64,000 nt of DNA from Bacillota bacterium (GTDB lineage: Bacteria > Bacillota > Sulfobacillia > Sulfobacillales > Sulfobacillaceae). Positions 1 to 64,000 of the stretch are shown one piece after another. The stretch is taken from assembly GCA_021784595.1 (NCBI GenBank), contig JAJYHT010000008.1:1-64000 (forward strand). The letters run 5' to 3'. Both the position numbers and the translations under genes were made by a program. The notes beneath the pieces are model-generated. The model saw nothing but the letters and a program-made list of their open reading frames with translations, did no database searches and was not told where the DNA came from. Each line of letters opens with the position of its first letter. The first letter of the stretch is position 1.

Positions 1-45
1 GTGCAACTGCTATGAATCCAAGCCACGTACTGACCGCGATTTGTC

Positions 46-354
46 TTATCCCTGCTCCCGTTCAGTTTTCAACAAGCCCTCGACGAGAGTGTCAAATTCT
101 TTTTGCGAAATTAGACCTTGAGCGTAGCGCTCGCGTGCAATAGTCAAAGGATCCGCAAAAGAGTCAGGGAACCTCCTGACTGAGTGGCTATCTTGCATCA
201 TAGGCACTCCGCAACCTCCGCTATAATGCCTGTTATGCCCCGACGATAATCCGTGCCGAACTCCTTGCGACAACACCACGCGCGCTAAAAAAGCTATGAA
301 GATCATACCGAATACCGGAAACACCCAAGCTCCAAAACCAAACATAACTGGCAT
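46..354 (-). CDS. SHOCT-domain small membrane protein
   Basis: About 102 residues. The N-terminus is one hydrophobic membrane segment (residues about 3-25). The C-terminal 35 residues match the SHOCT pattern: a short helical domain with 'ADPLTIARERYAQG' followed by 'ISQKEFDTL'. The start chosen is the ATG at 354, which follows AAAGGGGAG; an open frame extends further upstream but gives no plausible N-terminus. SHOCT proteins with one membrane segment often sit in metal or stress operons, and this one lies downstream of csoR and a copA fragment on the same strand. A role in copper handling is inference from position only. Confidence 0.7.
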   Translation of the reverse strand: MPVMFGFGAWVFPVFGMIFIAFLARVVLSQGVRHGLSSGHNRHYSGGCGVPMMQDSHSVRRFPDSFADPLTIARERYAQGLISQKEFDTLVEGLLKTEREQG

Positions 355-406
355 GGCACACCACTCCCCTTTACTTTCTCCGACCAATGTTATGCAGCGA
401 TGTTGC

Positions 407-426
407 CGGTGGCATTTATGCCACCG
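407..426. repeat. Perfect 9-bp hairpin between the copA fragment and the SHOCT gene
   Basis: CGGTGGCAT-TT-ATGCCACCG forms a perfect 9-bp stem with a 2-nt loop. It lies in the 222-nt gap downstream of the truncated copA and upstream of the SHOCT gene. There is no T-run on the minus strand, so it is not a classical intrinsic terminator. It could be an mRNA stabiliser or a regulator site. Confidence 0.5.
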
Positions 427-576
427 CCACAGCATAGGTTATCAATGGAACACCAAATGCTCAAAAACACATTTCGGCGAATCGCGATTAAATGTCTGTT
501 GGCATCCGCTGCAGTCAAAAACCGTATTATGCTCAACGGCCATACGTGATCCAACCCCTGGGCGCTTCATCGCCCT

Positions 577-1638
577 TCAACATAACGGGGCAGACGCAAC
601 GTCTTGAGCAGGAGGGAATTTGACACCCTCGGTCACCACGCCATCGACCGCAATCCGTTCACCCGCCAACACTTGCAAAATATCCCCGGTCGCAATACTA
701 TCCATGGGTACCGTCTCCCATTGACCGTCGACTGTCTGGCGGCGCGCATCTCGGGGCCGCAATGCCAACAATTCGCTTATTGCGGCCCCAGTTTTTCCTT
801 TGGCCACGGCTTCAAAGTACTTGCCCATTAGGATTAGCGTGATCACGGTCGCCGAGGAATCAAAGTAGAGCGGGCCTGCCACCATCAGGTCATACAAGGA
901 AAGCGTCCACGCCGCTAGGGTACCGGTGGCAACCAACACATCCATGTTGGCATTTTTATGACGAAGGTTCATCCAGGCTCTTTGGGTAAATCCCCAGCCT
1001 GGACCCCATTGGACGATGGTTGCAAAGACGGCCAACATCCATCCGTTGGCCATCCAGGATGGCCCGAGATGGAATAAGTCGTAGAACATGCCTAGCCAGA
1101 CCGGGATGGTCAAACCTATCGACCAGCCTAAACGGCGGCGCGCCGATTTCAATTCCAGAAGACGCGGATCCGTGCCTTCCGCTTCCCTGATGAGTTGCGC
1201 AGTGAAACCCGCTGCCTTTAAGTGGGCGATGAGGGCCTCAGTATCTCCCAATCCCCGAATGAGGTCGACGGTCATGCGCCCGGTAGCCATGTTGGTATGA
1301 ACGCCAGCCACGCCGGGCATTTCTTGGACCGCTCGTTCAGCCCGCTCCCGCAGGGGTTCTTCATCCAGTCCCGCTACCGCTAAAGTGATGGTATCCGCTC
1401 GCACCTTATATCCCAAGTCTGTGATCGTCTGGATGATTTTGGGCACGGTCACGAATTCCGGGTTGAAACTGATATTGGCCCGTTCGAGCGCCAGATTCAC
1501 CCGCGCTTGATCCACGCCCTGCACATGACTTAGGGCTTTTTCAATGCTATTAACGCAAGTAGCGCACGTCATTCCTCCAATGTCGAGCGCAATGCCTTGA
1601 TCGGCTGCATCAGGGGATTCTAGTATGTGACTCGCCAT
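577..1638 (-). pseudogene. Truncated copper-translocating P1B-type ATPase (CopA-like)
   Basis: The 353 residues correspond to the N-terminal half of a Cu(I)-exporting ATPase. Residues about 18-80 are a heavy-metal-associated domain with the CxxC site GMTCATC. Residues about 84-150 are a second such domain that has lost its CxxC ('VAGLDEEPL'). Four membrane segments follow, then the beginning of the actuator domain, 'GERIAVDGVV'. The frame then runs into unrelated residues and stops. The actuator TGE loop, the copper-binding CPC helix, the phosphorylated DKTGT motif and the ATP-binding domain are all absent; full proteins are about 750-800 residues. It starts 22 nt after csoR with a GGAGGAG site. 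It cannot pump copper as encoded; the remaining part could at most bind copper. Confidence 0.85.
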
Positions 1639-1660
1639 TTGTCTCCTCCTGTTCTATCGA

Positions 1661-2026
1661 TCACTCGTGTGTTTTACCGCCGTTGTCTGCATGGCACTGG
1701 CAAACCGGATGCTCCAAGAGTGCATGGAGAGGCGCATCGGGTGCAATCGCCTCGCCAGCGGAAAACGGCATATACTTCATCGCATCCACCAACTCATCGA
1801 TAATTGGCGTGCCCATACCGTGACGAACGGCATCAGACACACAGGTCATTAAATGATTGCGCAGCATCAGTCGCTGAACCTGCTCCAAGCTTGCTTGCAC
1901 AGCCGCCACCTGTTTCATGATATTGACACAATAGACTTCTTGATCGACCATGCGCCGTATGCTCTCCAAGTGACCTGCGGCTACTTTCAGACGCAATGCA
2001 GCATCTCGTTTCAAATCGGCTTCCAC
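1661..2026 (-). CDS. csoR: CsoR-type copper-sensing transcriptional repressor
   Basis: A four-helix DUF156/CsoR protein of 121 residues. The copper-binding triad is visible: Cys in 'VYCVNIMKQ', then His and Cys in 'LRNHLMTC', matching the Cys-His-Cys (HxxxC) ligands of Cu(I)-sensing CsoR rather than the formaldehyde or nickel relatives. A Cys/His-rich tail ('HPVCQCH') may bind additional metal. The GTG at 2026 is preferred over the TTG at 2029 because GGAGG then lies 7 nt upstream. It is the first gene of an operon with the copA fragment, and a G/C-rich dyad lies immediately upstream. Family knowledge: CsoR represses copper efflux genes until Cu(I) binds. Confidence 0.88.
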   Translation of the reverse strand: MEADLKRDAALRLKVAAGHLESIRRMVDQEVYCVNIMKQVAAVQASLEQVQRLMLRNHLMTCVSDAVRHGMGTPIIDELVDAMKYMPFSAGEAIAPDAPLHALLEHPVCQCHADNGGKTHE

Positions 2027-2040
2027 CAAACCACCTCCCC

Positions 2041-2057
2041 CCCCACCCGGGGTGGGG
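2041..2057 (-). promoter_or_regulatory. Probable CsoR operator
   Basis: CCCCACCC-G-GGGTGGGG is an 8+1+8 dyad, 15 nt upstream of the csoR GTG and followed by GTAC. G-tract/C-tract dyads flanked by TA are the known form of CsoR operators. The overlap with the translation-initiation region suggests autorepression. Assignment is by similarity of form and by position. Confidence 0.65.
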
Positions 2058-3257
2058 TACTATATGGTAATTATGCCTTGTGTTCCGTCACGCGTCAACA
2101 CCTGAGAGCTGACGGCCCTACGAACGTTCTGCATTTTGATCCGGCCCCACACGAACCCGAATAAAACCTCTATCAAACCTTAGTCTCCATCTTGACGCGA
2201 TAACACCAGAGATTGCATTCACTGTGGATGATGGTTATTTCCTAGTATTTGTGGGCAGCCATTCAAAAAAAACCTTAAGTGTGATATCGCACCAAAAGCA
2301 GCCTACGCTCCCCTCTTCTATTGTTCATATGAAAGACCTGGCTATTATGCGCATTATCCGCCATCCCGCATTCTCTCCCGTCAACGAGTGCCTTAGGCAT
2401 GTAAAATAGGGTCTTGTGATGGTTTTTTGAAGGCTGTGCTTAGCTTGATGACCTCTCTGGAAGGTGTTTACCCTATCGCATTAAATCATCCCAAAAATAC
2501 AATGCGCCTTGCCAGACGACCCGGCAGCGGCTATTGATTCGGCCAACTCCGATGATAGCGCTCGGATCGTTTTGTTGCAGGCTGAGGGGCTCCAGCATTT
2601 TGCGGTGGATACGGTGTGAGCTGGGCGACCGAACCAAGACACTTCCTCGGTTTTGGAGTTTGACACCGGCAGACGCTTGAAATGTAAATTTTGATTGGGT
2701 CTGACGAACTCAAACGACGCCATTGACTGGATGAACGTCAACCAAAACATGAAGCCTGGGAAGTGAAACAAGACCGTGGAACATACTTATCTAGGGGTAT
2801 GGCAATGATTCGTTAAATTCCCGCCATAAACCATGTTTTGGTAAATTTCACGCCCTAATTGCTATCAAGAGTGGTAGTCAACCCGATTCGGGCATCGGAT
2901 ACCCCTCGGATCGACTTTAGATGGGCTTCGATTCTCCTGTATTGACGCCAAAGCCTCCGGGTCAAGGAGCGGTTTTTGCCAGCACGACCCTTACGAGATC
3001 CAGACAATGGCCATAAATGGCTAGAGATAGTACTGGAATGGAATCGTTGCCATACGCCATCTACGCATTCGATAAACCAAGATAAACTGTAGGAGGCCTT
3101 AGGCATTAGTCGGAGAACATGGGATCGCCGAGGGTGACACAAAGCGTGACACAAGTCCGTGCGCTTGTATGGTGGTGCAGCCTTTCCCGGGACTGGTTGA
3201 CGCAGAGCACTTTTTGGTCAGGGGACGTACTGCTTCTCACCTCGTACTTAAAATGTC
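2058..3257. other. 1.2-kb stretch without a supportable gene
   Basis: Open frames here are short, overlap each other on both strands, lack ribosome-binding sites and resemble no family I know. The segment around 2,520-2,760 has protein-like stretches in several plus-strand frames interrupted by stops, as in a decayed coding region. 'GTGACACA' occurs twice near 3,135-3,150. It could be an eroded mobile element, but no terminal repeats or transposase motif can be named. Confidence 0.4.
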
Positions 3258-3289
3258 TTGACTAATATAATAGTTATACATATTATATT
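3258..3289 (+). promoter_or_regulatory. Sigma-A promoter with a perfect inverted-repeat operator
   Basis: TTGACT at 3258-3263, a 17-nt spacer and TATTAT at 3281-3286 form a good sigma-A promoter, 35 nt upstream of the SRPBCC start. The same bases contain a perfect 9-bp dyad, AATATAATA (3264-3272) and TATTATATT (3281-3289), with 8 nt between. The dyad covers the spacer and the -10 element. A- and T-rich dyads of this size are typical MarR operators, and a MarR gene ends this operon, so autorepression is the simplest reading (inference). Confidence 0.75.
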
Positions 3290-3320
3290 TGTGAATACTA
3301 AGTTAACGGGGGATGATGGC

Positions 3321-3761
3321 ATGTGGGCATTCGAGCACACAATAACAACACCGGCTGGACTTACAGCGATTTGGAATCTGTACAGTGATATCACAGCTTG
3401 GACCGAGTGGGACCAAGGGATTTCCCACGCCTCGCTGGACGGGCCCTTTGCTGTAGGCACAAGTGGCCTGTTGCAACCGCAAGGACAGACGGCATTGCCC
3501 TTTCAACTCACGGAGGTGGACCCGCTCCAGGGATTTAGTGATGTCACAGACATCCCGGGAACGGGGATCCAAATTCACTTCACACACCGTCTGGAGAAAG
3601 TGGAAGAGGGTACGAAGGTCACTCACTCGGTGAGAATCACTGGCAGCAGTGCGAATGAGCTAATCTCGCACCTTGGCCCTGAGTTAACGCGCGGTATTCC
3701 CCACACCATGGAGCGATTAGCCGAGATGGCGCTGGCCCGGGAGCAGAGTCATGCGGACTGA
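3321..3761 (+). CDS. SRPBCC (START-like) family protein
   Basis: About 146 residues with the ligand-pocket fold of the polyketide cyclase/SRPBCC superfamily. It opens with 'FEHTITTPAGLTAIWNLYSD' and 'TAWTEWDQGI', has a central 'DVTDIPG...IHFTHRLE' strand region, and ends with a long amphipathic helix ('LGPELTRGIPHTMERL'). The ATG at 3321 is chosen because GGGGG precedes it and the domain begins immediately. The stop codon overlaps the EVE gene by 11 nt, so the genes are translationally coupled. Members bind hydrophobic small molecules or modify them; the ligand here is unknown. Confidence 0.8.
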   Translation: MWAFEHTITTPAGLTAIWNLYSDITAWTEWDQGISHASLDGPFAVGTSGLLQPQGQTALPFQLTEVDPLQGFSDVTDIPGTGIQIHFTHRLEKVEEGTKVTHSVRITGSSANELISHLGPELTRGIPHTMERLAEMALAREQSHAD

Positions 3762-4212
3762 AGTCATAGGCGCACAGTGCCGATTCTGGGTCGGGGTGGT
3801 CTCGGCTGCCCATGTGTCTTTGGGCGTGCAAGGACGATTTGCCCAACTTAACCACAAGAAGGCCGGGCCCCTGCGCAAGATGGCGCAGGGGGACTGGCTC
3901 GTGTATTATTCCCCGCGTACGGATACACATGGCGGCACACCGGTGCGAGTCTTCACGGCGATAGGGTGCCTCGCCGATGACCTTCTTTATCCATATCTGG
4001 CGTCCGAGCAGTTCATCGCGTTTAGGCGCCGCGTCCGGTATGTGCCATGCCATACCGCAAAGATTTCCGGAATGCCGGGCGCTCTAAGTTTCATTCAAGA
4101 CTCCACGCATTGGGGATATCTCTTCCGTCGGGGGCACTTTGAGATAGGACGGGAAGACTTTCTCACCAATGCGCAGTCCATGTGGGGGGAAGCCTATGAG
4201 TTCGGAGTTTAA
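3751..4212 (+). CDS. EVE-domain protein (UPF0310 type)
   Basis: 153 residues covering a single EVE domain. Diagnostic parts are 'FWVGVVSAAHVSLGVQG' at the N-terminus, 'FAQLNHKKAGPLRKMAQGDWLVYYSPR', and 'YVPCHTAKI' near residue 95. EVE domains belong to the PUA-like superfamily, and several bind modified bases in DNA or RNA through an aromatic cage. The start overlaps the SRPBCC stop by 11 nt and the stop overlaps the MarR start by 17 nt. A stand-alone EVE domain in a small regulated operon could read a modified nucleic acid, but this is not shown by the sequence. Confidence 0.85.
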   Translation: MRTEVIGAQCRFWVGVVSAAHVSLGVQGRFAQLNHKKAGPLRKMAQGDWLVYYSPRTDTHGGTPVRVFTAIGCLADDLLYPYLASEQFIAFRRRVRYVPCHTAKISGMPGALSFIQDSTHWGYLFRRGHFEIGREDFLTNAQSMWGEAYEFGV

Positions 4213-4633
4213 TGACGCGCAGGATAGCCCAGGTTTTTTGCTATGGGAGGTGACAAATCTCTGGCAAAAAAAAATACGGCAGGCCTTGGAACCTTTAGCC
4301 CTGACACACATGCAGTTCGTTCTGCTGTTTTCTTGCCACTGGCTGGTCAGCAGAGGCGGCGGTGCGGATATTACCCAGGTCCAGTTGGCGCAGTATGCGC
4401 ATGTCGACGTCAATGTGACTTCTCAGGTATTGAGAGTGCTGGAACAAAAGGGCTATATCACACGCTCCGCCCACCTTTCGGACACCCGCGCCAAGGTTAT
4501 CGCTCCCACGCCAGCGGGCACTGAGCTCGCGTTGCGCGCAGTGCAGGTGGTTGAAGCGGCTGACCGGGAATTTTTCTCCGCCATGGGCAGTGAGCGGGAG
4601 CAGTTCATAAAGCTGATGCGCCGGTTGCGGTAA
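4196..4633 (+). CDS. MarR-family transcriptional regulator
   Basis: 145 residues with a winged helix-turn-helix. The recognition region is 'TQVQLAQYAHVDVNVTSQVLRVLEQKGYITRSAHLSDTRAKVIAPTPAG', with the DxR of the MarR wing ('SDTRAK') intact. The ATG at 4196 follows GGGGGGA; an upstream start would run deeper into the EVE gene. It is the last gene of the SRPBCC-EVE-MarR operon. The perfect dyad over the operon promoter is its likely operator. MarR proteins usually leave DNA on binding a small phenolic or lipid-like ligand, or on oxidation. Confidence 0.88.
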   Translation: MSSEFNDAQDSPGFLLWEVTNLWQKKIRQALEPLALTHMQFVLLFSCHWLVSRGGGADITQVQLAQYAHVDVNVTSQVLRVLEQKGYITRSAHLSDTRAKVIAPTPAGTELALRAVQVVEAADREFFSAMGSEREQFIKLMRRLR

Positions 4634-5100
4634 GTGTCCTCCCTGGTTGACCACGCCCATTTGCCAAAAAGATCGGTCTTACCGTCTATCCTTCATGCCA
4701 CCTTGACGGCACGCCTCGAGGTCGTTCATGTGCCCATCACCGTGTTCACAAACCCGCCTTTGCGAGAGCCGCTCACAGAATGAAAATCCTGGCTGCCGCC
4801 AAATTTTCGGTGCTAAAACCATGTTAGGAACCTCATTTGACGGGATAGCGTGGCACACTCAAGAGGATTATGGCTTAATTGAACAAACACAGTCGATGGC
4901 GGCGGGATGACTCCTGTGGCGATTATGGGTCCTGTAAACGGGATCAGAAAAATGGAAAGAAAATGATAGATGGTTACACCATTTCCCAGCCGCTTTTCCG
5001 TGGGATCAGGGCAGGGAGGGAACAGACCGAGTGTAACACGTGCGGCCGCACGCCCCATGGTGACATATATCCCTAGAATATTAAGTATTTGCTTATTCAT
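4634..5100. other. Intergenic region downstream of the MarR operon
   Basis: 467 nt with no convincing gene. A minus-strand frame of 95 codons (4813-5100) begins directly after the TetR stop, but has no ribosome-binding site and no recognisable family. No clear terminator hairpin was found by eye. Confidence 0.4.
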
Positions 5101-5760
5101 TTAACCATATCTATTGCTGTCCATCCCGGCCACCAACCGGGCCGAATCAGCGTCCCCCACCCCGACCGTCCTCAGACAGCAGCGCATCAGTTGATCTAAA
5201 AACTTATCAGGCTCGGCGGGCATTTCATAACCTGCCACCATACGACCAACTACCTCACTGATTGAGCCCACCAGACATTGTGCAGCCATACCGGTATCTT
5301 GAACAGGAATTTCCCGTTGAGCAATCGCTTCGTCGAGAAGACTGACAAACAAACGATCATATTGCCGGCGAAAGTCTAGCCGTGCTGTTTGCACTGGCAA
5401 AGCAATCGGTTCGATTAGCAAGGCATATGCACGCCCCGGCCCCCGTAAGGCGCGATAAACAAAGACCTCAATAACACGAACTAATCGGTCCAAAGGTCCA
5501 TAGCTCGAATTCCCCGCAGCAGCCATACAGTGATCAATTTCCACTTGCGACGCCCGTCGAAACACTTCATCAAATAGGGCTTCCTTTGAGGGAAAGTAGC
5601 GGTACAGAGTGCCCACCGCCATCCCTGCCATTTCTGCCAATTTGGGCATTTGCACACTTTGATATCCCCCTAGGGATATCAAAGATAAGGCTTTGTCCAC
5701 GATGCGGTCCCGATTTTCCCGATGATGGCGCTCCGTACGAGGTGTCGCTTGATAGGCCAC
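5101..5760 (-). CDS. TetR/AcrR-family transcriptional regulator
   Basis: 219 residues. The N-terminal TetR helix-turn-helix is 'RDRIVDKALSLISLGGYQSVQMPKLAEMAGMAVGTLYRYFPSKEALFDEVF' in outline, with the highly conserved GTLYRYFPSKE. The C-terminal ligand domain is family-variable. The GTG at 5760 is chosen because GGAGGTG lies 6-8 nt upstream; the open frame continues 79 codons further but overlaps the divergent gene. It is transcribed away from the thioesterase-like gene across a 108-nt gap, the usual arrangement of a TetR protein controlling its neighbour. The ligand might be an acyl-CoA-like molecule (inference). Confidence 0.88.
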   Translation of the reverse strand: MAYQATPRTERHHRENRDRIVDKALSLISLGGYQSVQMPKLAEMAGMAVGTLYRYFPSKEALFDEVFRRASQVEIDHCMAAAGNSSYGPLDRLVRVIEVFVYRALRGPGRAYALLIEPIALPVQTARLDFRRQYDRLFVSLLDEAIAQREIPVQDTGMAAQCLVGSISEVVGRMVAGYEMPAEPDKFLDQLMRCCLRTVGVGDADSARLVAGMDSNRYG

Positions 5761-5808
5761 GTTCCCCACCTCCGGCAATATAATGTGACTTGTGCGATGA
5801 ACTGAAAT

Positions 5809-5817
5809 GTGATTCAC
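5809..5817. promoter_or_regulatory. Possible TetR operator half
   Basis: GTGA-T-TCAC is a short dyad in the 108-nt gap between the divergent TetR and thioesterase genes. A related ATGTGAC lies 25 nt away. The dyad does not extend well beyond 4 bp, so this is a weak candidate. Confidence 0.3.
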
Positions 5818-5868
5818 TTGATTGTAGCGTAAAATCCCGAAGTTTGCCTTATAAAGAGGTGTAGACAC

Positions 5869-6657
5869 ATGACAGATTCGATTTTCCTGTATGACGGCAC
5901 CACCATTGTCCCGACAGAATTGGCGAGGGGTCCTTGGCATCCGAATTTCGCGCATGGGGGGGCGCCAGCAGGTCTCATTGCAACCCTGGCTAGTCATCAG
6001 ATTCTAGAATCGGAATGGGGAATTGCCCGCATTGCGATGGATCTCATACGCCCGGTGCCACTGCGTCCACTCCAGATGCAAATCCATGCCCAACAAGGAC
6101 AATCCGTGCTCCACCATTACATCGTATTGGAGGAAAACTCCAAACCATTAATCAACGCGCACATCGTGAGCATCCGCAAAAAGACTCTCAAAAATGTCTC
6201 ATTTCCACCCATCGACCACCATGCTGCTGACATCGACCCATCCGCACTGGCGCCATTGCGAATTGCCGACATGCCCGATGACCAGCCGACGTTTTATTAC
6301 ACCGCAATGGATGTTCGAGCTCAGGAGTCATCACCCATGCCGCAATGGCGTCCAGCCTGGTTTCGTCTACGGTACCCGTTGCTACAGGGATATTCGCTAT
6401 CGCCATTAGCTACCGCCTGTGCGGCCTCAGATTTTGGTAGTGGCTTTAGTTTTCCGCTACCTTTTAACCGCTACCAATTTCCTAATCTTGACATCAACAT
6501 ACTGTTCCACCGCGAACCAACCAGTGAATGGATCCATGTACAATCGCACACCACGGTCAGCAACACGGGGATGGGGATAACCGAGAGTGTCCTGTCAGAC
6601 CTGTCCGGGCCGTTCGGGCTGGCGTTTCAAACCTTGTTGGTGCAAGAAAAAACCTGA
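5869..6657 (+). CDS. Thioesterase-like (acyl-CoA thioesterase superfamily) protein
   Basis: 262 residues in two hot-dog-like halves. The N-terminal half has 'GPWHPNFAHGGAPAGLIATL', the pattern of the TesB-like/thioesterase-like superfamily. The C-terminal half has 'NLDINILFHREPTSEWIHVQSHTTVSNTGMGITESVLSD', matching the second hot-dog with its conserved Asp and the 'G.G..ES.L.D..G' ending. Length fits TesB-like proteins (260-290). The predicted reaction is hydrolysis of an acyl-CoA; chain length cannot be told. The neighbouring divergent TetR gene is its likely regulator. Confidence 0.78.
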   Translation: MTDSIFLYDGTTIVPTELARGPWHPNFAHGGAPAGLIATLASHQILESEWGIARIAMDLIRPVPLRPLQMQIHAQQGQSVLHHYIVLEENSKPLINAHIVSIRKKTLKNVSFPPIDHHAADIDPSALAPLRIADMPDDQPTFYYTAMDVRAQESSPMPQWRPAWFRLRYPLLQGYSLSPLATACAASDFGSGFSFPLPFNRYQFPNLDINILFHREPTSEWIHVQSHTTVSNTGMGITESVLSDLSGPFGLAFQTLLVQEKT

Positions 6658-7350
6658 TCTGCCTCAGACGCAGCGTACACTATCAAGCTAAGACACGCAG
6701 AGAGTCATTACAGGGGATAGGAGTTGCCTTGGTCCGTTATCGTCCATCTTTGCGGACCTAGGGATTTTATGGCAGGCCGCGAATCCAGGGAGTTTTCGCG
6801 TTGAGACAACCAGTGGTTAAGCGCGGAGAGAGATGACCTCAATCGGTTGATCACGATCTATAGAAATGTACTAACGCCATGACAAAGCCCCCCATGAGGG
6901 TGCCCCACGGAATAAGACCGAGGCACATCCTAGAACGGCAATTCATCAGCCGTGTAATCGATTCCCAGCGAGCGCAACCAGTCGTTCAAGCCAATCCACA
7001 GGTTTTCGCATCGTTGGCGGATATGCCGACCGTCATCGAGTTTACCACCATAATCACGCGCACGAGTTCCTCGCAGACCCGCGACGAACCTGTACGATTC
7101 TTTACAAAAACACGCGGATTTTCCGCAGCATGAGCCACCAAAGCGCATCAATCGATCACACCCTGGAGATACCCATTTTTGCCCAGATCCTCTGTAGAGT
7201 CCCGGCCCGCCATTGTCCCATGTCCAGAATAGCCGCAACCGCTATTTGACGGCCCACTGCTCAGTGCGTGGTGCAGGCACTCCCAAAAACAATGGCCCTT
7301 AATTTAGAGGATATGGCAGTTCTGGCACTCTATTATTGAGGTGACGTGAC
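6658..7350. other. 693-nt region with at most a decayed coding fragment
   Basis: On the minus strand, 6930-7238 encodes a Cys-rich stretch ('SCCGKSACFCKESYRFV') followed by 'RHIRQRCENLWIGLNDWLRSLG'. It has no good ribosome-binding site and the N-terminal part looks arbitrary. The C-terminal 50 residues are protein-like and could be the end of a larger gene, perhaps a transposase, whose front is gone. I cannot name the family. Confidence 0.3.
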
Positions 7351-7686
7351 TTATTGATCCACTAGCGAGAACACGGTCAGGTCTTCAACCGCAAAGTGTT
7401 CGGAAAGCTGCTCGCAGAACATGACCCAGTGCTTGGGATCGTGCGATGCCTCTAGACATTGTTGCCTCAAGATTTGATGCTGATACAAAAGTTCTGTGAC
7501 CGCAGTGCCTGCGGTCCATCCAGTTGCTTGTGCGACCGGATAGACTTCCTGTTCTTCCAGCGCAAAGTGTTGCCTCAAGTCTTCCATAAACGCGTCATTC
7601 ACCGTCTCGTCAGCACCAGGACCAACCGTTTTCAACCGTTCCAACAGATTTTGGTGGGTCTCTCGCATTGTCTCAATCAGACTCAT
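7351..7686 (-). CDS. Hemerythrin-like HHE-domain protein
   Basis: About 111 residues forming one four-helix HHE cation-binding domain. The metal ligands expected for a di-iron site are visible: His in 'RETHQNLL', His and Glu in 'RQHFALEEQEVYP', His in 'LYQHQIL', and His/Glu in 'SEHFAVEDLTVF'. The ATG at 7686 (MSLIETM) is chosen with GGCGGGG upstream; an ATG two codons earlier is possible. Such proteins bind O2, NO or iron and are associated with oxidative or nitrosative stress. It is transcribed alone, divergent from the YaaL-like gene. Confidence 0.82.
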   Translation of the reverse strand: MSLIETMRETHQNLLERLKTVGPGADETVNDAFMEDLRQHFALEEQEVYPVAQATGWTAGTAVTELLYQHQILRQQCLEASHDPKHWVMFCEQLSEHFAVEDLTVFSLVDQ

Positions 7687-7788
7687 CGCCATCCCCGCCT
7701 TTCTTCTTAAGACTACCGCTTTTGCCAACCATTTGTAAGTCTGACATTCACAGAACCTGCATAGGGTAGTGATAGGAGGCGACGACCT

Positions 7789-8040
7789 ATGGATTTCAAC
7801 GAATCATTGCGCCAAGCCCTGAAGGAATGGCGCAATGCCGAATCGGCATTTTTGCAGTCGGATCCGGAATACTGCGACTATCACATCTATCAACTCCACG
7901 CGGCCGAAGAGAAAGTGCGTTTGGTCCTGCGGCAAGCCCGCGCCGTGTGGGGCATTGCAACCGATATCCAACCCAGCCTGCCCTTTCATTGGCGCCGTGC
8001 GTTGGGAGAGAGTCAAATGGGCGACGCCGGAACCGTGTAA
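7789..8040 (+). CDS. Small YaaL-like (DUF2508-type) protein
   Basis: 83 residues. The central part 'EWRNAESAFLQSDPEYCDYHIYQLHAAEEKVRLVLRQAR' resembles the DUF2508/YaaL family of spore-formers. An AGGAGG lies 7 nt before the ATG, so it is translated in all likelihood. The final 28 nt overlap the end of asnB on the opposite strand. Function of the family is unknown. Confidence 0.65.
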   Translation: MDFNESLRQALKEWRNAESAFLQSDPEYCDYHIYQLHAAEEKVRLVLRQARAVWGIATDIQPSLPFHWRRALGESQMGDAGTV

Positions 8041-9911
8041 TAGGGGTTGGGGTGGGCCACTCGTTGAGAGCCATTTTCCACCAACTCTTGAACCCACAAT
8101 TCCAACATCAATAGCGCATAGACTTGACGCGACACGTTGGGTTGGTCGGGTCCCATCGCGTTTAACAGTCGTTCGACTGCTTGGGGTTGAAACCAGCCGC
8201 GTTCGCTAGCGCGCGTTCCCATTAGGGTGTCCCACGCAATTTCAGATAGTTTGCCCCCCAAAAGGGAAGTGAGGGGTGTGGGAAACCCCTGTTTAGGACG
8301 ATGCACGACCGGCCCTGGCAGATGGCGCCGGGCCACTTCGCGCAAGATGCGCTTATCTTCTCTTCCGCGGCGCCGCAACGCCAAGGGAATCGATAAGGCG
8401 AGTTCCACCACCTCATGGTCACAATAGGGAACGCGCACTTCCAAGTTGTGGTGCATCCCAATGCGGTCCGCTTTGAGCAACACGTCATCGGGCAAAAACC
8501 ACTTGATGTCAAATCCCTGCATGGCCTGCAGATCAGATATCGCCGCATGTTGAGACCAGTATTCCTCCACGATATCGGGTCGGTCGGCAGATGATATTCC
8601 CGGCATTAATAAACGACTCATCTGATCAGTCGAAAAAGTATATCCCACTCCCCGATAGCGTTCGGCCATCGGTTGCTCGGCGCGCGCCAGAGTTTTACTG
8701 CCAGGCCACCCCTGAGCAGCCCATAGACGCCGCCATGACCGTGGGATCTGCCGAATTCGCTCCAAACTAGCGGCTTCTCCATAGCCAGCGTAACCGGCAA
8801 AAATTTCATCGGCTCCCTCGCCTGACAACATTACCGTCTGGCTTTGCGCGGCAATGCGGGCGACCCCATCCAATGGCAGAACCGTTGGATCCGCCATCGG
8901 TTCATCCAGCACATACGCCAATTCTTTGACCCGCTCGGGCGTAATGGCCAGGTCCACTTCCACCCGATGCAAGGGCAGCCCAAAAGCATCTGCCACTTTT
9001 TTAGCCCAGGCGAATTCATCATAGCCGGGATACGATTCAGGAAACGCGGCCGACCAAGCCGATATCGGTCTATCCAAATTTTTCGCAGTCAGGGCAGCTA
9101 AAAGACTGGAATCCAGCCCACCCGACAAAAATATTCCCAACGGCACATCGGACACCAAATGGCTGGTGACCACTTCGTTTAAAAGCCCGTCTAGGCGATC
9201 CGCCCAGTAAGTAATGTCATAGGCATTTTGCGGGTCAACAATGTTGGGTTCCCAGTAAATCTGACGTTGACGGCGCCCGTCAGCATGCATTACCAATATT
9301 TCCCCAGGTCTCAACTTGGTCACGTTCTTCAATAGGGTATGCGGGGCCGGCACAAAGCGATGGCTCAAATAGGCGGGGATCCACTCTGTGTCGATCGCCG
9401 CTTGAAATCCTGGTGCAGCGACAAGCGCCTTTAGTTCGGAAGCAAACACCAACTGATCAGCTTGCTCCCACAGATATAACGGTTTTTGACCAATGCGATC
9501 CCGCGCCAACACTAAGCGGCGCCGTTTGCGATCCCAAATGGCCACCGCAAACATCCCAGAAATTTTTTCCACAAACCCCGTCCCATACTCTTCGTAGAGA
9601 TGGACCAGCACCTCGCCATCGGCATGGTTACGCAATCGATGACCTTGTGCTTCCACCAACGCCTTCAACGCGGGATAATTGTACAGTTCTCCATTAAATA
9701 TGGCCACCACCGCGTGATCTTCCGAATAGTACGGCTGCTTGCCCATAGCCACGTCCATGATCGAAAGACGCCGCATGCCCAATCCGATATTGCGTTCTGT
9801 AAATTGCCCCTCATCGTCAGGTCCACGATGCACCATTGAACCTAACATACCCGTCAGATCCGCCGCTCCAACCGCGCGATCCTTTCGCCAGATGCCTGCT
9901 ATTCCACACAT
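8013..9911 (-). CDS. asnB: Asparagine synthase (glutamine-hydrolysing)
   Basis: 632 residues. Makes asparagine from aspartate, ATP and glutamine. The mature N-terminus 'MCGIAGIW' carries the nucleophilic Cys2 of the class II glutaminase domain (residues 1 to about 210), with 'FNGELYN' and 'HRGPDDEG' lining the active site. The synthetase domain has the PP-loop 'SGGLDSSLL' near residue 260 and 'SGEGADEIFAGY' near 350. The ATG at 9911 is fixed by the need for Met-Cys and by GGAGG upstream. The 3' end overlaps the convergent YaaL-like gene by 28 nt. Length and motifs match AsnB/AsnO of spore-formers. Confidence 0.95.
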   Translation of the reverse strand: MCGIAGIWRKDRAVGAADLTGMLGSMVHRGPDDEGQFTERNIGLGMRRLSIMDVAMGKQPYYSEDHAVVAIFNGELYNYPALKALVEAQGHRLRNHADGEVLVHLYEEYGTGFVEKISGMFAVAIWDRKRRRLVLARDRIGQKPLYLWEQADQLVFASELKALVAAPGFQAAIDTEWIPAYLSHRFVPAPHTLLKNVTKLRPGEILVMHADGRRQRQIYWEPNIVDPQNAYDITYWADRLDGLLNEVVTSHLVSDVPLGIFLSGGLDSSLLAALTAKNLDRPISAWSAAFPESYPGYDEFAWAKKVADAFGLPLHRVEVDLAITPERVKELAYVLDEPMADPTVLPLDGVARIAAQSQTVMLSGEGADEIFAGYAGYGEAASLERIRQIPRSWRRLWAAQGWPGSKTLARAEQPMAERYRGVGYTFSTDQMSRLLMPGISSADRPDIVEEYWSQHAAISDLQAMQGFDIKWFLPDDVLLKADRIGMHHNLEVRVPYCDHEVVELALSIPLALRRRGREDKRILREVARRHLPGPVVHRPKQGFPTPLTSLLGGKLSEIAWDTLMGTRASERGWFQPQAVERLLNAMGPDQPNVSRQVYALLMLELWVQELVENGSQRVAHPNPYYTVPASPI

Positions 9912-10072
9912 GGTTTTCCGTACCTCCAGTGAAGACTCTCGCATAGGGTACCAAACTGCGTCCCATAAAACTTTAGATTTTGATGAGAGTTTTTTAATAC
10001 CGGTAGTATGTCCCATATTTGGCACAAAAAACGGAGGTGGTCCAATTCCACCTCCATCGCCATCCACGATAC

Positions 10073-11191
10073 CTAATCCAAATAGTCTTTCAACTTTTTG
10101 CTCCGAGTAGGATGCCGCAACTTTCTAAGCGCTTTGGCCTCGATCTGCCGAATGCGTTCACGGGTCACGCCAAATACCTGCCCTACCTCTTCCAAAGTCC
10201 GGGCCCGACCATCGTTTAATCCGAAACGCAGCCGTAAGACCTTTTCTTCACGGTTGGTCAGCGTATCTAAAACTTCTTCCAGTTGTTCCTTTAAAAGTTG
10301 ATAACCTGCAGCTTCAGCCGGTGCTGGAGCATCCTCGTCTTCAATAAAGTCCCCCAAATGGGAGTCTTCTTCTTCTCCAATCGGAGTTTCCAACGAAACG
10401 GGTTCCTGGGCGACTTTCAAGATCTCTCGCACCCGTTCCACTGTAATGCCCATTTCCTTGGCAATTTCCTCAGGAGCTGGTTCACGGCCATATTCTTGCA
10501 GCAGTTGGCGCTGCACCCGAATCAATTTGTTAATTGTTTCCACCATATGCACTGGAATCCGAATGGTCCGCGCTTGATCCGCAATGGCGCGGGTAATAGC
10601 CTGGCGAATCCACCATGTGGCGTAGGTGCTGAACTTATAGCCCTTGCGATAATCGAATTTCTCGACCGCCTTAATAAGACCCAAATTGCCTTCTTGAATG
10701 AGATCTAAAAAGAGCATTCCACGACCCACGTAGCGCTTAGCGATCGATACCACCAATCGCAAGTTGGCCTCCGCCAACTTGCGTTTAGCTTCCTCGTCGC
10801 CCGCCTCGATACGCTTTGCTAAAGTCACTTCTTCTTCAGCGGTCAATAAGGGAACCCGACCAATTTCCTTAAGATACATCCGCACCGGATCATCGATGGC
10901 GACTCCGTCCGGAATTGCTACTTCTTGGGCCACATCCTCGACCTCAGGCTCAACATCGTCAGGACCAGGGCCTGGTCCGTGATCGGGTTCTATCGCAATC
11001 TGCTCCCCTACCAGTTCGATGCCCAACTCCCCAAACATCTCGTAAATGGAGTCGATTTGGTCAGGGGGAAGGTCTATCGACTGCAGGGCATCCACGATCT
11101 CTCCATATGATAACTTGCCACGTTCCTGTCCTCGTCGAATGAGCGCTTGGACCTCATCAATTTGAGGCACCACGCGTTTTCCCTGCGCCAT
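10073..11191 (-). CDS. sigA: Primary sigma factor (sigma-A/RpoD)
   Basis: 372 residues, the usual length of Firmicute sigma-A. Region 1.1-like N-terminus (residues 10-55), then '[17 protein letters not shown]' (region 1.2), '[57 protein letters not shown]' in outline (regions 2.1-2.4), and '[28 protein letters not shown]' (region 4.2). The ATG at 11191 has AAAGGAGGG upstream and lies inside the last 35 nt of dnaG, so the two genes are coupled. This is the conserved dnaG-sigA macromolecular synthesis operon. Confidence 0.97.
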
Positions 11192-12971
11192 AATATCCCT
11201 CCTTTCCCTGTCGCGTTGTAGTGTGTACTCCATTTTTAGTCATCGACAACTGCTGCTGTTCTCGGCGCACTTCTTCCAGCAACTCAGGAGCGGCATCTCC
11301 CTTTTGTATCCGCTCTTTTAGATAATTCCACCGTTGAACTTGCCGTTGCCTTGCGATGGCTGCAATGTAATCGTTAATCGCCGGAATCCCTCCATCCGGG
11401 CCCTGATAGTGCACCGCTTCAACCACCAAAGGCCGTACCTCGAGGTCCACTATTTCCACCCAGCGAGCTCTGTCGCGTGCCGTTCCGGCTGCAATATCCG
11501 CTAACACTGTCTCCAATCCCAGCTCCTTTACCCACTCCTGCAACTGGTCCATCACGAGGGGCACCTGATCCGGATGGCGCAACAGCAAAGCCAACAACTG
11601 CACAGCATAAGACGCCAGGCGTGATGGCACCTGTGCCGTTCTCTCCATATTATGCCTATTTTTTCCGAATGTATGCCGTGCATCTTGCCAAACGCCAAAA
11701 CTTTGTGCTAAAATGCTTGGATTAATTCGAAGGCGTTGTGCCATCTGCTCCAAGTACCCCATTTTTTCTACTGGATCGCCTACCACATTCCACAAAGGCT
11801 TAATCCGTTCCGTAAACTTGGCTTTGCCGCGCGGCGTCATAATTTCTGGATCAGACATCGCTTGATTAATGATATAGGTGAGATAGGGCATGCGCTGCTC
11901 AATCCCCTCTCTCAATGACTCTACGCCAAACCTGGCGACACATTCGTCAGGGTCCTTGACCCCATCTGGCAACCGTACGCAATTAACCTGCAACCCTGCA
12001 CTGGACAATACCATAAACGCCCGTTCCAGGGCTTCTTGCCCAGCGCTGTCTTGATCGTACAGCATATCCACTTCCTGGTGAAAGCGAGCTAGATATCGAG
12101 CTTGTCCTTCCGTAAAACTAGTACCCAACGTCGCCACTGCTTGAGTGACTTCGGCTTGATGACACGCGATGACGTCAAAATATCCCTCCACGACCAACGG
12201 CCGTTGCCCGCGCCGCCAGGCAGCCCTAGCCCAGTGGCTGGCGTAAAGCAGGGTACCCTTGCGAAACAATGGCGTGTCTGGAGAATTCAAGTATTTGGGT
12301 TCCTGACCTCCCGATAGCGCCCGGCCTCCAAAACCCACCACGTGGCCATCACGATCCCAAATAGGAAACATCAAACGATCCCGCCATCGATCCACCACTC
12401 CTGAACTTTGCCGACGACGGACGACAACCCCTGCCTGCTCCATCTCTTCCGCGGTTACCCCATGCTTGGTTAAGTATTGCACCAAACCTTCCCACTGGTC
12501 GGGCGCATAACCCAACTCGAAGCGTTCACAGAGAGCCGGTGAAATCTTGCGCTTTTGGAGGTACTCGTCGTAAGCCAATGACTGGCGGGCGTTAACTAGA
12601 AAATATTCCACCGTCCACTCCAGCACCGCTCTTAGTCGCTTATAGATCCGTTGTTGCGGGTTGTCCGCCCCTCTGTCCAAAGGCGCGATCCCAGCTTGTT
12701 GCGCCAACCCTTCCACGACTTCCTTAAACTCTCTGCCTTCACGCTGTACCAAAAACGTAAATACGGTACCACCCGCATGGCAACCAAAGCAATAAAACAA
12801 TTTCTGCTCTGGGTCGACACTGAATGAAGGCGTCTTCTCGTTGTGAAACGGACAGAGCCCCCAATAATTGCGCCCTTTGCGTTTGAGTGCGACATGCCGT
12901 CCGATAACCTCAATGATATCCGTGGCCTCGCGTACGGCACCGATCCACTCTTCATATTGTTGTTCTGCCAT
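11157..12971 (-). CDS. dnaG: DNA primase
   Basis: 604 residues. Synthesises RNA primers for replication. The N-terminal zinc domain is CPFH...CFGCH (residues about 41-64). The TOPRIM domain has '[16 protein letters not shown]' (Glu near 270) and '[11 protein letters not shown]' (metal-binding Asp pair near 315). The C-terminal helicase-binding region is divergent, as usual. Start is the ATG at 12971. The 3' end overlaps sigA by 35 nt. Confidence 0.97.
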
Positions 12972-13065
12972 GCCGCATCACTCCCACGTCATGACAAAAA
13001 TTCGCCATTAATTAAGATATTCCTGCTAGAGATCGCATCTTTCATCAAAAGGTTAAGTTCGCTAC

Positions 13066-13105
13066 AATAGGCGAACCCCCCTCGCTATGGGGAAGTTCGC
13101 CTATT
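13066..13105. terminator. Strong 11-bp hairpin between ppdK and dnaG
   Basis: AATAGGCGAAC (13066-13076) and GTTCGCCTATT (13095-13105) are perfect inverted repeats, and the inner C-run and G-run can extend the stem. It lies 12 nt downstream of the ppdK stop. No long T-run follows on the minus strand, so termination may be incomplete; it would separate ppdK from dnaG-sigA. Confidence 0.55.
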
Positions 13106-13117
13106 CGACGATGAAAC

Positions 13118-15748
13118 TTAATGGCGAAGATTGGCTTGGGCGGCCGCTAACCGGGCAATAGGCACCCTATACGGTGAACAGCTGACATAATTTAGCCCCA
13201 CCAAATGACAAAATTCAATTGAGTTGGGATCCCCTCCGTGCTCCCCGCAAATCCCTACGGTGAGATCGGGACGAGTCCGGCGTCCTTCCTCCAAACCAAT
13301 CTGGATCAGTCTGCCTACGCCTTCGCGATCCAGAACCATGAACGGGTTTTCGGTCAGGATTTTTTCCGCCATATAGGTGGGAAGAAATTTTGCTTCGGCA
13401 TCATCCCGGCTATATCCAAACGTCGTCTGCGTTAAGTCATTGGTGCCAAAAGAAAAGAACTGTGCATCTTTGGCGATCTCGCCCGCAATTAAGGCAGCGC
13501 GGGGCACCTCTATCATGGTTCCAATGTGATACGGCAGATCTTGGCCCGTTTCCTCGCCTACGGATTGGTTAACCTGGGCTACCAAATCCCGCATGACTTG
13601 CAATTCTTTAACCGTTCCCACCAAGGGTATCATCACTTCCACCACTGGGTTCAACCCTTCTTGGATAAGTTGGGCTTCGGCGCGAAAAATTGCTTCAGCT
13701 TGCATAGCATAGATTTCGGGGTACACAATTCCTAACCGCACTCCCCGAAACCCCAACATCGGATTAAATTCAAAGAGTGTCCGGGAACGTCGTAGAACCG
13801 CTTCCAACCGCACTGTCTCTTTGTGGGAATTGTCAGCGCGGGCTATGTTGAGTGCACGTTCGGTATCTTCGATATCAGGAAGAAACTCGTGCAAGGGCGG
13901 ATCTAGCAGTCGAATCGTCACCGAATATCCATCCATGGCCTTGAGGATTCCGTAGAAATCGCCTTGCTGCATGGGGAGCAGCTTGGCTAAAGCCATCTTT
14001 CGCTCATCCAAAGTTTCTGCCAAAATCATCTCCTGCACTGCCGGCAGCCGGTCATGCCCCATAAACATATGCTCGGTGCGGCACAAGCCTACGCCGTGGG
14101 CACCCAACTCGCGCGCTAGGGCCGCATCTTCGGGAGTGTCCGCATTGGCTTCAATACCGAGTTTCTTATGGGCGTCAGCCCATTCCAGAAGGCGGTTGAA
14201 CTCAGGAGAGAGCCCGGGTTCTACCGTGGGCACCTGACCCAACACCACGCGCCCGGTGCCGCCATCAATGGTAATCACGGCGTCTCGTTCCACACGCACT
14301 TCACCTGCCAAGAAGTACCCTTGGGAAAGAACAATTTGAATCTGGTCACACCCAGTGACTGCCGGCTTTCCCATTCCACGCGCCACAATGGCCGCGTGAG
14401 AGGTCATGCCTCCGCGACTGGTCAACACACCCTGGGCCGCTACAATCCCATGGATGTCATCGGGCGTCGTCTCCGGACGCACCAGGACCACCGCTTCTCC
14501 TTGGTTGCCCCGCCGCTCTGCCTCGTCGGCATCAAACACTACTTTGCCTGATGCTGCACCCGGCGACGCTGGCAGCCCCTGCGCCAGGACATCCAAGGGA
14601 GCGTCTGGATCAATTTGCCGATACAAGAGGCGGGCTACTTGGTCGGGATCTTGTCGCAACAAGGCCTCAGGTTGTGTGATCACGCCATCATCCACGAGGT
14701 CCACCGCAATCTTGACGGCGGCGCGCGCCGTGCGTTTTCCGGTACGTGTCTGCAACAAGTATAAGGTTTGGTTCTCTACGGTAAATTCAATATCTTGCAT
14801 ATCGCGATAATGGGTCTCCAAAAGGCGACACACATCGGTCAGCTCTTGAAAGGTTGCCGGCATTTCATCGGCCATCTCTTCAATCGGTTTCGGTGTGCGA
14901 ATGCCAGCTACAACATCTTCGCCTTGCGCATTGATGAGATATTCGCCATACATTCCTCCGTCCCCTGTGTTCGGATTGCGGGTAAACAATACCCCGGTTG
15001 CTGAGGTGTTGCCCATGTTGCCGAACACCATCGATTGCACATTGACCGCCGTGCCCAAGTCATTGGAAATTTTGTTCAGCCGTCGATAGACAACTGCTCG
15101 CGGATTCTTCCAAGAATCAAATACCGCACGAATCGCCATTTCCAGCTGCTCACGAGGGTCAGTGGGAAAATCTCGTCCCGTGGTGTGTTGGACCAATGCC
15201 AAGTACCGCGAGACCAGTGTCTCTAAATGTTGTGCGGTGAGACTTGTATCTTCTGATACCCCCACTTCCGATTTAAGATCCGCCAAGATCTGCTCGAAAC
15301 GGTGATGTTCCATGTGCATGACCACATTGCCAAACATCTGAATAAAACGGCGATAACTATCGAGCGCAAACCGAGGATTTCCCGTCAACGCCGCCAAACC
15401 CTGCACCGTTTCCCGATTCAGTCCCAAGTTTAGGACCGTATCCATCATTCCTGGCATCGAGATGGGCGCCCCTGACCTCACCGAGACCAACAGCGGCTTG
15501 GCCACATCGCCCAGACGCTTGCCGATTTTATCTTCCAACAGGGTCAAATTTTCCCACACTTGATCCATCATTCCTTGGGGATACGCTCCCGAATCCTGAT
15601 AGACATTGCACGCTTGGGTCGTGATGGTAAATCCCGGCGGCACTGGCAGCCCGATACGGCTCATTTCCGCCAACCCGGCACCCTTTCCTCCCAATAGATC
15701 CTTTTGATCTCCATGGCCTTCTTCAAACCGAAACACATAGCGGGTCAT
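13118..15748 (-). CDS. ppdK: Pyruvate, phosphate dikinase
   Basis: 876 residues, standard for PPDK. Interconverts pyruvate, ATP and Pi with PEP, AMP and PPi. N-terminal ATP-grasp domain opens 'TRYVFRFEEGHGDQKDLLGGKGAGLAEM'. The central phosphohistidine domain has 'GGMTSHAAIVARGMGKPAV' near residue 450, with the catalytic His and the regulatory Thr preceding it by two. The C-terminal PEP/pyruvate barrel ends 'GICGEHGGDP'. The ATG at 15748 is preferred (GGAGG 10 nt away) to a TTG two codons earlier. It lies 19 nt after the gene for its own regulator, an arrangement that supports the function of both. Confidence 0.96.
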   Translation of the reverse strand: MTRYVFRFEEGHGDQKDLLGGKGAGLAEMSRIGLPVPPGFTITTQACNVYQDSGAYPQGMMDQVWENLTLLEDKIGKRLGDVAKPLLVSVRSGAPISMPGMMDTVLNLGLNRETVQGLAALTGNPRFALDSYRRFIQMFGNVVMHMEHHRFEQILADLKSEVGVSEDTSLTAQHLETLVSRYLALVQHTTGRDFPTDPREQLEMAIRAVFDSWKNPRAVVYRRLNKISNDLGTAVNVQSMVFGNMGNTSATGVLFTRNPNTGDGGMYGEYLINAQGEDVVAGIRTPKPIEEMADEMPATFQELTDVCRLLETHYRDMQDIEFTVENQTLYLLQTRTGKRTARAAVKIAVDLVDDGVITQPEALLRQDPDQVARLLYRQIDPDAPLDVLAQGLPASPGAASGKVVFDADEAERRGNQGEAVVLVRPETTPDDIHGIVAAQGVLTSRGGMTSHAAIVARGMGKPAVTGCDQIQIVLSQGYFLAGEVRVERDAVITIDGGTGRVVLGQVPTVEPGLSPEFNRLLEWADAHKKLGIEANADTPEDAALARELGAHGVGLCRTEHMFMGHDRLPAVQEMILAETLDERKMALAKLLPMQQGDFYGILKAMDGYSVTIRLLDPPLHEFLPDIEDTERALNIARADNSHKETVRLEAVLRRSRTLFEFNPMLGFRGVRLGIVYPEIYAMQAEAIFRAEAQLIQEGLNPVVEVMIPLVGTVKELQVMRDLVAQVNQSVGEETGQDLPYHIGTMIEVPRAALIAGEIAKDAQFFSFGTNDLTQTTFGYSRDDAEAKFLPTYMAEKILTENPFMVLDREGVGRLIQIGLEEGRRTRPDLTVGICGEHGGDPNSIEFCHLVGLNYVSCSPYRVPIARLAAAQANLRH

Positions 15749-15767
15749 TTTCAAATGTCCTCCTCGC

Positions 15768-16574
15768 TTAGCGGCGTTTTAGTTCGAGTACCCGACTAGC
15801 AGTTTCTTCCACTGCGTGGTTACTAACATCAATCACAGGACATTTCAAACGGGTGAAGATATCCCAGGCATAGTCTAATTCCGCCATAATCCGATCAATG
15901 GTGGCATACTGGGCTGAAGACCCCAATCCCAAGGTCTTTAGCCGCTGGCGTCGAATACTCATGAGCAATTCAGGGTCGATAATAAGACCTACGGCTTTCT
16001 CCCGCCCTGCGGCAAACACTTCCGCCGGCACGGGAATTTCAGGTACCAAGGGAACGTTGGCCACCTTTAACCGATGGTTGGCTAAATAAAGACTGACGGG
16101 AGTCTTGCTGGTTCGCGAAACTCCCAGCAACACCACGTCAGCGTCCCGAATTCCCCTTGGATCTTTGCCATCGTCATATTTAACGGCAAATTCCACAGCT
16201 TCCACCTTGTCAAAATAATCCCGGTCCAACCGATGACTTAAACCGGGCACCAGTTGCGGAGAAATCCCAAGCACTTCTTCTAGCGCGTCCAATACCGGGC
16301 CCATGATATCAACATGGGGCACTTGGCGCAGTGTGGCAATTTCATTTAGATGCTCGCGCAATTCCGGCTTCACCAAAGTGTATACAATCACCGCACGTTC
16401 ATGGGCGGCACGCTCCACCACACCATCTACGCCAGCCATGTCGGCAACGTGAGACACACGCTCAACTTTGATCACGCCGCGATCCTCAAACTGGATCGCA
16501 GCGCCATGGACCACACGTTCCGCCGTCTCCCCTAAGGAGTCAGACACGATATAGACCCGAGCCTCTTGTCTCAT
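15768..16574 (-). CDS. ppsR: PPDK regulatory kinase/phosphorylase (DUF299, YqfL type)
   Basis: 268 residues. Family knowledge: this bifunctional enzyme phosphorylates PPDK (or PEP synthase) on the threonine near the catalytic histidine using ADP, and removes it with Pi. The N-terminal 'VYIVSDSLGETAERV' and the P-loop-like 'LLGVSRTSKTPVSLYLA' (near residue 145) identify the family. It precedes ppdK in the same operon and follows glyS by 6 nt. The Bacillus homologue YqfL sits at the same place upstream of dnaG. Confidence 0.92.
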   Translation of the reverse strand: MRQEARVYIVSDSLGETAERVVHGAAIQFEDRGVIKVERVSHVADMAGVDGVVERAAHERAVIVYTLVKPELREHLNEIATLRQVPHVDIMGPVLDALEEVLGISPQLVPGLSHRLDRDYFDKVEAVEFAVKYDDGKDPRGIRDADVVLLGVSRTSKTPVSLYLANHRLKVANVPLVPEIPVPAEVFAAGREKAVGLIIDPELLMSIRRQRLKTLGLGSSAQYATIDRIMAELDYAWDIFTRLKCPVIDVSNHAVEETASRVLELKRR

Positions 16575-16580
16575 GTGTTG

Positions 16581-18629
16581 TTATTCCACCACGCTTAGAT
16601 CAAAGTATCGTCGCAGGCCCTGATTCACCCACGACAATAACGCCAAACGGCGCTCTCTTACTGCTTGGTCTGGGTCCATTATCAGAACCTGGTCAAATAC
16701 CGCATTAACCGCCCGCGCGGTATGCTGGGCATGCTGCCACCATGAGTCTGGCGACAATTGCCCATCCTGCAGGGGCTGGGCAGCCTCAATCAGTGCCTGT
16801 TCAACTGCCTGATACTGATATCCGTGTTCTACCATCCCTGGCGCCTCCCAAGACCGCTCTTTAGGCACTACCCGATCCACTCGCTTGAATGCTTGAGCCA
16901 CTGTCATCCACTCTTTGTCCCGAGTTAGCTCTAAAAGCCATTTTATGCGATCCCGCACGTTGATCCATGGTTGAGGAATCATTAGCACTGCCCGGATTAG
17001 CGGTGCCGGAAACTCTTCGGTCAGATGATGTAAAAGACGCTGCGCTACTAAATCATAGGCTTCCTCCGCCACGGTTTGAGAAAATCCCGCCAGTTGCGCC
17101 GTCACCTTGATCATTTCATGGACAGCGCGATTGTGCAAGACCAAACCTTCGCTGGCCACCCGGCCGATGGCGAGCGCCGCCCGCCGCAGGCCAAAAGGGT
17201 CCTCGGAACCACTAGGCTTTAATCCGTTGGCAAACGCCATAACCAGCGTGTCCGTGCGGTCCAATAGCACCAGCCATTGTCCTAAGGCGGATTCGGGGAT
17301 ACGGTCCAGAGGGGATTTTGGTCGATATTGATCTTTTATCGCTTCGGACAGCCATGACGATTCACCCTCTAATTGCGCGTAAATCGCCCCCATCTCACCC
17401 TGCAGTTCAGGAAACTCCTGCACCACATGCGTCAGCAAATCCGCCTTAAAAAGGTCGATAGCGCGATCCGCTACCCCTAGTTCGGAATCCGTCAAATTCC
17501 ACCAATCCCGAGTTTTTTGCCACATACGGTGCATGCGGTCCAATTTTTCGCCATAGGTTCCCATTCTCGCATGAAAAATCACTGACCGCAGGTTGCCAAG
17601 CCGATCTGCCAGACGCACTGCACGGTCCAACCGATAAAAATATTGGGCATCGGATAATCGTGCGCGCAACACTTTTTGATTGCCCCGCACCACCAAATCC
17701 AGACGGTCCCCGACGCCGTTTCGCACCCCCACAAACGCGGGCAGTAAGTGGCCTTGGGCATCGTAAATCGGAAAGTACCGCTGATGAACCTTCATGGAGG
17801 TGACCAAAACCGGAGCGGGGATTTGCAGAAATTCGTCATCAAAACGCCCCAAAAACGGCGTAGGCCATTCCACCAGGTTTTGCACTTCTTCCAACAATTC
17901 GGGATCCCAGTCGACCACGCCATCCACTGAACGCGCCAAACGTTCCCCCTCGGCAACAATGTGCTGTTGGCGGCCGACGATGGAAATCATCACCCGACTT
18001 TGCTCCAAGACCTTCCAAAAATCCTCTGGACCGCTATATGCCACGGCCTCGGGATGATCCGTGCGATTGCCATAGGTCAAAGCTTGGCTTTTCACTCCGG
18101 CCAGCGCCATGGGAACCAGTTGACCGTCGATCCAAAGTGCCAACCACCGCACAGGACGGATAAACCGGTAATCATTTATGCTCCAACGAATGCTTCGGGG
18201 AAGAGCAAGATTGCCAAAGGCCCGGGTCAAAATATCAGGGAACAACGCTGAGACCGATGCTACTGGTTGTGCCTTTGTTGCCGCCACATACCTTTTGCTG
18301 CCTTCCTCGATTTCATGGAGTGCTCCGGGCGCTAGCCCCACCCGGCGGCAAAAACCCAATAAGGCTGGCGTCGGGTTGCCATCCGTCCCATAAGCCACAC
18401 TCCACAATGGCCCGCGCACTGTGTCCGAGCTTGGCGTCTGTTCCGCCAAGACTGAACCCCAAATGACCAGGCGCCTGGGCGTGGCCTCATGGGCCAGCGG
18501 TTTGTGGAACAAGCGATTTTGCCTCAAACCCTCAGTCAATCCTTGATTTAACTCTCCGGCTAGGACCGCCACGTATTGGCTGGGAATCTCTTCAGCCCCA
18601 ATCTCCAGTAAAAACGGCATAGAATTCAC
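16581..18629 (-). CDS. glyS: Glycyl-tRNA synthetase beta subunit
   Basis: 682 residues of the tetrameric bacterial GlyRS, which charges tRNA-Gly together with GlyQ. The N-terminus '[15 protein letters not shown]' and 'LPRSIRW' are typical, and the C-terminal part carries the anticodon-binding/DALR-like region ('RVDRVVPKE'). The GTG at 18629 overlaps the glyQ stop (GTGA) and has GGAGG 10 nt upstream; an ATG three codons later would be too far from that site. Confidence 0.96.
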
Positions 18630-19492
18630 GAGGACGCCACCTCCAACGGAGTGATTTGCGCCAAATAAACTTGGGCAGCGCGACGAGCCAGCTTGCGCAG
18701 GCGCCCTAAGTAGGCTTGACGTTCCGTAATCGAAATGACTCCCCGGGCATCCAGCGTGTTAAAGATGTGGGATGCCTTGACCAAAAACTCATATCCAGGC
18801 CGCAACACACCGGTTTCTATCAGGCGTTGCGATTCTTTCTCATAGAGGTCAAACAGTTGCAGCAGGACCATTGGGTCCGCCGCTTCAAAACTATAAGTCG
18901 CCTGCTCCCACTCGACTCGTTTGAATAAATCGCGATAATAGACCCCCGGTGCCCACTCGATGGACCAGATGTCATCAACGTTGGCCAAATAGCTGGTCAG
19001 TCGCTCCAACCCGTAAGTCAATTCGGCCGATACCGGGCGGCATTCAAATCCGCCCATTTGCTGGAAGTAAGTAAACTGGCTAATTTCCATGCCATCCAAC
19101 CACACTTCCCAACCCAGGCCCCAAGCTCCAATGCTTGGCTGCTCCCAGTTATCCTCGACCAGGCGGATGTCGTGCTCTTTGCGGTTGATTCCTAAGGCTT
19201 GTAGACTGCCCAAGTAGAGCTCGACCACATCATCTGGAGCAGGTTTGAGCAGCACCTGAAATTGGTGGTGCTGATAGACCCGGTTGGGATTGTCCCCATA
19301 ACGGCCATCCACCGGTCGCCTCGACGGCTGAACATATCCCACCCGCCAGGCATCCGGGCCCAAGGACCGAAAAAAGGTCAACGGGTTCATCGTGCCAGCA
19401 CCCATTTCCAAGTCATAAGGCTCGGCAATCAATACGCCGGCCCGTTTCCAATATTCTTTCAATGTAGACACAACATCTTGCAACGTCGTCAT
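18626..19492 (-). CDS. glyQ: Glycyl-tRNA synthetase alpha subunit
   Basis: 288 residues, full length. Contains the class II catalytic core: '[21 protein letters not shown]', '[29 protein letters not shown]' in outline (motif 2 region), and '[10 protein letters not shown]...[11 protein letters not shown]'. Coupled to glyS by a 4-nt overlap and preceded by recO. Confidence 0.97.
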
Positions 19493-19506
19493 GTGATTGC
19501 CACTTC

Positions 19507-20271
19507 CTATTCGCCATCTTGAAGTGCTGACAAGCTTTCTAAAAATTCCAGAGAGCGCGGACGCCGCCCTACCTGAGCCACCAGATACCGGTCTAGAAGT
19601 TCGAACAGTTCACGGTGCACGCGCCCATGCGCCTCGACCGAGCCAACCCGGGACGGGTCCATGTGCATCCACTGCCGCCATGTTTTCAGGGTGCCTAGGG
19701 AGACCTTAAAACTGGAGCGGTCCCGCATGCAATCAGCACAAAGCGCTTCCCCCTGGGACAACAGCAATCCGACTTGGCCTTTATTGTCGATTGGTTGGCG
19801 ACATTGCACACACCATGTCCATTCTGGAGCGTATCCAGCTAATTCCAAACATCGCCACGCCACCGTCATGCCCACCGTAGCGGGCGCTCGCCCTTGGTTG
19901 AGCGCGTCCAGTCCTACCATTAGCCACTGAAAAGTTTCCGTGGACGCGTCATGTTCTGACCATAAGGTATCCACCACATCAGCCAAAAAGAGGCCCCAGC
20001 TCAAAGATTCCAGGTTGTTGCGCATCCTGCCAAAGCCTTGACCCAACTCTGCGCCCACCACGGTCAAAAGCGAAGACCGGCCCTGATATAATTCCACTAC
20101 CGTGTAGGATAAGGGATAAAGGCCCGCCTGCAGCTTGCTTTTGGGTTTTCTCACCCCTTTGGCGATAGCTCCCGCCTTGCCGTGCTGCTTGCCAAATATG
20201 GTGATCAGGCTATCCGCCTCGCGATAGGGTCGAGACTTCAACACAATGGCCGCTTCCTGAAATTGTGCCAT
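19507..20271 (-). CDS. recO: DNA repair protein RecO
   Basis: 254 residues. Loads RecA with RecF and RecR during recombinational repair. N-terminal OB fold with '[19 protein letters not shown]' and '[17 protein letters not shown]'; a C-terminal helical domain with the four-Cys zinc site 'CVQC...CADC' (residues about 151-178). The ATG directly follows the era stop codon, indicating coupling. Confidence 0.93.
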
Positions 20272-21165
20272 CTAGAGTTTCTCCGGGTCCTGATATCCCA
20301 AACGGGACAGCCACTGATCCTCACTACGCCAGTGCGGCCGCACCTTGACCCACAGGTCCAAGAACACCCGACGCCCGTAATATTCTTCCAAATCCTGCCT
20401 GGCTCCCTGACCAATTTTTTTAAGCATTTGCCCATGCTGACCAATTACAATAGCCTTTTGCGTCGGCCGCTCGACAAATAAAGTCGCCCGGACATACATC
20501 ACCTGCTCGGACCGTTCAGTCCGCTCGTCGACTACCACCGCAAGTGAATGGGGAATCTCATCTTCTGTCAATTCCAAGGCCTTTTCCCGAATGATTTCTC
20601 CAACGTAAAAATCCTCGGTCTGGTCCGTCACCATATCGGGCGGAAAATACGGATCGCCTTCAGGCAGCAGGTCCATGGCCTGGTCAACCAGTGATTCCAA
20701 TCCTTGTTCCTTTTCGGCAGAAATCACAAAATGCGCGCTATAGCTCATCAACGCCAAGTAAGGATCGACTCTTCCCTCAAGGTGTTGCACCAAATCTTTT
20801 TTATTGCCAATCAACCACGTAGGAATTCCCGTTTTCTGGCACATATCGGCGACCCATTGATCTTCTTCACGCGGAGGCTTGGAGATGTCGACAATATGCC
20901 AAATAAGATCCACGTCGCCCGCAGCGCGTTTAGAGGTCTTGACCATGCGCTGGCCCAACAGATTGCTCGCCTTATGCACGCCTGGAGTGTCGACCAGAAT
21001 TAGCTGCGCATCTTCGCGATGCAATATACCCTGAATGCGGTTTCTAGTCGTCTGCGGCTTAGCCGTGGTGATGGCTATTTTTCTTCCTAGCAAAGCGTTC
21101 AGCAAAGTAGATTTACCCACATTGGGCCTACCTACTAGCGCTGCAAAACCGGAATGATAGCTCAC
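20272..21165 (-). CDS. era: GTPase Era
   Basis: 297 residues. 16S rRNA-binding GTPase needed for 30S maturation. G1 'GRPNVGKST', G2 'TTRNRI', G3 'VDTPG', G4 'GNKKDL', G5 'VISAEK'. The C-terminal KH domain ('AIVIGQHGQMLKKIGQGARQDLE') binds the 3' end of 16S rRNA. The GTG start overlaps the cdd stop (GTGA) with GGAGG 7 nt upstream. Confidence 0.97.
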   Translation of the reverse strand: MSYHSGFAALVGRPNVGKSTLLNALLGRKIAITTAKPQTTRNRIQGILHREDAQLILVDTPGVHKASNLLGQRMVKTSKRAAGDVDLIWHIVDISKPPREEDQWVADMCQKTGIPTWLIGNKKDLVQHLEGRVDPYLALMSYSAHFVISAEKEQGLESLVDQAMDLLPEGDPYFPPDMVTDQTEDFYVGEIIREKALELTEDEIPHSLAVVVDERTERSEQVMYVRATLFVERPTQKAIVIGQHGQMLKKIGQGARQDLEEYYGRRVFLDLWVKVRPHWRSEDQWLSRLGYQDPEKL

Positions 21166-21557
21166 CTCGATGCCTCCAAATCAAAACTGTGTGGCAATAA
21201 CGCACTAAGTTCATATACTTCGGGGTGTTGCAGGTCATCGGCCGCCGCACAAAACACGGTCATCTCTCCAAACTCCCGCAATACCTGCCGGCATGCCCCG
21301 CAAGGTGTCACCGGATGTTGGCCCGCCACCACCGCCAGCGCTAAGAACTTTCGATGGCCCAGGGCCACCGCCGCAGCCACTGCCGCTCGTTCTGCGCACA
21401 GACTCACGGGGTAGCTCGCATTTTCGACATTGCAGCCAACTACGATAGATCCATCCTCACACCACAAAGCAGCCCCCACGGCAAATTGTGAGTAAGGGCT
21501 GTAAGAGCGCTTTTTCACCTCAAATGCCGCATCAATGAGCGCTGCCATATCAATCAT
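21162..21557 (-). CDS. cdd: Cytidine deaminase
   Basis: 131 residues, the length of the small tetrameric enzyme. Deaminates cytidine and deoxycytidine for pyrimidine salvage. Zinc ligands are Cys in 'SLCAERAA' and both Cys of 'PCGACRQ'; the catalytic Glu is in 'CAE'. The ATG at 21557 is preferred over upstream codons because the domain starts there and a GAGGG site precedes it. Confidence 0.95.
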   Translation of the reverse strand: MIDMAALIDAAFEVKKRSYSPYSQFAVGAALWCEDGSIVVGCNVENASYPVSLCAERAAVAAAVALGHRKFLALAVVAGQHPVTPCGACRQVLREFGEMTVFCAAADDLQHPEVYELSALLPHSFDLEASR

Positions 21558-21655
21558 TAGACTTCTTCCCTCTTTCTTACTGCCTTTAGTCCCCACTCAC
21601 CGGGTTCCACTGAGGTCAGGCTGTTCTGGCGGTAGTGTGTCCTCTTATACCGGGC

Positions 21656-22924
21656 TTATGATGGGCTCTCTTTTGGGCTAAGTCGTCGAATTAGGACACG
21701 TGTGACACGTCGCCCCGTCACTTTAGTCACCGTGAACTCCAGTCCATCCAATGACACCACTTCCGCCTCAACCGGAGCACGTCCCAACAGATGCAAAATC
21801 AACCCGCCTACCGTATCAAAATCTTCATGCGGCAAGTCGACGTCAAACATTTCATTGACTTCGTCCAACGAGGCCAACCCTTCCACATCAATGGTATTGT
21901 CGTCGACCCGCCGGATCGCAAGCTCTTCAGTATCGTATTCATCTTGAATCTCACCAACGATTTCTTCCAACAAATCCTCGATGGTGACAATTCCCGCGGT
22001 CCCACCATACTCATCCAGGACCACTGCAATGTGACTGCGCCGACGCCGAAAGTCCGCCAGCAATTCATCGACTTTCTTAGTTTCCGGCACATATTGCACG
22101 GGACGCACCAAGTCCTGCACTGGCGTCTCAGGGGGGCGTTCCTTAATATAAAGTAAAATATCGCGGGCATAAAGCACGCCTATCACATCATCAATGGTTA
22201 CCCGATAGACCGGCAGCCGCGAATGTCCCCACTGGATGACTGCATCCCAGGCCTGTCCCAGCGTTGCCGTGGACGCAAGAGCCTGCACATCGATCCGGGG
22301 TACCATGACTTCGCGCACCACCGTGTCGCCCAAGTCAAAAATTCCTTGAATCATCTCGCGCTCTTCCGCTTCCAAAAGCCCTTCTTCTTCGCCCACTTCC
22401 ACCATGGTGCGAATTTCTTCTTCTGTGATTATGCGCCCGCCTTCGGCTCGTCCGCCCAACAATCGGATAAAGCCGATCCCGATCCAACTGAGCACCCTCA
22501 CAATAGGGTAAAAGATGCGTGCCGACACTTCCAAAAAAGGGGCTAATCGAAGAGCTACCCGTTCTGGGTTATGCGCCGCAAAGGTCTTCGGTGTAATTTC
22601 TGCAGCCAGTAAAATCACCAGGGTCATCACAATGGTGGAGATGGTGATACCGTTAGATCCAAAATAGCTGATAAAGAGAGCCGCTCCCACGGTGGATGCG
22701 ACAATATTGGCCAGATTGTTTCCAACCAGCACTGTGCTTAACAGCCGATTCGGCTCGCGAATAAGGCGTTCCAACCAGGTAGCTTTTTTTACCCCTTCTT
22801 CCGCCAATTGACGGACTTTGCCGCGCGATAGCGCCATCATGGCAGTCTCAGCCATTGAATATAATGCAGACATGCCCACCATGACAACTAAGAAAGCAAT
22901 GGGCCCCCACGGGATGTGCTTCAC
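21656..22924 (-). CDS. CNNM/CorC-type membrane protein (HlyC/CorC family)
   Basis: 422 residues. N-terminal DUF21/CNNM transmembrane domain (residues 1 to about 185; 'MSALYSMAETAMMALSR' and 'LLSTVLVGNNLANIVAST'), then two CBS domains ('VMVPRIDVQAL' to 'IVTIEDLLEEIVGEI') and a C-terminal CorC_HlyC domain ('FDTVGGLILHLLG'). Relatives move Mg2+ out of the cell or affect its homeostasis. GTG start at 22924. It sits between dgkA and cdd, a spot where Bacillus has no such gene. Confidence 0.9.
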   Translation of the reverse strand: MKHIPWGPIAFLVVMVGMSALYSMAETAMMALSRGKVRQLAEEGVKKATWLERLIREPNRLLSTVLVGNNLANIVASTVGAALFISYFGSNGITISTIVMTLVILLAAEITPKTFAAHNPERVALRLAPFLEVSARIFYPIVRVLSWIGIGFIRLLGGRAEGGRIITEEEIRTMVEVGEEEGLLEAEEREMIQGIFDLGDTVVREVMVPRIDVQALASTATLGQAWDAVIQWGHSRLPVYRVTIDDVIGVLYARDILLYIKERPPETPVQDLVRPVQYVPETKKVDELLADFRRRRSHIAVVLDEYGGTAGIVTIEDLLEEIVGEIQDEYDTEELAIRRVDDNTIDVEGLASLDEVNEMFDVDLPHEDFDTVGGLILHLLGRAPVEAEVVSLDGLEFTVTKVTGRRVTRVLIRRLSPKESPS

Positions 22925-22929
22925 CGGTT

Positions 22930-23424
22930 CTATTCGGGCCTCCTTCGTCTATCGCCTTGCGATTGCGGAATCCAAATCACTAACCCCAATACTGCCATCA
23001 ACACTAACAAAACAAACACCGTCACGCTAGGGGTACGGTTCCATCGTACCATAAAGTCGTGACCAATCCTGCCCAGCCGAGGAAGAAATACCCATACTCC
23101 TAGCAAGGCAGCCCCAATGGCCGCCAACAGAACGGCCCCCGCACCCACATCTTTTGCCGTTTGCGCCAACGGATGCAAGGTGGGACTCGCCAAGTCTACC
23201 GTGGCTTCGATCGCCGTGTTAACCATTTCGGCCACCATCACCACCATTACGGCAGTCAATACAGCGATGAACTCTCGCCGCGGCAATTCCAGCAGCCAGC
23301 CCAGCACCATCACTAAAGTTGCCGAAAATAAATGAAGCCGCATGTTGCGTTGCGTTTGCAACGCGTACACCAATCCGTTAAACGCATAATGAAAGGACTC
23401 TCGTAGATTTTTAGCGCGCTTCAC
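22930..23424 (-). CDS. dgkA: Diacylglycerol/undecaprenol kinase family membrane protein
   Basis: 164 residues. The three-helix membrane kinase domain covers residues 1-115, with 'ESFHYAFNGLVYALQTQRNMRLH' at the front and the catalytic 'AEMVNTAIEATVDL...LAQTAKDVGAGAVL'. In Firmicutes this enzyme phosphorylates undecaprenol. An extra C-terminal extension of about 50 residues contains a fourth membrane helix and a basic tail, making it longer than the usual 120-130. Its start overlaps ybeY by 14 nt. Confidence 0.9.
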   Translation of the reverse strand: MKRAKNLRESFHYAFNGLVYALQTQRNMRLHLFSATLVMVLGWLLELPRREFIAVLTAVMVVMVAEMVNTAIEATVDLASPTLHPLAQTAKDVGAGAVLLAAIGAALLGVWVFLPRLGRIGHDFMVRWNRTPSVTVFVLLVLMAVLGLVIWIPQSQGDRRRRPE

Positions 23425-23863
23425 GAGTCAATCCCAAGCCGGCTAAAATCGTCTCGGTTTTTTCCATCATTAACGCTTCATCATCGGCAGTTTGATGATC
23501 CCAGCCCAAAAGATGAAGGATACCATGAACCGTTAAAAATGCCAATTCACGGTTTACACTGTGCCCATATTCGATGGCTTGATCTTGGGCACGGTTCACC
23601 GATATAACCAAATCCCCTAAAACTAGATCGTCGGGGTCGGCATCTTCCCCTTCGCGTTGAGCAAAAGACAGCACATCCGTCGTGCGATCAATCCCCCGAT
23701 ACTGAAAGTTCAAGTCGCGAACCTCATCGTCCGTAGTCAGCACGATGCTGACTTCAGCGTCTTGGAGGCCTGGCAAACTAGCCAGCGCTGTTTGGGCCAC
23801 CCGGCGTACCGTTTCCTCCAATGCGCCGTATGGTTCGGGGCGGCTTTCCACCCATATTTCCAC
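23411..23863 (-). CDS. ybeY: Endoribonuclease YbeY
   Basis: 150 residues. Metal-dependent RNase in 16S rRNA 3'-end maturation and ribosome quality control. The zinc motif 'HGILHLLGWDH' is intact (residues about 113-123), as is 'LNFQYRGIDRTTDVLSFA'. The GTG at 23863 has GGAGAGGAG 8 nt upstream and lies inside the last 86 nt of the preceding gene, an unusually long overlap. Confidence 0.95.
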   Translation of the reverse strand: MEIWVESRPEPYGALEETVRRVAQTALASLPGLQDAEVSIVLTTDDEVRDLNFQYRGIDRTTDVLSFAQREGEDADPDDLVLGDLVISVNRAQDQAIEYGHSVNRELAFLTVHGILHLLGWDHQTADDEALMMEKTETILAGLGLTREAR

Positions 23864-25976
23864 GCTTCTTGCTCCTCTCCATTTCTTTTAATACCTGTTC
23901 TGGATACTCAATGCGCTGGTGGAAAGCTCCGGTCAGTACCCTGGTAAAGGTTCGCGCCACCACATCTAATTCTTTTAATGTAAGGTTGGACTCATCAAGT
24001 TGTCCATCCGCCAGGCGGTCTTTGATAATCTTGCGCACCACCTGCTCAATAGCCGCAGCTGTGGGATGTTTCAGCGTGCGCGTCGTAGCTTCGCTAGCAT
24101 CGGCCAACATCACAATCGCGGTTTCTTTGCTCTGCGGCTTGGGCCCATCATACCGAAAGTCGGCCTCAAGGACCCCGTCGCCCGTGTCAGCCTCTACCGC
24201 CTTGCGGTAAAAGAAGCTGATAAGCGTCGTTCCATGATGTTCGCGGATAAAATTCACAATGGCCTCCGGCACCCGATATTCCCGAGCCAAGTCTATCCCA
24301 TCTCGCACATGGGAGGAAATAATTAAGGCAGAGAGACTGGGCGCCAGTTTGTCATGTGGGTTTTCCGCGCCAAATTGATTGTCTACAAAAAAATACGGAC
24401 GTTTCGATTTCCCAATATCATGATAATAAGCCCCCACCCGCGCCAAGAGAGAATTGCCTCCCACCGCTTCGGTGCCCGCTTCGGCCAGGTTTCCAACCAT
24501 GATGCTGTGGTAATACGTGCCAGGCGCTTCGACCAAGAGTTTTCTCAATAGCGGCTGGTTGGGATTAGATAATTCAATTAATTTCATAGCGGTAATCATT
24601 CCAAAAGGACCCTCCAGCAGTGGAATGGACCCCATTGCCAAAATGGCTGAAAAAATCCCGTCTAAGACTGCCCATATCAATTGCTGCCATACGGGCGCTT
24701 GCAACAAGCCCGCCCCCTGCATCACATCGAGCCCGAGCAAGGTCACCATGTTGGCGATTCCCACCATCACCCCAGCGCGAATGATGTCATATCGTTGGGA
24801 CAGACGGCTGACTCCAAACACTCCCGCAATGCCGCCAAAAAACGATACCAACGCGACGTTCAAATCTGCCCCAATCAGCGTGGCGATGGATAACGAAAGC
24901 AGTCCCGTGACCACCAAACCCAATCCGGTATCAACCAAAGTGCTGACCATGATTGCCGCCGTCGGTACAATGAGGTAGTTCAGGGCTGAAAATCCCGCCA
25001 TTGTGTCTGCGGCAAGCACCGCGACCACCAAAATCACGCCCGTAATAAGCGCCACCGACTGGGATTCAGCTTGTCGGCGACGAAGAAACCACAGATAGCC
25101 AGCCACCAACGCCACAATGACAGCGGAAAACAGAGCCGACCCGATAATAGGGCCAGGATTAAATCCTTGATCCAACAGACCCAATTCGCGCAGCACATTC
25201 ACATCGGTAGCCGTCACAACCTGACCAGCTTGCAAAACTTGTTCGCCTTTTAGAATTTTAACTACTGGAACCCGTGCCATAGCAACCTGTCGCTGTGCCG
25301 TGGTATCGGCTTGGTTGGGGAACGAGTTGGGCGTGATAAGACTCTGGGACAAATCCGTCAAGAAAAGCCGCAGTCCCGGGTCGGCCTCTTCTTGGAGAAC
25401 CAACTGCGCCACAAAGCCTTTAGCTTCATCCACCCCCACCGCATTGTCCCGCACTCCGTTATCGTTGCCCATTACTGAAGCCAGGATCACCGTGGAGTCC
25501 TGCTGCAACTGTGCCAAAGTGGCCGTTGGCAACGATAGGACTTCGCCCCACACGGCATCGGGCAACGCAATAGGTATCGCACGCGCTGCCGCCGCCTCTC
25601 TTAGAGGCATGGGAGCCGCTGAATCCTGCGCCAACACCAACAGCAGGGAAAAGTCATGCAAAACTTTTTGCTTCTGGGTTTGTAAGATACCGTTATTGGT
25701 GGTATACACTTCGGGCACCGACGCCGCGGCTTGTTGACGCGCTTTGGCGGTCGCACCCCAGTCAATTACCCCGTACGGCGCAACGACGTTGCGCGGTGCT
25801 AAATCGCCAACTGCTACATCGATGCGCTGGGCAAACAGCGTGGTGGTAAAAATCGCGGTCAAAAAAACCCAAATGACTGCGGCTATGGCTATCTGGCGTA
25901 CCTGCCAAGCATTGTCATAATTCGATTTCTTCCGCCACTCACGCCACCATTTACGGCCTTTTAGAATGGTGTTCAT
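23778..25976 (-). CDS. pgpH: 7TM-HD cyclic-di-AMP phosphodiesterase (PgpH/YqfF type)
   Basis: 732 residues. An N-terminal membrane helix (about 30-50) is followed by a large extracytoplasmic 7TMR-HDED domain, seven membrane helices, and a cytoplasmic HD hydrolase domain. The HD motif is 'GAYYHDIGKSKRP', with 'ENPHDKL', 'SSHVRDG' and 'EHHGTTL' as further metal ligands. Family knowledge: hydrolyses c-di-AMP. The ATG at 25976 follows GAGGAGG and overlaps phoH by 26 nt. The C-terminal 40 residues are basic and Gly/Pro-rich and overlap ybeY. Confidence 0.93.
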   Translation of the reverse strand: MNTILKGRKWWREWRKKSNYDNAWQVRQIAIAAVIWVFLTAIFTTTLFAQRIDVAVGDLAPRNVVAPYGVIDWGATAKARQQAAASVPEVYTTNNGILQTQKQKVLHDFSLLLVLAQDSAAPMPLREAAAARAIPIALPDAVWGEVLSLPTATLAQLQQDSTVILASVMGNDNGVRDNAVGVDEAKGFVAQLVLQEEADPGLRLFLTDLSQSLITPNSFPNQADTTAQRQVAMARVPVVKILKGEQVLQAGQVVTATDVNVLRELGLLDQGFNPGPIIGSALFSAVIVALVAGYLWFLRRRQAESQSVALITGVILVVAVLAADTMAGFSALNYLIVPTAAIMVSTLVDTGLGLVVTGLLSLSIATLIGADLNVALVSFFGGIAGVFGVSRLSQRYDIIRAGVMVGIANMVTLLGLDVMQGAGLLQAPVWQQLIWAVLDGIFSAILAMGSIPLLEGPFGMITAMKLIELSNPNQPLLRKLLVEAPGTYYHSIMVGNLAEAGTEAVGGNSLLARVGAYYHDIGKSKRPYFFVDNQFGAENPHDKLAPSLSALIISSHVRDGIDLAREYRVPEAIVNFIREHHGTTLISFFYRKAVEADTGDGVLEADFRYDGPKPQSKETAIVMLADASEATTRTLKHPTAAAIEQVVRKIIKDRLADGQLDESNLTLKELDVVARTFTRVLTGAFHQRIEYPEQVLKEMERSKKRGNMGGKPPRTIRRIGGNGTPGGPNSAG

Positions 25977-26952
25977 CGGCCTCCTCTTCCCGTTCCTGCA
26001 AAGATGCTTCATACCGTTGGAATGCTTCGATGATGTGCGCCACCAAAGGATGTCGAATCACATCACGAACACTAAAGCGAATGACTGCAATGCCGCCGAC
26101 CCCTTCCACGATATGAGATGCGGCATGCAGTCCAGAGCGTTGTCCGCGGGCCAAATCCACTTGCGTTACATCGCCCGTGACAACCATTTTGGACCCATAG
26201 CCAATGCGGGTCAAAAACATTTTCATTTGCTCATACGTCGTATTTTGAGCCTCGTCCAAAATAATGAAGCTGTTGCTGAGAGTCCGGCCCCGCATGTATG
26301 CTAAGGGAGCAATTTCAATCAACTGTTTCTCACGATATCTATCGACCGCTTCCGACCCTAAAAATTCAAACAGCGCGTCATAGAGAGGGCGCAAGTAAGG
26401 ATCCACTTTACTCTCCAGATCTCCTGGCAAAAAGCCTAACTTTTCGCCCGCTTCGACCGCGGGCCGCGTCAAGATAATCCGTTCCACTTCATGGGCTTTT
26501 AACGCTTGGACCGCCATAGCCATGGCAATGTACGTCTTTCCGGTCCCAGCCGGGCCAATTCCAAAAATTAATGAGTTGTGGCGAATCGCCTCAACATATT
26601 CTTGCTGCCCTAAGGTTTTTGGCCGCACCACCCGTCCTTGCGTCGTGGTATAAAGCGCTTCAGTCACCAGGTGCAAAAACTGTCTCTCTTTTCCTTCGCG
26701 CACCGCCAGCAAGGCTGTATCCACCGTGTCACGGCGCACCGGCTGTCCCGAAGCGACCCATTGGGCCAACAGATCCAACACTTCCCTGGTTAAACGCTGC
26801 GCATCATCTGTCCCCTGGATTGCAATAACGTTGCCGCGCGCAGTCAACTTGACCGCCAACGCATGTTCTATCACTTTAAGATGCTCGTCGCCACGACCAG
26901 CGACAGCCGATGACGCTTGATTATCTGTAACCACCCATTGGGAAAGTGGCAA
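25951..26952 (-). CDS. phoH: PhoH-like ATPase
   Basis: 333 residues. Cytoplasmic P-loop NTPase with Walker A 'GIGPAGTGKTYIA', Walker B 'FIILDEAQNTT' and the downstream 'RIGYGSKMVVTGDVTQVDL'. The TTG at 26952 is chosen because GGGGG lies 7 nt upstream and it leaves 16 nt after yqfD; a longer frame would overlap yqfD without a ribosome-binding site. The partnership with ybeY and pgpH is conserved and points to RNA metabolism, though the biochemical role is unsettled. Confidence 0.93.
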   Translation of the reverse strand: MPLSQWVVTDNQASSAVAGRGDEHLKVIEHALAVKLTARGNVIAIQGTDDAQRLTREVLDLLAQWVASGQPVRRDTVDTALLAVREGKERQFLHLVTEALYTTTQGRVVRPKTLGQQEYVEAIRHNSLIFGIGPAGTGKTYIAMAMAVQALKAHEVERIILTRPAVEAGEKLGFLPGDLESKVDPYLRPLYDALFEFLGSEAVDRYREKQLIEIAPLAYMRGRTLSNSFIILDEAQNTTYEQMKMFLTRIGYGSKMVVTGDVTQVDLARGQRSGLHAASHIVEGVGGIAVIRFSVRDVIRHPLVAHIIEAFQRYEASLQEREEEADEHHSKRP

Positions 26953-26968
26953 TCCGTGTCCCCCTTTT

Positions 26969-28177
26969 TTAGTTCGGATCTTTAGGAACAGCAATATTTT
27001 GGTTCACTATCCAGATTACGGTGACCCATACGCCTTTTGCCGTCCACCGCACTCGTCGCGTCTTATGCCTTATAGGCCCTAGTTTCTCCACTGAGCGAGC
27101 CAATTCATCCGTCGCTCGCGTTGTGGCTTGGGCCAAAGCATTTTTAGCCGACAGCCGATAAAAGCTGGTTGTGGTTTCATTATATACTATCTTAAGCATT
27201 TTCATGGGAAGGTTGACACCTTTGAACCGCAGTGGGTGCACGAATCGGTGCTCCACATAATGTGCAAACGGAATGGCTCCATATCCTGCGTATTGCCAGG
27301 GCGCCAAATCCTGCACCCAGATAAACTGCTGCACAAATCGCTTGCCAGTCAGTTTTCGGTCGGGTTGGCGAAAAGGCTGAAATACCGTTCGCACATGCCC
27401 TACATCAGCCCAAACATCTCCTTCGGCTGGCGTACTTATGGTCTCTTCGCGGGGGGCATTGCTTCCCTCCGCAGGTAGCGGCATGGGAGCCGACACGGCA
27501 CCTCGAATTAAAGTTTGCCCGACTTTGACAGTATCTCCGACCCTAACTTCAGGATCGCCCATATAAACCAAAATTTTTGTAATGCGTCCTGGGGCGTTGG
27601 CCACCATCTTGGCATAAATGTGGGGATGGGGGCGGGGAACCAGCACAACCACTTGAATACTGGCGACGACGCCTTCAATGGTGATTCCTATCCAGGAGTA
27701 CTGCGGCAGTGCCTTGGCCATCGCAGCCCTAATCTTCGGCAAGTCTAGTTGTTTGCGCAGGATGCCCACTTTTAACCCGCTGTCCTGGGCCACCGTAATG
27801 ATTTGCTGGCGTGCTGCCTGAGGCAAATTTGGCGTTATCGCATCAATTACCCACACCCGCGAGAGAGTGTATATGACCAACACTACCGCGGTTAAAAATC
27901 CTACCCATAAGAAAGGTCGATGCCGCGATCTGTCCCATTCAATAGGGAAGCCTCCCTTATTTAAGAGGGCCAACGTAAGATCATGGCTTTGGCCATATTC
28001 CAGCATGGCTGGCACTGCAGACAATGTAGCATAAAAAGAGATCGGAACCTCGCTTTTGCTTAGTCCCCACAAGCGAAATCCCATAGCTGCCAGATGTGAA
28101 ATCAGGGACTCCACATTCGGGCCCGCCGCCGCCACCTTGACCCAACCGAGAAACAGCCGGTACACCAGATCACCCAT
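26969..28177 (-). CDS. yqfD: Sporulation protein YqfD
   Basis: 402 residues. Known in Bacillus as a sporulation protein expressed in the mother cell. One membrane helix near residues 88-107 ('FLWVGFLTAVVLVIYTLSRVW' region) separates a small N-terminal domain from a large domain with 'GDPEVRVGDTVKVGQTLIRG', a biotinyl/lipoyl-like hairpin motif of the family. The start overlaps yqfC by 8 nt. Confidence 0.92.
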   Translation of the reverse strand: MGDLVYRLFLGWVKVAAAGPNVESLISHLAAMGFRLWGLSKSEVPISFYATLSAVPAMLEYGQSHDLTLALLNKGGFPIEWDRSRHRPFLWVGFLTAVVLVIYTLSRVWVIDAITPNLPQAARQQIITVAQDSGLKVGILRKQLDLPKIRAAMAKALPQYSWIGITIEGVVASIQVVVLVPRPHPHIYAKMVANAPGRITKILVYMGDPEVRVGDTVKVGQTLIRGAVSAPMPLPAEGSNAPREETISTPAEGDVWADVGHVRTVFQPFRQPDRKLTGKRFVQQFIWVQDLAPWQYAGYGAIPFAHYVEHRFVHPLRFKGVNLPMKMLKIVYNETTTSFYRLSAKNALAQATTRATDELARSVEKLGPIRHKTRRVRWTAKGVWVTVIWIVNQNIAVPKDPN

Positions 28178-28454
28178 GTCGTCCCTCCTGGAAAGACAAT
28201 GATCGCACCGTGCCAGTCAAGAGAATCTCGTTGCGGTCTATCCACCCGACCACCAATTGCTCACCAAAAACCACAAGATACCCGCCTGCAACCCGAATCA
28301 ACACCCGTTGCGCGTCATAGGTTTCAATACCCAAATGATTTTCCAAACGCAGTTGCAGATGTCCAATGACTTCAATGCGGGGCACATTGACCAAGACTTC
28401 CGGCGGTATGCCTAGCATCCCTGATATTCGACCCAAGGTGCGCCCTTTATTCAT
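28170..28454 (-). CDS. yqfC: Sporulation protein YqfC
   Basis: 94 residues, the family length. YabP/YqfC-like core: 'GMLGIPPEVLVNVPRIEVIGHLQLRLENHLGIETYD' in outline, then 'VLIRVAGGYLVVFG' and 'LLTGTVRSLSF'. The ATG at 28454 has GGAGG 5 nt upstream; 20 extra upstream codons are open but not needed. First gene of the yqfC-yqfD-phoH-pgpH run; mother-cell (sigma-E) expression is known for the family, not visible here. Confidence 0.92.
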   Translation of the reverse strand: MNKGRTLGRISGMLGIPPEVLVNVPRIEVIGHLQLRLENHLGIETYDAQRVLIRVAGGYLVVFGEQLVVGWIDRNEILLTGTVRSLSFQEGRHG

Positions 28455-28601
28455 AGCATCCTCCCTCGTTGCCTCGTCTCTAATTTTCATCGTATGCAAG
28501 GCTTGGTCACTCAATGATCAGACAAATCCCACTCGAGAAGAGGGAACCGGCTGTATGATGTCGAATGCTCTATTCAACCGTTTCGTCTGTGGGGGGTTGT
28601 T

Positions 28602-29432
28602 ATGAATATTGCAGAGCGATATCCGGCCCAAGCCGCTCCTAAAGTAGGGGTGGCCAAAATAACCACCACGCGCCAATGTTGGATGCAGTGTCGCTTTTGT
28701 GACTTTAGTCAATTTGCGCCACTGGTGTTTGGGGCAGATATTGACCCTTGTTTATCCCTCTCCAAAGCAGAAACGCAACTCAAAAGACTAAACCCCGCAG
28801 TCAAACTGCTTAAAATTCGCGGAGGACTCTCATTTCGTGAACCTTTTAGCTATTTTCGAGCTTTGGTCAAAACTGCTGCCAAAATGTTTTCTGGTCCCAT
28901 TCAAGCATTTTCTCCCATTGAGCTTTATCAATGGCACCGCATCGAACAGCGGCCTATACGCGACCTGTTGGCTGAGCTGCGGTGGGCTGGGGCCACCCAG
29001 TTAGGCCCCGGAGGCGGGGAATCTTTGGTCCAGCCATGGCGGGACCGTCTCTCTCCCAACCGCCTAGACGCAGAGGCTTGGTTGTCTTTAGCAAGCTTGG
29101 GGTGGGAAACCGGAATGCCTCCTAGTGCCATGATCTTGGCCGGACGGTGGCTTGCGAAAGAAGATCTGGCCCAGCATTTGCATTTGTTAACCACCCAATC
29201 CTGGCACCATCTTGAAGTGAAAATTATGCGCCCCGTCACCCTGCATCCTGAACTGGAGCCGATCCATTTGATTGCCTTATGTCGTCTCGTCTCCGAGATT
29301 AAAGAGAAAATGCCCGATACACCGCTCTACGTAAACGACCCCTCCTACCCATTAACAGACGATGCATATCTGTTGTTGACACGAGCCGGGGCGGACGGGT
29401 TTTATACCACATTGGAGGACATTGAACCGTGA
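28602..29432 (+). CDS. Radical SAM protein, MqnC/CofH-like
   Basis: 276 residues. The [4Fe-4S] site 'CWMQCRFCDF' (CxxxCxxC) lies at residues about 27-35. 'RWAGATQLGPGGGESLVQPWRDRLSPNRLDAEAWL' follows the pattern of menaquinone-futalosine and F420 radical SAM enzymes (MqnC, MqnE, CofH), where a GGG/GT turn is followed by 'ISP..L....WL'. It is about 80 residues shorter than MqnC and lacks its C-terminal part. The ATG at 28602 is divergent from yqfC. The stop overlaps the next gene by 4 nt. No other futalosine gene is in the window, so a menaquinone role is unproven; the substrate is unknown. Confidence 0.75.
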   Translation: MNIAERYPAQAAPKVGVAKITTTRQCWMQCRFCDFSQFAPLVFGADIDPCLSLSKAETQLKRLNPAVKLLKIRGGLSFREPFSYFRALVKTAAKMFSGPIQAFSPIELYQWHRIEQRPIRDLLAELRWAGATQLGPGGGESLVQPWRDRLSPNRLDAEAWLSLASLGWETGMPPSAMILAGRWLAKEDLAQHLHLLTTQSWHHLEVKIMRPVTLHPELEPIHLIALCRLVSEIKEKMPDTPLYVNDPSYPLTDDAYLLLTRAGADGFYTTLEDIEP

Positions 29433-30097
29433 ATGAGGCGTTGCTGTGGATACCCACCCTGGATCTGACGTCTGTGCCCGCGCCGTATCATGAGGCATCG
29501 GCCAAGATGTTTTTAGCGGCTCACCACGGACGCGGGCATATCATCAGCCCCGACCCGCTGGTTATTCGCGTGCCTTCGCTTGCGCTCACCAGTCCCCGCC
29601 CGGGGTTTGCTTGCCATCTCATCTCCCAGAGCCCGATTCCCGATGGCCCGTTGGAACTGATCGATGTAACCATTTCGTGTCCCCGTGGAGTGCAAGATCC
29701 CCATCTCGCGCGCCTGGACCAAATATTCAAGAAGGGGCCCGTTAGACGCGTGATTTTGACACGTCAGAGCCCCGAACAGAGCCTGAACGCCATTGCGCAA
29801 GCCTTGGACACCTTGTTGGATACTTTTCCTGAAATCCTCATAGCCATTGACGTCAATTCGTTTGGCTGGGATGCTGCCTCCCATTTTGCCGCAGAATATC
29901 CCCCAATCCTCCTGGATGGCATAGCAGACTCTGAATTGTGGCGTTTGATGGACTTAGCCCAAGTACTTCAACGGCCAGTATGGCTCGACGATTTCAGCCA
30001 TCATCCCAAACCGGTTCCCGAATTGCCACAATATAAGATATTTGATCCGCCTCCTGTGGATGTGCACCGCATCCCATTTTCCAGCAGATTTCGATAG
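29429..30097 (+). CDS. Unrecognised protein coupled to the radical SAM gene
   Basis: 222 residues, cytoplasmic by composition, with no signal peptide or membrane helix. I recognise no family. It contains alternating strand/helix-like segments such as 'PLELIDVTISCPRG', 'VRRVILTRQSPEQSLNAIAQALD', 'PEILIAIDVNSFGWD' and 'PPILLDGIADSELWRLMDLAQ', which look like part of a beta/alpha barrel. The GTG start overlaps the radical SAM stop (GTGA). It might be a partner subunit or supply the part missing from the short radical SAM protein (speculative). Confidence 0.75.
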   Translation: MNEALLWIPTLDLTSVPAPYHEASAKMFLAAHHGRGHIISPDPLVIRVPSLALTSPRPGFACHLISQSPIPDGPLELIDVTISCPRGVQDPHLARLDQIFKKGPVRRVILTRQSPEQSLNAIAQALDTLLDTFPEILIAIDVNSFGWDAASHFAAEYPPILLDGIADSELWRLMDLAQVLQRPVWLDDFSHHPKPVPELPQYKIFDPPPVDVHRIPFSSRFR

Positions 30098-30115
30098 CAC
30101 AAGGGGGTAACCAAT

Positions 30116-30712
30116 TTGAGTGAGCTGGAAATTTTATCTACAAGGGAAGCCAAAGCCTTTATTTGCCAAGGAGTGGCCATTGTCGACGTGCGCAGTCTTC
30201 GCTCCTATTGCCAAGGGCATATTGTGGGATCGCTGTCACTGCCCGGCGGGCGTTATCAGCTCTCCCTTATGGCCACACAAAAAGAGTTGGCGGATCGCCG
30301 AGCCCTACTTATCGCCGATACGCCCACCACCGCCTATGAATCGGCCGAAGAGCTGAGCAGCGCCCGGGTCGCTGTGGTGGGAGCCTGGGTCACGTCAAGC
30401 GAAGGTTTCCAGCATGCAGGCCTGCGGACCAAATTTTTAACTGGCCTCAAACGGGCACACATCCCGTCATATCTGGCAGCGCATCCTGACACCGTAGTTT
30501 TTGATATACGAGAACGTCATGAGAGCGATCAATTCCCCTTGCCGTGGCTTTGCCATTCTTCGCCGCTTTCCAGTTGGCCTCGGTCTCTACCCGCTGTCGA
30601 CCCCGACGATGCCCTGCTGCTGTTCGCAGACGATGCGCACAGGCCTTTGTGGGCCGCATGGGCTCTGCTGCAATGGGGTTTTCAAAACATCGCCTATATT
30701 AAGGAGCACTGA
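30116..30712 (+). CDS. Double rhodanese-like domain protein
   Basis: 198 residues made of two rhodanese-like modules. The first has 'VAIVDVRSLRSYCQGHIVGSLSLPGGRY' (residues about 20-47), the standard CH2A/CH2B pattern. The second has 'DTVVFDIRERHESDQFPLP' and ends 'WAAWALLQWGFQNIAYIKEH'. The loops where the catalytic Cys should sit read 'LIADTPTT' and 'LFADDAHRP', so neither module has a standard sulfurtransferase cysteine. TTG start at 30116 with GGGGG 7 nt upstream. Last gene of the radical SAM cassette; likely a binding or scaffold role rather than thiosulfate sulfurtransferase. Confidence 0.78.
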   Translation: MSELEILSTREAKAFICQGVAIVDVRSLRSYCQGHIVGSLSLPGGRYQLSLMATQKELADRRALLIADTPTTAYESAEELSSARVAVVGAWVTSSEGFQHAGLRTKFLTGLKRAHIPSYLAAHPDTVVFDIRERHESDQFPLPWLCHSSPLSSWPRSLPAVDPDDALLLFADDAHRPLWAAWALLQWGFQNIAYIKEH

Positions 30713-31736
30713 GCGCAACTGCCCGGACCACAGCCGGGTCGGGCACAACAATCCCAAAGGAAGGGCCGAATCGACCCGTGCGCTGATTGAACCAGATGCC
30801 CTGCGAGGGCCCGTCCAGTATCACCAGCCAAGGAGTGCCCCGTCGTCCTACCACCACCATGGTTGCCTCTCTCGGCGAGGGCCAAGGAAGCATTTTGCTC
30901 CATTGTGGACGAGTGCCCCGGTAGGATACAAGTCCCTGCACCGTCAATCCCCATAGCGGCCATCCAGGCAAAATAGCCAAAACCGCTCGGCGCACACCAG
31001 AAAATGAGTAGCGCATGGAATGACTGGCATTCTCGTGGGCGATCCATTGCCCAAATCCTCGCTGTCCACTGGCATAAGGGATGATGGCGGTGCCCCGCGC
31101 AAATCCTACGGTGCCGGCGGGAGCCCCGCCAGAAAATATGGGGTAGGATGGCCCATGGGCCGTGAGACCTATGATATAAGCACGGTGCGGATCTACTACA
31201 AAGGCAGACGGCATTCCCATAGGGCCCACAACCAGGGTGACAATTCCTTGAGGCAAAGACCGTCTCACCTTCTGCCAGCGGTTTTTTTCAAATCGCCAAA
31301 CTTGGGCATGCGACGCTGAGGGAGTTTGGACTACGGCATAGAGTGCGCTCGACAACCAACGGATCGATAAAGCATCGTACGGAGCGGGCAACTGCGCATA
31401 AGGACGCACTTGTTGAGACCTTGTGATAGCAACGATATGGTGGCCTAAGGTAACCAAAATCTGGTGACTAGGGCCCGAAGTGACAATTTGGGTTTGGGCT
31501 ACCAAACCTAATCTGCCCAGCTTGATGGGCCCCTCCTCGGGGTTTCCGGCCGCTGAGTAATGCCTCGCCCATAACCATTCGGCGCCCGCAGAACCGGGCG
31601 TCGCATAGAAAACGAACAAACTTTGGGGCTGAACCGACACCGAGCCACATCCCGCAATGGTCAAGATCAAACATAACAATAAGAAGCCTTTTGCCGACCG
31701 ACGACGGCAAAAGGCCTTAAATACGGTGCTGTTCAT
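30699..31736 (-). CDS. Lipoprotein of unknown function
   Basis: 345 residues. A basic N-terminus and hydrophobic segment are followed by the lipobox 'LTIAGC', so it should be a membrane-anchored lipoprotein outside the cytoplasmic membrane. The rest has repeated short strand patterns with Trp and Gly ('WRFEKNRWQKVRRSLPQG', 'GQWIAHENA'), which could form a beta-propeller. Its ATG overlaps the yqeY stop (ATGA), so it is expressed with rpsU-yqeY. The 3' end overlaps the convergent rhodanese-like gene by 14 nt. Confidence 0.78.
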   Translation of the reverse strand: MNSTVFKAFCRRRSAKGFLLLCLILTIAGCGSVSVQPQSLFVFYATPGSAGAEWLWARHYSAAGNPEEGPIKLGRLGLVAQTQIVTSGPSHQILVTLGHHIVAITRSQQVRPYAQLPAPYDALSIRWLSSALYAVVQTPSASHAQVWRFEKNRWQKVRRSLPQGIVTLVVGPMGMPSAFVVDPHRAYIIGLTAHGPSYPIFSGGAPAGTVGFARGTAIIPYASGQRGFGQWIAHENASHSMRYSFSGVRRAVLAILPGWPLWGLTVQGLVSYRGTRPQWSKMLPWPSPREATMVVVGRRGTPWLVILDGPSQGIWFNQRTGRFGPSFGIVVPDPAVVRAVALSAP

Positions 31737-32188
31737 ACCAACGAAGACAGTTCTGCTTTCACCAATTCGGAGACTTGGCGTCCATCAGCCCGCCCGCGAG
31801 TTTTGGGCGCCAACCAAGCCATCACCTTGCCCATATCTTTAGGACTGGTTGCAGACACAGAAGACACAGCTTGCGAGACCAACACCCGCAATTCATCCGC
31901 AGTCAGAGGAGTTGGCAAATACTGAGACAGCAATTCCATCTCATGATGCAATTTGTCTATTAAGTCCTGGCGCCCACTTCGCTCAAAGTCAGGCAAGGCA
32001 TCACGACGTTCTTTGAGTTCTTTGGCAATGACCCCTAATATGCCATCGTCGTCCAAGGTAATGCGTTCGCTCCGGGTTTCGGCGGCCAATATGGCCGCCT
32101 TGATACCCCGAATAACAGTAAGGCGGGCTTGGTCCTTAGCCCGCATCGCTCCCTTGAGGTCTTCACTCAATTGTTCTCGCAGAGACAC
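31733..32188 (-). CDS. yqeY: GatB/YqeY-domain protein
   Basis: 151 residues, full length. 'SLREQLSEDLKGAMRAKDQARLTVIRGIKAAI' and 'YLPTPLTADEL...DMGKVMAWLAPKTRGRADG' are the family hallmarks. YqeY resembles the C-terminal tRNA-binding domain of GatB; its role is not settled. It follows rpsU as in most Firmicutes. Confidence 0.95.
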   Translation of the reverse strand: MSLREQLSEDLKGAMRAKDQARLTVIRGIKAAILAAETRSERITLDDDGILGVIAKELKERRDALPDFERSGRQDLIDKLHHEMELLSQYLPTPLTADELRVLVSQAVSSVSATSPKDMGKVMAWLAPKTRGRADGRQVSELVKAELSSLV

Positions 32189-32199
32189 AAGAGACCTCC

Positions 32200-32376
32200 T
32201 TACTTTACGCGTTTTTTTCTTGCGGCCTCAGATTTTTTCTTACGTCGCACACTGGGTTTTTCATAATGCTCGTGGCGTCGGGCCTCCGCGAGCACCCCAG
32301 CCTTTTGAATTTGGCGCTTGAAGCGACGGAGCGCGCTTTCCAAACTCTCATTTTTGCCAACCTTGACTTCTGACAT
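32200..32376 (-). CDS. rpsU: 30S ribosomal protein S21
   Basis: 58 residues: '[26 protein letters not shown]' then a basic tail '[22 protein letters not shown]'. The ATG at 32376 has GGAGGGAG upstream. Preceded by a near-consensus sigma-A promoter. Confidence 0.97.
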
Positions 32377-32422
32377 TGTCTCCCTCCCCTCCACCCGAAC
32401 GGGTCGGGGTAAGCTTCCCTCT

Positions 32423-32452
32423 ATTATACGGGGCTAAAGGAAATTGTGTCAA
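32423..32452 (-). promoter_or_regulatory. Sigma-A promoter of rpsU-yqeY-lipoprotein
   Basis: On the minus strand TTGACA (32447-32452), an 18-nt spacer and TATAAT (32423-32428) are both perfect consensus hexamers, 47 nt upstream of the rpsU start. Confidence 0.85.
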
Positions 32453-32476
32453 ACTGTCCTAAGGCGCGGCAAACCG

Positions 32477-32626
32477 TTACCAGGGGCGATACAAATGCCC
32501 GTACTTGGTGACACACTCCTTGCATAATGTGCTTTCTAAAAACCCCGACGCCAAGGAGGCCGAATGACGTTTAACCACAGGTTTATGACAAATATCGCAA
32601 AATTTAAGTTCGATTAATTTACCCAC
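32477..32626 (-). CDS. Small four-cysteine zinc-ribbon protein
   Basis: 49 residues with CDIC (near residue 8) and CKEC (near residue 36), a spacing suited to one zinc ion, then 'VTKYGHLYRPW'. The GTG at 32626 is chosen because GGAGG lies 7 nt upstream; upstream codons are open but end in non-typical sequence. It lies between rsmE and rpsU, where Bacillus has mtaB. Small two-CxxC proteins of this type include anti-sigma factors such as CsfB/Gin of spore-formers, but the similarity here is limited to the cysteine spacing. Confidence 0.65.
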   Translation of the reverse strand: MGKLIELKFCDICHKPVVKRHSASLASGFLESTLCKECVTKYGHLYRPW

Positions 32627-32705
32627 CCTAGGTCCTCCTTCCATGACCCTAGGATGACCACCAATGGGATTCGTCAGTCTAGCATTGTTGACCAAAAGTG
32701 GAAGT

Positions 32706-33428
32706 CTAACCTCTGATGCCACCCCGTGCATTCAAGAGTGCCAAAATCGTTACCGTGGCAAATGCACCAGCGTTTTCAGCACGAAACACATGATTGCCCA
32801 ACGATGCCGAAATGAACCCCGCGCTGGTTAAAGCCTCTTTATCGCTTGGCGCCAATCCTCCCTCGGGACCGACCACCAAAGCAATCCGATGCGTTTGTTG
32901 CACTGTTTGAACCAACAAAGCCTCTGATATCAGAGGCGAATAAGGGTCCAACATAATGCCCACCGCATCCGCAGGCAATGCGATGGCTTGCACCGTTTGC
33001 AGAGCATGAATTTTAGGTACCTTTGCGCCCAGGCACTGTTCGGTGGCCTCTTTAGCAATCGTTGTCCACCGTTGCATTTTGTTAGGCGATATGCTGCGCA
33101 CCTGGGAACGCTCCGTCACGATAGGAAAGAATTCGGCCACTCCAGCTTCAGTGGCCCGCTCAACCACCTCGGAGAAATGATCTTGTTTCAACAGCGATTG
33201 ATACAACGCAATATCAGCCGCCAGTGGCAAAACAGCCGGCAGCGGGCGCAGCAAACGCACCGTACCGCTTTCGGTCAATTGGCCCTCAAAAACTTCTTGG
33301 GCCACTTTGATCTCTACGGAATCCCCTTTATTGCGACGCATTACCCGCCCTAGGTAGTGCTGCTGGTCGTCGTTGAGCAACACCAGGTCACCGTGACGCT
33401 GATCATCTTCGCACACCAAACGGATCAT
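32706..33428 (-). CDS. rsmE: 16S rRNA (uracil-1498-N3)-methyltransferase RsmE
   Basis: 240 residues of the SPOUT knot family. The N-terminal PUA-like part has 'QQHYLGRVMRRNKGDSVEI', and the C-terminal knot has 'LVVGPEGGLAPSDKEAL' and 'SLGNHVFRAENA'. The ATG at 33428 overlaps the prmA stop (ATGA) with GGAGG 7 nt upstream. Confidence 0.94.
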   Translation of the reverse strand: MIRLVCEDDQRHGDLVLLNDDQQHYLGRVMRRNKGDSVEIKVAQEVFEGQLTESGTVRLLRPLPAVLPLAADIALYQSLLKQDHFSEVVERATEAGVAEFFPIVTERSQVRSISPNKMQRWTTIAKEATEQCLGAKVPKIHALQTVQAIALPADAVGIMLDPYSPLISEALLVQTVQQTHRIALVVGPEGGLAPSDKEALTSAGFISASLGNHVFRAENAGAFATVTILALLNARGGIRG

Positions 33429-34297
33429 CGGGTTGCCTCCAGCGCCACCCAGCCCTCCCGCCGCTCTATCCAAGCCACCTGGTAGAACGTTGGGCCCAAC
33501 GCGGCTAAAACTTCTTCTAGCCGATCGTCAACAATTCCCGACAACACCAAACGCGCTGTGGGAGTTGCATATTGTATTACATGGCTCCATTCTGCCACAA
33601 TAATTTCTGTAATCAAGTTCATGACAATCAAGTCAAACGTCTGGAGCTCGACTTGGCTCAACGTCCCACTAACCACCTCGACTGTCACCCCATTTCGCCT
33701 GATGTTGCTGGCCAAGGCTGTTAAAGCCACGGGATCGGGCTCGACTGCCACCACCTTTGCCGCTCCTGCCTTGGCTGCTGCAATCGCCAGCACACCAGAG
33801 CCTGACCCTAGGTCCAACACGCGCTGGCCCAGCACCGGGTGCACTAGTATCCGTTGGAGACACATCTGGGTCGTGGCATGAGTCCCGGTACCAAAGGCCA
33901 TGCCGGGGTCCAGCCAAATGGTGCGCTGTTCGGGAAACGGCGAGGCACGATGCCAAGCAGGCATAATGACACGGTCGGACACGACGATCGGAACGTAATA
34001 CTGCTTCCAATTGTTTTCCCAATCCTCGGCCTTCACTGAGGCAAAAGACGCTTGTGCTCCAAATCGCGCGAGAATCGCCTCCTGACGCCACTCCCACCTG
34101 TCATCAGAAAGAAAATAAGCTCGCACAAAGGGTTCCCCAGCTGGCAGACGAATATCAGCAAACGGGCTGTCGACAACCAGCCCGTCTTCCCATTGAAGCC
34201 CATCAGCACCAATCCCATACAAAAAATCCTGCGCCTCTTCCAGTGCCTTTGGATCGGCCACCAGGATGGTGACTTCCCAATACGACAACGGCGGCAT
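33425..34297 (-). CDS. prmA: Ribosomal protein L11 methyltransferase
   Basis: 290 residues. SAM-dependent trimethylation of ribosomal protein L11. The SAM-binding motif 'VLDLGSGSGVLAIAAAKAGAAKVVAVEPDP' in outline starts near residue 160; 'DPGMAFGTGTHATTQM' and the post-motif 'IVMNLI' are family features. The ATG at 34297 lies one base after the dnaJ stop; an ATG six codons earlier within dnaJ is an alternative. Confidence 0.94.
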   Translation of the reverse strand: MPPLSYWEVTILVADPKALEEAQDFLYGIGADGLQWEDGLVVDSPFADIRLPAGEPFVRAYFLSDDRWEWRQEAILARFGAQASFASVKAEDWENNWKQYYVPIVVSDRVIMPAWHRASPFPEQRTIWLDPGMAFGTGTHATTQMCLQRILVHPVLGQRVLDLGSGSGVLAIAAAKAGAAKVVAVEPDPVALTALASNIRRNGVTVEVVSGTLSQVELQTFDLIVMNLITEIIVAEWSHVIQYATPTARLVLSGIVDDRLEEVLAALGPTFYQVAWIERREGWVALEATR

Positions 34298-34298
34298 A

Positions 34299-35414
34299 TT
34301 AGCGGCCCAAGGCATCTTTGACCTTGCGTAAAATGCTTTTATCTTCCGGCAGCACATTTTCCTGCCGCATTTCGGCCCACATATGCAACACTTCACGTTC
34401 GCGATGGTTGAGGTGCGTCGGTACGGTGACCTGGACCCTGACGTTAAGCGACCCTCGGCTTGCCATATTCCCGAGTCTAGGCAATCCCTGGCGTGCCATT
34501 TTGAACACAGTGCCGGTTTGGGTGCCGGGGGGAATATGCAATGGCTCCTCGCCCTTTAACCCTTGAACCGTGATGTCGGCGCCCAGGGCTGCTTGAGCAA
34601 ATCCGATCGGCACATCGCACCACAAATCGTCTCCCTCGCGACTAAATTTGTCGCTCTCTTTCACGTGAATGAAGACAATCAGATCGCCGGCCGGACCACC
34701 CCTCTGACCCGCACCGCCTTCACCACTGACCCGCAACCGTGTCCCCTCGTCCACCCCTGGGGGAACTTGCACGGTAAGGCGCTTTTCGGCTCGGATTTGG
34801 CCTCGCCCACCGCACTGAGTACAGGGATGCGGGACGTAGCGACCAGTCCCGCGACACCGCGAACAGGTTTCCACTTGCCGAATGCGTCCCAAAAAACTTT
34901 CCCGAATACGTTCTACTTGGCCAGTCCCGCGGCATTGCGGACACGTCTCAAGACGGGTGCCAGGCTCAGCTTGGTTGCCATGGCAATGAGGACAAATCTC
35001 ATCTCGCACCAAGCGCACTTCTTGCTCGACGCCGTCTACCACGTCTTCAAGCTCGATCGTCAAGTCGTAACGAAGGTCCGGTCCCCGTTCTGGCCCCGAC
35101 CGCCGAGACTGGGTGGCACCGCCGAAAAACATATCAAAAATATCTCCAAACCCGCTAAAACCAAAATCAGCTCCCCCAGCAGGGCCAGCTCCCGCCGCCT
35201 GATGGCCGAATTGGTCATATCGAGCCCGTTTTTCTGGATCCGATAAAACTTGATAGGCTTCGTTAAGCTCTTTGAATTGTTCCTCGGCTTGGGTATTGCC
35301 AGGATTGGCATCTGGATGATGCTTGGCTGCCAATCGTCGGAACTGCTTTTTGATTTCGTCTGGGGAAGCCCCGCGACTAACTCCCAACACTTCATAATAA
35401 TCCCGTTTCGCCAT
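34299..35414 (-). CDS. dnaJ: Chaperone protein DnaJ
   Basis: 371 residues. J domain with HPD ('[10 protein letters not shown]'), a Gly/Phe-rich linker (residues about 75-105), four CxxCxG zinc repeats (CPHCHG, CPQCRG, CSRCRG, CTQCGG) and the substrate-binding C-terminal domains. It follows grpE after only 27 nt; dnaK, normally in between, is absent. Confidence 0.97.
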
Positions 35415-35441
35415 GAATGACTTCCCTCCCCTGCTTGAACG

Positions 35442-36035
35442 TTATTCCGGTTGCTCGGATTCTACAGGTCCTTCAGAAACCTTGACCATGCTGGCGCGCA
35501 ACACGCGTTCCTTCCACCGAAACCCTTTCATCAATTCTTCCACTATCATTCCCTCGGGAAGATCGCTTGCCACCCTCTGTACCGCTTCATGCAAACGGGG
35601 ATCAAACATTTGGCCCGTCGAATCAATGGCTTCAACACCTTGGCGCGCTAACGCCTCGTTAAACCCTTTTAGCGTCATTTCCAGGCCTACCCGCCATGAC
35701 TTGGCATCGCCATCGTTGGGCATAAACTTCAAGGCACGCTCTAAATTATCGTACACTGGCAACAGATCAGACAGAATGGAGCCTACCACATAGGCCTTGA
35801 TATCTTCTCGTTCGCGATCAATGCGCCGCCGAAAATTGTCAAAGTCCGCCTGCAGTCTTACTAAGTGATCGTAGCGGTCTTGCGCTATCGCCTCCCAATC
35901 AGTTTGCGGCTCTTCACCCAGGGCGTCTTCCGCACCTTCGATGGGATTGACCTCACTACCCTCATCTGAATCCTTCATTTCGCTCATCTCGGCATCCGTC
36001 ATCTTGTCACCATCACGAAACGACTCCGCATCCAT
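35442..36035 (-). CDS. grpE: Nucleotide exchange factor GrpE
   Basis: 197 residues. Acidic N-terminus, a long coiled coil ('DRYDHLVRLQADFDNFRRRIDRERED') and the C-terminal beta domain ('GYR'-like 'GFRWKERVLRASMVKV'). Releases ADP from DnaK. Start ATG at 36035 with GGAGG 10 nt upstream. Downstream of hrcA by 21 nt. Confidence 0.96.
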   Translation of the reverse strand: MDAESFRDGDKMTDAEMSEMKDSDEGSEVNPIEGAEDALGEEPQTDWEAIAQDRYDHLVRLQADFDNFRRRIDREREDIKAYVVGSILSDLLPVYDNLERALKFMPNDGDAKSWRVGLEMTLKGFNEALARQGVEAIDSTGQMFDPRLHEAVQRVASDLPEGMIVEELMKGFRWKERVLRASMVKVSEGPVESEQPE

Positions 36036-36056
36036 AAGTCGGTATCCTCCTTGCTG

Positions 36057-37076
36057 CTACGCCCATTTAAGAGCGCGAGACAGTTCTTCTGATACAATTT
36101 CCAAAGTGGTCATCACGTGCGCATATTGCATCCTCTTGGGGCCAATAACGGACACTTGACCCACCACCTGTCCGCGCACCTGATAGGTGGCGGTTACCAC
36201 GCTGCAATCCCAAATCGCATCGACGGTTGATTCTTGACCGATGATAACATGGATATGCTCCGAATCCTGCACCGTATTGTGAAGCAATTGCTCCACCGCA
36301 TCGTCCCGTTCCAAAAACCCTAATACGCGCTGTACCTTACTGACATCCCTAAACTCGGGGTATTTCAAAATATTCAAAGGCCCGGCAAGCGTCACCCTGT
36401 CCTCACTGAGACGCCATTCTGACATCCATGCCAAAAGCGTTTCCCATAACCCATGGTAGCGCTCGACATCTGACGACAGGGGATCCAGTATGCGATCTTT
36501 CAATTCATTGATTGGAATGCCCCGAAATTCGCGGGAAAATTCTTTTGCCAGCCACCCCAATTCCTCAAAGCTGAGTTCCTCAGGCAAGGATACGGCGCGG
36601 TTTTCCACCATTCCGGAGTCGGTCGAAACCACCAACAGCAAGGTCCCGGGCTGCAATTGCATCACGCGTATCTCGCCTAGTCGCGCATCGCTAACCGGGG
36701 GACCCACCACTACCGACGGATAAGCCGTCATATCCGACACCATTCGTGCGGTTTGATGAATGAACCAAGCAATTTCACGCACTGGAGCCTGAAATGCCAA
36801 GCGTACCCGATGAACGATATCATGCGTCACCATAGGTCTTTGCATCAATTCATCCACATAATACCGATATCCCCGGTCTGATGGAACCCGTCCCGCAGAC
36901 GTGTGGGGTTGTTCTAGAAATCCGAGCTCTTCTAAATCTGCCATCTCGTTGCGAATGGTCGCCGAACTAATGCCAAGTCCATATTTCTTGGCTAAGGTGC
37001 GCGAGCCTACCGGTTCCGCGGAAGCAATATAATCGTCAATCAGAGTGCCTAAGATTCTCCGTTTTCGTGCATCCAT
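36057..37076 (-). CDS. hrcA: Heat-inducible transcription repressor HrcA
   Basis: 339 residues, full length. N-terminal winged helix 'RKRRILGTLIDDYIASAEPVGSRTLAKKYGLGISSATIRNEMADLEELGFLEQPHTSAGRVP' in outline matches HrcA exactly. It binds CIRCE, and a perfect CIRCE lies 28 nt upstream of its start. First gene of hrcA-grpE-dnaJ-prmA-rsmE. Confidence 0.97.
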   Translation of the reverse strand: MDARKRRILGTLIDDYIASAEPVGSRTLAKKYGLGISSATIRNEMADLEELGFLEQPHTSAGRVPSDRGYRYYVDELMQRPMVTHDIVHRVRLAFQAPVREIAWFIHQTARMVSDMTAYPSVVVGPPVSDARLGEIRVMQLQPGTLLLVVSTDSGMVENRAVSLPEELSFEELGWLAKEFSREFRGIPINELKDRILDPLSSDVERYHGLWETLLAWMSEWRLSEDRVTLAGPLNILKYPEFRDVSKVQRVLGFLERDDAVEQLLHNTVQDSEHIHVIIGQESTVDAIWDCSVVTATYQVRGQVVGQVSVIGPKRMQYAHVMTTLEIVSEELSRALKWA

Positions 37077-37103
37077 CGGTCTGCCCTCCGTTCAACGCAG
37101 GAC

Positions 37104-37130
37104 TTAGCACTCTAGCTACAGGAGTGCTAA
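37104..37130 (-). promoter_or_regulatory. CIRCE element (HrcA operator)
   Basis: TTAGCACTC-N9-GAGTGCTAA, a perfect match to the CIRCE consensus, between the promoter and the hrcA start. It makes the operon autoregulated and heat-inducible. Confidence 0.97.
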
Positions 37131-37142
37131 TGTATATTGAAA

Positions 37143-37172
37143 ACCATAGCACCCGGGCGTTTTGTGTGTCAA
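37143..37172 (-). promoter_or_regulatory. Sigma-A promoter of the hrcA operon
   Basis: TTGACA (37167-37172), an 18-nt spacer and TATGGT (37143-37148) on the minus strand. The -35 hexamer overlaps the hemW stop codon. CIRCE lies just downstream of the -10. Confidence 0.8.
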
Positions 37173-38332
37173 GAAATTCCGTCAGCCACAAAATACCGAA
37201 ACACGTAATTTGCGACATCCCATCCACGTTCTGACAAGCGCACCGTGCGGGCATCGTTGACAATCAACCCTAAGCCTTGGAGATGCTCCAACGTTTTTGC
37301 AAACACTTCATCGGACAAGCGGTCAAACCTTTCCTGAAACCGGTGCTTGGCCACGCCTGATCGTCGCCGCAATCCAAGCCACATATATTCTCTCATCTGT
37401 TCGTCAAATGACAGCGTCTCCTCACCTTCAATAACCGAGTCCCCTGCAGCTTGCGCCAGCATATATCGCCTAACTCCGCGAAGGGTCCACCATCGCCGAT
37501 TGGCATGAAACGAATGAGCGCCGGCTCCTAGTCCCAAGTAGCTGTTGAAGGTCCAATACAGTTGATTGTGCAAGGATTCCCGCCCTGGTTGCGCCCAATT
37601 CGAAATTTCATACTGCTGATATCCCTGGGGAGTGAGAATCGCAGCTGCCCAATCGGCCATATCCGCCACATTATCCTCTTCAGGCAGCAGGAGTGCGCCG
37701 CGCTTGACGCCATCGGCCAACGGCGTCCCCGCTTCCACTTGCAGCCGGTAGAGAGATAGGTGGTCGGGTTGGAGACTAACTAAGGCCCTTAAAGTTTCCT
37801 GCCATTGTGTGAGGGTGTGGCCCGGCAATCCATAAATGGCGTCCAAATTGAAATTTTCAATTCCTGCGCTTTTGGCCCAGTCCACCGCTCGATAAATGTC
37901 ATCCACCCCATGAATGCGGTTTAAAGCCTTTAGATGATGGTCCTGCATGGCTTGGGCGCCGATCGACAGACGGTTCACGCCTGCCTCTTTGAAAGCAGCC
38001 AGGCGGTCCAAGTCCACGGTCCCAGGATTGGATTCCAAGGTAATCTCGAGACCTGCCAAACTCCCGACCCTGCTGATGACGGATGCTAAAAACTTCTCAA
38101 TCAGCGGCGGATCGACCAATGACGGTGTGCCGCCGCCAAAAAATATCGAAACCAGCCGCCCTTTGGGCAATGTCGCCTGCATCCACTGCTGTGTCACAGC
38201 TTGCATATATTGCGGATGCTGGTCAGGACCCATATGCGTAACGGTGTTGAAGTCACAGTACGTACAACGCGCCTGGCAAAAGGGAATATGCACGTATAGA
38301 CCCCAGTCATCCAGACAGAACTCCGTGCTCAT
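37169..38332 (-). CDS. hemW: HemW-type radical SAM protein (heme chaperone)
   Basis: 387 residues. '[18 protein letters not shown]' holds the CxxxCxxC cluster site near residues 19-26. 'FFGGGTPSL', 'ESNPGT' and '[11 protein letters not shown]' are typical of HemW and separate it from true HemN, which has an extra fourth Cys arrangement and N-terminal region. Likely inserts heme into respiratory proteins. Coupled to lepA by a 4-nt overlap, a conserved neighbour. Confidence 0.93.
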
Positions 38333-40128
38333 GAAGGATCGCCCACGCGCAATATAGCCATGAACGCTTCCTGAGGAATTTCGACGTTGCCTACAGATTT
38401 CATGCGCCGTTTACCTTCTTTTTGCTTCTCCAAAAGTTTGCGCTTTCGGGTAATGTCGCCTCCGTAACATTTGGCCAAAACATCTTTACGCATCGCTTTA
38501 ACGGTTTCGCGAGCCACGATTCGGCCGCCAATGGCGGCTTGAATTGGCACTTCAAACAATTGACGCGGAATCAGTTCGCGAAGCTTCTCAGCCAATGCTT
38601 TGCCGCGGTAATAAGCGCGGTCACGATGGACAATCACCGAGAGTGCATCAACGATTTCCCCATTTAGTAGAATGTCCATCCGAACCAAGTCAGCTGGTTC
38701 TAGACCTGCTACTTGATAGTCGAACGACGCGTAGCCACGGGTCCGGCTCTTCAACTGGTCGAAGAAATCATACATAATTTCACCGAGGGGCAATCGATAC
38801 TGGATCATCGCACGCTTAGCGTCCAAATAACTTAAATCTTTATAAGTGCCGCGGCGTTCCTGGCATAGTTCCATCACCGCGCCAATATAGTCGCTCGGGG
38901 CAATGATGTTGGCATCCACCACCGGCTCCGCAATTTCCAAAATATCTCCGGCAGGCGGCATCATGGCGGGATTGTCAACCCGGAGCACTTCATTCTTAAC
39001 CAGACTCACTTGATAAACCACATTGGGAGCCGTCGTAATCAACGCCAATCCGTACTCGCGCTCCAAACGCTCCTGGATTACCTCGAGATGCAGCAGCCCC
39101 AAAAATCCAGCGCGAAAGCCAAAACCTAGGGCCACCGATGTCTCAGGCTCAAATGTAAGCGCCGCATCATTCAATTGCAACTTTTCCAAGGCTTCTCGCA
39201 AACGGCCATAGTCTTGAGAATCCACGGGGTACAATCCTGAGAATACCATCGGCTGTGCGGGACGATAGCCTGGCAACGGCTCTTTGGCTGGGTTGTGAAC
39301 GGAGGTTACAGTATCGCCCACCCGAGTGTCCTGCACCGTTTTGATAGCGGCCGCAAAATATCCCACCTCACCGGTAGACAATTGATCGATCGCAGTCGGA
39401 TGAGGGCGAAAGACCCCAATTTCGGTGACTTGGAACTCTTTGTTATTCGCCATAAAGCGCATGGTGTCGCCTACTTTCAACGACCCGTCAATCACCCGAA
39501 TATAGACCAGCACGCCCTTATAGGCATCAAATCGCGAATCAAATATTAGTGCCCTCAGTGGTCCTTGAGGCACTCCTTTAGGCGGTGCTATGCGCTCCAC
39601 TACTGCGTTCAGCACTGCCTCGATGCCGATTCCCTGCTTGGCCGAGACCAGGATCGCTTCCGTGCCATCAAGACCAATTTCTACCAATTCCTCTATCACA
39701 CGGTCAGGATCTGCGTTAGGCAAATCAATCTTGTTGATCACCGGAATCACGGCCAAATCGTGCTCAAGCGCCATATATAAGTTGGCTAATGTCTGCGCTT
39801 CGACCCCTTGGGCTGCATCAATCACCAAAAGAGCCCCTTCGCAAGCTTGCAGAGCGCGCGAGACTTCATAGGTAAAATCGACGTGTCCTGGCGTATCAAT
39901 TAGGTTTAGTTCCACAGGCTGACCCTGATGCACATAGTCCAAGCGCACTGCCTGCGCCTTAATAGTAATCCCTCGCTCGCGTTCTAAATCCATAGAATCC
40001 AACACTTGCTCGGTCATTTGGCGCTGCGTTAAGGTGCCGGTATGCTCAATCAATCGATCAGCCAGTGTGCTTTTGCCATGATCAATATGTGCTATTATCG
40101 AGAAGTTTCGGATGCGTTGCTGATCCAA
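38329..40128 (-). CDS. lepA: Elongation factor 4 (LepA)
   Basis: 599 residues. Ribosome-associated translational GTPase. G1 'AHIDHGKST', G3 'DTPGHVDF', G4 '[10 protein letters not shown]'. The C-terminal LepA-specific domain ends '[24 protein letters not shown]', which is diagnostic. TTG start at 40128 with GGAGG 7 nt upstream. Confidence 0.97.
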
Positions 40129-40479
40129 TTAGGGTCCTCCAACCACTGCGTCATTCTAAGGTCATGATACCTGCTTCCTCATGAAATTGAAAGAAACGGC
40201 TCTTAAGGCTTGCGGACCTGATTTCCAGGCATGGGCACAAACGTTCACTCCTCGATTTGCCACCGAAATGCAGGGTCTTTTTAATCGTTGTCACCACATT
40301 CACTGCGTTGCGGGCGGCCCGGCCTGACCATGGCTCATTCGCGCACTACTCAGCGCATTAGGCCCATGCCAGACGCCGCATCGTTCCCAAAACAGGTGTC
40401 TGATGGCCAGCCAGGTCGAGGACTGTCGCAGCTGTAGAAGTGGGGGTTGTCAAACATATGGGCGCTATGGGTCTCCCTA
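40129..40479. other. Intergenic region upstream of lepA
   Basis: About 350 nt without a supportable gene. No clear promoter for lepA could be picked by eye. A minus-strand open frame of about 76 codons crosses this region but has no recognisable product. Confidence 0.4.
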
Positions 40480-40516
40480 AAAGAAATGTCCCATACAAAG
40501 AGATTTAGTATGGGAC
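40480..40516 (-). terminator. Intrinsic terminator of the M50-like gene
   Basis: On the minus strand GTCCCATAC, an 11-nt loop, GTATGGGAC, then ATTTCTTTT. The stem's left arm includes the last codons of the metalloprotease gene. Confidence 0.75.
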
Positions 40517-40885
40517 CCCTCTGCGCCAAAGACGCCACAAGCGCGTACCATCGTTGGGAAAAATCCCCCACGGGATCCAATTAAGAAGCCAATGTGCCGC
40601 AATGAGCACACCCAGCAACGGCGCATATCGCAGCCCTTCGAGAAAGATTGCGGGAATCAAGACCCATTCAGCCCATGATCCAGCAATTAAGGTATAGGCA
40701 ATGGCTTTGGGAGTGAAGTGTGTGGTATCAATCGCAACCCCGATAGCCAAAAGTCCGCGCATCTTCAGACGAGGTGGGCGGGTAAGGCCGACGCATTGCG
40801 CCATGACAATATGTCCTAATTCGTGCACAAGTATTAAGCCCATTAGGGCCACAGCGCTAAAGAGCAAAGCGTGCGGGGTTAGCAT
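40505..40885 (-). CDS. Small M50-like membrane metalloprotease
   Basis: 126 residues with about three membrane helices. 'LVHELGHIVMAQ' is a canonical HExxH zinc site in the first helix, and 'NWIPWGIFPNDGTRLWR' matches the N-x-x-P-x(6)-D-G third-ligand motif of site-2 proteases. It is much shorter than usual site-2 proteases (over 350) and has no PDZ domain. The ATG at 40885 follows AAAGGA. Substrate unknown; a short protease like this may act on a sporulation or stress regulator (speculative). Confidence 0.7.
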   Translation of the reverse strand: MLTPHALLFSAVALMGLILVHELGHIVMAQCVGLTRPPRLKMRGLLAIGVAIDTTHFTPKAIAYTLIAGSWAEWVLIPAIFLEGLRYAPLLGVLIAAHWLLNWIPWGIFPNDGTRLWRLWRRGVPY

Positions 40886-41072
40886 GCAGACCGTCCTTTC
40901 TTTACGTTGAGTAGTATACATGAAAAGGATGCCAGGATATCAGGATGCCTGGTTCTTATAGCTGCAGATCTTCGCATTTTTGCATTGCGAACGCACTGGC
41001 GAATGGCCCGCCAGTCAGTATAAATCGATAATAGGTCCCGGTTTTGCAGCCACACCCATTTTTTGAGGCGGC

Positions 41073-41453
41073 TTAACCCACCGGTTGCCCACAAGCGGGA
41101 CAGAACTTGGATGTTGCAGACAGGGGCGCCTGGCAAGATGGGCACACCAGCCCGCCTGACGACTTTGCCAGCTCAGCGTTCAACTGTGCACGAGCCTCAT
41201 CAAGTTGGTTCTGGCTTGTTTCGACTTGTTTTTTAGCTGCCGCAATGGACTCTTCTTCCCAGTCCACCGGGTCGTGCCGTTGCATCGCCTCATAGACCAA
41301 TTTGCCAAAATGTTGCAATTGGATGTCTAATTCTTTTTGCGCCTGATCCAAACCACGTCTGAGTTTGGTCAGCGACAGTTGATAATCAACTTGTTCAGCC
41401 GCGTTGTTGACTGCATCCATGGCTTTCTTCTTTAAATCTTGCCAGTTTGGCAT
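41073..41453 (-). CDS. Coiled-coil protein with C-terminal zinc ribbon
   Basis: 126 residues. Residues 1-100 are highly helical and charged ('KLRRGLDQAQKELDIQLQHFGK', 'AAAKKQVETSQNQLDEARAQL'), suited to a coiled coil. The last 25 form a zinc ribbon, 'CPSCQAPLSATSKFCPACGQ'. The ATG at 41453 has GGGGAG upstream. Function unknown; it has the look of a small adaptor. Confidence 0.75.
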   Translation of the reverse strand: MPNWQDLKKKAMDAVNNAAEQVDYQLSLTKLRRGLDQAQKELDIQLQHFGKLVYEAMQRHDPVDWEEESIAAAKKQVETSQNQLDEARAQLNAELAKSSGGLVCPSCQAPLSATSKFCPACGQPVG

Positions 41454-41790
41454 TCCACCACTCCCCTTTTGTGTCGAGATGGACATGATTCGAGGATATC
41501 CTCTATCTTGTTGTAGAAATTAGTCCCATCCAGGCATACCCTATTTTCTCAAACTTTTTCATCGAAGAGAACACCCTTTTAACCACACGCACCAATTCTT
41601 CTTTGGTGATCACAACCTTCAACGACACAGATAGGGGCGGGTGAGTGGTCCTAAATCACGGCTATGGCGACACCCGGGCCAATACCTCACTTCTTGTGCC
41701 AACAATATAGAGCAACTCATGGCTATGCCAATGCCAACATTTTGAAAAACGTCTATACTGCAATTAAGCGCCCTAAAGGAGAGTGGTTTA
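41454..41790. other. Divergent intergenic region upstream of fdhD
   Basis: 337 nt between the divergent zinc-ribbon and fdhD genes. A TATACT near 41754-41759 could be the fdhD -10, but no good -35 is found at 16-18 nt. Nothing else recognised. Confidence 0.4.
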
Positions 41791-42579
41791 ATGAATGGGG
41801 TCACTGCCCACCTACGCTATCATTATCACGCGGGAACTTGGGGTCAGGAAAGCGCCGAAATCGTAGTGGAGACACCCATCACGCTGTTTATTAACGGTCA
41901 GGAACTGGTTACCTTAATCGCGACGCCTACGGATGTCGAAGAGCTGATATCTGGGTTCTTAGCGATGGAAAGAATTATCACCCGACGCGACCAAATAGCG
42001 ATCTACCAGTACCACCAAGAAGTGCAGCAAGTATGGGTGCGCATCCCCAATGTCAATCAAGACCGATTAGAACATTTTGCCCGCCCGACGTTGTCTGGCT
42101 GTTGCGGCAGAGGGCGCCCCTCCCTATACTTTGCCAATGACCTGGATTTGGAGCCTGTACCAGCCAATGCTACTCCCCACCTGACGCCGGAGATCGTAGA
42201 CGCTCTATTTGCGCAACTAGACCTCATAACCCGCCGGCAGCACTCGGGTGGTCTGCATACGGCGGGTTTGGGGGATAGATTGGGCCAATTGCATGTAGCC
42301 CGCATGGATGTGGGTCGGCACAACGCGCTGGACAAAGTCTACGGCTGGAGTCTCATCACCCAACAAGACATCCGTTCCTTAGTGGTGGTCTTTTCGGGGC
42401 GTCTTTCCAGCGAAGTGCTGATTAAAGTAGCCCGCATGGGAATTGGCATCGTGCTCTCCAATGCCGCACCCACGTCTCTCGGCATTGAGCTGGCCGAGGC
42501 CTTGGGGATCACCACCATTGGGTTTGTCCGCCAACATGAGTTCAGCGTTTATAGCCATCCTCATCGCATTCGAAATTAA
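41791..42579 (+). CDS. fdhD: Formate dehydrogenase accessory sulfurtransferase FdhD
   Basis: 262 residues. Transfers sulfur from a cysteine desulfurase to the molybdenum/tungsten bis-MGD cofactor of formate dehydrogenase. 'ARMDVGRHNALDKVYG', 'SGRLSSEVLIKVARMGIGIVLSNAAPTSLGIELA' in outline and 'TIGFVRQHEFSVYSHPHRI' are conserved. The cysteine loop reads 'LSGCCGRG', so the two cysteines are adjacent instead of the usual CxxC. ATG with AAAGGAGAG upstream. The 3' end overlaps the convergent crotonase gene by 4 nt. No formate dehydrogenase is in the window. Confidence 0.93.
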   Translation: MNGVTAHLRYHYHAGTWGQESAEIVVETPITLFINGQELVTLIATPTDVEELISGFLAMERIITRRDQIAIYQYHQEVQQVWVRIPNVNQDRLEHFARPTLSGCCGRGRPSLYFANDLDLEPVPANATPHLTPEIVDALFAQLDLITRRQHSGGLHTAGLGDRLGQLHVARMDVGRHNALDKVYGWSLITQQDIRSLVVVFSGRLSSEVLIKVARMGIGIVLSNAAPTSLGIELAEALGITTIGFVRQHEFSVYSHPHRIRN

Positions 42580-43361
42580 CGGCCACGAAATATAGGGGCG
42601 CGCTTTTCCAAAAATGCCTTCATGCCTTCTTGTTGATCTTCCGTAGCAAATAGCAAACTGAAAAGCCTGCGTTCATGCTTGAGCCCTTCTTCCAGCGGTG
42701 TGTCAATCGCCGTCAAAACGGATTCCTTAGCCAGTCTGACCGCCACTTGTGGCATAGCCGCAATCTCCTGAGCCAATTCTACCGCCACTTGTTCCACCGC
42801 TTCGGCGGGGACGACCCGGTTGACCAAACCATGGGCGTAAGCTTCGTCAGCGGTCATGTTCTTTCCGGTCAGCACCATTTCCATGGCTCGAACTTTGCCG
42901 ATGGTCTTAGTCAAGCGTTGGGTTCCCCCCGCTCCCGGCATGACCCCGATCTTGATTTCTGGCTGGCCAAACCGCGCCCCTTCCGCGGCAATGACCATAT
43001 CGCACGCCATCACTAATTCCATGCCGCCACCTAAGGCGTAACCTTTAACCGCAGCAATCAGGGGTTTGGAAAATTGACGAATATGTTCCCAGCGGTTGAT
43101 TTGGGGTGAGGTCAACATCGTCACGGCAGTTTGTCCTTGCAATTCACTAATGTCTGCACCGGCCGCAAAGGCCCGTCCTTGCCCTGTCAGCACGACCACC
43201 GCGACCGTGTCATCCTTGTCCAAGGCCTCCAAATGCGCGACCAGCGCTTCCATCACTTCACTATTGAGCGCGTTAAGCACTTGAGGACGATTTAGCCGCA
43301 AAATGCGTACCGGACCGTCTCCTTGGTCTAGCAATACTACAGGTTCACTCATGATTGCCAT
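42576..43361 (-). CDS. Enoyl-CoA hydratase/isomerase (crotonase) family protein
   Basis: 261 residues. The oxyanion hole loops are 'AFAAGADISEL' and 'GYALGGGMELVMACD'. Catalytic-position Glu residues of hydratases are visible in 'ALGGGMELV' (position equivalent to Glu144) and 'GQPEIKIGVMPGAGGTQRL' (Glu164 in 'QPEI'). Both present, so true hydratase activity is likely. It overlaps the EthD gene by 13 nt; a second ATG three codons in would leave 4 nt. Confidence 0.9.
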   Translation of the reverse strand: MAIMSEPVVLLDQGDGPVRILRLNRPQVLNALNSEVMEALVAHLEALDKDDTVAVVVLTGQGRAFAAGADISELQGQTAVTMLTSPQINRWEHIRQFSKPLIAAVKGYALGGGMELVMACDMVIAAEGARFGQPEIKIGVMPGAGGTQRLTKTIGKVRAMEMVLTGKNMTADEAYAHGLVNRVVPAEAVEQVAVELAQEIAAMPQVAVRLAKESVLTAIDTPLEEGLKHERRLFSLLFATEDQQEGMKAFLEKRAPIFRGR

Positions 43362-43648
43362 TCCACCACCTTCAGTTCATAGATGCCTTTGGCAAAGGTA
43401 TTGAGGTCGCGTCCGGCAGCGCGCCCCTCTGGTGAGGCCAGCGCACGATCCAGCGCGTCACGGTCCAGGAATTCCATCGTGGCGACTAAAAACAAGGGGT
43501 GTTCGCCCCCTAGGTTTGCCACCTTGCCCCAGGCTAAACTTTGCAGTCCCGGCATCGCCTTGGCGAGTGGAGCGTGGACCTCTTGGTAATGGGCCAAAAA
43601 TTGTTCGGGATCCGAAGGTGTTTGATATGTTGCCAGTAAGGTCACCAT
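43349..43648 (-). CDS. EthD-family protein
   Basis: 99 residues with a dimeric alpha/beta barrel fold: 'LLATYQTPSDPEQFLAHYQEVHAPLAKAMPGL' and the closing 'FAKGIYELKVVEW'. EthD relatives act with oxygenases or in ring degradation, often without known activity. Coupled to the crotonase, so both may serve an acyl-CoA or aromatic degradation step (inference). Confidence 0.82.
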   Translation of the reverse strand: MVTLLATYQTPSDPEQFLAHYQEVHAPLAKAMPGLQSLAWGKVANLGGEHPLFLVATMEFLDRDALDRALASPEGRAAGRDLNTFAKGIYELKVVEWQS

Positions 43649-43757
43649 TGTTGGATTACTTCCTTTCGGCTAATTCTCTACAGTTCAAATGCTGGCTAAG
43701 TCCAACCGACGTCAGAGGAATTCCCCACGACACACAAATTATACCAGTCGCGACCGA

Positions 43758-44993
43758 CTATGGGTGGTGCGAAGATTGTGCCATGACGTCAGCTAAAGCT
43801 TGAGCCAACTCATATGCGGCATAGCGCTCTTCGGCCAGCGTATTGTCCGGTCCCCCAATTTCAACCAAAACATCCATCGGCATTAATTGCTGGTTATAAC
43901 GGTAGGGTACCATCTCAATGCCGTTTCCACGCAAAATGCCTGGAGCCACCTTGCCTAATGCTTTGGCCAACCGCATGGCAAACTCCAGATTTTGGTGCCA
44001 GTAGGGATCGGGCAAGAGCTTGTTAGTGCCCACAATGATCAGAATACGGGACATTGTGACCCCTTTGACAACTGTGGTGGTCTCACTACGCGCCGCCTGC
44101 CCTCGGTGAAGGTCGATCAGCACCTTTACCGAGGGATACCATCGCAACAACTGGCGCGCGGTATAGTAAGACGTGTTGTAGCTCGCCAACAGTCCTTCTT
44201 TCATATTATCAACCCTCGACTGAATTACGCCGAGCCCCAACCGGTTTAAGTCTTGGCTTAACCACCATCCCACTTGCACAATGGTTTTTGACCAGGTAGT
44301 GGAATTGGCGGTTGGTGAACCCGGTTTCAATTCAGACCAAAACGACTCGTGGCTATGGGTTTGATAGATGCCCACTTGCGGAGTGTGACCCAACTCTGCC
44401 CAAATGCGCGACCCGTCGCCTGGCAAACCATCCATAACGGCATCTTGACCTGGCCGGTTTGGCAAGGGTTTTGGAGGCGCGGACACGACCTTTCCTGGTG
44501 CGACTGCCTGCAACGTGGGAATTTCCATGGTCAACAAGCCATTTAAACTGGTCAGCCGTATTCCCGAGACGTCGGTCAGCCCCGTCATCATTAATGATTG
44601 CCAGTTCCATGCAAAAGTTCTTTTTTGGGTGACAAGTCCAAGCAATGGGATTCCTTGATCCATCCAATCTTGTAAGGATTGGGTACTGAGGTTTAGGCCG
44701 CTTAACCCCCTTTCCAGCCAGGAATGGGGTCCACGGCCACTAATATGGCCCATTGCGGGTATCGCGGGCCCTGGACTTCTAGGAGGCACACGCCACAATA
44801 CCAGGCCTGCCAACACCAAGGTTGTGCCATATAGTGTCACACTTGACCAGGGAATTCGATGTGGCCTGGGCCATCGTTTAGGGGGACGTCGGGGTGCGCC
44901 GGCGAGTGGAATATGCCGACGGGGGCGTCTAGGAGGACGTCGTCCAAAGAACCAGATAATTCGCGGCCGATGCCATCTCCCCCTGCCTTTCAT
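43758..44993 (-). CDS. spoIIP: Stage II sporulation protein P (peptidoglycan hydrolase)
   Basis: 411 residues. SpoIIP is an amidase/endopeptidase that with SpoIID and SpoIIM degrades septal and other peptidoglycan during engulfment. Conserved active-site motifs are 'GIYQTHSHESF', 'VKVLIDLHRGQ' and 'DVLVEIGGPDNTLAEE'. One membrane helix lies near residues 50-70. The N-terminus before it is very rich in Arg and Pro ('FFGRRPPRRPRRH'), longer and more basic than in Bacillus. The ATG at 44993 follows GAGGG. Confidence 0.92.
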   Translation of the reverse strand: MKGRGRWHRPRIIWFFGRRPPRRPRRHIPLAGAPRRPPKRWPRPHRIPWSSVTLYGTTLVLAGLVLWRVPPRSPGPAIPAMGHISGRGPHSWLERGLSGLNLSTQSLQDWMDQGIPLLGLVTQKRTFAWNWQSLMMTGLTDVSGIRLTSLNGLLTMEIPTLQAVAPGKVVSAPPKPLPNRPGQDAVMDGLPGDGSRIWAELGHTPQVGIYQTHSHESFWSELKPGSPTANSTTWSKTIVQVGWWLSQDLNRLGLGVIQSRVDNMKEGLLASYNTSYYTARQLLRWYPSVKVLIDLHRGQAARSETTTVVKGVTMSRILIIVGTNKLLPDPYWHQNLEFAMRLAKALGKVAPGILRGNGIEMVPYRYNQQLMPMDVLVEIGGPDNTLAEERYAAYELAQALADVMAQSSHHP

Positions 44994-45065
44994 TTGCAAT
45001 CACCCTCTTCCCCTTGGTTATTTCCATACTATGGGAAAAAGCTTGGATTAGACCTTAAATGGGAT

Positions 45066-45395
45066 TTATCCCCACACCGACGGAAAAATGAGACCTGTCA
45101 GCCATAAAAGTCCTCCAGCCAGCAAAGCTCCCCACCAGGTGGTATGCACCCCCGGCACTAAACGTCCAGCTGCCCATAAAGACAGGGCGGCTATGCCAAG
45201 CGATGCCGCTCGCCGCGCTCTGGGCGAAAAACGTTGGCCTGCTGCGGTTTCCACCAAAGTGGTGATTATGGTGAAAAACAGAGCCAACAGCACCGAAGAC
45301 AAGAGGGCGGCGGAAAAACCTGGCACTATATGCGCCGTCAGGTAAATTACGGTCACCACGACCCAGAACTTTGCTATATGACCAAAAGTCACCAT
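45066..45395 (-). CDS. Small polytopic membrane protein
   Basis: 109 residues with about four hydrophobic helices ('FWVVVTVIYLTAHIV', 'LLSSVLLALFFTIITTLV', 'AASLGIAALSLWAAGRLV', 'WWGALLAGGLLWLTGLIF'). It resembles small four-helix proteins annotated as YvlD-like or holin-like, but no diagnostic motif is present. Lies between rpsT and spoIIP, divergent from rpsT. Confidence 0.65.
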   Translation of the reverse strand: MVTFGHIAKFWVVVTVIYLTAHIVPGFSAALLSSVLLALFFTIITTLVETAAGQRFSPRARRAASLGIAALSLWAAGRLVPGVHTTWWGALLAGGLLWLTGLIFPSVWG

Positions 45396-45410
45396 GGCAT
45401 CTTCGTCCTC

Positions 45411-45439
45411 TTTACCCCATGATTGTCTCGTGCTATAAT
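45411..45439 (+). promoter_or_regulatory. Promoter of rpsT
   Basis: TATAAT at 45434-45439 with a weak TTTACC 17 nt upstream, 21 nt before the rpsT GTG. Confidence 0.65.
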
Positions 45440-45460
45440 CCCATGACGGGGGGTATCCGA

Positions 45461-45730
45461 GTGGCTAATATTAAGTCTGCCAAAAAGCGCATCCGTCAAA
45501 CCGCAACACGGACATTGCGCAATAAGATTCGCAAAACTATGGTTCGAACCGCAGTGCGCCGATTTGAAGATGCGTTAAAACGCGGTGACATCATTACGGC
45601 AGAAACAGCATTGAAATTTTGTCATGCACGACTGGACCGTGCCGCACAAAAAGGTGCGATCCATCGAAACACAGCCAACCGCAAGAAATCGCGATTGACA
45701 ATTCGATTTAATAAGGCTAAGGTTGGTTAA
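45461..45730 (+). CDS. rpsT: 30S ribosomal protein S20
   Basis: 89 residues. 'ANIKSAKKRIRQTATRTLRNK' at the N-terminus and 'KGAIHRNTANRKKSRL' near the end are conserved S20 features. The GTG at 45461 has GGGGGG upstream. Transcribed opposite to holA, as in other Firmicutes. Confidence 0.97.
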   Translation: MANIKSAKKRIRQTATRTLRNKIRKTMVRTAVRRFEDALKRGDIITAETALKFCHARLDRAAQKGAIHRNTANRKKSRLTIRFNKAKVG

Positions 45731-45740
45731 TCCATATTGT

Positions 45741-45770
45741 AAAAACCCCAACTTAGCTTGGGGCTTTTTT
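45741..45770 (+). terminator. Intrinsic terminator of rpsT
   Basis: CCCCAA-CTTAGC-TTGGGG followed by CTTTTTT, 15 nt after the rpsT stop. Confidence 0.9.
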
Positions 45771-46057
45771 ATGTCTAAATTGTTTTTTGGCTATTTGCCA
45801 TCTAGAGTTGAATGGTCTCCTGCCTGATCGCAAGTCATTCGGTCTGTTTTGTGCAATACCTGGTTGATTGGACCTTTAGAATAATTCACTGTATCGTGCG
45901 AAACGTGGTTGGACTAGCCGCGAGAGTGAGGGGCCTTTAATGCACATACGGGCCGGTTAGTCAGGATTCGCACCGTGAAGTATTGGGTTTGTGCGAAGAA
46001 CTTCCTGCCCATCCAAACGGGCCGAGGAATGTCGTGATCAACGAGGGGGACGCCATC

Positions 46058-46570
46058 GTGCTATATATTTTTGCTGGATTGCCCGGCACGGGCAAGTCCA
46101 CTCTGGCGGCCGCACTGGCGCAAGGATTACATGCGGCCTATGTGCGGGTGGATGTTGTCGAACAGGCTATGCGGGACGCGGGCGTCTGGATTGATGGCCC
46201 AGCCGGGTACGTTGTTTGTTATGAAATGACAAAGCAGAACCTCCGATTGGGACTCGATGTCGTTGCGGACAGTGTGAACCCTATCCATGAAACACGCCAA
46301 GCATGGCGTGATGTGGCACAGTCTTTGGCCGTTCCGTTTGCCGAGATTGAGGTCGTCTGTTCGGACAAACAGGAACATCGGCGGCGCATCGTATCGCGTG
46401 TGGTCGACATTGCGGGGCTCGTACTGCCCACGTGGGCGCAGGTGCAAGCCCGTCCGCACGAGGGTTGGGATCGTCCCCACATCGTGATTGACACCGCTCA
46501 TCAAACCATATCGGAAAGTTTGGCGGCCTTGCGATACACGCTGTCGTCCAAGGCCGACGGTACTTCGTGA
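46058..46570 (+). CDS. P-loop kinase/AAA-family ATPase
   Basis: 170 residues. The N-terminal Walker A 'FAGLPGTGKSTLA' is followed by a small-kinase layout: 'AAYVRVDVVEQAM' (strand with Asp), 'GLDVVADSVNP', and 'EIEVVCSDKQEHRRRI' with arginines of a lid. It resembles the uncharacterised ATP-binding kinases related to zeta-toxin and polynucleotide kinases. The GTG at 46058 has GGGGG 8 nt upstream. It is an isolated gene between rpsT and holA. Substrate unknown; a nucleotide or antibiotic kinase are possibilities. Confidence 0.75.
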   Translation: MLYIFAGLPGTGKSTLAAALAQGLHAAYVRVDVVEQAMRDAGVWIDGPAGYVVCYEMTKQNLRLGLDVVADSVNPIHETRQAWRDVAQSLAVPFAEIEVVCSDKQEHRRRIVSRVVDIAGLVLPTWAQVQARPHEGWDRPHIVIDTAHQTISESLAALRYTLSSKADGTS

Positions 46571-46885
46571 TGGCGCGCCGGGATGTTGCGGGGTGACGAG
46601 CGCAGGGCCTTTTTGGGCACGCCTGATGCATGGTTGAGGGCGTTAGCACAGTAGTGCTTCTCCGATCAATCGATGGTGAGCGATTGACCATCCGGGCCAA
46701 GATGCTCTATACCAAACATGCGCGCAAGGCCGGCAGTAAAGCGCGACTGATCCGTTCCGTCTTCAAAAATTCCCACCAACGGGGCCAAGCCACCCGTCGA
46801 GTACGGACCGAACAGCCCAACCTTGGTGGGTAGTTTAGACTAACAACCAGGGAATTCCAACCACAGATTGCACATAGCCTTTCTT
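46571..46885. other. Intergenic region with a possible decayed fragment
   Basis: 315 nt. On the minus strand, about 46,666-46,838, a start-less frame reads 'GLFGPYSTGGLAPLVGIF' then 'FTAGLARMFGIEHLGPDG' before a stop. This is protein-like but too short and lacks initiation signals; it could be the tail of a lost gene. The plus-strand 67-codon frame over the same bases is very basic and probably a shadow. Confidence 0.3.
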
Positions 46886-47845
46886 TTAAATTAACGCTAT
46901 CCATGTGCTAAGCCAAATTTCTGGGTCTCCCAAACTCAATTTAATCGCCCGGTCAATGCGTTCCGCTTCTCGTAGTCCCGCACCAACCTGCTCTTTTGTC
47001 CAAGATTTCGCCGACTGATAGAGGCGGCTGACCACAAACTCTTTAAGTCCTTCCTGTTGAGCAAACAACGAGGCCGGAATACCGCGGTCTTTGGCATCCA
47101 AGACTCGGCCCATTTGAATCAGTTGGCGCGCCACCATCACTAATATGGGCAATGGCTCATTTCCTTCACGCAACAACTCTTCTAAGGCAGTCAGACTTTG
47201 TGCACGTTTTTTGCGCACCACCGCATCCCCCAATTGCCAAAAAGCGGTGCCTCGCAACGGCAAGGCAAAGTTGCGAACAGCATCCTCATCCCATGTGCAT
47301 TTGGCATCATACAACGCCATTTTTTCCAGCTCTTGCTCCACTTGATATTCGTTGGCATCCAGCATATGCGCCAGCACTTCAGCCACACCCCGCCCCAACT
47401 TGACTTTTTGGCTTTTTGCCGTTGACTCCACGAACCGCAAAAAGATGGGAGCCTTTAAGGGCTTGAGGTCTAAAACACGGTGGGCTCCCAAAAGCTTAAC
47501 CAATCCCGGCACGGACTTTTTGTCCCAAATGATTAGGCAGGTGCCCTCTAAAGCTTTAGGAAGCCACGACGCGACGTCCGCCTCTTTCGTCTTCCATGTC
47601 GCCCCCTCTCGAATCAGCACCACACGGCCAGAGGAAAATAAGCTGGGACTTTGTAAAAATGAACTGACGTCGGCCCACGAAACGCTCTGTTCATCTATAA
47701 TCACAAAGCCGTCCCGCGTTTTCATATCCCCTAGGACACGGCGACGAATACGAAAAATCCATTGCCAAGCCCAATAGGACTGATCGCCTGTCAAATAGTA
47801 AACCTTTTCCAATGTGCCCCGCTCAGCGGCGGCCAAGGCTTCCAC
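46886..47845 (-). CDS. holA: DNA polymerase III delta subunit
   Basis: 319 residues. Clamp-loader subunit. 'VYYLTGDQSYWAWQWI' at the N-terminus, 'LIIWDKKSVPG', 'LDANEYQVEQELEKMALY' and the C-terminal 'REAERIDRAIKLS' are family features in the usual order. The GTG at 47845 lacks a close ribosome-binding site; a TTG 10 codons later is a possible alternative start. Its place next to rpsT is conserved. Confidence 0.93.
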   Translation of the reverse strand: MEALAAAERGTLEKVYYLTGDQSYWAWQWIFRIRRRVLGDMKTRDGFVIIDEQSVSWADVSSFLQSPSLFSSGRVVLIREGATWKTKEADVASWLPKALEGTCLIIWDKKSVPGLVKLLGAHRVLDLKPLKAPIFLRFVESTAKSQKVKLGRGVAEVLAHMLDANEYQVEQELEKMALYDAKCTWDEDAVRNFALPLRGTAFWQLGDAVVRKKRAQSLTALEELLREGNEPLPILVMVARQLIQMGRVLDAKDRGIPASLFAQQEGLKEFVVSRLYQSAKSWTKEQVGAGLREAERIDRAIKLSLGDPEIWLSTWIALI

Positions 47846-47960
47846 AATGTCCGTAACCGTGCCCCCTTACGCATAACCAGAAGGATATTTGGCCACATTG
47901 TACCAAGACGCGTCATGCCCGAAAAGGCCTGTCCAGCAAAACCAAAGGAGGTTCACCGTT

Positions 47961-49736
47961 ATGTGGCCCTTTTCTCGCAAGACTCACTCGGGGCCAAGAC
48001 TCGCCGATAACGCTACACCCGAAAAAGGTCCGGCCGGGCGTTTGATGGATAATCTGAAGACTGCCGAACAAACCTTGGAAGACATTACGGAAATTGACCA
48101 CGGATTGGTCAAAGACCTCATCACGGAAACTAAGACATTTTCAAAGCGCCTTGAGTCTCTTAGTCAAGATCTGATCCCGGGCCATAAATCTCTTGATGAG
48201 TTTTCAGGCGATATTGACGGGGCGTACGATCGTCTCAAAAATACCGTAGGACAATCGCCTGACATTATCATTCGCCGATTTTTCATCGGTCACGGACCAC
48301 AGGTTCCCGCCCTTTTGGCCTTTGTCGACGGACTAGCAGACAATCAAATGATTGACCAAGACACTATCGCACTCATGCAACGCTATCAAGATGCACAGGT
48401 CTTAATTCAAAGTCCTCAGACGGCCCATCAAGTCATTCATGATGCGGTGACTTCTGTTGGCCATGCTACGGTCGAGACCCAATGGTCCAAACTGGTGATT
48501 GATCTGATGGGGGGCAACACCATCGTATTTATTCAAGGATGTCCTCAAGTGCTCGTGTTGGATACCGTGAAATATCCAGCACGCGCCATTTCCGCTCCCA
48601 TGACCGAACGGGCTGTTAAAGGGCCCCAAGAGGCCTTCAATGAGGTTATCCTGACCCAAATGAATTTAATCCGACGGCGAATTAAAAGCCCTAATCTGCA
48701 TTTCGATCCGGTAAAAATTGGACAACTTTCCCAAACCTTGGTGGTGGTGGCCCATGTTGAAGGAGTCACCAATCCAGAATTGGTGATAGCAACCAAACGT
48801 CGTTTAGCCGCGATCAACATCGCTAATCTGGAATATTCCAACACCTTGGCGGAATCACTGTCCAGTTCACGCTCCCTATTCCCACAAGTACGGTCGACCG
48901 AGCGCGCTGACATTGTGGCGCGTGATCTAGCACTGGGAAAAGTGGCGATTATGGTGGACAATACGCCCTACGCCATTACGGTGCCAGCCACCTTTATGGA
49001 TTTTTACCAAACCACCGACGACTATACGGCAAGCTTTTGGGAAGCGTCTTTAGAACGCCTGGTGAGACTTTTGGGGCTCTTTGTGGGCCTCTTGCTACCC
49101 CCTCTTTACATAGCGCTCAGTTCGGTGGATCCCGAGCTCTTGCCGACCAAACTCGTCATTACCATCGCCGGTTCGCGCGTAGGTATTCCGTTCCCACCCA
49201 TATTTGAAGTCATCATCATGTGGAGCATCATCGAAATTTTGCGTGAAGCGGCCATTAGACTGCCCAAAGGCTTGTCTACCACGTTAGGCACCATCGGCGC
49301 CATTGTCGTAGGTACCGCAATCGTCAAAGCGGCTTTGGTGTCCGATATCATGATTGTCATCATTACATTGACGGCTTTAGGCCTCTTTACTTCGCCGGTG
49401 TACGAAATGGCGGTGCCGTGGCGAATTTTGTTTTGGTTTGTCATTTTAGCGGCCTATCTTTTGGGTATCTACGGCATCATTTTGTCCCTCATCATCATAC
49501 TGGCCCACCTGGCCAGTCTGGAAAACTTCGGCGTGCCCTATCTTTCGCCCTTTGGACCGCTTCGCGTACGTGATCTCAAAGACTCCTGGATACGCTTCCC
49601 TGAAGCGAAAATGCGGCACCGCCCCACGTACCTGCGCTCGGTATCGCCCATTCAGCGCTCTGTGCAAAAAGAGCCACCGATGGTGTATCCGCAACTGCAC
49701 CAAACCCAAAAGGAGCACTTCGATGATGAAACTTAA
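47961..49736 (+). CDS. gerA: Spore germination protein, GerA family (A subunit)
   Basis: 591 residues. A-subunit of a Ger(x) germinant receptor in the spore inner membrane. N-terminal soluble domains (1 to about 330, with 'DIIIRRFFIGHG' and 'YSNTLAESLSSSRSLFPQVRSTERAD' in outline), then five to six membrane helices ('PPLYIALSS', 'EVIIMWSIIEILREAAIRLPKG') and a cytoplasmic tail. The ATG at 47961 has AAGGAGG upstream. First gene of the gerA-gerC-gerB operon; the germinant cannot be told. Confidence 0.94.
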   Translation: MWPFSRKTHSGPRLADNATPEKGPAGRLMDNLKTAEQTLEDITEIDHGLVKDLITETKTFSKRLESLSQDLIPGHKSLDEFSGDIDGAYDRLKNTVGQSPDIIIRRFFIGHGPQVPALLAFVDGLADNQMIDQDTIALMQRYQDAQVLIQSPQTAHQVIHDAVTSVGHATVETQWSKLVIDLMGGNTIVFIQGCPQVLVLDTVKYPARAISAPMTERAVKGPQEAFNEVILTQMNLIRRRIKSPNLHFDPVKIGQLSQTLVVVAHVEGVTNPELVIATKRRLAAINIANLEYSNTLAESLSSSRSLFPQVRSTERADIVARDLALGKVAIMVDNTPYAITVPATFMDFYQTTDDYTASFWEASLERLVRLLGLFVGLLLPPLYIALSSVDPELLPTKLVITIAGSRVGIPFPPIFEVIIMWSIIEILREAAIRLPKGLSTTLGTIGAIVVGTAIVKAALVSDIMIVIITLTALGLFTSPVYEMAVPWRILFWFVILAAYLLGIYGIILSLIIILAHLASLENFGVPYLSPFGPLRVRDLKDSWIRFPEAKMRHRPTYLRSVSPIQRSVQKEPPMVYPQLHQTQKEHFDDET

Positions 49737-50841
49737 GCGGTGGCTGCAGGCGTTTGCGGTGGCGGCGCTGACCGTGGGATTGACCGGTTGCTGGGGCAAT
49801 CGCCCGGTCAACGACCGGATTTTAGTGTTGTGTATGGGAATAGATCCTGCGAAGTCGCCCCAACAATTCACCGTCATTTTTCAAGCCCCGACTCCATCAG
49901 CAGTCACCAACAGCAGTCAGGGATCCTCTTCGGGGAGCGGCCAGTCCGAGGTGTTTGCCGTCAAAGGCACCGGCCGGGGTTTAGAGGCGGCCTTTAATGA
50001 GGCTCAGGCCCAAGTCTCCAAAGATCTCTATCTTGGACAACTGCAGTTGGTGGTGATATCAGATAAGATGAAGCCCGAGTTGCTGCACCGTGCGATTGAA
50101 AGTCTTCGAAGCATCGGTCCGCTGGATAAGACACCGTATATTGTCGTGGCCAAAAATTCTGCCTTCAAAGTACTGCAGCAATCAAGCCCTCAAGCTAAAT
50201 TTCCAAGCCTCTACTTCATCTCGTTGTTTGGCTGTGTTTCCTGCCAAACCGATGCGATCGGTGTGCGCTTCTGGCAATATTTAGTACGGCTGACCACATC
50301 GGGGGTTGATCCCTTTTTACCGGTAGCCTTACCGTTTAGCCAAGGGTACCGCGTGGATCAAGTCGCGCTGTATCGCGGCTATCAATATGTCACCACCTTG
50401 GATCCGGTCCAAACCATGAACTTTGGCATTTTAGAAGGGCTCTCCCACAAGGTAAGTCTATTTCTTCCCCGATGGCAGGCCACGATAGCATTTTTGACCG
50501 GTCCCAGCCGACTAACCACCCAAGTGGTCGACGGGCATGTCCAAGCACGCTTTAATGTGCGCCTGACCGCAACCCTCCAAGGCATTTCTTCGAGTTCCGT
50601 GACTCCAATAGAATTGTCCCAAATTTCCCAGCGGGCCTCGGAAATCATTGCTCAGCGATGCACCGCTGTGATCCGCCAAACCCAACATGATGACGTCGAT
50701 CCCTTTGGCATAGGCCGCATGCTAAGTTGGCAGCATCCGAACACTTTTCACCGCTTTGCCGACTGGCATAAAGAGTATCCAAAAATCCACGTGATTGTCC
50801 ATTGCGTGGTCAAAATCACTAGCGTAGGTACCGTGAGTTGA
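49723..50841 (+). CDS. gerC: Spore germination lipoprotein, GerC family
   Basis: 372 residues. Signal peptide and lipobox 'VGLTGCWGNRPVND', with the W-[GN]-x-[RK] start typical of Ger(x)C proteins. Domain features include 'GRGLEAAFNEAQAQVSKDLYLGQLQLVVISDKM' and 'TPYIVVAKNSA'. The ATG at 49723 has AAGGAG 7 nt upstream and overlaps gerA by 14 nt. Confidence 0.93.
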   Translation: MMKLKRWLQAFAVAALTVGLTGCWGNRPVNDRILVLCMGIDPAKSPQQFTVIFQAPTPSAVTNSSQGSSSGSGQSEVFAVKGTGRGLEAAFNEAQAQVSKDLYLGQLQLVVISDKMKPELLHRAIESLRSIGPLDKTPYIVVAKNSAFKVLQQSSPQAKFPSLYFISLFGCVSCQTDAIGVRFWQYLVRLTTSGVDPFLPVALPFSQGYRVDQVALYRGYQYVTTLDPVQTMNFGILEGLSHKVSLFLPRWQATIAFLTGPSRLTTQVVDGHVQARFNVRLTATLQGISSSSVTPIELSQISQRASEIIAQRCTAVIRQTQHDDVDPFGIGRMLSWQHPNTFHRFADWHKEYPKIHVIVHCVVKITSVGTVS

Positions 50842-50857
50842 GGGAGGGTGATGAGAT

Positions 50858-52024
50858 ATGAAGAGTGATGCGCCCGACCGCCTTCCGCGGATATCCGCCA
50901 TGCAGTTCGCCACCATGGTGACTTCGGGGTATATTGCGCTGGGCATCTTTTATTTCCCTCGCCAGGCGGTTTCTGTGGCTGGACGCAATGGCATTTGGTC
51001 GATCATATTGGACGGACTCGTGACCTGGGGACTAATGCACCTCATCTTTTGGGTCGGTCGTTTAGTTCCCAATGAAACCTTGACCACTTTCGCACCCAAA
51101 ATATTAACTAAGCCTATCGGCTTGCTGCTGGGCACTTACACGGTAATCTATCATCTGGTCTTGGCTATTGCGGCCGCTACGCTGTTTGGTTTTGTGCTGG
51201 GCGATATCTTTTTGCCGGAGACGCCTCAGTGGGCCCTCGTCGCATCCTTAGTCGCCACTGCAGTGTACATGGGCTGGGGCGGCACAGCGGGGTTGGCCCG
51301 CACCCTGCAAGCCGGCTACACACCGGTCGCTATCCTCACCTTATTAACTGGGATGGCCACTAGCACTTTAGTGCGCCATCCCGTGCTGCTACTCCCTCCG
51401 GCCAACTTCATGCTGTTTCCCGTACTGCGCGGCGCCTGGAACGAATACATTATTTTCATCGGATTTCAGCTCAGTGTCACCTTATACCCCTTTATCCGCA
51501 ACGAACAGCGCAAACAGGCCGAACGGTACACTTATATCGCGCTGGGCGGGGTAACCACCATCCTGGTCATCGAATACGAGGTGGCCATGTCCACTTTTGG
51601 CCCCTCCTACATCTCGCAATTGCGCTGGCCGCTGGTCAGTCTGATGCGCATACTCTCGGTTCAGGGCTTTTTCATCGATAAGTTTGGGCTTTTGGTGGTC
51701 GCCCTATGGACCATTATCGTAGCGGGATTTGTATCCGTTCGTTTATGGTGCTTGGCCCATGATATCATGGCTATAGCGCACCAGAAAACCACAAAAGCCT
51801 ATCACTTCTTTCTGTCGGTGTCAGGGGCGGTGGTCGTGTTAGGCACCACATTGATCCCCAACGCCGAGTATGCCAGGATTCTCAATGAAAAGTACTTGGT
51901 TCCAGCTGGCATCTTATACCTGACTGGCGTGCCTGCTCTTGTGCTTACGGTGGCCCACTTCCGAAAGAAACTTGTTACCAAGCTGCGCACTAGCCCAGAA
52001 GTTAAGCCGGCGCCTCCAAGTTAG
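50858..52024 (+). CDS. gerB: Spore germination permease, GerB family
   Basis: 388 residues with about ten membrane helices, of the amino acid-permease-like spore germination family. 'QFATMVTSGYIALGIFYFPRQAVSVAGRNGIWS' is the characteristic opening. Likely binds or conveys the germinant. Order A-C-B differs from the A-B-C order of the Bacillus gerA operon. The 3' end overlaps the convergent kinase gene by 23 nt. Confidence 0.93.
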   Translation: MKSDAPDRLPRISAMQFATMVTSGYIALGIFYFPRQAVSVAGRNGIWSIILDGLVTWGLMHLIFWVGRLVPNETLTTFAPKILTKPIGLLLGTYTVIYHLVLAIAAATLFGFVLGDIFLPETPQWALVASLVATAVYMGWGGTAGLARTLQAGYTPVAILTLLTGMATSTLVRHPVLLLPPANFMLFPVLRGAWNEYIIFIGFQLSVTLYPFIRNEQRKQAERYTYIALGGVTTILVIEYEVAMSTFGPSYISQLRWPLVSLMRILSVQGFFIDKFGLLVVALWTIIVAGFVSVRLWCLAHDIMAIAHQKTTKAYHFFLSVSGAVVVLGTTLIPNAEYARILNEKYLVPAGILYLTGVPALVLTVAHFRKKLVTKLRTSPEVKPAPPS

Positions 52025-53243
52025 GAAACTCCATGCGAATGACGGTCCGCCCCGGTTTGGACTCGATGGCCAACGCCCCTTGATGGGTTTGCACTAGCTT
52101 GCGCACAATCATCAAACCGAGACCGGAACCCCCCTCTTTAGTGCTCTGTTGCACATGAAACAGATGCGCCATGATGTCTTGGGGTATCCCCGGACCATTG
52201 TCTTCAACAGATATTTGCGTGGTGGTTTCCCGCACCACGGCTGACACCGCAACCCGGGGACTCTTATGACGGTCGGCCATGGCTTCGATGGAATTCTTAA
52301 AGAGGTTGGTAAAGATGTGGTCTAGACGCATAGCATCCGCCCAAACCTGTAGTCCCGAAGGACATGAAAGCTTAAACACGATGCCATCGACTTGCAGTTT
52401 GTTCCAATTTTTCCAAAGCAAAGGCTCCAACTCCACTAACTCACGATGAATCACGGTATCGCGGGTAACCCACAAAATGTCTTCGGTGATTTCCGTAAGG
52501 CGAGTGATCTCTTCCAAGGCTTTCTCCAAATATCCTGCGATCGAACCGCCCGGTTGTTCCAACTGCGCCAACTCAATGTAGCCTAAGAGCGAAGCCAAGG
52601 GATTGCGCACTTCGTGCATCAAGGTTGCCGCCGTGTTGGCCGAAATCATGTCATGCTGCACCATAGGCTTGGGAATGGCCTCTAGCACCACCCATTGCCC
52701 CACCCCGTGAATCCGCACCTCAAAGTCATCATACTGGGAGACCAACACCGCGTGCGATCCCTTGGCTACTGCGTCACTCCATTGCGGCAACCAAGACACG
52801 GCGTTCCATGTCCACTGCTCCACCTCGGACAAGCCTAGGACGCGTTCAGCGACATCATTGACATAAACCCATTGCTTATCTTGCGCCAGGGCAATGCCGG
52901 TATGAAGTTCTTTTCCGACCGGATCCCAAAGGACTTCCATCGGCCAATACAGCGTACCCTGCCGGTCGCCTTCAAGGTTGAGAATCGCGACTTCCTGCAT
53001 AATATGCGATTCATGATTTACCAGCAGCCGCCACGGCACCGCGGCCGAATGACGATCGGCTAATTGCTGTTGCACTGCCTTTAGCGTAAAACCCATCTCT
53101 TGGGCCGTTTTGTTAATCCACAACAAGCCTGTTCCCCAGCTCTGAAACACTAGGGGAACCGGTAAATGGTCCAAAGCCTCTTTTCGCACAATAAAGTCGT
53201 TGCTGAGTTCGATATTCCGCATGACGCGAAACGATATACACAT
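52002..53243 (-). CDS. PAS-containing sensor histidine kinase
   Basis: 413 residues, no membrane helices, so cytoplasmic. A PAS-like domain occupies residues about 115-200 ('WVYVNDVAERVLGL'). The H-box is 'TLMHEVRNPLASLLGYIEL' (phosphorylated His near 219). ATP-binding boxes: N 'HIFTNLFKNSIEAM', G1 'VEDNGPGIP', G2 'GGSGLGLMIV'. No response regulator is adjacent, which is the pattern of orphan sporulation kinases feeding Spo0F/Spo0A. ATG at 53243 with AAAGGA upstream. Confidence 0.92.
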   Translation of the reverse strand: MCISFRVMRNIELSNDFIVRKEALDHLPVPLVFQSWGTGLLWINKTAQEMGFTLKAVQQQLADRHSAAVPWRLLVNHESHIMQEVAILNLEGDRQGTLYWPMEVLWDPVGKELHTGIALAQDKQWVYVNDVAERVLGLSEVEQWTWNAVSWLPQWSDAVAKGSHAVLVSQYDDFEVRIHGVGQWVVLEAIPKPMVQHDMISANTAATLMHEVRNPLASLLGYIELAQLEQPGGSIAGYLEKALEEITRLTEITEDILWVTRDTVIHRELVELEPLLWKNWNKLQVDGIVFKLSCPSGLQVWADAMRLDHIFTNLFKNSIEAMADRHKSPRVAVSAVVRETTTQISVEDNGPGIPQDIMAHLFHVQQSTKEGGSGLGLMIVRKLVQTHQGALAIESKPGRTVIRMEFPNLEAPA

Positions 53244-53277
53244 GTGAAGGTCCTTTTTCCGCCGTATTTCTCACGTA

Positions 53278-53284
53278 TTCGACA
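53278..53284 (-). promoter_or_regulatory. Spo0A-box-like site upstream of the kinase
   Basis: TGTCGAA on the minus strand matches the Spo0A core TGNCGAA and lies 35 nt upstream of the histidine kinase start. Confidence 0.5.
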
Positions 53285-53304
53285 TCAGATTACATAATCC
53301 TCTA

Positions 53305-53319
53305 TTTTTGACGAAAAAT
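53305..53319 (+). promoter_or_regulatory. Second Spo0A-box-like site
   Basis: TTTTTGACGAAAAAT contains TGACGAA, matching TGNCGAA with A/T flanks. It lies 21 nt from the other box, in the same divergent region between the histidine kinase and the esterase. Confidence 0.55.
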
Positions 53320-53480
53320 GTCTAAATGGCTTTCAAATGCAGAAATCTTTGACAAAGTGCTTGATACTTTATTAGTCGCCACCATTAATCGTCCCGCTTT
53401 TTGGCTAGAGAGAGTAAAATGAAGCGAACATCAGTTGACCGATTGGCATAAATCCAGGAAACAAGGGAGGGGAAACCGTC

Positions 53481-54443
53481 TTGCGAAAATATATATTTCT
53501 GGTCGGCGGAATACTGTCCCTGTCATTTCTGCTGAGCGGGCTTTTGGCACCTCCTACCATAGCCGTGCGTTCGAGAGCCCTAGTGGCTCAGGGTCAATCC
53601 CATCACTGGAATTCAGGACTTTTGGGAATTCGGGAACGAGTCGTCTATGAACGAATACACCATCACAATCTGACATTGTACCTGTTTCACCCGCGTCAGC
53701 GCGCAGTCCCAGGGCGGCCTGTGGTGATATACATCCACGGGGGGGCTCTGCGATACGGAAGCGCATTGATAAGTCAACGTCGTACCCCACACAATCGTTT
53801 GATGGTGGCTGTAGAACGCCAACTAATTCAGGCCGGCGTGGACTTTATATCGGTAAACTATCGTCTGGCACCGCTTCATCCCTGGCCCGATGCCTTAATT
53901 GACGTTAAACATGCTTTGAGCTATCTTGGGGCCCATGCCGCTTTGCTGGACATTAATGGGCACCAAATGGCGGTGATGGGTGATAGCGCGGGTGGTGAAT
54001 TATCCAGTTTTGTGGGATTGACCATGAACTCCGCAAACACAGAGCGCCCGTTGGTGCGAGCCGTGGTGGACCTCTTTGGACCTACCAATCGAAGGGTCTT
54101 TGCTTCCGAGTGGCGAAAGCGCTTTGGACTAGCCCCCAATCCGGTTTATGGCGTCTATACTTGGCGTCGCGCAATCCGTGAAAGCGCCGTGACCTACGTT
54201 CACCCCGGAGCACCCCCGTTTTTGATCGTTCAAGGGACACAAGACACCATCGTGCCGCCAAGCCAATCGGCGCTGTTAAAAAAGAAACTGCATCACGCAG
54301 GGGTGCCAGTGCAAGAAATTCTTGTGCATCATGCCGGCCATGAATTGATACCTGTAGGCGGCCCAATACATCCGGGGATTCCTGTGATTGCCAGACATAT
54401 CGTACGATTTTTAACCAAACAATTAGTCGTTCGCCAGACGTGA
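53481..54443 (+). CDS. Secreted or membrane-anchored alpha/beta-hydrolase (HSL-type esterase)
   Basis: 320 residues. N-terminal signal sequence (residues 1 to about 28). Hormone-sensitive-lipase-type fold: oxyanion motif 'YIHGGALRYG', 'NYRLAPLHPWPDALIDV', nucleophile elbow 'GDSAGGELSS', acid in 'GTQDTIVPPSQ' and catalytic His in 'HHAGHEL'. The TTG at 53481 has GGGAGGGG upstream. Acts outside the membrane on an ester or amide; substrate unknown. Confidence 0.88.
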   Translation: MRKYIFLVGGILSLSFLLSGLLAPPTIAVRSRALVAQGQSHHWNSGLLGIRERVVYERIHHHNLTLYLFHPRQRAVPGRPVVIYIHGGALRYGSALISQRRTPHNRLMVAVERQLIQAGVDFISVNYRLAPLHPWPDALIDVKHALSYLGAHAALLDINGHQMAVMGDSAGGELSSFVGLTMNSANTERPLVRAVVDLFGPTNRRVFASEWRKRFGLAPNPVYGVYTWRRAIRESAVTYVHPGAPPFLIVQGTQDTIVPPSQSALLKKKLHHAGVPVQEILVHHAGHELIPVGGPIHPGIPVIARHIVRFLTKQLVVRQT

Positions 54444-54557
54444 ACGTGATAGAGGCCAGGCCTTACTTCTCCCAAACTCCAAAGTAGGCTATGATAAAAC
54501 CCGATTCTGTCTTAGACAGTGACAATTTTCTCAGAATTTGACGGGGAGGTCCGGCCC

Positions 54558-56267
54558 ATGACCGAAATGACGGACCGTCGCTCTAGTTGGGGTATGGCCG
54601 ATATTTTGGTCGGCGTTGTGGTCCTGGCGGTGTTGTCTTTACTGATTGCTTGGGCCACTCACGCTCCTCACCATTCACCGGAAACCGGGAAAATTTCGCT
54701 GGCATTTTGGCGGTTGCCCATGTACGCTCTCTATTCCTGGCTTCGCATGGCTGCAGCTTATGTCATATCGTTGCTGTTCACCTTTGTATATGCGTATTCC
54801 GCCGCATATAACAAGAGGGCAGAAAAAATTTTGATTCCGTTATTAGACATTTTGCAGTCAATTCCTGTGCTGTCATTCTTGCCGGTCGTCCTATTGGCCT
54901 TCATAGCCCTTTTCCCCGGTTCTCGGGTGGGCGTCAATCTGGCGTCGGTGATTTTAATTTTTACCGGACAAGTGTGGAACATGGTATTCGCACTCTATCA
55001 CGGGCTGATTACCATCCCGCGCGACCTGCGCGAATCTGCCCTATCCCTCAATCTCTCCCCATGGCAGCGTTTCCGCACGCTCGAGCTGCCCTACTCCATG
55101 GTCGGCCTGGTCTGGAACTCGATGATGTCATGGGCTGGCGGCTGGTTCTTTTTAATGGCTGCCGAAATGTTTTCTCTGGGCAATAAAAATTACCAGTTGC
55201 AAGGCATCGGTTCCTATCTGCAAACCGCCGCCAACCAAGGGGACTGGTTGGCTGAAGTTGCCGGACTAGTGGTACTCGTGTTAGTGATTGTTTTAATGGA
55301 CCAACTGATTTGGCGGCCCCTTTTGGCGTGGGCAGACAAATTTAAGATGGAACTTGTGGAAGGCGATGCCCGCACCCGATCCGCAGTGCTCATGATCCTG
55401 AGGCGCTCTAGACTTATCGAATGGCTGGGAGCCTCCCTGGGGTCTCCAGTACTGGAGTGGACCGACCGCTGGTTTGGCCACACCTTGCCCCGATTGCGAC
55501 AAGCTGGCCCGTTGGCCACCGTCATCGGACTTCTTCGCACGCTTATGGTTGCCGCCATAATCATAGTCTTGGTCACTGCATTGGAGGGCACACTAAAATT
55601 AGTGCAACACATTGCCTGGTCGGAATTGATATTGGTGTTTGAGGCGACCGGCGCCACCCTGCTGCGCGTTCTGGCCGCACTGGCCATTTCGGTGGTTTGG
55701 ACGGTACCGGTTGGAGTCTTTATCGGCTCCAACCGCAAATGGGCACAAACCTTAACCCCCATCAGCCAGATTGCCGCTTCGGTGCCTGCTACCGCCCTTT
55801 TTCCCGGCATGGTTGCGCTACTGATTCATCTGCGTGGGGGCCTATCCTCGGCCGCCATTCTTCTCATGGTCTTGGGCACCCAATGGTACGTGCTGTTCAA
55901 TGTCATCGCGGGCGCCTCAGCCATTCCAGAGGATCTGCGCGAAGCCACCAAAATGTTTCGGTTAAAAGGAACTCGCGTGTGGACCACACTGATTTTGCCG
56001 GCCATCTATCCCTATTTGATTACCGGTCTCATCACAGCTGCTGGGGGTGCTTGGAATGCCAGCATCGTGGCCGAATACGTTAGTTTTCAAAATCACGTCT
56101 ACACCACCTTTGGCATCGGATCTCTCATTGCAGAGGCATCGGCGGGTGGCCGCTTCCCTCTGCTGCTGCTTTCTACATCCAGTTTAGCCTTAGCAGTGGT
56201 GGTCATTAATCGGCTCCTCTGGCGCCGATTGTACAATCGGGCCACGGAACGGTACTCGCTATCTTAA
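54558..56267 (+). CDS. ABC transporter permease, fused double domain (NitT/TauT type)
   Basis: 569 residues with two homologous permease halves of about six helices each. Each half has its own EAA loop: 'IPRDLRESALSLNLSPWQRF' near residue 155 and 'IPEDLREATKMFRLKGTRVW' near 460. The halves resemble the nitrate/sulfonate/taurine BPD family. The ATG at 54558 follows GGGGAGG. With the following ATPase it would give a complete membrane part from one chain; no substrate-binding protein is adjacent. Confidence 0.9.
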   Translation: MTEMTDRRSSWGMADILVGVVVLAVLSLLIAWATHAPHHSPETGKISLAFWRLPMYALYSWLRMAAAYVISLLFTFVYAYSAAYNKRAEKILIPLLDILQSIPVLSFLPVVLLAFIALFPGSRVGVNLASVILIFTGQVWNMVFALYHGLITIPRDLRESALSLNLSPWQRFRTLELPYSMVGLVWNSMMSWAGGWFFLMAAEMFSLGNKNYQLQGIGSYLQTAANQGDWLAEVAGLVVLVLVIVLMDQLIWRPLLAWADKFKMELVEGDARTRSAVLMILRRSRLIEWLGASLGSPVLEWTDRWFGHTLPRLRQAGPLATVIGLLRTLMVAAIIIVLVTALEGTLKLVQHIAWSELILVFEATGATLLRVLAALAISVVWTVPVGVFIGSNRKWAQTLTPISQIAASVPATALFPGMVALLIHLRGGLSSAAILLMVLGTQWYVLFNVIAGASAIPEDLREATKMFRLKGTRVWTTLILPAIYPYLITGLITAAGGAWNASIVAEYVSFQNHVYTTFGIGSLIAEASAGGRFPLLLLSTSSLALAVVVINRLLWRRLYNRATERYSLS

Positions 56268-56287
56268 AAGCAAAGAAGGAGACAACG

Positions 56288-57634
56288 ATGCACAATCGTC
56301 AAAAGGCCGATCCTTTGGTGCGAATGCTTGGTGTGACGAAAATGTACGTTCAACCAGATCACTACGACATTCTAATTTTAGACGATATCACGCTGGAAAT
56401 TCACCCAGGTGAATTTGTGGCGTTGCTGGGACCTTCCGGCTCCGGAAAATCCACCTTGCTGCGGATTATTACCGGACTATCCGAGCCTTCTTTTGGTACC
56501 GTGCTGTACCGGGGGCGACCGGTGCGCGGCCCGAATCCTAATGCTGCCATGGTGTTTCAGTCTTTTGCTCTTTATCCCTGGCTGACTGTCTTGCAAAATG
56601 TGGAACTCGGGCTAGCCGCCAAAGGTGTGTCGCCGGCCGAGCGTCACGAGCGATCGGTGACCCTGATCGACTTAATTGGGCTGAATGGTTATGAAGATGC
56701 CTTTCCCAAAGAACTGTCAGGCGGGATGCGGCAGCGCGTAGGTTTTGCCCGCGCACTGGCAGTCGAACCCGAATTGCTGTGTATGGACGAACCCTTTTCA
56801 GCATTGGATTTTCTGACCGCAGAAAATTTGCGATCCGAGTTGCTCGATCTGTGGCTTGAGTCCCGCATTCCGACCCGCGCCATTTTGATGGTCACCCACG
56901 GCATCGAAGAAGCGGTATATATGGCAGACCGTATTATCGTGCTCTCCAAAAACCCGGCACGGATTGTGGCAGATATGCCAGTCATCCTGCCATACCCCCG
57001 TAATCGCAAATCCCACGAATTCATGCAGATCGTCGACACGGTCTATAAAGTAGTTACCGGCTGGGACGACCATCCTAGCGAAGACCCCAATATTGATGTG
57101 ATAGATACCCAAAGCGAAGAGCGACCCCGTCTCAAACCTATTCCTTATGGCCATCTCTCGATGCTTTCAGGGCTTTTGGAGTTAGTAGCTGATCGCGGCG
57201 GTCGAGACGATCTGTATCATCTAGGAGCCGAACTCTTTTTAGAGGTCGACGACCTGCTACCAGTGACAGAAACCGCTGAACTGTTTCGTTTGGCCGACGT
57301 CACTGAGGGAGACCTGTCTCTAACGGATTTAGGCCGTGAGTTTGTGCAAGCCGATGTCGGCATGCGCAAAGAGATTATCCGAGAGCAGTTGCGTGACATC
57401 CCCATGTTCCGTCTTATCGACCGCGTACTGCGTTCCAAAGCCAACCACGCTATGGTAAAGGAATTCTTCAACGACATTTTAGAGGAGCACTTTTCTGTTG
57501 AGGAGGCAGAACGACAACTCATGACATCTATTAACTGGGGTCGTTTCGCTGACCTTTTCCACTATGACACCGACACGGAACTACTATACCTGGCCGAGGA
57601 TCAATTAGAGGAATCAGTGCAAGATTCCCCGTAA
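56288..57634 (+). CDS. ABC transporter ATPase with C-terminal AAA-associated domain
   Basis: 448 residues. NitT/TauT-like nucleotide-binding domain (residues 1 to about 255): Walker A 'GPSGSGKST', signature 'LSGGMRQR', Walker B 'LLCMDEPFSALD' and H-loop 'MVTHGIEEA'. A C-terminal extension of about 170 residues ('YGHLSMLSGLLELVADRGGRDDLYHLGAEL', 'LTDLGREFVQADVGMRKEIIREQL' in outline) matches the AAA-associated domain found on some of these ATPases. It follows the permease by 20 nt. The extension may regulate ATPase activity. Confidence 0.92.
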   Translation: MHNRQKADPLVRMLGVTKMYVQPDHYDILILDDITLEIHPGEFVALLGPSGSGKSTLLRIITGLSEPSFGTVLYRGRPVRGPNPNAAMVFQSFALYPWLTVLQNVELGLAAKGVSPAERHERSVTLIDLIGLNGYEDAFPKELSGGMRQRVGFARALAVEPELLCMDEPFSALDFLTAENLRSELLDLWLESRIPTRAILMVTHGIEEAVYMADRIIVLSKNPARIVADMPVILPYPRNRKSHEFMQIVDTVYKVVTGWDDHPSEDPNIDVIDTQSEERPRLKPIPYGHLSMLSGLLELVADRGGRDDLYHLGAELFLEVDDLLPVTETAELFRLADVTEGDLSLTDLGREFVQADVGMRKEIIREQLRDIPMFRLIDRVLRSKANHAMVKEFFNDILEEHFSVEEAERQLMTSINWGRFADLFHYDTDTELLYLAEDQLEESVQDSP

Positions 57635-57666
57635 TTTTGGTGATACTGCAACGGGAGGTGTGGATC

Positions 57667-58071
57667 ATGACATTGTTGCGCTGGGATCCTCAAGATGCAG
57701 ATCGTTTACGAGATGAAATGACCCGAATGTGGAATCGTGTACGAGAAGACTGGAATATTGACAACACCCGACCGAAAAGCCATATCCACCAAGTAGAGAA
57801 TGGCTACTGGATTGAGTTTGAGTTGCCAGGCGTAGATCCCTCTCAAGTGTCCATTGAAGTGGATCAAGATTCGGTCAGCGTACGCGGCCAATTCCCCGCA
57901 TCTCCAATTGAACGGGATGCACGGGAAGGTGAAAGCTTTCATGCGGTGGTTAACCTTCCGTCGGATATTGATCCAGATTCTGCTGAGGCCGACTACCGCC
58001 ATGGGCTCTTAAGCATACGGGTTGGCAAGGCAGGTGGCCGACGCCGCCAAATCTCCATCAATGCCCACTAA
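57667..58071 (+). CDS. Small heat shock protein (Hsp20 family)
   Basis: 134 residues with an alpha-crystallin domain: 'HIHQVENGYWIEFELPGVDPSQVSIEVDQDSVSVRG' in outline, 'FHAVVNLPSDIDPDSAEADYRHGLLSIRVGK' in outline. The conserved 'A.Y.~GLL.I' motif is intact; the short C-terminal 'QISINAH' contains an I-x-I. The ATG at 57667 has GGGAGGTG upstream. It follows the ABC genes by 32 nt and may be cotranscribed. Confidence 0.93.
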   Translation: MTLLRWDPQDADRLRDEMTRMWNRVREDWNIDNTRPKSHIHQVENGYWIEFELPGVDPSQVSIEVDQDSVSVRGQFPASPIERDAREGESFHAVVNLPSDIDPDSAEADYRHGLLSIRVGKAGGRRRQISINAH

Positions 58072-58324
58072 ACCAACGAGATTTCTGGACACGGCAACAA
58101 GTTTTGTGTTGAGGTGCCCTAGAACAAAATGACGAAGGAAACGGTGGCGATTCGACAATCTACTTAGTCGTTGGTCGCTGCCGTTTTCCCTGGGCGCCCC
58201 GGCTGTCATGTTCCCCATCCTAACCTTATGGCGCACCTTCGCAAGATACCCATTAAAATACCTATCATGAAACGACCACTCGAAATTTTTGGTGTGCGCA
58301 AGTTTTTACATCAGCATGCCATTC
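58072..58324. other. Intergenic region after hsp20
   Basis: About 250 nt. No gene or clear terminator seen. Confidence 0.4.
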
Positions 58325-58344
58325 ACTACATCGTGTAGTATAAT
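58325..58344 (+). promoter_or_regulatory. Dyad overlapping a -10 box upstream of the cupredoxin-like gene
   Basis: ACTACA-TCG-TGTAGT (58325-58339) is a perfect 6-bp dyad ending in the first base of TATAAT (58339-58344), 34 nt upstream of the lipoprotein start. The half-site TACA/TGTA recalls BlaI/MecI/CopY operators, although those have a different central spacing. No clear -35 hexamer. Confidence 0.55.
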
Positions 58345-58378
58345 ATGGTATGAAACTTGACGAAAGGACTGATGGACT

Positions 58379-58747
58379 ATGAAAACTGCTGCACTGCTCA
58401 TTATCGGAGCTGCCATCCCGCTGCTTGCGGCGGGATGTGGGTCTCAGCCGATGTCTTCTTCACCCACTACCACGACTGCTACTGCGACGGTGTCAAACAA
58501 GATGGTCTTAGCTAACGGACAATTTACGCCCGCATCAGTGACGATTGCCGCAGGAAAGAAGGTAACCTTTGTGTTTGATGGCATGGGAAGCGACCATATC
58601 GAAATCTTAAACAACGGACATAGAGTAGCGCAATCGCCCCTTTTGGGGCACGGCGCATCGTGGAGTTATGTGTTCAATGCTCAAGGTCAATATACCGCAG
58701 AGCCGGAGACCATGACGTATATCCACGCCGTCATCAAAGTCTCGTAG
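58379..58747 (+). CDS. Cupredoxin-like lipoprotein without standard copper ligands
   Basis: 122 residues. Signal peptide with lipobox 'LLAAGCGS', a Thr/Ser-rich linker, then a plastocyanin-like core: 'NGQFTPASVTIAAGKKVTFVFDGMGSDHIEIL' in outline and the closing 'YTAEPETMTYIHAVIKV'. In blue copper proteins the last loop holds Cys, His and Met; here the Cys is missing ('QYTAEPETM'). Only one upstream His and the final His/Met remain. It may bind metal in a different way or not at all. ATG with AAAGGA upstream. Confidence 0.78.
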   Translation: MKTAALLIIGAAIPLLAAGCGSQPMSSSPTTTTATATVSNKMVLANGQFTPASVTIAAGKKVTFVFDGMGSDHIEILNNGHRVAQSPLLGHGASWSYVFNAQGQYTAEPETMTYIHAVIKVS

Positions 58748-58827
58748 TGCGGGCAGCGCACACGCTTGGACCGCTGTAGGTAAAGGAAGAAGGGCCAAAC
58801 ATTTAGAGATGAGAAAGGTGGTTTACG

Positions 58828-59220
58828 ATGGCAGCACTTGGACATATACGTGTATTGGGAACGGCTGAACAGATAGTGGAGAACTTAACAACTTGGCTTA
58901 CCGAACGCTCGGTGATAGTGTATGGCGTGGTGCATCATTCGGCAGATATGAAGGACCGCGGGATCGTACCGGCGGTCGATGCCTGGACGGTCATCTTTGG
59001 CAATCCGGCGCTAGGAGCCCAATTGTTGGAGATCAGCCATGATACTGTTATTGATATCCCCTTGCGCCTAGGAATTTATCAGGAAAGCGATCACTGCGTG
59101 ATTGTACGGAGATTCTTGACTGTGATGGCAGGCGACCACCACGAAGATGCGCTGGAGCCCATAGCACAAAAGGCTGATACACTAGTCAATCAATGGTTGG
59201 ACACACTGCAGACACGATGA
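58828..59220 (+). CDS. DUF302-domain protein
   Basis: 130 residues. 'GVVHHSADMKDRG' and 'VIFGNPALGAQLLEISHDTVIDIPLRLGIYQ' match the DUF302 pattern (FGNP...LPLR). DUF302 proteins are common in sulfur-oxidising and acidophilic prokaryotes, but their function is unknown. Lies 80 nt after the cupredoxin-like lipoprotein and may share its promoter. AAAGGTGG precedes the ATG. Confidence 0.85.
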   Translation: MAALGHIRVLGTAEQIVENLTTWLTERSVIVYGVVHHSADMKDRGIVPAVDAWTVIFGNPALGAQLLEISHDTVIDIPLRLGIYQESDHCVIVRRFLTVMAGDHHEDALEPIAQKADTLVNQWLDTLQTR

Positions 59221-59338
59221 TTTAGAATGCAGCCGGAACCCGCCTTACAGCCCCGGGACCAAACGTAACGTGGACTCGCAGTTGCCCCAGGCGCTATTAG
59301 GGTGCATAAGTATCCACTACGACAGGCGCTGGTGTCCC

Positions 59339-59623
59339 TCAATGGTCAGGGGGCTGCGCTTTGTCCCGGGACTTTGGCGGCTTGCGCGCCGAAAACCAGG
59401 CCGCCACTGTACCGACCAACAAGCCGCCAAATAAGGGCTCAAACACCATTTTAGGCGGACCAACCCACAGCACGGTAGCCCCCTCAGCCCCCATGGCCGC
59501 TAGTGCGGCCACGATCAAGAGCCACTCGACAGCCACATGGGAATTTGGACGCCGTGATCGGACCAGCAAGGAGGCAACCACCGACGTCGAACCTGCTATC
59601 ACAATGGCAAGCAGGGCCTTCAA
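59339..59623 (-). CDS. Small membrane protein coupled to leuS
   Basis: 94 residues with about three hydrophobic helices and a basic, Pro-rich tail ('ARKPPKSRDKAQ'). The TTG at 59623 overlaps the leuS stop (TTGA), indicating coupling. No family recognised. Confidence 0.6.
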   Translation of the reverse strand: MKALLAIVIAGSTSVVASLLVRSRRPNSHVAVEWLLIVAALAAMGAEGATVLWVGPPKMVFEPLFGGLLVGTVAAWFSARKPPKSRDKAQPPDH

Positions 59624-62085
59624 CGCACCACCACGTTAACCAATCGTCCTTTAATAGGGACGATCCTCAATACCTCACGTCCGGCCACATGCGATTGAAT
59701 TTGTTCGTGAGCCAGAGCCTTTGCCACCAGTTGATCGGGAGCATCGTCCACGGAAACCACCATGCGTCCACGCACCTTGCCATTGACCTGCAACGCGATC
59801 TCCACCTCTTGCTCGACCAGCCACTGAGGATCATAAGATGGCCATTTCTCTCCATGAACACTTCCACTGTGGCCGAGCCGGTGCCACAGTTCATCGCTCA
59901 AATGGGGCGCAAACGGCGCCATCAACAGAACCAAAGAACTGATGGCGGCCTCGAGCTCTGCGTCCGCCACATGGTCGGCTTCGGCATACAAAGTATTGGT
60001 GAACTCCATCAAAGCACTGACCGCCGTGTTAAAGGCTCGCCGCTCTCCTAAATCTTCGGTAACCTTATGCACTGCTCGCGCGTTCGCGCGCCGAATCCGC
60101 TCGACCGCTCCAACATCTGAGTCCGGTCGGCCCATGCGCGGGCGCACAGCCAAACGATACACTCGTTGCAGAAACCGGAACGAGCCCTCGACCCCCTGCT
60201 CAGACCATTCAAAATCCTTATCAGGAGGTGCTGCAAACAGCATAAAGAGACGGGTCGCGTCGCTTCCCCACTTACCCATGATGGTTTCCGGGCTTACCGT
60301 GTTGCCTTTGCTTTTGGACATTTTTGCGCCGCCATACACGACCATGCCCTGCACCAATAGGTGTTGGAACGGTTCGGGGTATTGGATCCACCCGGCATCA
60401 TAAAGCACTTTGGTAAAGAAACGGGAATACAGCATGTGGAGCACGGCGTGTTCCTTGCCCCCCACATATTCATCCACCGGCATCCAAAAATTGGCCTTAG
60501 CCGAGTCAAACGGACCATCTTCAGTCCCGGGCGAAGTGTACCTAAAGTAGTACCAACTCGAGTCAACAAACGTATCCATGGTGTCTGTCTCCCGTCGGGC
60601 CAATCCCCCGCAACGAGGACAGCGAGTCATCACCCAGTCCTCTGCTGCCGCCAGCGGCGAGGCGCCTGCCCCAGTAAAACGAACATTTCCCGGCAACTGA
60701 ACTGGCAATTGATCGACCGGCACGGGAACCACGCCACACGCATCACAATAGAGTACAGGAATGGGCGCACCCCAATACCGTTGCCGCGAAATGAGCCAAT
60801 CCCGCATCCGATAGGTGACTTTGCGTTCACCCAGCCCTTTGATGTGCAGTGCCTCGGCGATCGCCGACTTCGCTTCTTGACTAGCCATACCCGTAAATGC
60901 GCCGGAGTTGATCAAAATGCCGGGGCCTAAATAGGCGGCATCCTCCGGAGGGCGTCCCTCTAAAGGTCGAATGACCGGCATAATCGGCAACCCGTATTTT
61001 TGTGCGTACATGTAATCCCGTTGATCATGCGCGGGAACTCCCATCACAGCCCCTGTTCCATAATCTGCCAACACATAGTTGGCCACCCACACGGGAACTG
61101 GATTACCCGTGAGCGGATGGACAGCGTATGCCCCCGTAAACATTCCACGTTTTTCTGAGTTTTCCGACGTCCGTTCTATGTCGCTACGAACCCGTTCTTC
61201 CGCCACAAAAGCCCGTACCGCTTGGGCCCCAGGACGATTAGCTATCAACGCCTCGACCAAAGGGTGTTCGGGTGCCAATACCACGTAAGTAGCCCCAAAA
61301 AGGGTGTCAGGCCGGGTGGTGAACACGCGAATGCTTTCAGCCAGGTCTGGAACCGGGAAAACCAGCTCCGCCCCTTCACTTTTCCCTATCCAATGCATTT
61401 GTTGAGCCTTGATTTCCTGCGGCCAATTCAGTTCGGTCAAATCATCCAGCAACCGGTCAGCGTAATCGGTAATACGAAAGTACCACTGTGTCAGATCACG
61501 CTTGGTCACAACGGAGTCGCATCGCCAACACAATCCTTCCTCCACCTGCTCGTTTGCCAAAACGGTTTCACACGAGGGACACCAATTCACCGCCCCCGCC
61601 CGACGATAGGCAAGACCGCGTTCATAGAACAACAGAAATAATTGTTGGGTGAAACGGTAGTAATCCGGTTCGGAAGTCGTCACCTCGCGCCGCCAATCGA
61701 AAGATAAGCCCATTTCTTCCATCTGCCGTTTCATGTAGGCGATGTTCGCCATGGTGGAAACCCTGGGAGGAATGCCGCTTTTAATGGCAGCGTTCTCAGC
61801 TGGCATGCCAAAAGCATCCCATCCCATCGGATGCAATACCGCATACCCGTTCATTCTGCGAAACCTCGCCACCACGTCGCCCAAGGTGAACACCCGCACA
61901 TGTCCCATGTGCAAGTGGCCAGAGGGGTAGGGAAATTGCTCCAGACAATAGTATTTGGGTTTGTCACTGATCTCAGCATGATAGATGCCATCGGCAGCCC
62001 ATTGTTGTTGCCACCGCCGTTCAACATCTTGCACGTCATAGCGGTCCATCTGCCCTGTATCCTGCCTGACATCTTTGGTTTGCAT
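59620..62085 (-). CDS. leuS: Leucyl-tRNA synthetase
   Basis: 821 residues. Class I signature 'PYPSGHLHMGHV' (HIGH type) near residue 52 and 'GAKMSKSKGN' (KMSKS) near 590. The editing domain (about 225-410) has the 'TTRPDTLFGATYVVLAPEHP' threonine-rich motif. A four-Cys zinc region is 'CDAC...CPRCGG'. ATG at 62085 with GGAGG 9 nt upstream. Controlled by the T-box leader upstream. Confidence 0.97.
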   Translation of the reverse strand: MQTKDVRQDTGQMDRYDVQDVERRWQQQWAADGIYHAEISDKPKYYCLEQFPYPSGHLHMGHVRVFTLGDVVARFRRMNGYAVLHPMGWDAFGMPAENAAIKSGIPPRVSTMANIAYMKRQMEEMGLSFDWRREVTTSEPDYYRFTQQLFLLFYERGLAYRRAGAVNWCPSCETVLANEQVEEGLCWRCDSVVTKRDLTQWYFRITDYADRLLDDLTELNWPQEIKAQQMHWIGKSEGAELVFPVPDLAESIRVFTTRPDTLFGATYVVLAPEHPLVEALIANRPGAQAVRAFVAEERVRSDIERTSENSEKRGMFTGAYAVHPLTGNPVPVWVANYVLADYGTGAVMGVPAHDQRDYMYAQKYGLPIMPVIRPLEGRPPEDAAYLGPGILINSGAFTGMASQEAKSAIAEALHIKGLGERKVTYRMRDWLISRQRYWGAPIPVLYCDACGVVPVPVDQLPVQLPGNVRFTGAGASPLAAAEDWVMTRCPRCGGLARRETDTMDTFVDSSWYYFRYTSPGTEDGPFDSAKANFWMPVDEYVGGKEHAVLHMLYSRFFTKVLYDAGWIQYPEPFQHLLVQGMVVYGGAKMSKSKGNTVSPETIMGKWGSDATRLFMLFAAPPDKDFEWSEQGVEGSFRFLQRVYRLAVRPRMGRPDSDVGAVERIRRANARAVHKVTEDLGERRAFNTAVSALMEFTNTLYAEADHVADAELEAAISSLVLLMAPFAPHLSDELWHRLGHSGSVHGEKWPSYDPQWLVEQEVEIALQVNGKVRGRMVVSVDDAPDQLVAKALAHEQIQSHVAGREVLRIVPIKGRLVNVVVR

Positions 62086-62104
62086 GTGCCGTCGCCTCCA
62101 AAAT

Positions 62105-62130
62105 AAAAAACGTCCCTAAAACTAGGGACG
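62105..62130 (-). terminator. T-box attenuator terminator of leuS
   Basis: On the minus strand CGTCCCTA-GTTT-TAGGGACG followed by TTTTTT, 20 nt upstream of the leuS start. The competing antiterminator is formed with the T-box sequence. Confidence 0.92.
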
Positions 62131-62320
62131 AGTTTTCACCCGCGGTACCACCCCGATTAGCGGATAAGCCGCTCACCTCGCTGTAGCGTTAACGGGCTAC
62201 ACCCGATTGTTCTCCAACGGCGAGAAGCAGGTGCCGGGTCCAGTTTTCACCAACCACTGGATCTCTGTGTCCCAAGTCGCCTTGCATGCTCCGTCTTCAT
62301 AGAACCAATATGGGCAATCT
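62131..62320 (-). promoter_or_regulatory. T-box riboswitch leader of leuS
   Basis: The minus strand contains the T-box core GGGTGGTACCGCG (about 62141-62153). Upstream, an apical stem CCAGT...ACTGG and a lower helix GGCGA/TCGCC fit Stem I. The strand just before TCGCC reads CTGCTTC, so any specifier here (CTG, CTT or CTC) would be a leucine codon. Uncharged tRNA-Leu should favour readthrough. Confidence 0.9.
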
Positions 62321-62328
62321 TACCGTGT

Positions 62329-62357
62329 ATTTTACGCTGTTCCTGCTGAAAAGGCAA
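62329..62357 (-). promoter_or_regulatory. Promoter of the leuS leader
   Basis: TTGCCT (62352-62357), 17-nt spacer, TAAAAT (62329-62334) on the minus strand, immediately upstream of the T-box leader. Confidence 0.6.
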
Positions 62358-62789
62358 ATTTCACTCTCCTCTCAATTAGACGGTTTTACGGTTCTCGGGC
62401 GTTCTCTCAACATGTAGCGGATCACCGTATTGTGCGATTAAAGCACGAATGTTGAGCTCCCTGTGCTAGAGCGAGTAATGGCCACACCCTCACCCGGGAA
62501 CGGTCATGTCCACGTTGCCTATAGTTCGTTAGACTATTGCCGACATTTAACAAGATCTCGGTGCGCAAGGCGGCTCGGCAACTTACAGTTCTTTCCTGCA
62601 TTCGTCAGCTTGGGAAAGTTGGGCCACTCAGTTCTCAACGATTTTACAGATAGATGTCACGGGTAAATCTAGCGCCGGAATTTGCATACTCTTTATACGA
62701 GGAAAATTTTTCATCGCGAAAAAAGGAGTTTCTGGTTGTCACGCGAAGTTAATTGTTACTAAATGTGTCGATTCATGTAGGGGGACACG
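62358..62789. other. Divergent intergenic region, leuS leader to EAL gene
   Basis: About 430 nt without a supportable gene. The last 100 nt are AT-richer and may hold the promoter of the EAL gene, but no clear pair of hexamers was found. Confidence 0.4.
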
Positions 62790-64000
62790 ATGGAACTTGT
62801 GGAGCACAACTTAGATATTGAGCACTTATGGCACCAATGGAAGCGGGGCGGAGGCATTCGCGCCGTCTTTCAACCCATCGTGTCTCTTCAAAGTGGCACT
62901 GTCCGAGCCTATGAAGCGCTAAGCCGTCCATATGACACCACCGGGCGTCCCATCCCCATATTGCCTCTCATCGCATCGGCTGACCGACACCGACAGATAG
63001 CCGTGTTTGACCGCTTGGCCTATACCGCGATGCTCGAATCCGTCTCCAAAATGGGATGGCCTCGCGACACGCGACTATTTATCAATGTGGTGCCGCGGAG
63101 CATCGAGGACCCAGGATATCTTCTAGACCTTATACAACACCATAAAGTCATTGCGCCTAGTGACATCATTTTAGAGATTTCGGAGCGGGAGTCTTTGGAG
63201 GAAGGCGACGCCTATCTTTCCGAACTGTTGCAGCCCTTTCGCGACATGGGTGTTAAAATTGCGCTAGACGACTTAGGGGCCGGATATTCCGGACTCAATC
63301 GGCTCGCTGAGCTGAAACCTGACTTTGCCAAAATCGACTTGTCTTTAATCCGAGACGTAGATCGCAATAGCATAAAATTGGCCTTGGTGGAAAGTACCGT
63401 GCGTTTTGCCACTAAGACCGCTGCCATTGAAATCGTTGCAGAAGGCATCGAAACTCCCAGCGAATTGTTCACATTGCAAGAAATTGGGGTCGATTACGGA
63501 CAAGGCTATCTCTTGGGCCGACCCCTGCCCCAACTGGAATCACGGTCGCATGCCGAGTTTTTCAACCGAACCATGGACCCGCCCAAGGATCAAAGCGAGC
63601 ATCTGCAAGCGCTGTTGAATACTGCGCAGCGCATGGTGCAAGGCATGGCGCGAGGCGAAGGGCGCAATACCCATCTGGTGCGGTTGGCGCAGCGTATGCT
63701 AGGTGCAGATGTGGTGACGCTGTTCAAACGCCAAGCCGATTACATGGAAATGTACGAGACTACGTTGCCCGATACATTGATCCCCGCAAACCGAGGAATT
63801 CCCATAAGTACCGACGCGCCGTCATCAATGCCGCTCATTGACCGATCCTCGTTTGTTCGTCAAACTTTGGCCGACAGTCCCGCCTCGTGGTCGATAGATT
63901 TGGGTTTAGAATCGGGTATCGCGGTTCCCATTTGTGACAATCGAGATTGTTGGGGAGTCTTGCATGTAGGATTTTACGCGCCCCACCAAATCCGCCCCGA
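62790..64000 (+). CDS. EAL-GAF protein, c-di-GMP phosphodiesterase (partial, cut by window end)
   Basis: At least 403 residues; the gene runs off the window. The EAL domain (about 25-250) has the catalytic set: 'YEALSRP' (EAL), 'LFINVVP' (Asn), 'ILEISERE' (Glu), 'ALDDLGAGYSGL' (Asp pair), 'FAKIDLSLI' (Lys), 'AEGIET' and 'GQGYLLGRPLP'. All metal ligands are present, so active c-di-GMP hydrolysis is likely. From about residue 275, a GAF-like domain begins ('LLNTAQRMVQGMARGEGRNTHLVRLAQRML'). The ATG follows GGGGG. Being divergent from leuS, it has its own promoter. Confidence 0.88.
   Translation, partial: MELVEHNLDIEHLWHQWKRGGGIRAVFQPIVSLQSGTVRAYEALSRPYDTTGRPIPILPLIASADRHRQIAVFDRLAYTAMLESVSKMGWPRDTRLFINVVPRSIEDPGYLLDLIQHHKVIAPSDIILEISERESLEEGDAYLSELLQPFRDMGVKIALDDLGAGYSGLNRLAELKPDFAKIDLSLIRDVDRNSIKLALVESTVRFATKTAAIEIVAEGIETPSELFTLQEIGVDYGQGYLLGRPLPQLESRSHAEFFNRTMDPPKDQSEHLQALLNTAQRMVQGMARGEGRNTHLVRLAQRMLGADVVTLFKRQADYMEMYETTLPDTLIPANRGIPISTDAPSSMPLIDRSSFVRQTLADSPASWSIDLGLESGIAVPICDNRDCWGVLHVGFYAPHQIRP

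Follow-up and report, generated by a model that had tools for sequence, protein, structure and literature searches.

Analysis of the window, a 64,000-nucleotide stretch of a 3.79-Mb Sulfobacillaceae genome (GenBank assembly GCA_021784595.1, contig JAJYHT010000008.1), revealed a conserved pair of genes encoding a compact radical SAM protein (hereafter rSAM) and a partner, P2, which is predicted to be a cluster-less TIM-type barrel. The locus represents a variant, specific to the family and maintained vertically, of an already known type of enzyme, and its unusual part is the partner protein, together with a cluster-less counterpart found elsewhere in the order. We tentatively read the locus as a two-barrel radical SAM enzyme, in which one barrel would cleave SAM and the other would help to bind the substrate, a reading to which we give somewhat less than an even chance. 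A search of the literature yielded nothing on these genes.

The pair is followed in this genome by a gene for a double rhodanese (RHO; Table 1). The tight coupling of the three genes, pointed out in the first-pass annotation, was confirmed from the three plus-strand open reading frames: rSAM and P2 overlap by 4 nt (GTGA) and the spacing between P2 and RHO is 18 nt. The trio indeed lies on the strand opposite to that of both its neighbours. Its described position between yqfC and yqeY also held, except that an additional gene, encoding a predicted lipoprotein that matches no family significantly, separates the trio from yqeY; this gene is kept beside the locus in nearly all relatives, and its 3′ end overlaps that of the convergent RHO gene by 14 nt. 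The gap between yqfC and rSAM contains no match to a sigma-70-type consensus. The GC and GC3 contents of the trio are those of its flanks, which speaks against a recent horizontal gain; the possibilities of a defence system and of a phage origin were likewise rejected, there being no match in PADLOC and PHROGs, respectively.

Table 1. Features of the rSAM/P2 locus and its immediate surroundings (positions in the window)
Feature	Coordinates	Strand	Description
yqfC	28170..28514	-	conserved flank; context, outside the system
gap yqfC/rSAM	28515..28601	.	87 bp between divergent genes
rSAM	28602..29432	+	276 aa, ATG start; compact radical SAM protein
P2 (middle protein)	29429..30097	+	222 aa, GTG start; predicted cluster-less TIM-type barrel
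RHO (double rhodanese)	30116..30712	+	198 aa, TTG start; optional third gene
predicted lipoprotein gene	30699..31736	-	345 aa; conserved convergent neighbour; context

Among the relatives of this genome, which belongs to the acid-loving Sulfobacillus-type bacteria, are Sulfobacillus benefaciens, S. acidophilus, S. thermotolerans (CP019454.1) and S. harzensis. Both rSAM and P2 are present, in a single copy each, in the same 30 of the 34 genomes of the family (the window's own genome counted), so that the locus is not confined to this strain but is homologous and syntenic family-wide. The pair is conserved across ten genera and adjacent in every genome whose contig spans both genes; yqfC-yqfD always flank it on one side and the lipoprotein gene usually does so on the other. 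Two of the four absences concern low-completeness genomes (G002 and G033) with contigs ending at the site, and genuine absence is therefore limited to one genus (g10, two genomes), in one genome of which the site holds a gene for a LysR-type regulator (L143:2678-3589, +). At normal thresholds, rSAM is absent from all eight genomes of the other families of the order, and a phylum-wide scan of 398 genomes detected no P2 outside the family. RHO, in contrast to the pair, is encoded at the locus in 17 of the 34 genomes, the others having only distant double-rhodanese paralogues elsewhere, and is dispensable at the locus. The three-gene cassette that had been proposed thus stands as a conserved pair with an optional rhodanese and not as a fixed three-gene pathway. 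All three genes are under purifying selection, with dN/dS values in close pairs of 0.08-0.16 for rSAM, 0.14-0.20 for P2 and 0.19-0.22 for RHO, and a mirror-tree test of rSAM against P2 revealed weak correlated evolution beyond the genome background (partial r 0.21).

RHO consists of two rhodanese domains (PF00581), as had been recognized from the outset, and the active-site loop Cys is absent from both domains in all 16 aligned members. The protein thus shares the double fold of the rhodanese family but is optional and devoid of the catalytic Cys, which makes the usual persulphide chemistry impossible for it.

The cluster motif CX3CX2C (CWMQCRFC, aa 26-33) and the GPGGGE motif (aa 135-140) ascribed to rSAM are both present. 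With CX3CX2C set in a predicted TIM barrel, and the motif found in all 30 members, rSAM belongs to the radical SAM superfamily. Similarity to the MqnC, CofH and MqnE models of NCBIfam is confined to aa 19-199 and is far under the cut-offs, with 75.2 bits (E 4e-21; cut-off 428.1) for TIGR03699 (MqnC), 60.9 bits (cut-off 434.55) for TIGR03700 (MqnE), and 58.7 and 62.8 bits for the CofH models TIGR03551 and TIGR00423; the score with Pfam PF04055 (14.2 bits) is also under its cut-off of 29.5. In a class-wide profile scan, the rSAM proteins of the family scored 314-380 bits and the remaining class members, led by proteins of the MqnC/MqnE type, at most 129. In a tree with 32 outgroup proteins, of which those that were scanned score as MqnC or MqnE in NCBIfam, rSAM forms a separate clade with a support of 100/100 and long stems; judging from these sequences, it represents a separate deep clade nested in neither MqnC nor MqnE.

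Twelve residues are invariant in the rSAM family (C26, C30, F32, C33, G75, L76, S104, E107, G137, G138, R154 and D254). Since C26, C30, C33, F32, GG(L), E107 and GPGG(E/D) are kept in 30/30 members despite identities to the window protein that go down to 25%, selection on the SAM/cluster site is implied. No conserved Cys beyond CX3CX2C was found in the aligned family, which argues against an auxiliary cluster and makes a BioB- or LipA-like sulphur insertion unlikely, the more so because the lipoate and biotin pathways are reported to be complete in Sulfobacillus (PMC4378227). Several features of the outgroup have been lost from rSAM: the N of the TN that precedes CX3CX2C, a G and an E that align with G181 and L184, and the stretch from strand 6 to strand 8. 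In addition, the columns of the C-terminal hallmark (I, G, P, R and Y), occupied in 28-29 of the 29 MqnC/MqnE outgroups, are gaps in 30/30 rSAM proteins. Hence, the SAM- and cluster-binding parts look intact, and the substrate side appears to differ.

The AlphaFold2 model of rSAM, based on an alignment of 30 sequences (pLDDT 92.8), contains eight strands; with the barrel complete, the absent length, correctly put at about 80 residues relative to MqnC, must correspond to terminal parts. Among solved structures, MqnE comes closest (Z 25.2 over 265 residues, 3.1 Å), followed by PylB, BioB and HydE (Z 20-25 for the four). With MqnE (aminofutalosine synthase, TIGR03700; PDB 6xi9 and 6xig), rSAM has in common the barrel fold, CX3CX2C, GGxE after strand 4 and the R/K154 and W160 positions, but the two proteins share 18% identity, and rSAM has neither the N-terminal helices nor the C-terminal hallmark, is paired with P2, and occurs in genomes of which those tested have no MqnA/MqnD. 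MqnC (cyclic dehypoxanthinyl futalosine synthase, TIGR03699) is the best NCBIfam match, over the cluster and SAM half, but its invariant G and E and its last segment are missing from rSAM. The CofH family (TIGR00423, TIGR03551) shares the superfamily motifs, whereas rSAM falls far under its cut-off and no CofH is found elsewhere in the genomes. In three other members of the class (L124:684-1793, +; L129:1575-2705, -; L135:350-1804, +), we observed MqnE-like proteins with CX5CX2C in place of CX3CX2C, one of which (L124) is over the TIGR03700 cut-off; all three adjoin a strongly diverged MqnC-like protein, and two of the three genomes (G522 and G523) also encode an ordinary mqnE-mqnC pair.

P2 has no sequence relatives in Pfam, NCBIfam, PHROGs, PADLOC or PDB, bar weak chance-level matches (those in Pfam being single-member), and none outside the order. 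Its designation as an unknown protein is thus borne out by the families searched but not by the predicted fold: structure prediction of P2 alone produced a confident barrel model (AlphaFold2, pLDDT 91.7, pTM 0.84), and by fold comparison the protein is predicted to be a cluster-less TIM-type barrel with MqnE as its best solved match. Foldseek returned no match under 1e-3 and ranked ordinary TIM barrels first, headed by 1yx1, a putative sugar-phosphate isomerase fold (E 8.6e-3). VIA-align, applied to Foldseek's 1000 best chains, placed MqnE first (Z 11.9, 197 residues, 3.7 Å), although it is not among Foldseek's top rows, with isomerase, aldolase and synthase barrels clearly behind (Z ≤9.8). 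MqnE is accordingly the nearest solved fold for the models of both rSAM and P2, which is suggestive of common descent. Comparison of the two profiles (hhalign) indicated no sequence homology of P2 to the superfamily (probability 2%, E 0.023), the score of 22.0 being slightly above those of shuffled controls (up to 18.8). The near-invariant residues P9, R112, G146 and D188 of the P2 model are located just past strand ends (positions by DSSP string), which hints at a used pocket, and there is no conserved metal-ligand set, H37 and D188 being the sole potential ligands at near-invariant sites.

These features bear on the main rival explanation, whereby rSAM and P2 would be two consecutive, operon-coupled enzymes of one short pathway, P2 processing the product of rSAM as an isomerase, aldolase or lyase. 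A full barrel with conserved residues after its strand ends, as in a protein with an active site of its own, the isomerase-type top match of Foldseek and the lack of sequence homology to rSAM all speak for such a pathway, but the structural aligner ranks MqnE well over the isomerase, aldolase and synthase barrels, and a conserved metal-ligand set is missing. We regard this explanation as a serious contender, albeit a less probable one than the two-barrel enzyme. The TIM-type fold of P2, with its best solved match to MqnE, makes a two-part enzyme as likely as a multi-step pathway.

In a complete genome from a different family of the order (G035), the corresponding site encodes a homologue of P2 (52.9 bits against a profile built without it). 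Its gene is immediately preceded, with overlapping ends, by that of a 281-aa counterpart of rSAM, residues 136-270 of which match the rSAM profile (16.5 bits; E 4.7e-7 when two sequences are searched). The rSAM counterpart of this sister-family pair (L146:2723-3568 and 3568-4215, +) lacks the cluster motif, and no CX3CX2C occurs in the six frames of the 7-kb region, so that radical chemistry is not needed there. In another genome (G034, family f2), the yqfC/yqeY site holds a double-rhodanese homologue only (L145:2826-3431, +; E 1.3e-11 to RHO). In the simplest history, the ancestor of the order would have had rSAM, P2 and the rhodanese at this site, with losses later. The cluster-less pair, along with the absence of the catalytic residue from RHO, could be taken to mean that the pair serves in ligand sensing or scaffolding and that the cluster is dispensable. 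We consider such a non-radical role improbable: the cluster-less case is one genome, whereas the cluster and SAM residues persist in every member of the Sulfobacillus family despite the extensive divergence.

To our knowledge, the MqnC/MqnE/CofH group catalyses a few reactions, all within menaquinone or F420 synthesis. No second protein of this type was found in any genome of the family, MqnA/MqnD (PF02621) were found in none of the 22 genomes tested, and MenB homologues occur in all 22 (over the cut-off in 20) as well as in the genera without the pair. These results lead us to reject a role in futalosine-dependent menaquinone or F420 synthesis, agree with the initial suggestion that the locus is not tied to either, and leave no full futalosine pathway elsewhere with which a plainly truncated MqnC could operate. 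A family-specific variant step of menaquinone synthesis would be in keeping with the resemblance of rSAM to MqnE and MqnC and with the varying demethylmenaquinone and menaquinone contents of Sulfobacillus species (PMC8489842), but is very improbable given the above counts and the menaquinone pathways reported for every Sulfobacillus genome in a published comparison (PMC4378227). A link to B12 synthesis is also unlikely, because strains AMDSBA3 and AMDSBA4, reported to lack B12 synthesis (PMC4378227), still carry the locus (L081 and L066). Finally, that rSAM is a decaying or truncated, functionless remnant of MqnC, as its shorter length and its scores under every NCBIfam cut-off might suggest, can be dismissed in view of its complete predicted barrel, purifying selection (dN/dS 0.08-0.16), retention in ten genera and deep position outside MqnC and MqnE.

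Returning to the two-barrel enzyme, rSAM would carry a [4Fe-4S] cluster, bind SAM and generate a 5′-deoxyadenosyl radical, as do MqnC, MqnE and CofH. We infer a complex with a division of labour, whereby P2 probably associates with rSAM and assists in holding the substrate or closing over it, standing in for the N- and C-terminal parts missing from rSAM; P2 may derive from the same barrel via duplication and cluster loss, and RHO, where encoded, would be a non-catalytic accessory. A more specific scenario, conceivable but doubtful, is a heterodimer whose active barrel and cluster-less barrel share a common ancestry, the latter having taken over the substrate-binding part of the MqnC/MqnE termini; in the sister lineage, both barrels would have lost the cluster and the pair would have passed into non-radical use. 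The proposed pair resembles the eukaryotic Dph1-Dph2, a heterodimeric radical SAM enzyme of related subunits, which differs in having a non-canonical radical SAM fold, unrelated sequences and a cluster in both subunits (PMC11048331).

The conservation of the rSAM branch in organisms without MqnC, MqnE or CofH implies an undescribed reaction. As originally proposed, the locus would make a modification or cofactor, and we infer a small product, either a cofactor or a metabolite, with no relation to menaquinone or F420. The undescribed reaction would be one kept by nearly all members of an industrially used bioleaching family. Should P2 be a sister barrel devoid of a cluster, the locus would illustrate how radical SAM work can be divided over two barrels, one active and the other inactive, for which the cluster-less pair of the sister family offers a natural comparison.
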